Source: Verrucomicrobiota bacterium
GTDB taxonomy: Bacteria > Verrucomicrobiota > Verrucomicrobiia > Verrucomicrobiales > DEV007
Length of the DNA: 39,803 bases
Assembly (NCBI GenBank): GCA_030625775.1
Contig: DAOUQC010000043.1
Location: 1 to 39,803, forward strand
Direction of reading: 5' to 3'
Shown here: piece after piece, positions 1-39,803 of the stretch
Layout: each line of letters opens with the position of its first letter
Numbering within the stretch: the stretch's first letter is position 1
Position numbers and translations under genes: made by a program
The notes under the pieces: generated by a model
Databases searched by the model: none
Told to the model about the DNA's origin: nothing
What the model saw: the letters and a program-made list of their open reading frames with translations, nothing else

Positions 1-140
1 AAACATCAAAAAATAAAATCCTATCCATCCTGGTCATCCATGCACATTCCTCCTCCTTCCTCTCGAGCTACTTTATCCTCTCTTCTCCATCAGTGTTCAT
101 CCGTGTAATCAATGGTTAAACAACCGACCTGCAGTTCTCC
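1..140. other. Left-edge noncoding stretch with repeat-like phrases
   Basis: No coding frame is visible. The stretch contains short phrases such as ATCCTATCCATCCTGG (around 20-35) and CAGTGTTCATCCGTGTAATC (91-110) that resemble low-complexity intergenic repeats I associate with PVC-group genomes; that association is from memory. The stretch must hold the leader of the ABC ATPase gene at 141, but no convincing promoter or Shine-Dalgarno sequence is seen. Confidence 0.3.
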
Positions 141-935
141 ATGTTTCTAAAACTCGATAACCTCAAAGTCTATTTTCCGGTTTCCAGCGGCTTCCTCTTT
201 AAAAAGAAGTTCGATGTCGTGAAAGCCGTCGATGGTGTCGATCTGGAAATACAAAAAGGAGAAATCCTGGGACTGGTGGGCGAATCAGGGTGCGGCAAGT
301 CAACTTTATCCCGCAGCATCATGCAATTGATCCCCTCCACCGAGGGCCAGGTCTTCCTCGAAGAGAAAAATTTGACCTCTCTTTCTGAAAACGAGATCCG
401 CACTAAACGGGTCGACTTCCAGATGATTTTTCAAGACCCCTACGCCTCACTCAATCCACGAATGACAATTTTCACCACGCTCGCAGAAGCCGTGCGAACC
501 CGTCACCCGAGCACAAAAGGTGACGAACTCACTCAAAGAGTTTCGCAGCTCATGAAACGTGTCGGTCTCGAACCTCGCTATATGCGCAAATACCCCCACG
601 AATTTTCCGGAGGCCAACGCCAGCGCATCGCCATCGCACGAGCCCTCGCACCGGAACCCAAACTCATCATCGCAGACGAACCCGTCTCAGCCCTTGATGT
701 CTCAATCCAATCACAAATTCTCAATCTTTTAAAAACCCTGCGCCAGGATCTGGATCTAACCATGATATTTATTTCCCACGACCTGTCAGTCGTTCGTTAC
801 ATAGCCGATCGCATCGCCGTCATGCACGAAGGAAAAATTGTCGAAATCGGTAAAGCTCAACAGCTTTTCCAAAACCCGCAGCACCCCTACACACAAAAGC
901 TACTCGCCGCCGTGCCGCACGTTGCCTTCACTTGA
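141..935 (+). CDS. Oligopeptide/dipeptide ABC transporter ATP-binding protein (OppF/DppF type)
   Basis: This is a cytoplasmic ATPase of 264 residues that energises uptake of peptides or related solutes. Seen directly: Walker A GESGCGKST at residues 47-55, the Q-loop with FQDPYASLNPR at 97-107, signature SGGQRQR at 156-162, Walker B LIIADEP at 175-181 and the H-loop histidine at 213. The C-terminal HPYTQKLLAAVP (248-259) is the extension typical of the oligopeptide branch (oligo_HPY), so the gene is an OppF/DppF type rather than a generic ATPase. It is slightly shorter than many OppF proteins, which run to about 320 residues. The partner permeases, OppD and the binding protein are not in the window and may lie to the left. 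The ATG at 141 has no clear Shine-Dalgarno sequence. The gene converges with the secreted protein gene ending at 954. Confidence 0.93.
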   Translation: MFLKLDNLKVYFPVSSGFLFKKKFDVVKAVDGVDLEIQKGEILGLVGESGCGKSTLSRSIMQLIPSTEGQVFLEEKNLTSLSENEIRTKRVDFQMIFQDPYASLNPRMTIFTTLAEAVRTRHPSTKGDELTQRVSQLMKRVGLEPRYMRKYPHEFSGGQRQRIAIARALAPEPKLIIADEPVSALDVSIQSQILNLLKTLRQDLDLTMIFISHDLSVVRYIADRIAVMHEGKIVEIGKAQQLFQNPQHPYTQKLLAAVPHVAFT

Positions 936-953
936 TTAGGCCCGCTCCTACCT

Positions 954-1691
954 CTACTGATCCGCACCCAGCACACGACGCTCAGGAATCCTCACCGAGC
1001 CCTGTTTGGGTCGTGTCGACGGATACAGTTCGCCACTCGTCGGGCGCTGTTGAGTAGTATTTCCACTGGCCCCGGGTATCCCCGTAGCCGGCGAGTTCCC
1101 GGGCAGAGCGGTATCAATCACCTTAGGGCTTGGCCCTTGACGATTGATCCAGACGGTTCTCAACACCGAGCCCGTCACTCCGGAAACATGCACCTTGCCA
1201 ACCAAGCGGTCTTCCGCATCGACCAAGGCCAGAATCCATACCGGCTCATTGGAATATTCCCGTGCTCGCAATACGTAATTCAGACTATCAAACCCTACCC
1301 TTGCTCTCCTCGCTTCACCTTCAGCAACGGTAAACGCGGCAACACTGTCGAGTTTCAATTTTGTGAAATCAATATAGCCGATCGGCGCCTTATCTGGATA
1401 AATCTCATCGTAAGGCCCCTCGTTGACCGTCCGTCCCCCCTCACCCACCCAGTATTCGTTGAGCAGATAAATACTGGCAGGATCATAAACCACTACCGTC
1501 CACTCCTTTGGCTGTGGCACCCCTTTGAATGCCCGCATCTCTACAATCCATAGAAATCGATTGGCGCCAAATTTCTGCCCCAAAATGTTTAATGCATTTT
1601 TTCCCGACAAAGGAACGCTCTGTTGCTGCTGACCGATCGCCGTTCCAATCAACAAAACCGTCAAGCTCAATAATATCCATTTTCTCATCAC
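954..1691 (-). CDS. Secreted protein of unknown function
   Basis: I do not recognise this 245-residue protein. The N-terminus (MMRKWILLSLTVLLIGTAIGQ) is a typical Sec signal peptide with cleavage expected near residue 20. The middle is a mixed alpha/beta region rich in Trp and Tyr. Residues about 130-180 look loosely like a PepSY-type beta hairpin, but no motif settles it. The tail from about residue 193 is rich in Pro, Gly, Ser and Thr and is probably disordered. The first codon is GTG at 1691 with an ATG directly after it at 1688; either could start translation. It is divergent from the amino-acid permease, with 216 bases between them that presumably hold both promoters. No link to a neighbour's function can be made. 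Confidence 0.7.
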   Translation of the reverse strand: MMRKWILLSLTVLLIGTAIGQQQQSVPLSGKNALNILGQKFGANRFLWIVEMRAFKGVPQPKEWTVVVYDPASIYLLNEYWVGEGGRTVNEGPYDEIYPDKAPIGYIDFTKLKLDSVAAFTVAEGEARRARVGFDSLNYVLRAREYSNEPVWILALVDAEDRLVGKVHVSGVTGSVLRTVWINRQGPSPKVIDTALPGNSPATGIPGASGNTTQQRPTSGELYPSTRPKQGSVRIPERRVLGADQ

Positions 1692-1907
1692 GCTGCCATT
1701 CTAAACCCATTTTGTTGAAAATTCTCATGGAAATTATCAGATATTTGCTCTCGGCTTAGAAAACAAACCCTGCTGGAATAGAGATACCCTTTAGTTATAA
1801 AACCGCATCCAGTATTCACATGGCTCCACCTGCCTCGCTTTGTTTCGCCCGTGTGCAATAGTAATTGATTCTTCTTCCGCCCTCCCACTGACCTCACCGC
1901 TATCGCC
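1692..1907. promoter_or_regulatory. Divergent intergenic region between secreted protein and amino-acid permease
   Basis: These 216 bases separate two divergent genes and should contain promoters in both directions. No confident -35/-10 pair, riboswitch fold or strong dyad is visible. Frames that cross the stretch look like chance readings. Confidence 0.35.
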
Positions 1908-3212
1908 GTGTCCGAACATCGTTCCCTATCCTTGAGCACCGCCGTTGCGATTGTCATCGCCAGCATGATCGGCACCGGTGTGTTTACCAGTCTGGGATTC
2001 CAATTGATCTCGATTCAATCGGAGTTTGTCATCATGTTATTGTGGATCTGCGGGGGAATCATCGCCATCTCCGGTGCCCTGTGTTACGCCGAACTGTGTG
2101 CGATGATGCCACGCTCGGGTGGCGAATACCATTTACTGCGGGAAACCTGGCACCCTGCACTGGGTTTTCTGGCAGGTTGGGTTTCCATCACCGTTGGTTT
2201 CTCCGCACCGGTTGCTATCGCCGCAAAAGCTCTTGGCTTCTACGCCGGTGAAGCATTGGGAATCGCCCAACCCGGCTGGATATCGATTGCAGTGGTAGTC
2301 CTTGTCACCGCAATCCACCTCGGACATCTCCGCTATACCAGTAGATTCCAGATCACCTTCACCGCTTTCAAAATCATACTGATCATAGTCCTGATTGTTG
2401 CCATCTTCATTCTTACTCGATCAAATAACTTGTCCCTGTCCCCCCGGGAAAACGATTTACAAACTTTGTTTGGTGCCGATTTTGCCGTATCCCTGCTCTA
2501 CGTCACCTATTCCTACACCGGCTGGAATGCGGCAGCGTATATTGCCGGGGAAATCCGTAATCCCCAGCGCAATCTACCCCTCGCCATGATAATCGGCACA
2601 ATAATCGTCACCGTTCTTTATGTTCTGCTCAATCTGGCTTTTCTGAAAGCCGCTCCCATCGATGCTCTCAAAGGACAGGAAGACATTGGCCGTATCGCAG
2701 CCATACACACTTTCGGAACCAGGGGAGGCAATTTAATGGGGCTGTTGATAGCCCTCGGTTTACTTTCTTCAATCAGCTCAATGATCTGGGCCGGCCCGCG
2801 AGTCGCCGCCGTCATGGGCGAAGATTATCCAAAGCTCCACCCCCTAGCAAAAAGGAATCGTTACCACATCCCCTGGATTGCGCTCTTAGTGCAAGCCGCC
2901 ATCATCATCATCCTTTGCCTGACGGTCGACCTGGATCAACTCATGCGTTACATCCAGGCCATACTGACGCTGTCATCCCTGTTGGTAGTCATCGGGGTTT
3001 TTCACCTGCGCCGGAAAAGACCCGATGCCATTCGTCCAGTGCGCGTCCCGCTCTACCCTTTGCCTCTCATCCTTTTTGCAGGCATGAACGCCTATATGTT
3101 GATTTACTACCTAGTCAACAAAACGACGGAAAGCCTGCTGGGCTTTCTAACATTAGCCCTGGGTTATATCGTTTACCGCTATACCGGGAAAACCCAAAGC
3201 CCCCGGATCTAA
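1908..3212 (+). CDS. APC-family amino-acid permease
   Basis: This is an inner-membrane transporter of 434 residues with about 12 hydrophobic helices, expected to move amino acids by proton symport or exchange. The first helix carries the glycine-rich motif of the APC superfamily (IASMIGTGVFTSLG, residues 18-31). The second carries GGIIAISGALCYAELCAMM followed by PRSGGEYH (residues 68-75), the usual signature. The region around residues 200-220 (YSYTGWNAAAYIAGEIRNP) matches helix 6 and the loop after it. The start is GTG at 1908; no in-frame ATG lies close upstream, and the APC core begins about ten residues later, so this start fits. Substrate specificity cannot be read from the sequence. It ends 7 bases before the convergent small secreted protein gene, leaving no room for a separate terminator. 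Confidence 0.9.
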   Translation: MSEHRSLSLSTAVAIVIASMIGTGVFTSLGFQLISIQSEFVIMLLWICGGIIAISGALCYAELCAMMPRSGGEYHLLRETWHPALGFLAGWVSITVGFSAPVAIAAKALGFYAGEALGIAQPGWISIAVVVLVTAIHLGHLRYTSRFQITFTAFKIILIIVLIVAIFILTRSNNLSLSPRENDLQTLFGADFAVSLLYVTYSYTGWNAAAYIAGEIRNPQRNLPLAMIIGTIIVTVLYVLLNLAFLKAAPIDALKGQEDIGRIAAIHTFGTRGGNLMGLLIALGLLSSISSMIWAGPRVAAVMGEDYPKLHPLAKRNRYHIPWIALLVQAAIIIILCLTVDLDQLMRYIQAILTLSSLLVVIGVFHLRRKRPDAIRPVRVPLYPLPLILFAGMNAYMLIYYLVNKTTESLLGFLTLALGYIVYRYTGKTQSPRI

Positions 3213-3219
3213 GCGGTAT

Positions 3220-3597
3220 TCAACGAACGATGCGACGTGGAAAAATCCTCGTATCACGCTTGTCAGCATCAACATCGCCGTAACCATGTCCGGCATGGAC
3301 CACCGTCGGATTTTCGAAAGTCACAAAAAAGCTGACAGCCCTGCTCGAGTACACATTTGGATTACGGTTGCTTGCCTCTCCGTAATAAATAAGCGTACCT
3401 TGATAAGCTCTCTGACTGTAGGAAAACGTTCCTGCGGATTTTGCTGATCGCTCAGCCGAACGAAAGCGATTTGATCCCCCGTGATCTCCTGCCCGATAAA
3501 TAATCACACCGTCCTCTGCATAGATCTCATGTGTCAATACCAGGCTCAATGCTGCCAAAACAAATAGCCCAACAAATTCTGTAGCTCTTTTTTTCAT
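3220..3597 (-). CDS. Small secreted protein of unknown function
   Basis: This 125-residue protein begins at the ATG at 3597 (MKKRATEF...). I chose that start because it is followed at once by a basic, then hydrophobic, signal peptide ending near ...IYA. The frame stays open upstream to 3651, but the extra residues are Cys-rich and would precede the signal peptide, so they are unlikely. The mature part contains IIYRAGDHGGSNRF and FVTFENPTVVHAGHGYGD, with many Tyr, Ser and Arg residues and a beta-rich look. I recognise no family. It is convergent with the permease and stands alone. Confidence 0.6.
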   Translation of the reverse strand: MKKRATEFVGLFVLAALSLVLTHEIYAEDGVIIYRAGDHGGSNRFRSAERSAKSAGTFSYSQRAYQGTLIYYGEASNRNPNVYSSRAVSFFVTFENPTVVHAGHGYGDVDADKRDTRIFPRRIVR

Positions 3598-3683
3598 ATC
3601 ACTATAATCTCTACATTCTTCACAACAGCGAATTATGCACTGAATATTCACCTGAAGTCAAGATTTCAATGCCTCATAAAAAT

Positions 3684-3854
3684 TCAATTCTCCTTCGAAT
3701 CATCGTCCCCAGCCAAACCTTTGCTTTCCTCCCCCAGGGCCTTGAGCATCCTTTTGATATCTTTTGCCCCGAACACAGTCACCAGACAGGCCGTCAGCGC
3801 AAAAATGATCATCACAACCACAAACATCACCTTCCATAATACGATCCAAGTCAT
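3684..3854 (-). CDS. Small single-span membrane protein coupled to the SSS symporter
   Basis: This short gene encodes 56 residues: MTWIVLWKVMFVVVMIIFAL at the start, then a basic KDIKRMLKAL segment and an acidic tail ending DDSKEN. Residues 3-29 form one membrane helix. The start ATG (3854-3852) shares its A with the TGA stop of the sodium/solute symporter (3856-3854), a TGATG arrangement that implies translational coupling. Small hydrophobic ORFs next to SSS transporters are known in several bacteria; whether this one is a true subunit is inference. No sequence family is recognised. The alternative is a chance frame, but the exact overlap, the clean helix and the charged C-terminus argue for a real gene. 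Confidence 0.75.
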   Translation of the reverse strand: MTWIVLWKVMFVVVMIIFALTACLVTVFGAKDIKRMLKALGEESKGLAGDDDSKEN

Positions 3855-5503
3855 CAGCCTGCTCCCCTTTCTTTTTCATCTAATCCACCATTTTTATCCG
3901 GCACAATCAAAGAGCCTACTACCATCGTCGTAAATGCGAGAGCTATCACCATCAGCCCCAGTTGGGCACTCGACAGTCGCTCGATGTTTTCACCCGCCGC
4001 ATTCACATACCTCAGCCCTACCAGTTTCTGAACAGGCTCCAGTCCCAACAGCATCAAAAAACCTGATAACAAACCCAACAGAGCGCCAAAGGTGCTCGCC
4101 CCTTTCCAGTAAATCCCCAGGATCAAAACCACAAATGCTCCGGTAAAAAAGATACCTCCACTCACCGCCATGTAGTCCCAGATATCTTCTCCCCCTTTAT
4201 AGAACATTCCCCAGTAGAGCACGTAGCCGCCGATCAATACAATCACAATCCGAGTGAGCTTGACTCTGGCTTTGGTGGATAAATCCCCACCTCGCAAGGG
4301 TGCTATGATGTCCTGGGTAATCACCGAACTCCAGCAAAGAAAGTAGCTGTCATGAGTGGACATGAATGCAGCAATCATCGCCGCAGCAATCAAACCCACC
4401 ATCACCGGAGGCAGCAGGCGTCCCATGAACACCGGCATGGCATAAAGATTATTCATTGCTTCGGCCTCACTTCCCTCGGGTGGAAAAAACAAACTTTTAA
4501 GATCCGCCCCCTCCGGACTGGTCATCACATAAACAAAAGCGCAAATCCCCCAGAACATGGGCAGCATGAAACGCACGGCGAATGAAACCGACGACCACAT
4601 ATACTGGCGTTTAAGGGCCTTGGTGCTTTCCATCGCCAGAGCGCGTGACACGGCAGTGGGCCAGACCGCACTGCCGACCAAACCCGCCGTCACCGTCATC
4701 CAGAGAATGTATTCCCAGCCAAAAGCCGAGTCTTCAGCAGCCGGGTTAAAACCACCCTCTCCCATTTGCTCGCCAATGGTAACAAAAATATGATCCCACC
4801 CCAGAGTGGCAATCGCAATCCCGGTCGCCACCAGCAAACCAAAGGCCAGCACCACAAATTGAATATAATCGGTCAAAATCACCGAGATCATGCCGCCCAT
4901 GGTTGTATAAACAAGCACCAACAACAGCAGCACCACCATGACAATTTTGAGAGCTTCCCCCTCGCTCGGAAGCCCGGTGATGCCGACAATAAACATCGAG
5001 CCCACTTTCAGGAACAGGCCCATATTCAAAATCCCGGCAAAAGCCAGCATGACTCCTCCCAGCACACGGATTCCCCGACTGAAACGTTTTTCATAAAACT
5101 CGGGAATAGTCAGCACTTCCAACTTCCTCAAGGGCACCACAATGAAACCTGTGAGTCCTACAAATAAAGTCGCCGCACCGGCAATCAAAGCCATGTGAAA
5201 TGCTGCAAACCCACCCGTGAAGCCTTTCTGTGCCATGTACATCACCGTGATCAATCCCAGTTCGGTTCCCGTCATCGTTGCCACTCCCAACCAGGTACCA
5301 ACTTTGCGCCCCGCCCCGATGTAAGTCACCATATCGGACACATAGCGTTTCACATACAGGCCGATTGCCACCGAAATCAGCAGATAAACCCCGACGATGA
5401 CCCAGTCGAATGCACCGAAATTCGTCTGACTGAACGCCTCTTGTGCTGCCTCTTTTACTGCATCTGTCATATCTGCGCTTTCTAGATGCACAATGATGAG
5501 CAA
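3854..5503 (-). CDS. Sodium:solute symporter (SSS family)
   Basis: This is an inner-membrane sodium-coupled transporter, 549 residues from the first possible start, with about 13-14 membrane helices. The early helix with ISVAIGLYVKRYV, the helix-3 region KVGTWLGVATMTGTELGL, GGMISVILTDYIQF around residue 205-218 and STHDSYFLCWSSVITQDI in the second half are all typical of SSS proteins. The substrate is not determinable: sugars, acids, nucleosides and amino acids are all known for the family. A start at 5470 (MTDAVKEAA) is as likely as the one at 5503, because the upstream ATG lies inside a TGAGC-AAAA-GCTCA hairpin and the first 11 residues are not transporter-like. The stop overlaps the small membrane protein gene. 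It is divergent from the M28 peptidase. Confidence 0.92.
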   Translation of the reverse strand: MLIIVHLESADMTDAVKEAAQEAFSQTNFGAFDWVIVGVYLLISVAIGLYVKRYVSDMVTYIGAGRKVGTWLGVATMTGTELGLITVMYMAQKGFTGGFAAFHMALIAGAATLFVGLTGFIVVPLRKLEVLTIPEFYEKRFSRGIRVLGGVMLAFAGILNMGLFLKVGSMFIVGITGLPSEGEALKIVMVVLLLLVLVYTTMGGMISVILTDYIQFVVLAFGLLVATGIAIATLGWDHIFVTIGEQMGEGGFNPAAEDSAFGWEYILWMTVTAGLVGSAVWPTAVSRALAMESTKALKRQYMWSSVSFAVRFMLPMFWGICAFVYVMTSPEGADLKSLFFPPEGSEAEAMNNLYAMPVFMGRLLPPVMVGLIAAAMIAAFMSTHDSYFLCWSSVITQDIIAPLRGGDLSTKARVKLTRIVIVLIGGYVLYWGMFYKGGEDIWDYMAVSGGIFFTGAFVVLILGIYWKGASTFGALLGLLSGFLMLLGLEPVQKLVGLRYVNAAGENIERLSSAQLGLMVIALAFTTMVVGSLIVPDKNGGLDEKERGAG

Positions 5504-5589
5504 AAGCTCAAGCAGGGAATGAAAAAAACGCAGCCCCTATTGGTCATTTTCTGTTTCCCCTATTCTAAGCAAATGAGTATCATCGATGA

Positions 5590-6642
5590 ATGCCTGATCC
5601 AGTGAAAACTCGAAGCGGAGCCACCGCCCTGTTTTTGGGACGTAAACCCATCCCATTTAAAAAACGCACGCTCAGTTTTTTCATCCTGCTTTTTTTATTT
5701 GTTATTCTCCCCCTCCTGATCGGCTATTTCATGATCTCCCAGCCTACCATGGGTCGGAACCAGCCTTCTGATTTGAAAGTCAATGCTGCCGATCTAGAAG
5801 CGCATGTCAGAAAACTGGCCGTCGATTTTTTTCCCCGCAATGATTTCCAGTCCGAAAATCTCAATCAAAGTGCCGATTTCATTTTGGTACATTTCAAAAA
5901 AGCCGGCGCCCGGGTGGAAGAACAGCATTTTTCCGTATCCGCCACAGGCGACCCTGATGCCAAATTCCGCAACCTCTCTGCTCATTTTGGCCCCGAAAGC
6001 GGCCCACGCATTGTGATCGGTGCTCACTACGATGTTTATGGCAATCTGCCCGGTGCGGATGACAACGCCTCCGGGGTTGCAGGATTGATCGAGTTAGCCA
6101 AGCTGTTCGGAAAACAACCTCCCTCCCAGCCAGTTGAATTGGTTGCCTACCCTCTTGAGGAGCCCCCCTTTTACGCAACCTCCAAAATGGGCTCAGCCTT
6201 CCACGCCCACGCTCTGAAAAAAGCTCGGATTGAGGTGAAGCTTATGATCTGCCTGGAAATGATCGGTTATTTCACCGACAAACCAGCCAGTCAGAAGTAT
6301 CCGAACCAAGCCTTGAGACTCTACTACCCCTCGATCGGCAATTTTATCGCCATCGCCTCGTCCTTTGATTACCGCAAAGAAACCCTGGCGATGAAAAAAG
6401 CCATGAGCGGCGTCACTCCCTTGGCAGTGGAATCCATCAACGCACCGCGAAACCTGCCCGGCATCGATTTCTCTGACCACCGTAATTACTGGGCTGTCGG
6501 CTATCCCGCTGTCATGATCACCGACACCTCCTTCTACCGCAATCCCCACTACCACAAAAAAACCGATACCCCTGACACCCTCGATTACCAACGCATGTCC
6601 CAGGTAGTGGTCGCCGTCTTCGAAGCCGTCCGGAAACTCTGA
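5590..6642 (+). CDS. M28-family zinc aminopeptidase, membrane-anchored
   Basis: This 350-residue protein has an N-terminal hydrophobic segment (residues about 29-48) that acts as an uncleaved anchor or signal, placing the enzyme outside the cytoplasm. The M28 two-zinc site is visible: H146 and D148 in GAHYDVY, the bridging D157 in ADDNASG, the catalytic pair E190-E191 in LEEPPF, E223 in CLEMIGY and H322 in NPHYHKKTDTPDTLD. Family members remove N-terminal amino acids from peptides; some relatives are glutaminyl cyclases, so a cyclase role is an alternative. It is plus strand, divergent from the symporter, and 82 bases upstream of the sulfatase gene, so the two may or may not be co-transcribed. 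Confidence 0.9.
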   Translation: MPDPVKTRSGATALFLGRKPIPFKKRTLSFFILLFLFVILPLLIGYFMISQPTMGRNQPSDLKVNAADLEAHVRKLAVDFFPRNDFQSENLNQSADFILVHFKKAGARVEEQHFSVSATGDPDAKFRNLSAHFGPESGPRIVIGAHYDVYGNLPGADDNASGVAGLIELAKLFGKQPPSQPVELVAYPLEEPPFYATSKMGSAFHAHALKKARIEVKLMICLEMIGYFTDKPASQKYPNQALRLYYPSIGNFIAIASSFDYRKETLAMKKAMSGVTPLAVESINAPRNLPGIDFSDHRNYWAVGYPAVMITDTSFYRNPHYHKKTDTPDTLDYQRMSQVVVAVFEAVRKL

Positions 6643-6724
6643 AATTTCAATTCTTCACTCTTCATTCCCCTCCCCCCGTCATTGCGCCATTGACCGAGCT
6701 TCTTTCAACGCCGATTCTCCCACC

Positions 6725-8272
6725 ATGACCATTCTCCGTTTCAAAGTACAGCTGAGCACTTTCCTCTTCACTTTCAGCCTCCTGACTGCATTTGCTTCTC
6801 TTCAAGCAGCCCAACCCAACATCCTTTGGATCATCGCCGAGGACATGGGGCCCGAACTCAGCTGTTATGGAACCCCCGAGGTCAAAACCCCGGCCTTAGA
6901 CCAGCTCGCAGCCAAGGGGGTACGTTACACTCGCGCTTTCACTGTCACCGGAGTCTGCTCAACCAGTCGTTCATCCTTCATGACCGGCATGTATGCCATG
7001 TCCATTGGTGCCCAAAACCACCGCTCCCACCGTAAGGACAATTTTGCTCTGCCTGACGGTGTGCGTGTGATCACCGACTGGTTGCGACCTGCCGGATACA
7101 CCACCGCCAACATTAAGACCCTTACCAAAGACCCGAAGCTTAAAAAGTTTTATAAGGGAAGCGGTAAAACCGACTGGAACTTTAAATACAAGAGTCCCCT
7201 TGATCCCAAGCTCAAACCCTTCGATACCGCCAACTGGGCCGACCTGAAAGGCAAACAACCCTTTTACGCCCAGATCAATTTTTCAGAAACCCATCGCGGT
7301 CACGCCTGGGATGATGCCCACAACGAAATCGCCAAAGAAGACTGGGTTGATCCCGCAAAAGTAAGCATCCCTCCCTACTACCCGGATCACCCTGTCACCC
7401 GGGCGGTCTGGGCCCAGTATCTGAACACTGTGATGGCTGTGGATAAAAAGGTCGCGTTTATTCGCGAGCAGTTGAAAAAAGACGGACTCGATAAAAATAC
7501 CGTCATCGTTTTCCTGGGCGATCATGGTCGTGCCATGCCCAGAGGCAAACAGTGGGTCTATGATTCCGGGCTCAGCATTCCTCTCATCATTCACTGGCCG
7601 GAAGGAAATCCCGATCTACCTGCCCCCGCCAATTACAAACGCGGAACCGTCAACGATCAGCTGATCGAATCCATTGATCTCTCCGCCACCACCCTAGCTC
7701 TCGCTGGCGTCGAAAAACCCGCCAAAATGCAGGGACGCATTTTCCTCGGTGACAACAGTGATGCTAATAGAAAATACACCTATGGCGGACGCGACCGGGG
7801 TGACGAAACAGTGCTCATGATCCGCACCGTGCGTGACAAGCGCTACCGTTATCTGCGCAACAAATACCCTGAGCGCCCATTTTTCCAACTCAATCGCTAC
7901 AAGGAAAAACAATACCCCATTATCGCTCTGATGAGAGACCTTCACAGCCAGGGAAAATTGACCGGCCCACCCGCCGGACTGATGGCCGCGCATCGCCCCA
8001 AAGAAGAACTTTACGACCTCAAGGAAGACCCCTGGGAGATCGACAACCTGATCCACTCCCCCGACCACACGGAAATCAAAGCCCGGCTGAGCAAGGCCTT
8101 GGATTCCTGGATGGAACGCATCGACGACCAGGGACGAATCCCTGAATCCAAAAAAATCACTGATTTCTGGGAAAGCGAATTGAAAAAAAACTACGCCAAA
8201 AAACTCTCCAGCCGCCCCAAAGACTGGTATCTCACCGCCCCCGCGCTAGGCCCCTATAAGATCGAAAAGTAG
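6725..8272 (+). CDS. Sulfatase (alkaline phosphatase superfamily), variant active-site motif CSTSR
   Basis: This 515-residue enzyme hydrolyses sulfate esters or N-sulfates. A Sec signal peptide ends at about residue 29 (SLQAAQPN). Metal ligands begin with E39-D40 in IIAEDMGPELSCYG, where many relatives have DD. The formylglycine site is C78-S-T-S-R82 followed by SSFMTG; position +2 is Thr instead of the usual Pro or Ala. The second metal motif GDHG has D266-H267, followed by a Lys-containing segment (RGKQ). The overall pattern resembles heparan N-sulfatase-like (SGSH, S1_8-type) enzymes of PVC bacteria, but substrate cannot be assigned. Conversion of C78 to formylglycine needs a maturation enzyme that is not in the window. 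It is convergent with the redox operon. Confidence 0.92.
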   Translation: MTILRFKVQLSTFLFTFSLLTAFASLQAAQPNILWIIAEDMGPELSCYGTPEVKTPALDQLAAKGVRYTRAFTVTGVCSTSRSSFMTGMYAMSIGAQNHRSHRKDNFALPDGVRVITDWLRPAGYTTANIKTLTKDPKLKKFYKGSGKTDWNFKYKSPLDPKLKPFDTANWADLKGKQPFYAQINFSETHRGHAWDDAHNEIAKEDWVDPAKVSIPPYYPDHPVTRAVWAQYLNTVMAVDKKVAFIREQLKKDGLDKNTVIVFLGDHGRAMPRGKQWVYDSGLSIPLIIHWPEGNPDLPAPANYKRGTVNDQLIESIDLSATTLALAGVEKPAKMQGRIFLGDNSDANRKYTYGGRDRGDETVLMIRTVRDKRYRYLRNKYPERPFFQLNRYKEKQYPIIALMRDLHSQGKLTGPPAGLMAAHRPKEELYDLKEDPWEIDNLIHSPDHTEIKARLSKALDSWMERIDDQGRIPESKKITDFWESELKKNYAKKLSSRPKDWYLTAPALGPYKIEK

Positions 8273-8307
8273 CTGAAACACAACGACCTTTGTGGGGTCA
8301 GTTTCAG
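8273..8307. terminator. Hairpin between convergent sulfatase and redox operon
   Basis: CTGAAAC (8273-8279) pairs perfectly with GTTTCAG (8301-8307), and inside them GACC (8285-8288) pairs with GGTC (8296-8299). It sits directly after the sulfatase stop and before the end of the convergent flavoprotein gene. There is no T-run on either side, so it may act as a bidirectional RNA end or be incidental. Confidence 0.3.
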
Positions 8308-8318
8308 TCGATTGGTTT

Positions 8319-9950
8319 TCACCCGTCGCTCACAGCAGCATGATCGGCCCCAACGATTTTTCCCTGATCGGGTTGGTATTTTTCGTTAGTTGACAAGGCC
8401 CCGGTCGGACAAGCTTCCACAACCTTGTCGGCCACATGTTCGAGCCCTTCCCACAGCGATTTATCCAAGGAAACCCCGGCAGTCACATCAAAACCCCGAC
8501 CAATAAAAGTAAAGCCATAAGTTTCATCCTCTTCCTTGGTGATCTGCACACACAGACTGCACTTGATACACTTACCGGGTTCGTAAACCGCTCCGGCATT
8601 CTGGTTGATGTGGGAATATTTTGCCCGCTGCTCCCCTTTGAACATCGATTGTTTGGCACCATATTTATCACTGTAAATCCGTAGCGAGCAATCATGCGAA
8701 GCACGGCAATCACAGTGCATGCAACGTTCACCCTCAAGCTGGACGTCAGCTTTATTATAACCGTCCACTTCAAGGTTATCCGGCGTCACCCGCGCAATCG
8801 GGTTGGCCCCGGTGACAAAAATATCGATCTCGCCTTCCTGCAGGCGACCCATCATGTGATTGTACATCTCAACGATGCCATCGATTTTTTCACCATTGGC
8901 ATACTGGCTGGCACAAGCCGCCACATCTTTCGCTGACTGGACAGCTTTCAGAATAGGCATCTTCGCCTTGGTCACACTGCCTGCGGCAAACACTCCGTCG
9001 ATTTCAGTTTTTGCAGTTTTCCTCTCAACCTTGATACCCTTTTTTTCATCCACGGGAATACCGATCGCTTCCAGTGACTCGTTTCCAATCTGTCCGCAGG
9101 TCAAAATAACAGCCGCATAATCTGCTTTCAAAGTATCAAGAGAAACCTGATCCCCGAGAGCATACCCTGTTTTAAACTCAACCCCCATCAGTTTCAATAC
9201 CTTCACTTCCCCCTCGATCACCCAGTTCTCCATCAGGCTTTGATCGTAATCCTCTTCACTGCGAAGCCGGCCTCCCACTTGCTCCTCTTTTTCAATAATG
9301 GTGCAGGCGTGCCCCTCCCGGGTCATGTAATAAGCAGTTGCCAGGCCTGTTGCGCCGGAACCCACAATAACAATTTTTTTACCGGAACTCTCTCGTACCG
9401 GTGGAATGTAAGGTGTTTCCCGTTTCAGATCCCAATCGGAAATAAAACGCGTCATGTGACGAATCGAAACTCCGTCATCATACTGCGCTCGACGGCAGCC
9501 CTTTTCACAAGGGGCGGTGCAGAAGCGTTCCAATATCGATGGGATCGCCATGTCTTCACGCACAGTAGCAATCGCATCCTCAAATTGATCGTCCTTGATC
9601 TCACGGATCATTTTGGGGATCTCGGAATGAATCGAACACAATCTCTGGCAAGGCGCTTCGCAGTCGCCCACGTGTTCACTGAGCAACAACTCCAGTGTTG
9701 ATTTGTGATGCGCAAGAACTTCATCACACTGGGTATCGATTTCCATGCCCTCGGCACACAGCGCAGAACACGCCGGATGGGTTCTGCCCGACGCCTGGTC
9801 CTTCACCGTGCACATCATGCAGGAGGTGAAATAATCATAACCGTCCTTGTAGCACATGATCGGAATCTCAATTCCGAGCTTTTTGGCGGCGTGGAAAATT
9901 GTTGTCGCTTCGTCCAACTCAATTTCCTGATTATCGATCGTCAGTTTCAT
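8319..9950 (-). CDS. [2Fe-2S]/FAD/[4Fe-4S] oxidoreductase, GltD-like without an NADPH domain
   Basis: This 543-residue cytoplasmic flavoprotein probably passes electrons between the NuoEF-like partner and a ferredoxin or the membrane proteins of its operon. Domains in order: a plant-type [2Fe-2S] domain with C33, C44, C47 and C61; a NuoG-like segment with H93, C97, C101 and C105; a GltD-type Fe-S linker with C144, C148 and C152; an FAD Rossmann fold with GSGATG at 197-202; a short return to GVFAAGSVTKA (319-329); the CMHCDC region (410-415); and a last [4Fe-4S] site with C461, C464, C467 and C514. In glutamate synthase small subunits a second, NADPH-binding Rossmann domain sits inside the FAD domain. 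Here that insertion is missing: only about 90 residues separate the two FAD halves. It is the last gene of the operon, 6 bases after the NuoEF gene. Confidence 0.85.
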   Translation of the reverse strand: MKLTIDNQEIELDEATTIFHAAKKLGIEIPIMCYKDGYDYFTSCMMCTVKDQASGRTHPACSALCAEGMEIDTQCDEVLAHHKSTLELLLSEHVGDCEAPCQRLCSIHSEIPKMIREIKDDQFEDAIATVREDMAIPSILERFCTAPCEKGCRRAQYDDGVSIRHMTRFISDWDLKRETPYIPPVRESSGKKIVIVGSGATGLATAYYMTREGHACTIIEKEEQVGGRLRSEEDYDQSLMENWVIEGEVKVLKLMGVEFKTGYALGDQVSLDTLKADYAAVILTCGQIGNESLEAIGIPVDEKKGIKVERKTAKTEIDGVFAAGSVTKAKMPILKAVQSAKDVAACASQYANGEKIDGIVEMYNHMMGRLQEGEIDIFVTGANPIARVTPDNLEVDGYNKADVQLEGERCMHCDCRASHDCSLRIYSDKYGAKQSMFKGEQRAKYSHINQNAGAVYEPGKCIKCSLCVQITKEEDETYGFTFIGRGFDVTAGVSLDKSLWEGLEHVADKVVEACPTGALSTNEKYQPDQGKIVGADHAAVSDG

Positions 9951-9956
9951 CGTTTT

Positions 9957-12386
9957 TTATACTTTCTTCAGATCAACAATGTGAATGGCATCCACCGGAC
10001 AAACCTGGAGGCAGATATCGCAACGTGTGCACATCGGATCCTGGATAACATGGTGGCGGTAAGGATTCATCGGAATGGCGTCCGTCGGGCAAAACTGGGC
10101 ACAACGCGTGCAGCCGATACAGGTATCGTCAATGTCATAACGAATCAAAGGCACACACTTTTTCGCGGTGCAAACCCCGTTGATATGATCCTCGAATTCT
10201 TCCCTGAAATACTTCATGCAGGACAACACCGGATTGGGGGCCGTCACACCCAGTCCGCAAAGACTCCCCTCTTTGGTGATGCCCGCGAGAGTCTCCAGTT
10301 TTTCGAGATCCCCCTTACGGCCTTTGCCTGCACAAAGTCGCTCAAGGATTTCCCCCATGCGCTTGGTGCCAATTCGACAGTGGGTACATTTTCCGCAGGA
10401 TTCATCCTGCAGGAAACGCATGAAATAATTGGCGATGTCAACCATGCAGTCAGTATCATCCAACACGACCATGCCACCCGATCCCATGATCGCGCCGACC
10501 TTGCTGATTTCTTCATAATCAACCGGGGTATCACACAAATACTCAGGCACACAACCACCGGAGGGTCCACCCATCAATACCGCTTTCAGTTTCCGCCCAT
10601 TGGGAATTCCTCCACCGATATCTTCGACAATCTCACGCAAGGTCATGCCCATCGGCACTTCGATCATGCCGCCGCGAACCACTTTTCCCGCCAGCGCAAA
10701 AGTTTTACTGCCTTTGCTTTTTTCCGTTCCAATAGCTGCAAATTTTTCCGCACCGTTACGAATGATCCACGAAATAGAGGCAAAAGTTTCAACATTGTTA
10801 ATCAGTGTCGGCTTGCCCCACAATCCGGATTGTGCAGGAAAAGGCGGCCGGAATCTCGGCATGCCGCGCCCCCCCTCGATCGCTGACATCAGAGCCGTTT
10901 CCTCACCACAGACAAAAGCTCCGGCCCCCTCGACCACTTCAAGCTTCAACTTCATTCCTGTACCGAGAATATTATCACCGAGATAACCATGCTCCTCGCA
11001 CTGGGCAATGGCATTCTGAATCCGCTCGGTGGCCAGTGGGTATTCCGCACGAATATAAAGCACTCCCTGCTCCGCTCCGATCACATAAGCCGCGATGACC
11101 ATGCCTTCGATCACACGGAAAGGGAACGACTCCAGGATCATGCGATCCATGAATGCCCCCGGATCCCCTTCATCTCCATTGCAAATGATGTATTTGGTTT
11201 CGTTTTCTTCGATGCGGGTAAACCTCCACTTCATTCCCGTCGGGAAACCAGCCCCACCACGTCCGCGCAATCCACTATCGAGCATCTCCTGGATGATGCC
11301 CTCGGGGTCATTCCCTTCGAGGCAGGATTTCAATGCCACAAAACCATCGTGTTTGATGTAGTCATCTATACTTTTAGGATCGAGCACCCCCGAGTGTTCA
11401 GTAACACAGCGTTGTTGAGGCCCTTCAAAACGCATATCCACTTTCGCCCGGACATCTTTTGAAAAGCGTGTCGGTGGATCCCAGTCTTCATCGGTGAGTA
11501 AATTCTCTAACAAATGAAACGCTTTTGCCGTCGTTTTTTGAAGCCAGTTTGCAGGTTGAAAATGCTTCAACAACAAACCTCTGACATCAGTGACCTTGAC
11601 CAGGCCATAACGATGTCTGCCCTGATTATAAACTGAAATTTCAATCAAAGGAGTTTCAAAAGAAGCCCCCCTGCAACCCACCTTCTTGATCTTCACTGGC
11701 AGGTTCATGCTACTGACCACCTGTTTCAGTTCTTGGTAAACCTTGAAGGCCCCACCCGCCGTACAACTGGAGCAAATGCAAATACGCACTTCGCCGCTTA
11801 CATTTTTCCGCTCATCCTCTTCTTCTTCGCTGCCACCTCCCGACATCGCGGCTTCATTGGCGAGAAAATCGTCGAGTAGTTCGGGAATTTTAAAAGCTTC
11901 CACTTCTCCGTAAATCGTATCATCCACCTGCACAACCGGTGCCAGCATACAACAGCCCAGGCAAGCCACTTCTTCGACAGTAAAAATGTCATCGGGGCTG
12001 GTGTGTTCACCTTCACCCACTTTCAGATGGCTGCGAAAAGTTTCATCCAAAACTGAAGCACCACTAACGTGACAAGCGGTGCCGATACAAGTTTTGACAA
12101 TGTGTTTACCTACCGGATGATGCCTGAACTGGGAGTAAAAGGTCGAAACCCCGGTAATGGAATCAGGTGTGATTTCAGTGATCTCAGCGATGTGCTCGAG
12201 AGCTGCCGGCGGCAACCAGTTCCATTTTTTTTGAATCGCTTGCAGCAAGGGAATCAGGTGCTTGGCCTCTTTCCCGATTCGCGACACCATTTCATCGACC
12301 GCTGACAGGTCTATACCAAGGTCCTCCTTGTCTGAACAAGTGCCCGCACAGCTTTTGCTTTCGGTTAAAGTCGCTTCTTCACTCAT
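9957..12386 (-). CDS. Fused NuoE-NuoF-type NADH oxidoreductase with C-terminal 2x[4Fe-4S] (HydB/Bfu-like)
   Basis: This 809-residue protein should oxidise NADH, or reduce NAD, at an FMN site. Residues 25-175 are NuoE-like, with [2Fe-2S] ligands C100, C105, C142 and C146. Residues 200-275 are a second thioredoxin-like domain with C203, C208 and C238, but Ser242 stands where the fourth Cys is expected. Residues 330-720 are NuoF-like: RGRGGAGFPTG at 374-384 and NGDEGDPGAF at 403-412 for FMN/NADH, CGEETAL at 493-499, and the N3 cluster C664, C667, C670 and C710. The tail holds two [4Fe-4S] sites (C756/759/762/766 and C786/789/792/796). This domain order is that of the B and C subunits of bifurcating hydrogenases (HydABC) and relatives, joined in one chain. 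Its start overlaps the stop of the propeller gene by 4 bases (ATGA). Confidence 0.92.
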   Translation of the reverse strand: MSEEATLTESKSCAGTCSDKEDLGIDLSAVDEMVSRIGKEAKHLIPLLQAIQKKWNWLPPAALEHIAEITEITPDSITGVSTFYSQFRHHPVGKHIVKTCIGTACHVSGASVLDETFRSHLKVGEGEHTSPDDIFTVEEVACLGCCMLAPVVQVDDTIYGEVEAFKIPELLDDFLANEAAMSGGGSEEEEDERKNVSGEVRICICSSCTAGGAFKVYQELKQVVSSMNLPVKIKKVGCRGASFETPLIEISVYNQGRHRYGLVKVTDVRGLLLKHFQPANWLQKTTAKAFHLLENLLTDEDWDPPTRFSKDVRAKVDMRFEGPQQRCVTEHSGVLDPKSIDDYIKHDGFVALKSCLEGNDPEGIIQEMLDSGLRGRGGAGFPTGMKWRFTRIEENETKYIICNGDEGDPGAFMDRMILESFPFRVIEGMVIAAYVIGAEQGVLYIRAEYPLATERIQNAIAQCEEHGYLGDNILGTGMKLKLEVVEGAGAFVCGEETALMSAIEGGRGMPRFRPPFPAQSGLWGKPTLINNVETFASISWIIRNGAEKFAAIGTEKSKGSKTFALAGKVVRGGMIEVPMGMTLREIVEDIGGGIPNGRKLKAVLMGGPSGGCVPEYLCDTPVDYEEISKVGAIMGSGGMVVLDDTDCMVDIANYFMRFLQDESCGKCTHCRIGTKRMGEILERLCAGKGRKGDLEKLETLAGITKEGSLCGLGVTAPNPVLSCMKYFREEFEDHINGVCTAKKCVPLIRYDIDDTCIGCTRCAQFCPTDAIPMNPYRHHVIQDPMCTRCDICLQVCPVDAIHIVDLKKV

Positions 12387-14179
12387 GGTCCGATCCGATA
12401 GAGGTTTTTCATGCCGCGCACATAGAGAGTGTCCCCCAGCGCCGCTGCCGTACTGACGACCACTTCACCCAGCTCAGGTTTACTGACTGACTTGTATTCC
12501 GCCCCCGGTTCAAAAATATGTGTCATGCCCAGCCGGTCAGCCATATAAACCCGCCCCTCTGCCAGAATAGGCGAAGCATAAAAGCCCTCATCGGTGTCTT
12601 CCGTCCAGACTTCCTCACCGGTCTTGGCGTTGTAACAAACCACGCCCCCATCTCCCAGACCTCCAATCAAATAATCACCCACTACCAGAGGAGTAGCGAT
12701 ACCAGGAATCATGTCCGAGGTTTCCCATACCACTTCATGTGTTTTGACATCGATCGCAGCTACTTTGATATAATCGGCCGCCACATACAGCAGACCGTTT
12801 GCATAAATTGGCGTCGGGGCAATTTCCCCCCCTTCCAGGCATTCAAGCCGCCAGAGTTCCTTGCCGTTATTCGGATCGTAGGAAATCACCATCGGGTCAG
12901 CAATCAGCACCACTTCGTCCCGCTCCCCTGCATTGAACAAAGCCGGCGATGACCAGGATGGACCAAAATCGCGAGGTGTTCTCCATCGTTTTTGCCCGGT
13001 AGCGACATCCAATCCAGTAAAAAAACTGTCCTCTTCGCGATCATATTGAATCAAGAGCAGGTTTTTATACACCACCAATGACGATGAATAACCGTAGGGA
13101 TTCTCTGGAACACCCAGATTTTTCGCCCAAACCTGATTGCCCTCAAAATCAAAAGCCGCCAGATCACCATTCGAGAAAATAGCAAACACCCGCACCCCGT
13201 CTGTAGCCATCGTAGCCGCAGCATAACCGGTGTCATCACTCACTTCCGGCGACTCCTCTACGCTCGGCGAACCAGGAACGTTCTCCACTGCTTTTACCCA
13301 GAGGATCTTACCGCTATTGGCATCAACACAATAAACCTCCCGGGTTTTTTCATCGGCTCCAGAGAGGAAAATTTTGTCTTCCCAAATAATAGGCGAGTTG
13401 AATCCTGGCAGTGGAATTTCCGTTTTCCAGCGAATGCCGTCCCCCGTCTCACCGTTCCATTCGGTAGGCAGGCCCTTCGTTTCAGCAAGACCAGCTCTGG
13501 GACCAAGAAATCCCGGCCAGTTTTTAAGCCGTTCTTCCGCAGTCGCGACAGGTTTGGCATCGGCTGCGGGTTTGGCAGCAGTCGCTGGAGCTGCTGGAGC
13601 AGCGGTTTTCCCGGAAGTTTCTTCCAAACCTCCCTCTTTACCGCCAGCAGTGCTGCCATCCGCTAAATCCACCTCAGCCAAATCCAGCGCACTCTCCCAC
13701 GGCAAAGCAATCATCAGGGCGAACCCAACCAAAACCAAACCCACTGATATAATGGATTTCCTGGCCCAGGCAGCCTTCTCTACCAAGTTATCCTTTGGAT
13801 CCCCAGAATCGGGCAAAGGCGGCAATGAGGTGTAAGCTTCGAGCGACTTAAAGGCAATCACCATCACCAACAAACCTCCCACCAACATGTAAATAGCTAC
13901 ACGGTTGAAACGCTGGCTGGTAAAAAAGGCCCGCCGGGAGATATGATCCAGCTCACGGATTTCCTCACGCAGAGCCTGATCGTTCGGATTGGTTTTGAGC
14001 TCCTCGACCAGACGTTGCAAAGCTGGGGAGTGAATCGGGTCCGTTTTTTTCAAGCTAAGGTTATTTGCTATCAACAAAGCACAAACCACCAATGCAAACA
14101 CACCTGATACCATCGCAGCTCCTTTAATGAGCTGATAAGGCAGGGAAGTGGTGCTTTTTTCATATTCTACAACTCTCAT
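12383..14179 (-). CDS. Three-span membrane protein with extracytoplasmic PQQ-like beta-propeller
   Basis: This 598-residue protein has hydrophobic helices at about residues 20-40, 94-111 and 143-161, then an Ala/Pro/Lys-rich linker (about 190-213), then a propeller to the end. Repeat blades end with PQQ-like motifs such as SGKILWVK, TGQKRWRT, NGKELWRLE and TGEEVWTED. With the N-terminus inside, as the basic loop between helices 2 and 3 suggests, the propeller faces the periplasm. The repeats resemble BamB-type scaffolds as much as true quinoproteins; I see no convincing PQQ-binding active site, so cofactor content is unknown. Being locked between a polyferredoxin gene (42 bases upstream) and the NADH-oxidising subunit (4-base overlap) points to a role in the redox complex, as a docking, sensing or electron-accepting domain. 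Confidence 0.85.
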   Translation of the reverse strand: MRVVEYEKSTTSLPYQLIKGAAMVSGVFALVVCALLIANNLSLKKTDPIHSPALQRLVEELKTNPNDQALREEIRELDHISRRAFFTSQRFNRVAIYMLVGGLLVMVIAFKSLEAYTSLPPLPDSGDPKDNLVEKAAWARKSIISVGLVLVGFALMIALPWESALDLAEVDLADGSTAGGKEGGLEETSGKTAAPAAPATAAKPAADAKPVATAEERLKNWPGFLGPRAGLAETKGLPTEWNGETGDGIRWKTEIPLPGFNSPIIWEDKIFLSGADEKTREVYCVDANSGKILWVKAVENVPGSPSVEESPEVSDDTGYAAATMATDGVRVFAIFSNGDLAAFDFEGNQVWAKNLGVPENPYGYSSSLVVYKNLLLIQYDREEDSFFTGLDVATGQKRWRTPRDFGPSWSSPALFNAGERDEVVLIADPMVISYDPNNGKELWRLECLEGGEIAPTPIYANGLLYVAADYIKVAAIDVKTHEVVWETSDMIPGIATPLVVGDYLIGGLGDGGVVCYNAKTGEEVWTEDTDEGFYASPILAEGRVYMADRLGMTHIFEPGAEYKSVSKPELGEVVVSTAAALGDTLYVRGMKNLYRIGP

Positions 14180-14221
14180 CGTTTCTCTAATTCAAATAAA
14201 AACTCAACCAATCAAGCCAAC

Positions 14222-15658
14222 TCAGACAGCGGCAGGTTTTTCCCCACTTTTTTTGGCAGGCTCTTCAGCCCCCTTCTCTTCACCTTCTGTTTCGGGAGGT
14301 TTGTAGACAGGATCTCTCAGCGACATCGCCTCATTATAAGGCTGGCTGCCGACAATGAAGTTCAAGCTGTGCATATCATCGCTGGGGCAGTACGAACAAC
14401 ATCGTCCGCAACTGAAACAGCTTGGCTTGATCACTTCATAATCCTTCTGCTCCCGTGACACCGACAGTCCGATCAACTTGATGCTGAAAACCAAACCCAG
14501 GAAACCACCGAGGATCCAGCCCCCCATGTTCATGATCTTCCGGATACGCACTGCATTGGCCATCAGTTCAGTTTCTGACGTCCCCATCGAACGATAAGTT
14601 TTGGTTTCCAAGGTTTCTGTCAGCTCTGGATTGATCTTTTCGGCCAATACCTGTTCCGCCAAAAACACCGTATTGTTGTAGCTGGACAATGGAATTGACA
14701 TGCGGTGACCTATCCAGCCACCCAGCACAATCATCACTGGCATCATCACAAAAAGAAATCCCAAACGCCGCACCCCGGTATTACGGTTCTCCCTTGCCAA
14801 GCCGGTATTGGGTTTTTCGATATAATCAAAAGGACAGGATACTTCGCAAAGCCGACAATCGATACACTTCGAGGGAGTGATGGTCAGATGTTTCCAGGCA
14901 AAACGGGACATGAAACCAAGCAGCACTCCGTAGGGACAGAAAAAGCGGCAATAGGGCCGGGCAATAAACATTCCCGCAATCAAGAATCCCACACCGAGAT
15001 AAAGATAGGGAGCATTGCCGTTGAGACGGAAAAACCCAATGAAGGGATCATATCGACAAATGATGAAGCCCGTTTTGGTCGCCGCAAAAAGAATTGCCAA
15101 GCCCAGGTAAACATAGGGAATCATGCTCAGTGCCATGGTCAGCTTTTTGGGCAACTGAATCGGCTTGATCACCACCAGATCCTGAATTGCCCCGAGCGCG
15201 CACACCGAAGAGCAAAATACGCGCCCGAACAACAGCGCAAACAACAGCGGCATGACAAAAAATATTGTCACCGTCATCGGCACCGCATAATTGGTGTCAA
15301 ACAAACTGAGCGCCACATTTTGAATTGATCCAATTGGGCAAACACAGCCTTGTTTGTAAAAACCAAAATAACCCAGTGAAAAAACCATCACCCAGAACAA
15401 ACCACGCCGGGAACGCCGCTTCACCGCCAGCCAGGAGGCCAGACTCAATACAATGAAAAGCACCCCCACATCGATCCATTCCTGAAAATCACTGGTTGGT
15501 TCCGGCACCGTGGTCAGAGGAAAATCATAACCACTGATGAATTCCGGTTGGGGAAAATTCATCACATCGGCAGCGGGTTCGGCCACGGCTCCAGCCAATA
15601 CCACAAACAATAGGGAAAGCACCGCGAGGTGCTTGGAGATCAAACTCAAGGGCCTCAT
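14222..15658 (-). CDS. NosR-like membrane polyferredoxin
   Basis: This 478-residue membrane protein has a signal-like first helix (residues 8-26) and about seven further hydrophobic segments. NosR/NapH-type motifs are visible: GCVCPIG with C105 and C107, FCSSVCALG with C149 and C153, YDPFIGFFRL at 203-212, and CRFFCPYG with C237 and C241. Two ferredoxin sites follow: C265, C268, C271, C275 near the middle and C414, C417, C420, C424 near the C-terminus, and the tail is Glu/Lys/Pro-rich. The periplasmic FMN-binding domain of true NosR is absent; the N-terminal part before the first core helix is only about 55 residues. Relatives carry electrons from the quinone pool or cytoplasm across the membrane. 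Its start overlaps the preceding ferredoxin stop by 4 bases, so the two are likely made together. Confidence 0.88.
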   Translation of the reverse strand: MRPLSLISKHLAVLSLLFVVLAGAVAEPAADVMNFPQPEFISGYDFPLTTVPEPTSDFQEWIDVGVLFIVLSLASWLAVKRRSRRGLFWVMVFSLGYFGFYKQGCVCPIGSIQNVALSLFDTNYAVPMTVTIFFVMPLLFALLFGRVFCSSVCALGAIQDLVVIKPIQLPKKLTMALSMIPYVYLGLAILFAATKTGFIICRYDPFIGFFRLNGNAPYLYLGVGFLIAGMFIARPYCRFFCPYGVLLGFMSRFAWKHLTITPSKCIDCRLCEVSCPFDYIEKPNTGLARENRNTGVRRLGFLFVMMPVMIVLGGWIGHRMSIPLSSYNNTVFLAEQVLAEKINPELTETLETKTYRSMGTSETELMANAVRIRKIMNMGGWILGGFLGLVFSIKLIGLSVSREQKDYEVIKPSCFSCGRCCSYCPSDDMHSLNFIVGSQPYNEAMSLRDPVYKPPETEGEEKGAEEPAKKSGEKPAAV

Positions 15659-16284
15659 TTTCTTATAGGTAAATTAGCCGTAAGCGACAACTCGATCTGT
15701 GGTTCCAAAGGGTAATCCTGCTTGTGCTTGAGCATGTAAGGCTGGTCTGCCGGCAAGCGCACCCAGGCATCCGACGGACACTGCATGGCAATCGAACAGT
15801 TGTTGCAGTTCACACAAACGTCATGCCGCACTTGCAGATAAAAAGAAGCATTGCCAAACATCTCGCAGGGCTGAATGCATTTGGCACAACCGATGCAGCG
15901 ATCTTCGAGAATGTTGTATTCCCAATAGGGATCTTCGACAAAAACACGCTCAATTGCATCGGTAGGACACAACTGGTTTTCTGCCGCAGAAGTCAACTCG
16001 GGTGCCTCGGGTTGAAAATAACCAAAACACAACTGGCAATAACCGCAGATCGAATAGGATTGCACGCACTTCACCGCCGACGGTGATACCACACAGGAAG
16101 TCGAGCAGTGCTCACATTGCACACACTTCATCGGATCGATCTGCCAAACCGTATTCCTCTTGCGTGCTCCAAAAGCCGTCCAACCGCCAATCACACCCAA
16201 AGTCAAACCAACAAAAGCCCTCATCCCATTCCTGAGAAAAGTGAAGCGGGTGATTTTTTCGGGTTCTTTTATTAACTCAGCCAT
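15655..16284 (-). CDS. Membrane-anchored ferredoxin with up to four [4Fe-4S] clusters
   Basis: This 209-residue protein has an N-terminal helix at about residues 21-40 (FVGLTLGVIGGWTAF) and then four cysteine groups: C54/C57/C60/C64, C80/C83/C86 with C106 in QLCPTDA and C73 as a further candidate, C130/C133/C136/C140, and C157/C160/C163/C169. It resembles NapG/HybA/DmsB-type electron-transfer subunits. The N-terminal segment contains RNGMR rather than a twin arginine, so I read it as a membrane anchor; whether the clusters face the cytoplasm or the periplasm is not settled. It lies 18 bases after the second propeller gene and overlaps the polyferredoxin gene. It is likely the electron link between the polyferredoxin and another subunit. 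Confidence 0.87.
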   Translation of the reverse strand: MAELIKEPEKITRFTFLRNGMRAFVGLTLGVIGGWTAFGARKRNTVWQIDPMKCVQCEHCSTSCVVSPSAVKCVQSYSICGYCQLCFGYFQPEAPELTSAAENQLCPTDAIERVFVEDPYWEYNILEDRCIGCAKCIQPCEMFGNASFYLQVRHDVCVNCNNCSIAMQCPSDAWVRLPADQPYMLKHKQDYPLEPQIELSLTANLPIRK

Positions 16285-16302
16285 TTCTACTAAATGTTAA
16301 TT

Positions 16303-17769
16303 TTACTGTTGCGAAACATCGAGGCATATCATCCTCTTTGAGTCCCTTAAAATCAGCTTACCATCTATCATAACCATCGGCCCCCAGGCGTCATGACCAT
16401 GTTCTATGACCTCTGCGTGTCCCAGTTGTTCATATCCCGTGATTGATTTTTTGATCATCGTCAGCTCACCGTGATCATCCAGCAGGTAAAACAGATCATT
16501 TGCCAACAAAAATGGCCCCAGTCCAAAACGATTGGTCTTACCACTGCTCCACACCACCTTACCATCCGGATTCATGCAGACAAACTGCCCGCGACTCGCC
16601 GCAGCATCCTTAGGCAAAATCGCATACAAGTGCTCCTGGGAAAAAATCGGTGTCTGTTGTTCACAGGCAAAAACTGTTTTTTCCAACTCGTAGATAGGCT
16701 CGGCCACAATTTTGTCACCCTCTTTTTTCAAGCCCAACATCATACTGCCACCCCCATAACCCACAGTGAGAAAAATCCGGCTGTCATCAATTTTAACCGG
16801 TGAAGGAGAAGTGACTGAATGAGTCCACTTATTGGTTTCCCACAATAGTGTGCCACGATCCCCGTCCTCGGCAGATACCCCGATCACTCCCCCTATGGCC
16901 ATATAAACATAAGTCTTTTTCCCCATCACCGTCATCGGAATGATCGATGAGTGCGACATCTTCCAGCCGTTGGGATTAGGTGTTTCCCACAACACATCCC
17001 CGGTCTCACAATCCACCCCCATCATCAAAGCTTTGCCGCCAGGTGAAATGACTGCCGTAGTTCCGTCAATCAAAGGACATTGGCCGGTATACCACAACGG
17101 CACCTTGGTTCCGTAATCAGCTTTCAAATCGATGCCCCAACGAAAATCACCTGTCTCCCGGCTCAGGCAAACCACATGACAAGCCGGCCCCATGGAGACA
17201 ATATAATCCTCGGTGACCGCCGGCACGGTTCGGGAATAGCCGTGATTGGCCTTGATCGGATTTTTGTAAAAATGACTCCAGACTTCCTTGCCATCCTCAA
17301 AAGAAAAACAACGTAATACGTCCCCTTCTTTTTTGTCATCATAATCACTGATATAAAAAAGACCTTCCCACACCGCTGCACCGGCATACCCCTCACCGAG
17401 GTCAATCTCCCAAAGCTTAGGAGGTCCGCCCTCCGGCCAACTGGTTGCCAGCGGCACTTTGCTGTCGACGATGTTGCTGTAGTCTGCCCCACGGAAATTG
17501 GGCCAATTGCTATTGGTTTTACCCGCTTTGCCATCAAACTTGGTAAACTCCCCCTTGAGATCTACTTTCTCGACCACTTTTGCAGCCTTGGCCATGCCAG
17601 GTTCCTCGGGTAATGTCCCGGCAGACCGTTCAGCCGAGTAATCCGTTATCCGTTTCACTGTTACCACCGCAGCGGGGCTCTTGAACAGTAGAAAAAGAAA
17701 GCCACCCGCCATCAGTGACATCATACCGACGATAGCTAATACCAGTTGTTGTTGTCCGAAACGATCCAT
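16303..17769 (-). CDS. Membrane-anchored PQQ-like beta-propeller protein
   Basis: This 488-residue protein begins with MDRFGQQQ and one hydrophobic helix at about residues 9-30, which should anchor it with the rest outside. The remainder is a beta-propeller with PQQ-like blades: DGKEVWSHF, TGDFRWGI, TGDVLWETP and KVVWSSG recur at intervals of about 45-60 residues. It is the first gene of the minus-strand redox operon. Together with the second propeller protein encoded two genes later, it gives the cluster two different extracytoplasmic propellers. No PQQ-coordinating dehydrogenase motif is apparent, so an enzyme activity such as alcohol oxidation is not supported. The ATG at 17769 is used because the anchor follows directly. 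Confidence 0.85.
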   Translation of the reverse strand: MDRFGQQQLVLAIVGMMSLMAGGFLFLLFKSPAAVVTVKRITDYSAERSAGTLPEEPGMAKAAKVVEKVDLKGEFTKFDGKAGKTNSNWPNFRGADYSNIVDSKVPLATSWPEGGPPKLWEIDLGEGYAGAAVWEGLFYISDYDDKKEGDVLRCFSFEDGKEVWSHFYKNPIKANHGYSRTVPAVTEDYIVSMGPACHVVCLSRETGDFRWGIDLKADYGTKVPLWYTGQCPLIDGTTAVISPGGKALMMGVDCETGDVLWETPNPNGWKMSHSSIIPMTVMGKKTYVYMAIGGVIGVSAEDGDRGTLLWETNKWTHSVTSPSPVKIDDSRIFLTVGYGGGSMMLGLKKEGDKIVAEPIYELEKTVFACEQQTPIFSQEHLYAILPKDAAASRGQFVCMNPDGKVVWSSGKTNRFGLGPFLLANDLFYLLDDHGELTMIKKSITGYEQLGHAEVIEHGHDAWGPMVMIDGKLILRDSKRMICLDVSQQ

Positions 17770-18014
17770 GGGGTTTTCAGGGAAGACGTATCAATAAATT
17801 CATATTCCAGCGCCAACTGCCTACCCCGCATTGTGACAGAGCCCGGCAAGATTTCTTGTCGGAACAGCAGGCCTACACAATATACACATGAATCCCGCAT
17901 TTGCATGCCGTATTTGCATTTCTCCCCTTCCCGTAATTACGTGTATTTTTTATGATGACAGATGAAGCATTTAAGTGAACATTACAGAAGAATTGCTGTC
18001 TGAAGGCTGATATT
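17770..18014. promoter_or_regulatory. Bidirectional control region of the redox cluster
   Basis: These 245 bases separate the six-gene minus operon from the two-gene plus unit. They contain an imperfect dyad at 17843-17862 (CCGGCAAGA-TT-TCTTGTCGG, one G/T mismatch), a direct repeat ATTTGCAT at 17899-17906 and 17912-17919, and a 10-base palindrome CGTAATTACG at 17932-17941. A TATGAT at 17951-17956 could be the -10 of the plus unit, with a poor -35 (TTCCCG, 17928-17933). GAAGG at 18002-18006 is a well-placed Shine-Dalgarno for the NHL gene. These sites are suggestive of shared regulation of both units; no regulator gene is adjacent. Confidence 0.4.
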
Positions 18015-19094
18015 ATGGGAGATAAATCCGACATAGGAAGACGAGGATTACTGGGAGCCGTTTTACTCGGAGTAGGCGGCGCAGCCGGTTGGGTTGCCCG
18101 CAAGTTCCAGAGCCCCAGCCAAATCCGCAAACCGGTACCAACCGCGCTTGATAGTCGTTTTGTTTACGACATCAGTAAATTTGAAACGACAGCACCCGAA
18201 TTATTGCTCTACGATCCCGAAGAGCACATCACTACCGGATTTGAAAGAGTCAAACGCATTGAAGCGATGCCCGAAGGTCGCTTTGCTGTCGCTGGTGATA
18301 AGTCAGTAAAAATTTTTAGTGCCAAAGGAGCAGTAGAATCCGAATTTCCGCTGAAAGGCGCGCCCCATTGCATGCTGGTCACCAAGAACGGCGAACTCAT
18401 CGTCGGCACGGCCAAGGAATTCACCGTCTATGATTTTTCAGGCAAGGAAAAATGGCAGTCTCCAAAACTACCTCGACGAACCTACCTGACCTCTATCGCC
18501 GTTAGTGACGATGCTATCTATCTAGCTGATGGGGGTAATCGCAAAGTCCTGATCTGTGACCGCAAGACAGGTGAGATTAAAGATCAATTTGGAGAAAAGG
18601 ACGAATCCAAAAACAACCCGGGTTTTGCCGTTCCCAGCCCTTATTTCGACCTGACCGTGGCAAATGACAAACAACTGCGGGTGGTCAACCCCGGCCGTTT
18701 GCGGGTTGAGACTTATTCCCTGGACGGACAATTCAAATCATCCTGGGGTGGCCCCGGCATGAAAATCGACCGTTTCTGCGGCTGTTGCAATCCGTGTTAT
18801 TTCACCATGATGCCCAACGGCGATTTTATCACCAGTGAAAAAGGACTCGCCCGGGTGAACATTTATGATGCCGCAGGAGAGTTCAAAGGAGCCGTTGCCG
18901 GGCCTGATATTCTGGTCGATGACAAGGAACTCGCCAAACGTGCTTGTGGGGATTGCAGTGTAGGTGCCGGTTTTGATGTAGCCATCGAAGAGTCCGGTCG
19001 GGTTTTGGTTCTGGATCCCTTCCGAATGGTGGTGCGTCCCTTCACTCCAAAATCTAAAACAGAAGCTGAAACAAGCTCGGATGTTACTGCCTGA
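18015..19094 (+). CDS. Tat-like exported NHL-type beta-propeller protein with CGCCNPC and CGDC motifs
   Basis: This 359-residue protein starts with a twin-arginine-like signal: R9-R10 in DIGRRGLLGAVLLGVGGAAG. The RR is followed by GLL instead of the classic xFLK, so Tat export is likely but not certain. The body is a six-bladed NHL/SMP-30-like propeller, with blades marked by IYLADGGNRKV (168-178) and ESGRVLVLDP. Two cysteine clusters stand out: C255, C257, C258 and C261 in FCGCCNPCY, and C311 and C314 in CGDC. Six cysteines in a small propeller suggest a metal, heme or Fe-S site; folded export by Tat would fit a protein that receives its cofactor in the cytoplasm. GAAGG lies 8 bases before the ATG. 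It overlaps the frame of the next small gene only if the latter's upstream start is used. Confidence 0.8.
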   Translation: MGDKSDIGRRGLLGAVLLGVGGAAGWVARKFQSPSQIRKPVPTALDSRFVYDISKFETTAPELLLYDPEEHITTGFERVKRIEAMPEGRFAVAGDKSVKIFSAKGAVESEFPLKGAPHCMLVTKNGELIVGTAKEFTVYDFSGKEKWQSPKLPRRTYLTSIAVSDDAIYLADGGNRKVLICDRKTGEIKDQFGEKDESKNNPGFAVPSPYFDLTVANDKQLRVVNPGRLRVETYSLDGQFKSSWGGPGMKIDRFCGCCNPCYFTMMPNGDFITSEKGLARVNIYDAAGEFKGAVAGPDILVDDKELAKRACGDCSVGAGFDVAIEESGRVLVLDPFRMVVRPFTPKSKTEAETSSDVTA

Positions 19095-19116
19095 TTGTCT
19101 TAAAAAAGGAGTCCCC

Positions 19117-19380
19117 ATGGATCAAAAATCACACGCAAAACCCACCACTCCGGCCCGACGACAATTTTTTGCCATCGGGATGCGTACTGTCATCATTGGC
19201 GGCATCGGTTCTTATGCCATGTCCCAGGAAGCCAAACGCAGACGCCTGGCAGGCGACCCGAACTGCATCGAGCTCAACACCTGTCAGGATTGTGTTGAAC
19301 TCCCCTCCGGCTGCAAAAAAGACAAAGCGGAAAATTTTCGTGCCGAGGTGCAAAACAAAGGCTCAAATCTTGCGGGTTAA
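19117..19380 (+). CDS. Small Cys-rich Tat-like membrane or secreted protein
   Basis: This 87-residue protein starts at the ATG at 19117, which has a strong Shine-Dalgarno AAGGAG at 19106-19111, 5 bases upstream. An earlier in-frame start at 19081 would overlap the NHL gene and lacks such a site. Residues near ARRQFFAIGM look like a twin-arginine signal, followed by a hydrophobic stretch (VIIGGIGSYAM). The short mature part has four cysteines in the pattern C-x5-C-x2-C-x6-C (NCIELNTCQDC...SGC), enough to bind one metal centre or form two disulfides. I recognise no family. Lying 22 bases after the NHL gene, it probably forms a pair with it. Confidence 0.72.
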   Translation: MDQKSHAKPTTPARRQFFAIGMRTVIIGGIGSYAMSQEAKRRRLAGDPNCIELNTCQDCVELPSGCKKDKAENFRAEVQNKGSNLAG

Positions 19381-19407
19381 GAAGTGGCGAGGCTTTGCCT
19401 TTGAACA

Positions 19408-20655
19408 CTAAATTACCTTGTCGCGTACCAACTTGCGCAACATCCAGAGTAAAATCGTCGTGCCTAAAAAGGCCAGACTTGCACAAATCAGAAAAATCTG
19501 ATTGGCTGGTATTTCGAATTCAGCTCGAGCTCCCAGGTAAATGAGTGATCCAATGGTGCTGCACATGAAAGACATCGCGTTAGCGGTGCCAAGAAAGCGA
19601 CCGCGTTCATCATCCGGCGAAAGCTTTTGCAGTAAAGCCTGCAAAGGAATGATGTAAAACCCGGCAAAAACCCCGGCACCACCGATCAAAATCGCCACTG
19701 TTTTGAAGTCAGGTTTCAAAACACCTAACAAAGTAAAAAAAACGGTCATCCCTGCCGCCCCCAGAGGAATCAATTTAGGCTGGATTTTGTTCCTTGAAAT
19801 AAACCCGGCCAACACACTGCCAACGCCGATGGAAAGCCCCATTATACCGAGCAGATAACCCGTTTTGGTTGCACTGACATCGAGCAAGGTCCGGTATTCG
19901 GGCAAAATCAAAAGAGCCATCATCCCTATCATATAAAAAGAAGCCCAGGCGATTGCAACAGTCAGCAAGTGCGTCTTACGCATATCTTTCAAGGCTCCTA
20001 AATATACACTGAAGGGATTCCAGTTGAATTTGAGTTTTGGATTCATGGCCTTCAGTGGTGGCATGAACATGATGGCAACCCACCCCAAAATGGCTAGAAT
20101 CAGCATGGCGGTGGTGGGTGCGCTCGATTGTGACGAATCCACCCCCGCTCCCTGGAAGGCATCGTAGATCGGTCCAGCCAACAATGTGCCCACAATCACC
20201 GCGATATTTGTCGACATATTAATAAAGCCGTTCGCCTGGCACAAATCCTTGTCATCAACCAACTCAGGAATCACTCCATACTTTGCCGGTCCGAAAAAAG
20301 AACTTTGAATGGCCAGCAGAAGCATCGCACTCAATGCCAGCCAAAGGTTACCTAGATAAAACCCCATAAAGGCTATTAGAGCGATTCCAATTTCCGCCAC
20401 CTTGACCAGTCGCGATATTTTTTGCTTGCTGTAGCGATCCGCCAACTGACCGGCATATCCCGAAAGTATAATAAAGGGAATCGTGAGGCACAAACCCACA
20501 TAGGCCGGACCACCATCCCCCAGCGGCCCATACCACACCCCGCCACTCGCCACAGAAAAAACCAACAGAGTCTTCAACAAATTGTCATTCGCTGCTCCGA
20601 AGAACTGGGCCACCGTAAGACTGAGGAAGCCGCGTTTGAGAAGTCTGGTATTCAT
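19408..20655 (-). CDS. MFS transporter, LplT-like
   Basis: This is an inner-membrane transporter of 415 residues (421 from the TTG at 20673) with about 12 helices. The first helix carries FLSLTVAQFFGAANDNLLKTLL and the loop after helix 2 has GQLADRYSKQK, the MFS motif A equivalent. FFGPAKYGVIPELVD and QANGFINMSTNIAVIVGTLLAG are typical of the lysophospholipid transporter branch (LplT and the MFS part of LplT-acyltransferase fusions). In that branch the protein flips lysophospholipids for re-acylation, but no acyltransferase is fused or adjacent here. I prefer the ATG at 20655; no Shine-Dalgarno decides between it and the TTG. It converges on the redox cluster's small gene and is divergent from the FAD oxidoreductase. 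Confidence 0.85.
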   Translation of the reverse strand: MNTRLLKRGFLSLTVAQFFGAANDNLLKTLLVFSVASGGVWYGPLGDGGPAYVGLCLTIPFIILSGYAGQLADRYSKQKISRLVKVAEIGIALIAFMGFYLGNLWLALSAMLLLAIQSSFFGPAKYGVIPELVDDKDLCQANGFINMSTNIAVIVGTLLAGPIYDAFQGAGVDSSQSSAPTTAMLILAILGWVAIMFMPPLKAMNPKLKFNWNPFSVYLGALKDMRKTHLLTVAIAWASFYMIGMMALLILPEYRTLLDVSATKTGYLLGIMGLSIGVGSVLAGFISRNKIQPKLIPLGAAGMTVFFTLLGVLKPDFKTVAILIGGAGVFAGFYIIPLQALLQKLSPDDERGRFLGTANAMSFMCSTIGSLIYLGARAEFEIPANQIFLICASLAFLGTTILLWMLRKLVRDKVI

Positions 20656-20779
20656 TATTAATGGTGTGCTCAACTAAGCATGACAATTTCAAGTGTCGAC
20701 CGCAAGTCTTTGGAAACTCAAAAAGCCATCTCCCGGCTTTCTCTTATTGCCCTCCTTCAATGCCAACTTAACATGCTGT

Positions 20780-22474
20780 ATGAAATCAGCCCTTCCCTCT
20801 GTTTATTTTCTCACTCGAAATGCCCTCATTTTTTCACTCGCTCTTTCCGGGCATTTGTTATCAGCCGGCGAGGACAGCAAATCACAAAACTATGATTTGC
20901 TTATTTATGGAGGTACCTCTGCTGCTGTGATTGCCGCCGTGCAGGCAAAAAAAATGAATAAAACGGTCGCCATCGTCTGCCCTGACAAACATCTGGGAGG
21001 ACTCTCCAGTGGTGGCCTCGGCTGGACAGATACCGGCAACAAAGCCGTCATCGGCGGGCTGGCACGGGACTTCTATCACCGCATTTGGAAGGAATACCAG
21101 AAACCTGAAACGTGGAAATGGCAAAACCGCAAGGACTACGGCGATAAAGGACAGGGAACCAAGGCAATCGACGGGGTGAATCGAACGATGTGGATATTTG
21201 AGCCCAGTATCGCCGAAAAGGTTTTTGAAGATTTTATCAAGGATTACGACATCCCCGTTTACCGCGACGAATGGCTCGACCGCAAAAACGGAGTAACGAT
21301 GGAAAATACCCGCATCACCTCCATCACCACATTAAGCGGGAAAACATTCACCGGAAAAATGTTTATGGATGCCACCTACGAGGGTGACCTGATCGCATCG
21401 GCCAAAGTCGACTACCATGTCGGTAGAGAAGGCCGCAAGGTCTACGGCGAAGAATGGAATGGAGTGCAAACCGGCGTCCTGCATCATCGTCACCATTTTG
21501 GTGCCCTGGACAAAAAAATCAGCCCTTATAAAATTCCCGGTGATTCCAACAGTGGCGTATTGCCTCGTATTTCCACCGAAGCCCCGGGTGAAAAACACCG
21601 CGGTGACAACAAGGTCCAGGCCTACTGCTTTCGCATGTGCCTGAGCAATGACCCCGACAATCGCATCCCCTTCCCCAAACCCGAAAACTACGACGCTTCG
21701 CAGTACGAACTCCTGGTGCGTATTTTTGATGCGGGTTGGCGCCAGACTTTTGCCAAATTCGATCCCCTGCCCAACCACAAAACCGATACCAATAATCACG
21801 GCCCCTTCAGTACCGATAACATCGGTTACAATTACGATTACCCGGACGCCTCTTACGAACGCCGCAAGGAAATCATCAAGGAACATGAAAACTACCAGAA
21901 GGGCTGGCTGTATTTCATCGCCAATGACCCGCGTGTGCCGGCTGAAGTCCAGCAAGAGATGAAACTCTGGGGTTTGCCCAAAGACGAGTTCACCGACAAT
22001 GGCAACTGGTCACACCAACTCTACATTCGCGAAGCCCGTCGCATGGTTGGCCACTTCGTCATGACCGAGCACGAATTGCAAAAAAAGCGCCCCACTCCCG
22101 ACTCGGTCGGCATGGGCTCCTACTCCATTGATTCCCACAACATCCAACGCTACATCACCCCCGAAGGAAACGTTCAAAACGAAGGCGACATCGGTGTAAG
22201 CACTCACGGTCCATACGAAATCGCCTACGGCTCACTAATCCCCAAAAAGGAACAGTGCGTGAATCTGTTTGCTCCTGTCTGCGTTTCGAGTTCCCACATC
22301 GCTTTTGGTTCCATCCGCATGGAACCCGTATTCATGATCCTGGGACAGAGCGCTGCGACCGCCGCAGCTATAGCAATCGATGATAATCTCGCTGTCCAGC
22401 AAGTACCTTACCAAAAACTGCGCAAACACCTGCTCACCGATGGCCAGATACTGGAATACAAAAAAGGGAAATGA
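20780..22474 (+). CDS. Exported FAD-dependent oxidoreductase (xanthan-lyase-associated type)
   Basis: Starting from the ATG at 20780, the protein has 564 residues with a Sec signal peptide (RNALIFSLALSGHLLSAG). I prefer this start to the GTG at 20693, because the latter would place 29 residues before the signal. The FAD-binding site is YDLLIYGGTSAAVIAA, with GG at residues 44-45, followed by LGGLSSGGLGWTD (72-84), the hallmark of the FAD_oxidored family PF12831. Family members are frequent in polysaccharide loci of Bacteroidota and PVC bacteria and are often annotated as xanthan lyase, although their chemistry is poorly known. GQSAATAAAIAID near the C-terminus closes the FAD fold. It is followed after 45 bases by the beta-lactamase-like gene on the same strand. 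Confidence 0.88.
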   Translation: MKSALPSVYFLTRNALIFSLALSGHLLSAGEDSKSQNYDLLIYGGTSAAVIAAVQAKKMNKTVAIVCPDKHLGGLSSGGLGWTDTGNKAVIGGLARDFYHRIWKEYQKPETWKWQNRKDYGDKGQGTKAIDGVNRTMWIFEPSIAEKVFEDFIKDYDIPVYRDEWLDRKNGVTMENTRITSITTLSGKTFTGKMFMDATYEGDLIASAKVDYHVGREGRKVYGEEWNGVQTGVLHHRHHFGALDKKISPYKIPGDSNSGVLPRISTEAPGEKHRGDNKVQAYCFRMCLSNDPDNRIPFPKPENYDASQYELLVRIFDAGWRQTFAKFDPLPNHKTDTNNHGPFSTDNIGYNYDYPDASYERRKEIIKEHENYQKGWLYFIANDPRVPAEVQQEMKLWGLPKDEFTDNGNWSHQLYIREARRMVGHFVMTEHELQKKRPTPDSVGMGSYSIDSHNIQRYITPEGNVQNEGDIGVSTHGPYEIAYGSLIPKKEQCVNLFAPVCVSSSHIAFGSIRMEPVFMILGQSAATAAAIAIDDNLAVQQVPYQKLRKHLLTDGQILEYKKGK

Positions 22475-22519
22475 AATTTCTCGATCGACAGGCCCTCTGT
22501 TTTATAGGCTAATAAACCC

Positions 22520-23656
22520 ATGCATGCCCGCTCTCTATGGAAGTTCTCCGCTGCCCGGTTTTCACTGAAGGCGATACTGTTTTTGTTTCTGTGTTTGATG
22601 GCAGCACAGCCATCCAGGGCAAAACCCGACAATGCTAAATCAGAAAGGATACAGGAGGCCCTCAGCGAAGTGGTCTCCAGTGAAAAAATACCGGGAATGG
22701 TCGCCGCCATTGTGGACGCAGAAGATTTGATAGCCATTGCTGCCGCAGGAGTGCGCAAAACAGGATCAAAGGCACTCCTGGAAGACAATGACCTGATGCA
22801 TATCGGTTCGTGCACCAAAGCGATGACAGCTACCTTGCTGGCACGGTTTGTCGACGAAGGAGTGATCACCTGGGAAAGCACCTTGATCGAAATTTTCCCG
22901 GAATACCGGAACAAAATACATCCTGACTACCATCAAATCACTCTGTGGCAGTTACTCACCCATCGCTCGGGGCTTCCTGCCAATGCCAGGGACTGGTGGG
23001 CACATCGCCGGATGGAGCTCAAAGCAAGGCGCCAGACGATCATGTTGGAAAATATGAAAGAGGCGCCAAGCGGAAAACCGGGTGCATTCCTGTATTCAAA
23101 TCTGGGCTACATGATCGCCGGATGCATGGCTGAAAAACTGAGCAAAACCAGCTGGGAAATTTTGATGAAGAATTATTTATTTGATCCGGCCGGAATGAAA
23201 TCGGCAGGTTTCGGCCCACCAGGAAAACCTAATCAGGTTGATCAGCCCTGGGGACATGTAAAAAAAGGCGGGCAGTGGCAAGCCAGACAATTTGATAATG
23301 CGGAAGCACTGGGACCAGCCGGGCGTGTGCATTGCACTCTGGAGGATTGGGGGAAATTTATTGCCTTGCAACTGCCGGCTAAAAAAACGCCGCTCCTGGA
23401 CCGCAAGTCTCTGGGGAAATTAATTAAACCCAAAGATGGTGATTATGCTGCGGGATGGAAAGTGGGCGAGCGATCATGGGCTGAAGGTGTAACTCTGTCT
23501 CACAGCGGCAGTAATACGATGTGGTATGCAGTGGTCTGGGTGGCTCCTGAATTGAATCGAGCTTTCATTGTCGCCACTAACTCCAAGGATGATAAATCAG
23601 CAAGTATTTGTGACAAGATGATCGGAAAATTGATTGTGATTGATAAAGGGGAATGA
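22520..23656 (+). CDS. Serine hydrolase, class C beta-lactamase/esterase family
   Basis: This 378-residue exported enzyme has a Sec signal peptide ending near AAQPSRA (residue 34). The catalytic set of the beta-lactamase/DD-peptidase fold is visible: S97-C-T-K100 (SxxK), Y192-S-N194 (YxN) and H328-S-G330 in place of the KTG box. An H-x-G box is common among esterases and D-aminopeptidase-like members and makes true antibiotic resistance less likely. QLLTHRSGLP (145-153) is the usual neighbouring motif. The substrate is unknown; cleavage of ester or peptide bonds in the periplasm is a reasonable expectation. It shares strand and close spacing with the FAD oxidoreductase. Confidence 0.9.
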   Translation: MHARSLWKFSAARFSLKAILFLFLCLMAAQPSRAKPDNAKSERIQEALSEVVSSEKIPGMVAAIVDAEDLIAIAAAGVRKTGSKALLEDNDLMHIGSCTKAMTATLLARFVDEGVITWESTLIEIFPEYRNKIHPDYHQITLWQLLTHRSGLPANARDWWAHRRMELKARRQTIMLENMKEAPSGKPGAFLYSNLGYMIAGCMAEKLSKTSWEILMKNYLFDPAGMKSAGFGPPGKPNQVDQPWGHVKKGGQWQARQFDNAEALGPAGRVHCTLEDWGKFIALQLPAKKTPLLDRKSLGKLIKPKDGDYAAGWKVGERSWAEGVTLSHSGSNTMWYAVVWVAPELNRAFIVATNSKDDKSASICDKMIGKLIVIDKGE

Positions 23657-23858
23657 AAAAGATGGCGGACTTTAGTGCAATGCATAAGAAATCGGCTGGC
23701 AAGCTGGCTTCTGCGGCCCCTGGTGCTTCGAACATGCTCACTGTGATCGAACCCGCGCCTTCCGCGAGATCGGAATGCTGCGGGATTGGCTGCGCAAGTG
23801 GACGGCAGAGGCTAAAGGGCAGTAGCAAGCACCAATGAGTTCATGCTAAACATTGTTT
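23657..23858. other. Noncoding spacer, possible gene remnant
   Basis: This stretch between the serine hydrolase and TPR genes has no gene I can support. A plus-strand frame ending near 23825 reads REIGMLRDWLRKWTAEAKGQ and then stops. It is coding-like in composition but has no start and is interrupted upstream, so it could be the tail of a lost gene. No known family is recognised. Confidence 0.25.
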
Positions 23859-25499
23859 ATGAATAAAATATCGCTAATCCTCCTGTACACATTTTTCCTC
23901 GCCAAGGTCGTTTCCTTGTCTTGCGCCCAAACCGCCAAAGAAGATGTAGAAAAAGCCACCAAAGAAGCGGTCGAACGCTTTACCGTAGACACCAAGCGCA
24001 ACCCAAAGGATGCCAACGCATGGAATGGCCTTGGTGCGGCTTTACTGTTTCAAGGCAAGACGGATGAAGCCATTGCGGCCTATCGTAAAGCTGTCGAGAT
24101 TAAGCCAGCAACTGCGATCTTGTGGGTCAATCTTGGAAAGGCCCTGCTCGATTCCGGAAAACTGGATGAATCAATTTCAGCTTCGCGTCGAGCCATTGAA
24201 CTCGAGTCGGAAGATGTTGCTGCGTGGGCTAATCTTGGAGGAGCCTTACTCAAACAAGGCAAGCTGAATAAAGCTTATGAAGCTACTCATAAAGCAACTG
24301 GGCTCGGCCCGGCAAACGCACCCGCGTGGACCAATCACGGAGCAGTGTTGCTCAACTCAGGGAAGCTGGACGAGTCGATCAAAGCTTCGCGCCGAGCCAT
24401 TGAACTCGATCCGACAGATGCGATAAGTTGGGCCAATCTTGGGGGAGCACTGCTCAAACAAGGCAAAGTAGCTGAAGCCTTCACAGCTTCTGATAAGGCG
24501 ACAAAACTCAATCCGAAAAGCTCTATTGCGTGGAACAATCTCGCCGGAGCTTTACTCAGTCAGGACAAGCCGGATGAAGCGGTCACAGCATTACGCAAAT
24601 GTATTGAAATAGACCCATCGGATGCAGAGACCTGGGGGAATTTGGGCGGAGCTTTAGCCAAAGCGGATAAGCTGGAAGAAGCTGTCGCAGCCTTACGTAA
24701 ATCAATCAATTTGAATGCCCGGCATGCCAACGGCTGGAGCAAGCTTGGAGAGGTCTTGCTGAGTCAAAACAAACTGGACGAATCGATCAATGCTTCGCAA
24801 AAAGCGGTCGAAATCAATCCTGAAAAACTAAGTGCATTAGGCAATCTGGTAAAGGCAAATGGTCAGGCAAATCGCATTGACCGCACCGGAATTTGGATGG
24901 CACGCTGGGTGATGGCTCTTCTGGATCCGGCCCAGGCTGCAGATGAGACAGTGATATTACTGGAGGTAACAAAAGGGCTTCAGATTTTAAAGATTGAACC
25001 GTCACTGGAAACACCCACGGACTCCATGATTCACGCATACTATGAAAGTCACAAGAATGACTTCAGCGACGGAAGTGTGCACCTGCAAATGATCTCCTGT
25101 CCGAAAGCCACAAAAGTGCGGAAATTTATGGATGAACTGCGGGAAAAATTAGTCTCTGGAGGTGATTTCGGGGAAGCGGCACGGAAACATTCGGATGATT
25201 CTGCGGCAACGGATGGCGGAGATCGCGGATGGATGAAACGAAGCGACTTGCGAGCTGATCTCGCGGATGCTGCTTTTGCACTGAAGATCGGGAAAATCAG
25301 CCCTGTGATTGAGGACAGCACTCACTATCGTATCCTGCGCATCGAAGAACGAAAATCGGGCTCCCCTGCCCCTCTGAATGAAGTGAAAAATCGAGTTATT
25401 TTCAAAGTGAAAGCTGCTTCCATGGAAGCAAAAATACGGCAGTGGATTGTGGATGCGCGGAAGGAATTGAAAGAGTCACAAATCCGTCAACAGCAGTAG
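23859..25499 (+). CDS. Secreted TPR protein with C-terminal PpiC-type (parvulin) domain
   Basis: This 546-residue protein starts at the ATG at 23859; the frame also opens with a TTG two codons earlier. The signal peptide is MNKISLILLYTFFLAKVVSLSCAQ. From about residue 50 to 325 there are eight tetratricopeptide repeats of 34 residues, recognisable by WANLGGALLKQGK and related phrases with ALE-type second helices. From about residue 403 to 500 there is a parvulin-like peptidyl-prolyl isomerase fold: GGDFGEAARKHSDDSAATDGGDRGW followed by DAAFALKIGKISPVIED. TPRs bind partner proteins and parvulins such as SurA and PrsA help fold exported proteins, so a periplasmic chaperone role is plausible. 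The fusion of a long TPR array to a parvulin is uncommon in my experience. Confidence 0.85.
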   Translation: MNKISLILLYTFFLAKVVSLSCAQTAKEDVEKATKEAVERFTVDTKRNPKDANAWNGLGAALLFQGKTDEAIAAYRKAVEIKPATAILWVNLGKALLDSGKLDESISASRRAIELESEDVAAWANLGGALLKQGKLNKAYEATHKATGLGPANAPAWTNHGAVLLNSGKLDESIKASRRAIELDPTDAISWANLGGALLKQGKVAEAFTASDKATKLNPKSSIAWNNLAGALLSQDKPDEAVTALRKCIEIDPSDAETWGNLGGALAKADKLEEAVAALRKSINLNARHANGWSKLGEVLLSQNKLDESINASQKAVEINPEKLSALGNLVKANGQANRIDRTGIWMARWVMALLDPAQAADETVILLEVTKGLQILKIEPSLETPTDSMIHAYYESHKNDFSDGSVHLQMISCPKATKVRKFMDELREKLVSGGDFGEAARKHSDDSAATDGGDRGWMKRSDLRADLADAAFALKIGKISPVIEDSTHYRILRIEERKSGSPAPLNEVKNRVIFKVKAASMEAKIRQWIVDARKELKESQIRQQQ

Positions 25500-25526
25500 C
25501 TTTAAAGACACGGCAAGCGACCTTTT

Positions 25527-27023
25527 TCAAACCAGCGGGCTCCTGGTATAATTGCGCTTGTCGAAAGGAAGGTTGTAATTCACCGTTCCTGATTTTTCGT
25601 TGATGACGTATCCCGAGCGACGAATTAATTCGGGGCCTGGAAGAAATTCGTCGTGAGATTCCTTGAGCAAATGTTGCAGCTGCTCCTCGAGTCCTTTTTG
25701 AAGCTGGGCATGTACCCCCTTCCCGACGAGGTTGTTCTTTTGAAATGGATCCGCTTCGTTATCGTAAAACAACCAAGGGCCCTTGAGGTCACGACAATAG
25801 GTGTATCGAGTGCTGCGCACCCCACGGTATTCTTTGCCGCCCACTTTGCGGCTCCATTGACCAAAGGGCTGTGGACAAGTGATCAGTGCCGCATATTCAT
25901 CGTCCTCTTTTTCCTTACCTAGAATCACACCGGAAAGATCCCTGCCCTCCACTTCATCGGGAATTTTCGTATCCCCTACCAAACCCAGCAAAGTCGGCAT
26001 GATGTCAGGCGTATCAATCGGCATTGAGATCTGACGAGTCTTGTTTTTCAAGCGAGATGGCCAGCGTACCAGAAACGGCACACGTAGTGATTCATCCCAA
26101 GGCTGCTGCTTCTTTCTGAAGCCATGGGAATACAACATATCCCCATGATCCGAGGTATAAACCACAATGGTATTTTCAGCCTGCCCGGTTTCTTCAAGAG
26201 TTTTCATCAAGCTGCCTAGACAATCGTCGAGCGCTGTCATGTGTGCGTAATACCCCCGGTAATCTTTCAATGCGATTTCACGCTTATCGTCGGGAACATT
26301 TCCTCTCAAGGTAAGGTTCTTTTGCGCATAAAGTTTTTTGTATTTATCAGGAGCAGTGTGATAGGGCGCATGTGGCGGCCCCCATGACAGAAAGAGGGCA
26401 AATGGATCATTACCCTGTTTTTTTGAATGATTTTGCAGGAAACTTTTCGCTTCCTGGGTCTGTGCAAGGGCGTCGTATCCCTTCCAGTATTGTTTGTCAG
26501 GAGAATTCGCGTAGAACGCCGACTTGTTATAATTGTGCGGACACTCCAAAGCACGCCAGAACTGAAATCCCTGGCGCCGTTCAGGAGGCGTGTATTCCTG
26601 CCGCCCCTGTCCGTCGATATGCCATTTCCCGATATAGCCGGTTTGATAGCCTGACTCATTCAGGCAATGCGCAATGGAACGATGATCAGAGCTCAGTGAT
26701 AAATCGTTGAGGTAAAGTCCATGCGTCAGTGGACGTTTGCCGGTCAGCAATGACGCACGATGCGGACAACAAACAGGGATCCCTGAAACCGCATGAGTAA
26801 AATTCACGCTTTGCGAAGCAAGGGCGTCAATGTGCGGCGTGATAACTTCCCTATTCCCAGTATAGCCATGATCCGATGCCCGCCACTGATCAGAAAATAA
26901 ATAGAGAATGTTGGGACGATTACTCGAAGCCTCCGCCGCATGACTTGCACCCACGGCAGTAGAAAGAGTGGCACCAGCAGTCGATTGAATAAAACGACGA
27001 CGAGAAACAGTTTTAAGATTCAT
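25527..27023 (-). CDS. Tat-exported sulfatase
   Basis: This 498-residue enzyme begins with a clear twin-arginine signal, SRRRFIQSTAGATL (residues 7-20), and an AxA-like site near SHAAEAS. The metal motif is LFSDQWRASDHGY, with D45 and the usual second acidic residue replaced by Gln46, as in many S1 sulfatases of the DQ type. The formylglycine site C85-C86-P87-H88-R89 followed by ASLLTG is canonical. YTSDHGDML supplies the later metal ligands. It is an aryl- or glycan-sulfatase (iduronate-sulfatase/choline-sulfatase-like), with unknown substrate. Tat export implies folding, and probably formylglycine formation, before secretion. It is divergent from the sulfatase pair beginning at 27394. Confidence 0.92.
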   Translation of the reverse strand: MNLKTVSRRRFIQSTAGATLSTAVGASHAAEASSNRPNILYLFSDQWRASDHGYTGNREVITPHIDALASQSVNFTHAVSGIPVCCPHRASLLTGKRPLTHGLYLNDLSLSSDHRSIAHCLNESGYQTGYIGKWHIDGQGRQEYTPPERRQGFQFWRALECPHNYNKSAFYANSPDKQYWKGYDALAQTQEAKSFLQNHSKKQGNDPFALFLSWGPPHAPYHTAPDKYKKLYAQKNLTLRGNVPDDKREIALKDYRGYYAHMTALDDCLGSLMKTLEETGQAENTIVVYTSDHGDMLYSHGFRKKQQPWDESLRVPFLVRWPSRLKNKTRQISMPIDTPDIMPTLLGLVGDTKIPDEVEGRDLSGVILGKEKEDDEYAALITCPQPFGQWSRKVGGKEYRGVRSTRYTYCRDLKGPWLFYDNEADPFQKNNLVGKGVHAQLQKGLEEQLQHLLKESHDEFLPGPELIRRSGYVINEKSGTVNYNLPFDKRNYTRSPLV

Positions 27024-27053
27024 ATATTTAATGCGGTTTCGTGAGCTTAGTTT

Positions 27054-27108
27054 TCACCATGAAGGAATAAAAGGTCTTTCTTCATGTCCTTCAATACCTT
27101 CATGGTGA
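27054..27108. repeat. 12-base inverted repeat with 31-base loop and flanking T6
   Basis: TCACCATGAAGG (27054-27065) is perfectly complementary to CCTTCATGGTGA (27097-27108), and a T6 run follows at 27109-27114. Read in the plus direction this has the form of a rho-independent terminator, but no plus-strand gene lies upstream. The loop contains related TTCATGTCCTTCA, giving a repeat-of-a-repeat look. It lies 31 bases upstream of the Tat sulfatase start, in its leader or promoter. Confidence 0.6.
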
Positions 27109-27115
27109 TTTTTTC

Positions 27116-27364
27116 CTACCGTCCTACCTTGAGCGCTCGGCACATCTCACACGCTGAGTTCAACTGACCGATGACATGCTGACGCATTCTGTCATTCAGA
27201 ACCCGGTCACGTTTACGGAATTGCTTTTCAAGGCGATTAAGCCATTTGAGAAAATATTTTCCATTTATTAGACAAGCCTGAAGCCATTTAGCAGGCAGCT
27301 CTATTTGTCCCGGGCATGGCGCAGATACGGGACGATAGCGCTTGATCATTCTATTGATAGGCAC
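27116..27364 (-). CDS. Possible small basic protein of unknown function
   Basis: An 82-residue frame starts with GTG at 27364, with an ATG five codons later. It encodes a basic helical-looking protein (FLKWLNRLEKQFRKRDRVLND) with three cysteines. There is no Shine-Dalgarno sequence, no recognised family and no signal peptide. Its position between divergent sulfatases, ending just before the inverted repeat, would allow co-transcription with the Tat sulfatase. It may equally be a chance frame. Confidence 0.28.
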   Translation of the reverse strand: MPINRMIKRYRPVSAPCPGQIELPAKWLQACLINGKYFLKWLNRLEKQFRKRDRVLNDRMRQHVIGQLNSACEMCRALKVGR

Positions 27365-27393
27365 TTCACTGAAAGCAATTTACCTCGAAATAC

Positions 27394-28827
27394 ATGTCAC
27401 GATTGTTACTCTATCTATTTTTATTCTCCGGCTACCTGATGGCAGATAGCAAGGGTGCTGAAACCCGTCCCAATTTTATATTTTTTATTACGGATGATAT
27501 TTCCCAGGAGGATCTCAGCCCCTACGGCAATGCCTATGCGCAAACTCCAAACCTGGCAAAACTTGCACAGGAAGGTATGCTCTTCGAGAACGCCTACTTG
27601 ACGATTTCTAGTTGCAGCCCTAGCCGCTGCTCAATGATTACCAGTCGTTACCCCCACAATACCGGTGCACCGGAATTGCATACTCAATTACCGGAGGGAC
27701 TGGACACTTTCCCCTTGTTGCTCAAGCGAGCTGGATATTACACGGCCCTTTCGGGAAAGCATCATATGGGCAAAGCTGTGAATCCTGGATTTGAACTTGT
27801 CTCCAAAGGCAAGGGACCAGGGAAAGAAGAGGACTGGGTTTCTATTCTGCAAAACAGACCTAAAGATAAACCGTTTTTCTTTTGGTTTGCTTCAAGTGAT
27901 GCTCATCGAAATTGGGAATTTAATGATGAAGCTCCGATTTATATACCGGATGATGCACCGGTTCCTCCCTACATGGTAAACAACAAGGAAACACGTAAAG
28001 ATCTGGCAGACTACTATCATGAAGTCAGTCGGACAGACACCTATGTTGGTAAATTACGCAGGGAATTGGCGGCACAGCATATTGAGGGAGATACCTATTT
28101 TATATATTTGGCTGATAATGGGCGTCCATTTCCTCGTGACAAGGTTCGTCTTTATGATAGCGGAATCAAAACTCCGCTCATCATTGCTTGTCCAGGAAGG
28201 CTGAATCCAGGCATCTCTCAATCCCTGGTAAGTTCGATCGATATTGGCCCTACAATTCTTGACCTGTCAGGCGTGGATAAATCACCTCAGATGCAGGGAA
28301 TCAGTTTTCTCCCCATTATGAAAAACCCTGAGGCAGTGACTCGGCATTATGTGTTCGCTGAACATAACTGGCATGTTCATCAAGCTCACGAACGCATGGT
28401 GCGTTCGGGTCCGTGGGTGTATATCCGCAACGCTTGGCCCCACCTTCAAAGCATGTGCGTCGAACAGGCCCCCGCCTTTCCTGCTGCCAAAGCCCTTTGG
28501 CAAGCTGAAGAAGAAGGTAAACTGAACACCCATCAACGTGACATATTCCTGATTCCACGTCCCGCGCAGGAGTTGTATCATGTTGGCAAAGACCCCTTTC
28601 AATTGCACAATGTGGCAGCAGATAAATCTAATGCTGACATCCTGAAAAATCTGGATGCTGCGCTCGATCAGTGGGTTGAACAAACAGGAGATACAATCCC
28701 CCTTAATCCTACCAATGACAGGGAAGATATTTATGGGGTGAAGTATCCCAAGCACAAACGTGGCACCATGCCGGGTGATGAACGGGAAGCGACCAAAATC
28801 AATCATCCCGGTCCGATAAAAAAATAA
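27394..28827 (+). CDS. Sulfatase, S1-type, with CSPSR motif and altered LTG
   Basis: This 477-residue enzyme has a short Sec signal peptide (MSRLLLYLFLFSGYLMADS). ITDDISQEDLSPYG gives metal ligands D34-D35. The formylglycine site is C74-S-P-S-R78, canonical, but the following ASLLTG box reads CSMITS, with Cys after Arg and Ser in place of Gly. The second metal motif is LADNGRPFPRDK (D and N). The general pattern is close to that of the sulfatase gene at 6725 (LYDSGIKTPLII versus VYDSGLSIPLII), so the two likely belong to the same SGSH-like subfamily. Substrate unknown. The gene is followed after 7 bases by the lipoprotein sulfatase, which makes an operon. Confidence 0.92.
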   Translation: MSRLLLYLFLFSGYLMADSKGAETRPNFIFFITDDISQEDLSPYGNAYAQTPNLAKLAQEGMLFENAYLTISSCSPSRCSMITSRYPHNTGAPELHTQLPEGLDTFPLLLKRAGYYTALSGKHHMGKAVNPGFELVSKGKGPGKEEDWVSILQNRPKDKPFFFWFASSDAHRNWEFNDEAPIYIPDDAPVPPYMVNNKETRKDLADYYHEVSRTDTYVGKLRRELAAQHIEGDTYFIYLADNGRPFPRDKVRLYDSGIKTPLIIACPGRLNPGISQSLVSSIDIGPTILDLSGVDKSPQMQGISFLPIMKNPEAVTRHYVFAEHNWHVHQAHERMVRSGPWVYIRNAWPHLQSMCVEQAPAFPAAKALWQAEEEGKLNTHQRDIFLIPRPAQELYHVGKDPFQLHNVAADKSNADILKNLDAALDQWVEQTGDTIPLNPTNDREDIYGVKYPKHKRGTMPGDEREATKINHPGPIKK

Positions 28828-28834
28828 AAACATC

Positions 28835-30238
28835 ATGTACCAACAAAACCAATTTTCACTACTTCCCGCAGTGATTGCCTTTACCGTATTGTTTACTGCA
28901 TCAGCATGTTCAGGTGGCAAGGAAAAGAACAACTCCCCTTCCCAACCCAACATCATTTTCATCATCGCTGATGACTTGGGTTGGGCCGATGTTGGGTTTC
29001 ATGGGGGGAATGTTCCAACCCCGAATCTCAAACAACTCCTCACCGAAGGCGTTGAACTTCGCCAACATTACGTGGCACCGGTATGCAGTCCGACACGTGC
29101 AGGTTTTATGACCGGGCGCTACTGGAGTCGGTTTGGAATTACGACGCCGACGAACAGTTTGGGCCTGCCCTTCGATACGGTCACTGTTGCCAAGGCGCTC
29201 GGTGAGGCGGGTTACAAAACATGCATCACAGGCAAATGGCACCTCGGCTCAAAAGCTGAATGGGGGCCTAATCACTTTGGCTTTGATCACAGTTACGGAT
29301 CCATGGCAGGTGGAGTCACGCCCTGGTCCCATTTTTACAAAAAAGGCCCATACTCAACCACTTGGCATCGCAACGAGGAGCTTATTACGGAAGATGGGCA
29401 TGTTACTGATCTGCTTGCAAATGAAGCGGTCGAGTGGATTGAAAAGCAGCATAGTGATGAGCCGTTTTTTCTATATGTGCCGCTAACCGCTGTCCATTTG
29501 CCGATACGTGAACCCCAGGCTTTACTGGATCGTGTACCGAAGGAAATCACCGGTGAAGTGGCTCGCCATTATGCGGCTTGCGTCCTCCATCTCGATGATG
29601 CGGTTGGGCGTATTGTTGCGGCTGTAGAAAAAGCAGGCAAGAAAGGCAACACCCTCATCGTATTCACCAGTGACAATGGTGGATCTACTTCAGAAAACAA
29701 CGACACAAAATACCCCAACGTTGATGACAATTGCCCCAACGGAAAATTGCCGGGCAACAATCTTCCATTAAGAGGAAAAAAAGGTGATCTCTATGAAGGC
29801 GGCACTCGTGTTCCCACCATCGCACGTTGGACAGGTAAAATTCCTGCCGGAAGCTCCAGTAAAACTCCGGTTCACATCGTCGACTGGATGCCTACTTTCT
29901 GTGCACTGGCGGGGTATCAATCAGAGACGGTCAACCTAAATTGGGACGGAACTGATATCTGGCCGGTCATTTCAGGTGAAGGCTCTTTAGCTGCGCGAAG
30001 CTTGTATTCCGCTGGAACCAGTTTCCGATCCCAGGCTTTGCGTGATGGTGATTGGAAACTGATTATTTTCCTCTCAAAGGACGGGGTCGAAACAAGAGCC
30101 GAGCTATTCAATATAGCTGAAGACCCAAACGAGAAAAATAATCTCGCACAATCTCAAGCGGATATAGTTGCTGAGATGCGCAAAAAACTTAAAGCAGCTG
30201 CTTCAAATGATCGCGATGCGGTAGCTCCAAAGGAATAG
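28835..30238 (+). CDS. Lipoprotein sulfatase (arylsulfatase type)
   Basis: This 467-residue enzyme starts with a lipoprotein-like signal ending FTASAC, so Cys25 may be lipid-modified and the enzyme tethered to a membrane. The -3 residue is Ala rather than Leu, so this is likely rather than certain. IADDLGWADVGFHG gives D46-D47. The formylglycine site C84-S-P-T-R88 followed by AGFMTG is canonical. FTSDNGGSTSENN provides D and N of the second metal site, and GKKGDLYEGGTRVP is the typical arylsulfatase A/B region. It resembles the arylsulfatase B/GALNS-like group common in PVC bacteria. It is the second gene of the sulfatase operon. Confidence 0.93.
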   Translation: MYQQNQFSLLPAVIAFTVLFTASACSGGKEKNNSPSQPNIIFIIADDLGWADVGFHGGNVPTPNLKQLLTEGVELRQHYVAPVCSPTRAGFMTGRYWSRFGITTPTNSLGLPFDTVTVAKALGEAGYKTCITGKWHLGSKAEWGPNHFGFDHSYGSMAGGVTPWSHFYKKGPYSTTWHRNEELITEDGHVTDLLANEAVEWIEKQHSDEPFFLYVPLTAVHLPIREPQALLDRVPKEITGEVARHYAACVLHLDDAVGRIVAAVEKAGKKGNTLIVFTSDNGGSTSENNDTKYPNVDDNCPNGKLPGNNLPLRGKKGDLYEGGTRVPTIARWTGKIPAGSSSKTPVHIVDWMPTFCALAGYQSETVNLNWDGTDIWPVISGEGSLAARSLYSAGTSFRSQALRDGDWKLIIFLSKDGVETRAELFNIAEDPNEKNNLAQSQADIVAEMRKKLKAAASNDRDAVAPKE

Positions 30239-30391
30239 AAAAGAGACCGTGAGCCCAGCTCCTTTCAGACGATCAAGAAGCTCTATCGCTGAGTGCTTCT
30301 ACAGCCTCATTTTGTATGGGGATAAAACTAAAAAAACTTCTTTCCACAAGCCTTCTCCTGCGTAGAATCGCCATTCACACCACAAATTTCA

Positions 30392-31645
30392 ATGAAAAAC
30401 ATAACAACCTTGCTATCAACCCTCGTAGTGTTTTTTGCCATTGCCTCCCCTGCCCTCGCCCAGGAAGCCGATGCCGCGGCAACGGGTAACAATGCCTGGA
30501 TGATGACATCAACGGCTCTCGTTCTTTTCATGTGCATTCCGGGTTTGGCTCTATTCTACGGAGGTTTGGTTCACAAACGCAATGTGCTGAGTGTGTTGAT
30601 GCACTGTTTTGCCCTGGTCTGTGTCATGAGTCTCGTCTGGTTAGTGATTGGCTACTCTATCTCTGTGGGCAACGCTGGCGGCTGGATTGGTGGTTTTGAC
30701 AACATTTTCCACAAAGGCATCGGACCGGATAAAATTCTGGGTTCAGCTTTCCAGATGACTTTTTTCATCATCACTCCGGCGCTCATCATCGGCACCTTTG
30801 TGGAGCGGATCAAATTCACCGCCATGATGTTGTTCTGTGTGCTGTGGACATTGTTGGTTTACGCCCCGATCTGTCACATCACCTGGTTCGGAGGTTGGTT
30901 TGCAGAAATGAAAGTCGTCGATCTGGCGGGAGGCATCGTGGTTCACATCACTGCCGGGGTAGCTGCCCTGATCGCCTGCATCATGGTTGGCAAACGCAGC
31001 AATGCTACTCCGCCGCATAATTTACCGATGACCGTTACCGGCACCGCAATGCTCTGGGTTGGATGGTTTGGATTCAACGCAGGCAGCCAGGGAGGCGCTA
31101 CGGATGCAGCCGCAATGACCTTGTTTGTCACTCATATTTCTGCAGCGACAGCCGCTACTGTATGGGCGGTGATTGAGTGGTTTACGATCAAAAAACCGAG
31201 TGTGCTGGGAATCGCGACTGGCGCAATTGCCGGGCTGGCAGCGATCACTCCAGCTTCCGGTGTCGCGGGTCCAATGGGTGCGGTGCTGATTGGCGCCGTC
31301 TCTGGGGCGGTTTGCTGGTGGGCTTCAGTAAAACTGAAAAATAAACTGGGTTACGATGACTCTCTCGACGTGGTCGGTGTTCACGGTGTGGGCGGCCTGG
31401 TGGGCACACTGTTGGCTGCACTCGTGGGAACGGCTGCTTTTGGTGGGTTCGGCGACTTTACTTTTGGCAACCAAATCGTCATCCAACTGATCGCCTCAGG
31501 TGCCACCATCGTTTACACCGGTGTTTTGACAGTTGCCATCCTCTTGTTCGTGAAAGCCGTATGCGGAGGATTACGTGTCACCGAATCCGAGGAACGTGAA
31601 GGCCTCGACGAAGTATCACACGGAGAATCGGCTTACCACATGTAA
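30392..31645 (+). CDS. amtB: Ammonium transporter (Amt/AmtB)
   Basis: This 417-residue channel has a cleaved signal peptide (FFAIASPALAQ, ending near residue 23) and 11 helices. The twin pore histidines are H185 in GGIVVHITAG and H331 in VVGVHGVGG. GLALFYGGLVHKRN (51-64) is the classical start of the family, and LWVGWFGFNAGS (221-232) is also conserved. The C-terminus RVTESEEREGLDEVSHGESAYHM is the conserved cytoplasmic tail that contacts GlnK and is complete here. No glnK follows; the convergent SGNH hydrolase starts at once, so the regulator must be elsewhere. The 153-base leader has no recognisable sigma-54 site. Confidence 0.96.
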   Translation: MKNITTLLSTLVVFFAIASPALAQEADAAATGNNAWMMTSTALVLFMCIPGLALFYGGLVHKRNVLSVLMHCFALVCVMSLVWLVIGYSISVGNAGGWIGGFDNIFHKGIGPDKILGSAFQMTFFIITPALIIGTFVERIKFTAMMLFCVLWTLLVYAPICHITWFGGWFAEMKVVDLAGGIVVHITAGVAALIACIMVGKRSNATPPHNLPMTVTGTAMLWVGWFGFNAGSQGGATDAAAMTLFVTHISAATAATVWAVIEWFTIKKPSVLGIATGAIAGLAAITPASGVAGPMGAVLIGAVSGAVCWWASVKLKNKLGYDDSLDVVGVHGVGGLVGTLLAALVGTAAFGGFGDFTFGNQIVIQLIASGATIVYTGVLTVAILLFVKAVCGGLRVTESEEREGLDEVSHGESAYHM

Positions 31646-31681
31646 GGAATCCTGATCAGGCCAAGTGACTGAACCAGAAAT

Positions 31682-33376
31682 TTATTTTTTGTATTCGAGT
31701 AACTCTCCAGGCATCACCGGCGAAATCCTGTCAATATAAGCACCCTCGCCGTAAATAGAGGGTTTCATGGAAGGGCGGGATTTTTCAAACAAAACCTCCG
31801 AGATTTTGCAGTTGATCGTCTCGATTTGCATCGCGCTGCGGGAGTAGTTGTAACGCTCATATTGGGTAAAAATATTCCGTATGACTTTTTTGTCATCCGC
31901 AGAAATTTTTATGACCAATTCGAAGGGGAAACGAAGTGCTTCATTTTTGCCTCTCAGAATGACCTGCGCTCCCTCACTTTGAATCGCATCCACTTTAAAA
32001 GAAAGCGTGTACCACCCAGCCACGACATCCTCTTTTGTGACCAAATCCTTATTGATTAAGTTGACGACCTGAACCCCCGTATCCCCTGTTTCAATCAACC
32101 TATTGCCCCTGCCCGGCAATTCAGCCGCAATTGTCCTGGCTAGAATATCAGCAATGATTTTATAGCCCTCTGGGCTGGGGTGCAGTTTGATTTTTTCCTC
32201 CCACCCCTCAATGGCACGAATTGGTTTTTCATATTCAACCCAAACCACCTTTCCTGAGGGGAAAGCGGTTTTGAATTGAGTTCGCAAAATACGATTTGTT
32301 TCACTGTTGCATTGATCCCTCAGAGGATTTTTTGTGAAACAGGGCAGGATCGATGATAAAAATACCTTTTCCGCTTTTGATTTTTTCAGCAAAGCCTTGA
32401 CGATTTTCATAATATCTTCGGCCGTCTTTTGCGCCCTCACCTGAATTTCACCTTGCTCGCGGACCCCACTATTATTAGTGCCAATCAACAAATTATAATA
32501 GGGGCAGTCCGGAAGACTATCGATGCGCGCCAAAACGCTTCCGGTGCTATCACCTCCTTCGCCAGCATGGCTGTAACCCAACAGCGCACTGTGGTTTCCG
32601 ATAAAAGCCAGATTGGGCAGATGCTCAAGCAAGGACTTGCGCCAGTAGTCCCCTTTCCCCGCCCAGGTAATACTATCACCGACCATGCAAAGTGGGATCT
32701 GCTTGCTCAGTTCGCTTGCCCGATAATCAAACACAGTGAGCCGTTCTCTGCTCTCTCCTTTGAGTTTGTTAAAGCTGTCCGTATCCAGCACCCTGCCCGG
32801 AGTGATTTTTATCCTCCCAGTTTCACCTGCAGCGACTTTGATTTCAAAAACCTGGTGATCTTTCCACGGCCCCCAGATTCTTGAATCTGCTTGAAATTCG
32901 ACTGAGCGATCCCCTTGGATCCACTTAAAAACCCTACCCGAAGTTTCAGCTGGCAGCTCTAGCATTTCTGCATTATTCGCAATGACGGTCGTCACCGCCT
33001 CGCTGAGAATAAAATAATAGACTGCTTTCTTATCCGTCTTGTTGCGATAGGAACAAACAATATCCTTCTCGGTGAATTGATAATTCACCTCCCCGAGTTC
33101 ATTGCTTCCCGACAGGGAAGACTCACCTGACAACTTGATATTCTCCAGAGGCGGCATCCCGCCCCCCGCCAAATAACTGCCGCCTGGCACTTTTTTCTGG
33201 GCCAGAAATTCACGCCCACCAATGGTCAAATTATTCAGATAACCATTTTTTGAAGCAAGCTTGTACCCCTGGGCCTCGACCCACCAAACACCCTCCTCAA
33301 TAGAAATCTTTATGCCAAAAACCGGATAGGGCAGTAAACAGACAAACATTAAAACTAAGTGGAAATATTTTTTCAT
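31682..33376 (-). CDS. Exported SGNH/GDSL hydrolase with flanking beta domains
   Basis: From the ATG at 33376 this is 564 residues; the frame also opens upstream to 33460, but MKKYFHLVLMFVCLLPYPVFG is a signal peptide, so I use 33376. Block I of the SGNH fold is MVGDSITWAG, with the nucleophile Ser235 counted from this start. Block II is the glycine in SHAGEGGDSTG and block III is GTNNSG. Block V is IKLHPSPEGY, where the histidine is present but the aspartate normally three residues before it is Ile. The N-terminal 200 residues and the C-terminal 130 look beta-rich and may bind carbohydrate. Likely role: deacetylation or ester hydrolysis on a polysaccharide. It is divergent from the DUF4838 gene. 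Confidence 0.85.
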   Translation of the reverse strand: MKKYFHLVLMFVCLLPYPVFGIKISIEEGVWWVEAQGYKLASKNGYLNNLTIGGREFLAQKKVPGGSYLAGGGMPPLENIKLSGESSLSGSNELGEVNYQFTEKDIVCSYRNKTDKKAVYYFILSEAVTTVIANNAEMLELPAETSGRVFKWIQGDRSVEFQADSRIWGPWKDHQVFEIKVAAGETGRIKITPGRVLDTDSFNKLKGESRERLTVFDYRASELSKQIPLCMVGDSITWAGKGDYWRKSLLEHLPNLAFIGNHSALLGYSHAGEGGDSTGSVLARIDSLPDCPYYNLLIGTNNSGVREQGEIQVRAQKTAEDIMKIVKALLKKSKAEKVFLSSILPCFTKNPLRDQCNSETNRILRTQFKTAFPSGKVVWVEYEKPIRAIEGWEEKIKLHPSPEGYKIIADILARTIAAELPGRGNRLIETGDTGVQVVNLINKDLVTKEDVVAGWYTLSFKVDAIQSEGAQVILRGKNEALRFPFELVIKISADDKKVIRNIFTQYERYNYSRSAMQIETINCKISEVLFEKSRPSMKPSIYGEGAYIDRISPVMPGELLEYKK

Positions 33377-33463
33377 TTTAAAAATCAGTAACACCTCTCT
33401 CACCCTGCCAGAATAAAAAACAAATGTAGCTTCGACTTTATTGTCAGTAAATATTACCATTGC
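33377..33463. promoter_or_regulatory. Short divergent promoter region of SGNH and DUF4838 genes
   Basis: Only 87 bases separate the two starts, so both promoters must overlap or share control. No clear dyad or -35/-10 pair is visible. The stretch is AT-rich. Confidence 0.35.
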
Positions 33464-35785
33464 ATGCCTCGAAAAATATCATTTATGAGCCCAGCAGCAT
33501 TGACTCTTCTTCGAAGCGGGATACTCACCTTGTTTTGCGCCTGTTTTTCAAGCACAGCTTTCGCGCAGGAAATTGAGCTGGCCCGCGATGGAAAAACGGA
33601 CTACTCGATCATTGTTCACAAAGGAGCCACGCTTTCCGAAAAATATGCAGCGGAAGAGTTGGGGAATTTTCTCAGCCAAATCACCGGCGCATCCTTTCCG
33701 GTCCACCCGGCAACAGAGAAAATCGCAGGGCCGAAGATTATTGTCGGCCCGGGGAATCTGACGACTAGTGTTCTGACAAACAACGAAATCAAAAGCCTCG
33801 GTGACGAGGGATTGGTGATTCGATCTCACGGCAGCGATCTGATTCTGGCAGGAGGCCGGAAAAGAGGAAGCCTTTATGCCGTTTACACTTTTCTTGAAGA
33901 TACCCTCGGCTGTCGTTGGTGGACTTCGACGGTGAACACCATTCCCCATCTTCCAACTCTCAGGATCCCACCTCAATTTATCCGGCAACTGCCCTCTTTT
34001 GAATACCGCGAGGCCTATAGCCGTGACGCATTCGATCCGGATTGGGCAGTTCGAAACAAGACCAATGGAAAAGCTGCTGCTATTGACAAAAAACGTGGAG
34101 GCCATCTGACATACAAAGGTTTTGTCCACACTTTCAACTTGCTCGTTCCCCCGGAAAAACATTTCGATCAACATCCCGAATGGTTTAGTGAGGTCTCCGG
34201 AAAAAGGAAAAAAAACCGAAGCCAACTCTGCCTGACAAATCAATCTCTCAAGGATTTTGTGGTGCAACAAGTCCGTGCCTGGCTCCGGGAATCTCCCGAT
34301 GCAAACATTGTTTCCGTCTCACAAAATGACTGGCTCAATCGCTGCACGTGCACAGATTGCGCGAAGCTCGAAGCCACTGAAGGAGCCCCTTCGGGGCCGA
34401 TGCTCCATTTTGTGAATTATGTTGCCGGGAAGATCGAAAATGAGTTTCCACATGTCGCAATTTCAACTCTGGCTTACCAATACACTCGCAAACCACCGCA
34501 ACAAGTCCGTCCGAGATCCAACGTCATCATTCGTCTCTGCAGCATCGAATGCTCTTTCGCTCATCCGCTCGACAGCGATACAAATACCACTTTCCGGCGG
34601 GATCTGGCCGCTTGGTCAAACGTATGTAAACGGCTCTATGTGTGGGATTACGTCACAAATTACCATCACTATATTCAGCCTCATCCCAATCTCCGTGTAA
34701 TGGGGCCCAACCTGAAGTTTTTCAAATACAAAGGGGTTAAAGGAGTTTTCGAACAGGGAAACCGGCTATCCAAGGGGGGAGAATTTGCGGAACTTAGAGC
34801 CTGGGTTTTAGCCAAACTCTTATGGAATCCCGACCGGGACGCCGAGGCTTTGGTCGATGAGTTTATAAACGGATATTATACCGCCGCCGCACCATCGATT
34901 CGTTCCTACATCAAATTTCTTCATGACGAAGTGGAACAAAAAGATCATTACCTCAGCGTCAAATCGCCCCCGGATGCTTCGTTCCTGTCTTTGGATATTT
35001 TAACAAAGGCCAATGACCTGTTTGATCAAGCCGAGCAAAGTGTTGCCGACCAGCCGGAGGTCTTGAAACGGGTGAAACTGGCTCGTCTTCCTCTGCAGTA
35101 TGTGTGGATCAAACGTTGGGCGAAACTGAAAGAAGAAGCTACAGCAAGCGGCATAACCTGGCCCTTTTTTGGAACACTGGATCAAGCGAGTCATCAGTTT
35201 TTTGAATTTGCAAAAGCGAATCAGGTCAACTACATCGCGGAAGGCAAACCCATGGCTGATTTCGAAAAAGTCACCCTCGGCCTAAAAAGAAAAACCTCAC
35301 CCACCCCAGCCGGATGTGAGAAGCTTCAGCAAAAGGACTACATTAATAATCAGGACGACCTGTTTCAACTGACTCTCAATAAATCTCAGGTAGAATTGAT
35401 CCCGGACAAAACCGCTTCAGACGGAGTGGCCGCTCGAATGCCGGGGACGCATCATAACTGGGCGGTGCAAAAACATTTTCGTTTCACGCCGATCGATCAG
35501 AGCTCTCTGTATCGGGTATTCGTAACAGTCAAATGTGAAACCACCGGCAGCGAGGGAAACGCATTCACCTGTGGCATCTGGAATACAAAAAAGAAAAAGG
35601 GTTACGGGGACAAAACGGTCACAATTGCAGAGATCGAGGATTCCAACTATCACGATTATGAACTCGGAACCTTTCCAATCAGTGCAGATGACTATTTGTG
35701 GATAGCCCCGGCAGAGAATCCAAAAAACAGCAAAGCCGTCTGGGTGGATCGAATCTACCTGATCAAAGCGGAAAAGAGGAATTGA
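33464..35785 (+). CDS. DUF4838-family glycan-active protein
   Basis: This 773-residue exported protein has a signal peptide ending near STAFAQE (residue 35). Residues about 40-165 form an alpha-glucuronidase/GH20-type N-terminal domain (SEKYAAEELGNFLSQITGASFPV, and KRGSLYAVYTFLEDTLGCRWW). Residues about 170-500 are the DUF4838 TIM-barrel-like domain with its hallmark NDW...CTCTDC starting at residue 288 and GPMLHFVNYVA. The last about 150 residues look like a beta-sandwich binding module. DUF4838 proteins are glycan-associated enzymes of uncertain specificity. The position opposite an SGNH hydrolase and near sulfatases supports a polysaccharide role. The ATG at 33464 is followed by another at 33485, either of which could be used. 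Confidence 0.87.
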   Translation: MPRKISFMSPAALTLLRSGILTLFCACFSSTAFAQEIELARDGKTDYSIIVHKGATLSEKYAAEELGNFLSQITGASFPVHPATEKIAGPKIIVGPGNLTTSVLTNNEIKSLGDEGLVIRSHGSDLILAGGRKRGSLYAVYTFLEDTLGCRWWTSTVNTIPHLPTLRIPPQFIRQLPSFEYREAYSRDAFDPDWAVRNKTNGKAAAIDKKRGGHLTYKGFVHTFNLLVPPEKHFDQHPEWFSEVSGKRKKNRSQLCLTNQSLKDFVVQQVRAWLRESPDANIVSVSQNDWLNRCTCTDCAKLEATEGAPSGPMLHFVNYVAGKIENEFPHVAISTLAYQYTRKPPQQVRPRSNVIIRLCSIECSFAHPLDSDTNTTFRRDLAAWSNVCKRLYVWDYVTNYHHYIQPHPNLRVMGPNLKFFKYKGVKGVFEQGNRLSKGGEFAELRAWVLAKLLWNPDRDAEALVDEFINGYYTAAAPSIRSYIKFLHDEVEQKDHYLSVKSPPDASFLSLDILTKANDLFDQAEQSVADQPEVLKRVKLARLPLQYVWIKRWAKLKEEATASGITWPFFGTLDQASHQFFEFAKANQVNYIAEGKPMADFEKVTLGLKRKTSPTPAGCEKLQQKDYINNQDDLFQLTLNKSQVELIPDKTASDGVAARMPGTHHNWAVQKHFRFTPIDQSSLYRVFVTVKCETTGSEGNAFTCGIWNTKKKKGYGDKTVTIAEIEDSNYHDYELGTFPISADDYLWIAPAENPKNSKAVWVDRIYLIKAEKRN

Positions 35786-35971
35786 AACATTTTAAACCAC
35801 CCATTCACGGTGTTCGTGCGGTCGACTATTGTCGAAGGCGGCTGTCCACAAACAGCTAGACAGAATCAATTAGCGTTGGATTCCCCTTTCCTCTTTCATA
35901 TTCACCCTTCTTCAAAAGGATCAAAGTAACGCTATGTGATCAATCAAATGTTATGATACTTTTGGCAAAGT

Positions 35972-36529
35972 ATGAAATCTAAATGCAAAGCCAGAATCAA
36001 AACTCTCGAGCAGGCTTATGATTTCATTATCGAGGAAAAAATCTGCCTCATCTTCGGCTCCAAAAAATCTGATCTCCCGAGTCTATGGGATGTGGTGGAT
36101 CTGCCGGACCGGCAGTCAGGACAAAAAGGTTGGGGGCAAAAGGTAGTAGCCATCTGGGCGTGGAAAAATGAATTACCCGCACAATTTCCCAATGAGATTT
36201 TTTACGGCAAATTGCCTGGCGGTTTAGCGGCACTCATGCACTTGCCTTATTTATTTGAGACCCACTACCCCGCTCACCATTATCCCGTTCAGACCTGCAA
36301 AGCTCTCGCCCAACAACTGTTTCAACTGATCCGGGCTGAATCTCAAACCACTGCCGAGCTGCGACGAGCAGTTTCGCCTTCGAGCAAAATCAGCAAATCC
36401 CGCATTGATACCGCCCTGGTTGAGTTACAAGTGAGCTTGAATATCGTGAGATCAAACGCCCCGGAGATAAAAAATGACACCTGGCTGCCCTTCTTCGAAC
36501 AATACCATCTACCAGAAAACAGCGAATGA
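35972..36529 (+). CDS. Uncharacterised protein with SLWDVVDLP and C-terminal winged-helix-like region
   Basis: This 185-residue protein has no signal peptide or membrane segment, so it is cytoplasmic. Conserved-looking phrases are CLIFGSKKSDLPSLWDVVDLP, GWGQKVVAIWAWKNELPAQFP and EIFYGKLPGGLAALM. The last 70 residues (LFQLIRAESQTTAELRRAV...SKSRIDTALVELQ) have the look of a winged helix. I have a weak memory of similar proteins being called AlkZ-related, but this is not certain. A TATGAT at 35952-35957 might be a -10 element but has no good -35. The gene stands alone and is convergent with the methyltransferase operon. Confidence 0.75.
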   Translation: MKSKCKARIKTLEQAYDFIIEEKICLIFGSKKSDLPSLWDVVDLPDRQSGQKGWGQKVVAIWAWKNELPAQFPNEIFYGKLPGGLAALMHLPYLFETHYPAHHYPVQTCKALAQQLFQLIRAESQTTAELRRAVSPSSKISKSRIDTALVELQVSLNIVRSNAPEIKNDTWLPFFEQYHLPENSE

Positions 36530-36642
36530 ACCGCACTGATTGATTAGTTGTTGTGGTGGTGTTGCTGCTGTCACGCCAAATTCATGATAGGCAATTCCCA
36601 CAATTATATTTCAGGAGAAATTACAGCTTGGAATGCCGGGCT

Positions 36643-37728
36643 CTAATTATCCGTTTTCCCAGCTTTGAACTCTTCCCTTAAAATAGCTGCCGCAGCCGCT
36701 TCATTACACAATTTTTCGTAGGCTTCATCCACAGGGACAACTGCTCCTGAACCGGGTGCAAACCCGCAATCGGGATTCAGAGTGATTCGAGCAGGATCGA
36801 TTACCTTCGCAGCCAAACGAACACGTTCAGCAATCGTTTCAGGAGAATCGATGCAACCTGGAGTCACATCCACACAGCCCAATCCGATCTCCAAATCCTC
36901 GCGTAAATTCTTAAGCACCTCAAAATCGCCTGCACCAGGTGTGGTGAATTCCATCGTCAGATGATTCACTTTCAAACGGTTCAACTGTTTGAGAATCTGA
37001 TCAAAACCACCCTTGAAGCCAACATCACCACGAGCGCGGCCACCGGCACGACGGCAGAGATGTTCGGCAAATTTTGCGTCCCCTGTTCCTTCGATAATAT
37101 CGTTCACGACTTCAACGGCGAAGTCAGCGGCCTTGTCGGGATTGTCATAACCCGCACGCACTTCTGAATCGACAAAGAGGCAAAGATGCGGGTCATCAAT
37201 CTGGATGATGTCAGCACCCGCTTCAATCAAGAGCTCGACTTCGCGACGAAGGATAGGCACACAATCACGGACAAAATCGTCGCGATTCGGGTAGGCCAGT
37301 GCCGATTTTTCCGGATCCCACATCCGCTCGCCCAGCAGAGCGGGCGAAGGCAGAGTCGCCTTGATTTTTTTAGTCGTGATCGATTGCACAAACTGAATTT
37401 CACGGGCGATAAATCCCGGGGTTTTCGGTGACAGCTTATCAACAACCACAGTCATCGGGCGTCCATCAGCAGGATTAACGCTCAGCTCAAAGCCATGGGC
37501 GAGTTCGGCGATGACTCCAATGTAGGATTTGCGTCGCCATTCACCGTCGGTGATCACGTCGACTCCGGCTTGTTCCTGAAGGGCAACCACATAGCGGATC
37601 GCGGCGTCCATGCGTCTCTGTGCATCTTCTGCAGAAATTTTAATATCGCCAAAAATCAGGTCCTTGACGAATTCAGGTCTTGGCATCGAGCCAACAACGG
37701 AGGTGGGGAATAAATCTGACGAGCTCAT
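36643..37728 (-). CDS. MetE C-terminal-like (cobalamin-independent) methyltransferase homologue
   Basis: This 361-residue cytoplasmic protein is a single TIM barrel of the UROD/MetE superfamily. The zinc site is visible: H223 and C225 in AEHLCRR, E260 in TMEFTTP and C321 in LNPDCGF. ADIIQIDDP at 172-180 and VVGSMPRP at the N-terminus are typical. Family members transfer a methyl group to homocysteine (MetE, archaeal MetE-like) or to other thiols. It lacks the N-terminal half of full MetE, so it cannot be assumed to use folate. Its start ATG shares one base with the stop of the cytidylyltransferase gene (TAATG), so it is translationally coupled to it. This is an odd pairing, and the substrate is open. 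Confidence 0.88.
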   Translation of the reverse strand: MSSSDLFPTSVVGSMPRPEFVKDLIFGDIKISAEDAQRRMDAAIRYVVALQEQAGVDVITDGEWRRKSYIGVIAELAHGFELSVNPADGRPMTVVVDKLSPKTPGFIAREIQFVQSITTKKIKATLPSPALLGERMWDPEKSALAYPNRDDFVRDCVPILRREVELLIEAGADIIQIDDPHLCLFVDSEVRAGYDNPDKAADFAVEVVNDIIEGTGDAKFAEHLCRRAGGRARGDVGFKGGFDQILKQLNRLKVNHLTMEFTTPGAGDFEVLKNLREDLEIGLGCVDVTPGCIDSPETIAERVRLAAKVIDPARITLNPDCGFAPGSGAVVPVDEAYEKLCNEAAAAAILREEFKAGKTDN

Positions 37729-38483
37729 TATTTGTGGTTCCAGTTTGTTTGGGCGTATTCGAAATCCTGCTGGGTATCGATCTCAATATATTCGTTCGAG
37801 GTGTCGGCATGGCGCATCTCGACCTTATGTTCGATCATTTCCTGCAAAAGGTGAATGAAATACGACTTCTCGAAAACAGCCGCTTCACGGAATTTTTTTC
37901 CTGCAAACTCAGTGCGACAGCGGGCATAATGTTTTTTCAGAAACTCTGCACCGGCTAGGGAAAATTTTGCAACACCAGTGTATTCACCCCAGGCATCATC
38001 GTTTTCAATCTCGCGGTGAATCCGGGTGATGACTCCCTTGTCCGTTGTCACTTTCTCAGCGTCATCAGCCGGATGCTCGGTACGGTCTGCGTAGCGTGCG
38101 GCCCAACCGGTATCGACCGACAAGGTGATATCGTGTTCACTTTCCAATAAACCGGCGATGAGATTGGCAGAATAAAGCGTGTCTGAATAACAACAGATGA
38201 AAGGCTCGTCCATCAAGTCCTCTGCATACATCAGTGAAGCCAGGATGTTATTATTCGGCCAGTCATCATTATGGCGAAAAGTGAAGTTCGGATGTTGCTC
38301 GCGAACCGTATCGATCAGGTAACCTCCGATGAAACAAATATCGTCGATCCCGTTTTCAGCAAAGGCTTCGATGTTCCAGTCCAAGATTCGTTTGTCCTGA
38401 ACTCTGGCAAAGCACTTGGGTTCGTTTTCTGTGGTTGGCATCAGACGACTGCCGCGTCCCGCTCCGATAAAAATGACTCTCAT
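37728..38483 (-). CDS. LicC/PntC-like nucleotidyltransferase (sugar- or phosphocholine/phosphonate-type)
   Basis: This 251-residue cytoplasmic enzyme uses a nucleoside triphosphate, likely CTP, to activate a phosphate or phosphonate head group. GAGRGSR at residues 7-13 binds the nucleotide, K23 follows in EPKCF, and D101 in CYSDTLYSA is the likely metal ligand. DWPNNNILASLMYAED (74-89) and GEYTGVAKFS (166-175) recall phosphocholine cytidylyltransferase LicC and the aminoethylphosphonate enzyme PntC. EIDTQQDFEYA (234-244) is the end of the fold. Sugar-1-phosphate activation (GT-A type) is an alternative. It lies 4 bases after the OPA transporter gene and overlaps the MetE-like gene. Confidence 0.82.
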   Translation of the reverse strand: MRVIFIGAGRGSRLMPTTENEPKCFARVQDKRILDWNIEAFAENGIDDICFIGGYLIDTVREQHPNFTFRHNDDWPNNNILASLMYAEDLMDEPFICCYSDTLYSANLIAGLLESEHDITLSVDTGWAARYADRTEHPADDAEKVTTDKGVITRIHREIENDDAWGEYTGVAKFSLAGAEFLKKHYARCRTEFAGKKFREAAVFEKSYFIHLLQEMIEHKVEMRHADTSNEYIEIDTQQDFEYAQTNWNHK

Positions 38484-38487
38484 AAAA

Positions 38488-39774
38488 TTAGGTTATTTCT
38501 GACTTTCGCTCGCCGCTGCGTTTGTTCCACAGGAAAGCACTGATTACCGCAGCTGCAAATGCACATCCCGCCCAGAACTTGAGTCCGGTTTCCCAACCGT
38601 AAGCGTCCACAACGTGACCCGTTACGTAGTCCCCGGAAAAAGCGCCCATATAACCCACAAAATTGACAAATCCGACCGCTGCCGCAGCTGCTCCCCCGCG
38701 AGCAAGATCCATCGGAGCCGTGCCGACAAGTAAAACCTGGGGTCCGTAGATGCAGAAGCCGATCAAAACCAATAACACCATCGGCATTATCGAGCTGCCT
38801 CCCGCTGTGACCACTTTACTGTAGATCAGGGTAAGAACACCCAGCGCGGTCAGCAATACGGCAATGGCAGGGGCTGCCCGCCCTCCGAACCAGCGATCCG
38901 TAACCCAACCTGACAGTAAGGCGCCTGCGATTCCCCCCAGGGGTAATACCGCATATTTCAGAGCTGATTTGGCAATTTCTCCTCCCTGGGTTTCGATCAA
39001 ATGCGCAAGTCCCCAGTCGAGGAAGCCATAGCGGCAGGCATTGAGCAGACCCAAGGACACAGCGAGAAACCACAACCAGGGATTACTCAAGGTCAGTAGG
39101 ATATTTTTTCCAATACTGCCTGTTTTTTTGATTTTCGGAGAGGTTCCCTGCTCCGTGTCCAATGCACTGGTTTGCGGAGGTGACTCCTTCATGAAGATCA
39201 GCATGTGCATACAGCTGATGGCAAATAGAACTGCCGGAGCGTAAAATGCACCACGCCAACCAAAAAACTGCACCGAAAACCCGGCAAGAACAAAAGTGAA
39301 TGCAGCCGTCGCCTGATAGCCCGTGCCGATGATTCCCACCGCACGGCCACGTTTCTCAACCGGGAACCAGTTCGCGGCCACCCGCATACAGGGTGTCCAA
39401 CCAAGCGCCTGGAAGTACCCGTTGCAGGCCCATATGAAGATCAAAAAATACAGTGCTGTTCCAAAACCGAATAAGACGTTCAGCAGAGCTGACATCAACA
39501 TACCAACAGTCAACAACTTGCGCGCCGAAAATTTTTCCGCAAGCTGACCGTTGATCAATTGCCCAAAACCATAGGCCAATTTTAATCCGCCAAGGATCAG
39601 TCCGATTTGTGCTTTGCTGAATCCAAACTCAGCTTCGATGCCCGGAATCGCTGCTGAAATATTCGTGCGACAAAAATAAAATGAACCATAAGTGATCCAC
39701 AAAACCCACATCACTCCAAACTCAGCTCGGTGGAAAGGCTCTTTGAAATAGGTGCTACTTTTGGGGGAAGACAT
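38488..39774 (-). CDS. OPA-type MFS transporter (organophosphate/phosphonate candidate)
   Basis: From the ATG at 39774 this is 428 residues with 12 helices; the frame also opens at a TTG at 39792, close to the window edge. The helix-1 region WITYGSFYFCRTNISAAIPGI and LGWTPCMRVAANWFPVEKRGRAVGI resemble the GlpT/UhpT organophosphate:phosphate antiporter group. In this group helix 1 carries an Arg that contacts the substrate phosphate; the Arg here (FCRTN) fits. The substrate is unknown; glycerol-3-phosphate, sugar phosphates and phosphonates are all possible. It is the first visible gene of the operon with the cytidylyltransferase and MetE-like genes. The promoter is beyond or at the right edge. 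Confidence 0.87.
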   Translation of the reverse strand: MSSPKSSTYFKEPFHRAEFGVMWVLWITYGSFYFCRTNISAAIPGIEAEFGFSKAQIGLILGGLKLAYGFGQLINGQLAEKFSARKLLTVGMLMSALLNVLFGFGTALYFLIFIWACNGYFQALGWTPCMRVAANWFPVEKRGRAVGIIGTGYQATAAFTFVLAGFSVQFFGWRGAFYAPAVLFAISCMHMLIFMKESPPQTSALDTEQGTSPKIKKTGSIGKNILLTLSNPWLWFLAVSLGLLNACRYGFLDWGLAHLIETQGGEIAKSALKYAVLPLGGIAGALLSGWVTDRWFGGRAAPAIAVLLTALGVLTLIYSKVVTAGGSSIMPMVLLVLIGFCIYGPQVLLVGTAPMDLARGGAAAAAVGFVNFVGYMGAFSGDYVTGHVVDAYGWETGLKFWAGCAFAAAVISAFLWNKRSGERKSEIT

Positions 39775-39803
39775 CAATGAGAGGCCATCCAATCAGAACT
39801 TGG

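Follow-up and report, generated by a model that had tools for sequence, protein, structure and literature searches.

Organophosphate:phosphate (OPA) antiporters such as GlpT, UhpT and PgtP belong to the MFS and carry paired arginines and a RYGxxDW motif. Fosfomycin-type CMP-phosphonate methylation by Fom1 and Fom3 links the cytidylylation of a phosphonate to methyl chemistry, in a biosynthetic route that depends on PEP mutase and employs a radical-SAM methylase. Cytidylyltransferases of the COG1213 set, which share a fold and a catalytic signature, serve phosphocholine (LicC), 2-aminoethylphosphonate (PntC), inositol-1-phosphate (IPCT), phosphoglutamine (Cj1416) or phosphoglycerate (CpgD), with a transferase, a PEP mutase or a glutamine kinase as partner. 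Acceptors vary within this fold, since CpgD takes phosphoglycerate and Cj1416 is promiscuous in vitro according to the accessible part of PMC12275187. Core methionine synthases, of which four families (MesA-MesD) are already described in the accessible part of PMC7857596, have a single catalytic barrel with HCEC zinc ligands and S/E/D homocysteine residues, as in MetE; the same source states that they are thought to take the methyl group from corrinoid proteins or, in the case of MesD, from an unidentified donor.

The window, i.e. the whole stretch of 39,803 nucleotides analysed here, comes from an uncultured Verrucomicrobia-like bacterium and brings relatives of these proteins together in three ORFs: an OPA-type transporter, a LicC/PntC-type cytidylyltransferase (hereafter CT) and a MetE-like enzyme (Table 1). 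The OPA and CT genes are separated by 4 bases and the CT and MetE-like genes overlap by 1 base (TAATG). ORF calls and profile matches agree with the ORFs, spacing and family identities given in an earlier note on this DNA. The OPA gene starts with an ATG, with a TTG upstream at 39792, and the contig ends at 39803 on this upstream side of the operon; neighbours on the other side (an AlkZ-related protein, a DUF4838 protein and a GDSL lipase) are unrelated. No published description of the OPA/CT/MetE-like gene set was found in the literature searched; each protein is a divergent member of a known family, in a combination that appears to be undescribed.

Table 1. Coordinates of the three ORFs in the window and basis of their assignment
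Feature	Length	Position	Strand	Basis
OPA-type (GlpT/PgtP-like) MFS organophosphate or phosphonate transporter	428 aa	38488..39774	-	PF07690, TIGR00881, 1pw4
COG1213-type (LicC/PntC-like) cytidylyltransferase	251 aa	37728..38483	-	1jyk LicC, 6pd1 PntC, fold
Core MetE-like zinc enzyme, without folate-binding N-terminal half	361 aa	36643..37728	-	PF01717, fold, residues

The distribution of the genes was analysed in a set of 83 loci (the best 80 of 289 CT relatives from a scan of genome contigs, plus L068, L060 and the window). In 79 of them, from several phyla, the MetE-like gene comes immediately after CT, and in the four exceptions (L089, L099, L129 and L143) a MetE-like orthologue lies elsewhere in the same genome (E from 1.9e-139 to 3.3e-198), so that the two genes co-occur in 83/83 genomes. 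CT and MetE-like genes are one unit and their arrangement is not due to chance; the earlier expectation that the genes belong together is borne out, as the orthologues are not scattered. Their occurrence is sporadic: CT orthologues were found in 3 of 74 genomes of the family (81–100% identity), in 8 of 384 of the class (E below 1e-90) and in 6 of 387 of the phylum (E below 1e-30). When 337 phylum genomes were searched with a MetE-like profile, the three full-scoring genomes (at least 620 bits) were all CT-positive; a fourth match, at 261 bits, came from a 35% relative with a different gene context. According to record labels, CT loci occur in Planctomycetota, Verrucomicrobiota, Poribacteria, Hydrogenedentota and Proteobacteria. 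Between-locus distances of the three proteins are correlated (Spearman 0.58, 0.53 and 0.73 versus a permutation maximum of 0.19); this is not telling because shared ancestry alone would yield it.

The third gene is less constant. In 45 of the 83 loci the pair is directly preceded by an OPA gene, and one further locus has it at a distance of 2.2 kb, also upstream. OPA orthologues of at least 570 bits occur in seven of 286 class genomes. Six of the seven are CT-positive; the remaining one (G111) lacks a MetE-like gene at E ≤ 1e-40. For 27 genomes without OPA beside the pair, a relative in trans was found in six at E ≤ 1e-80 (at least 630 bits in three of them) and none at that threshold in the other 21. 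In proteobacteria, other importers accompany the pair. A PhnCDEE-type phosphonate ABC transporter cluster is found by it in L084, L090, L094 and L100, on a side that differs between genomes: the cluster comes after the pair and is convergent with it in L084, L094 and L100, and precedes it on the same strand in L090. PhnC and PhnE of L094 score over equivalog cut-offs and its binding protein over a subfamily cut-off. In the L143 genome, the genes after the MetE-like gene have UgpC, UgpA, UgpE and UgpB as best named models, all below cut-off, and a calcineurin-like phosphodiesterase by the MetE-like gene matches PDB 2zo9/3d03 at 1.7e-27; in L109, Ugp-like ATPase and permease genes are divergent from the pair. 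Since PhnCDEE-type (four loci) or Ugp-like (two genomes) transporters replace OPA in proteobacteria, the pair is likely fed by an imported organophosphate or phosphonate. That three unrelated types of phosphorus-compound importer occur beside the same two enzymes is the strongest hint at their substrate.

First-neighbour genes were tallied in a sample of 114, pruned by hand from 131 drawn of 148 and completed by hand with PafA of L085, i.e. a non-random selection with heuristic picking; no Pfam family exceeded 4/114 in it and hence no conserved fourth gene emerged.

The transporter of the window matches PF07690 with 171 bits and PDB 1pw4 (GlpT) at E=4.9e-50, which places it as a divergent relative of the antiporters above, from which it differs by passing no curated OPA subfamily model (TIGR00881: 235 bits, cut-off 408; GlpT model: 209 bits versus 633). 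Arginines R42 and R254 (RYGxxDW) are kept in all 46 orthologues with letters at those positions. We take them to be the equivalents of R45 and R269 of known antiporters; the region presumed to correspond to that of GlpT His165 reads GTGYQ. Its assignment to the organophosphate/phosphonate type, made before from the window, gains weight from the other organophosphate/phosphonate importers that occupy its place in other genomes.

The closest PDB sequences to CT are LicC (1jyk, 7.4e-11, the best) and PntC (6pd1, 6e-7). Its AlphaFold2 model (pLDDT 94) is closest to PntC (Z 28.2, 229 residues, 2.0 A), followed by LicC (Z 25.9) and IPCT (Z 25.4). The five best structural matches are these three enzymes, every one a cytidylyltransferase, and sugar nucleotidyltransferases rank beneath by a small gap (Z ≤ 24.4). 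CT has the nucleotidyltransferase fold (Z 25–28) and signature (GxG..R, PK, metal-binding Asp), with G11, R13, K23, D101, E234 and D236 invariant in 83/83 sequences. The cytidylyltransferase named in the earlier note is thus upheld as regards its nearest structures, and family and fold suggest that CT would use CTP on a phospho-substrate. The acid that faces the amine in PntC (E104) and LicC (D105), as described in the accessible part of PMC6697681, aligns with the invariant Tyr99 of CT, a difference from both enzymes; the second PntC acid, E196, aligns with residue 200, which is Glu in 70/83 (equivalence counted by hand). A D-W-R-P-D-E lid motif is common to CT and homologues, only 28–30% identical, from phosphoglutamine-type clusters whose members include a PEP-utilising kinase as well as a gamma-glutamyl-GABA-hydrolase-family protein; the latter protein in L061 matches gamma-glutamyl-CDP-amidate hydrolase. 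CT further differs from the described COG1213 enzymes in its partner, which is the MetE-like enzyme.

IPCT's place among the nearest structures bears on a CDP-inositol route in which inositol phosphate, imported or made locally, would be activated by CT for an osmolyte or lipid. In the near-identical loci L124 and L136 of Poribacteria, a myo-inositol-1-phosphate synthase gene lies upstream of the pair instead of an importer, which indicates another substrate class there. That gene was not seen at the other loci examined in the first-neighbour tally and the route leaves no role for the MetE-like enzyme; we hold it to be very unlikely.

The MetE-like protein consists of the catalytic barrel only (PF01717, the MetE catalytic domain, 105 bits) and scores under every NCBIfam methionine-synthase cut-off, including that of full-length two-barrel MetE (TIGR01371: 79 bits, cut-off 930). 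Its structure model (pLDDT 88) is closest to 3rpd (Z 37.4, 326 residues, 2.5 A), described as MesD in the accessible part of PMC7857596, and then to T. maritima MetE (Z 35.1). By alignment, its residues were matched to those of E. coli MetE, where zinc is bound by H641, C643, E665 and C726 and homocysteine by S433, E484 and D599 (PMC7857596, accessible part). The zinc ligands H223, C225, E260 and C321 are present in 79/79 MetE-like sequences, and the homocysteine residues are conserved wherever letters exist (S14 77/77, E63 78/78, D178 79/79); six outgroup PF01717 proteins keep this set as well. The earlier MetE-like assignment is supported by these zinc and homocysteine residues; the methyl transfer onto a thiol that had been put forward with it is a predicted step. 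H181, C183 and R227 are family-specific in comparison with the six outgroup proteins, and W64, R135 and F185 are common only to the 35% relative among the proteins compared. These family-specific residues lie near the homocysteine and zinc positions in sequence; the model shows poor order in the loop 228–236 after the zinc ligands, which includes R231 and R233. Judged from sequence, the thiol half of the protein looks like methionine synthase and the remainder does not.

The enzyme differs from MesA-MesD and MetE by these residues, by its scores below cut-off and by its pairing with CT and a phosphorus-compound importer. It could nevertheless be one more methionine synthase of the ordinary kind, using a methyl donor unrelated to the module; CT and transporter would then serve another step, and the genes would be merely co-regulated. 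The complete set of zinc and homocysteine residues agrees with this, as does the existence of four core families (PMC7857596, accessible part); the strict pairing with CT in 83/83 genomes and the family-specific residue set beside the conserved one speak against it, and we regard it as unlikely. Conjugation of a thiol to a reactive phosphonate, e.g. an epoxide, would suit the zinc thiolate residues of a MetE-type enzyme too. Epoxyalkane:coenzyme M transferase is a MetE-type enzyme that conjugates epoxides to a thiol, and fosfomycin is imported by OPA permeases. Such a role is nonetheless highly doubtful: a detoxification module is not expected to carry its own importer, and the homocysteine-binding residues are conserved.

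The host assembly (4.88 Mb, 158 contigs, 96% complete) contains several PF01717 proteins, of which the MetE-like protein is one. Housekeeping candidates are a 785-amino acid ORF with MetE matches, located elsewhere, and a 1187-amino acid MetH ORF. As the host encodes MetE and MetH in addition, the MetE-like protein is not the housekeeping methionine synthase, an identity ruled out also by the score of 79 versus 930 bits; the earlier note had named this as what would overturn its reading. The same genome has no match to LicD, a single match to PEP mutase below cut-off (26.9 versus 31.5 bits) with none adjoining the module, and no C-P lyase PhnJ. Pnt- or Lic-type decoration as such and a resident C-P lyase context, the latter for the host genome only, were accordingly rejected. 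Fom1/Fom3-type methylation differs likewise, being PEP-mutase dependent in contrast to a host with no PEP mutase over cut-off.

Because LicD, C-P lyase and a convincing PEP mutase are missing from the host, surface decoration and phosphonate synthesis are disfavoured. The alternative raised earlier, decoration of a surface glycan or lipid, would have CT make a CDP-head group that the MetE-like enzyme tailors; the CT relatives LicC, PntC and CpgD do serve decoration or lipids (PMC6697681 and PMC12275187, accessible parts). In addition to the gene content of the host, no transferase or glycan gene recurs among the 114 first-neighbour genes; it is importers that recur at the loci, and this alternative lost ground to the point of being rather improbable.

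The observed gene coupling, folds and residues are the basis from which we infer substrate, CTP use and chemistry. We tentatively propose, at somewhat less than even confidence, a compact salvage pathway: (i) the OPA permease, or elsewhere the PhnCDEE or Ugp-like ABC transporter, would import a small organophosphate or phosphonate, as transporter replacement supports; (ii) CT, from its family and fold, would activate the imported compound with CTP, releasing pyrophosphate and forming a CDP- or CMP-conjugate; and (iii) the MetE-like enzyme, from its conserved residues and gene coupling, would hold homocysteine as a zinc thiolate that attacks a carbon of the conjugate, most simply a methyl. This would yield methionine (or an S-alkyl homocysteine), together with a cytidine nucleotide through which the phosphorus enters the nucleotide pool. 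By this route of uptake, CTP activation and thiolate attack, two enzymes and one transporter would suffice. Several points weigh against the proposed pathway. About half of the loci are without a nearby importer gene, and 21 of the 27 genomes searched in trans yielded no OPA relative at E ≤ 1e-80. The presumed donors of core MetE enzymes are corrinoid proteins or the unidentified donor of MesD (PMC7857596, accessible part). We know of no precedent for a nucleotide-activated methyl donor, and the inositol-phosphate synthase gene of the poribacterial loci suggests a different class of substrate.

Phosphocholine, methyl phosphate and methylphosphonate all fit the need for a transferable methyl and none is strongly favoured. 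In a narrower form of the pathway, phosphocholine or a related methylated-amine phosphate would be the feed, CT giving CDP-choline and the MetE-like enzyme demethylating it for methionine. LicC is the best PDB sequence match of CT, some modules have a Ugp-like transporter and phosphodiesterases nearby, and invariant aromatics of CT (W75, Y99, W127 and Y131) and of the MetE-like enzyme (W64, Y69, W137 and F185) could hold a quaternary amine. Against this, Tyr99 takes the amine-facing position and several of the family-specific residues in the MetE-like enzyme are arginines (R135, R191, R227 and R231), which leaves phosphocholine improbable as the feed. Alternatively, cytidylylation might enable methyl phosphate or methylphosphonate to donate its methyl group to zinc-bound homocysteine (from CDP-O-CH3 or CMP-methylphosphonate), a decidedly speculative version that we think would probably fail. 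Ada, which demethylates phosphotriesters by a zinc thiolate, offers a comparison for demethylation of CDP-O-CH3. If this version were true, C-P lyase would not be needed to assimilate both methyl and phosphorus, and the MetE-like enzyme, drawing on a nucleotide-activated donor, would join MesA-MesD as the fifth family of core methionine synthases.

The proposed salvage pathway, if true, would be a two-enzyme route of CTP activation and homocysteine chemistry using an environmental phosphorus compound, in five phyla by record labels. It would add a core MetE family and a testable use of organic phosphorus, perhaps methylphosphonate or phosphocholine, outside C-P lyase. The module is present in many MAGs, and both enzymes are open to expression and screening at once.

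Other features of the loci were recorded as well. Rfam searches of the window and five loci for a riboswitch above the operon returned only two tRNA-like matches, both in L085. Plasmid homologues are distant: none of the 18 records for CT or of the 4 for the MetE-like protein reaches 60% identity. Phosphodiesterase or phosphatase genes were seen near L085, L111 and L128, and also beside an isolated OPA gene in L168.

The pair formed by the cytidylyltransferase and MetE-like genes recurs in two Poribacteria loci (L124 and L136), where it is preceded by a gene for a myo-inositol-1-phosphate synthase (mycothiol_INO1-like) and followed by an FAA-hydrolase-family gene. A frameshift breaks the MetE-like gene in two on a short contig (L053; also L070), perhaps through an assembly error. 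A MetE-like relative found in a different operon (L166) retains the zinc and homocysteine residues of the MetE-like protein, and another PF01717 paralogue, in the host genome, is followed by an ORF of UroD-like appearance (judged by eye).

Two genomes from the host's family carry a cytidylyltransferase paralogue distinct from that of the module (~29% identity), which is accompanied in both by a 1021-aa ORF whose own N-terminal part is cytidylyltransferase-like. The gene between the two in L061 matches gamma-glutamyl-CDP-amidate hydrolase. This is a putative phosphoramidate-type cluster, outside Campylobacter.

In each of two genomes, the gene for a sister-clade transporter (32–34% identical to the OPA transporter) shares a few bases with the next gene downstream. 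Since the downstream gene of L169 scores over the Pfam cut-off for HAD hydrolase, this arrangement suggests that an organophosphate would be imported and dephosphorylated.

Elsewhere in the window lies an operon-like run encoding a Fer2/Fer4 FAD oxidoreductase, a fused NuoE/NuoF-like protein and a PQQ-repeat protein.

Coordinates of the loci and of the run in the window
Feature	Coordinates	Remarks
MetE-like relative	L166:7755-11584 (G573)	35% identical; operon with NMT1/THI5-type ABC transporter
PF01717 paralogue	L193:4496-6715	22% identical; host contig C77
Neighbourhood of the pair, Poribacteria	L124:7205-8287, L136:7376-8458	two near-identical loci
Frameshifted MetE-like gene	L053:1189-2269 (G054)	
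Second cytidylyltransferase paralogue cluster	L061:8451-12944 (G035), L062:8219-12709 (G036)	
Sister-clade OPA transporter and downstream gene	L169:3667-6134, L170:7058-9437	
Operon-like run	window 8319-14179
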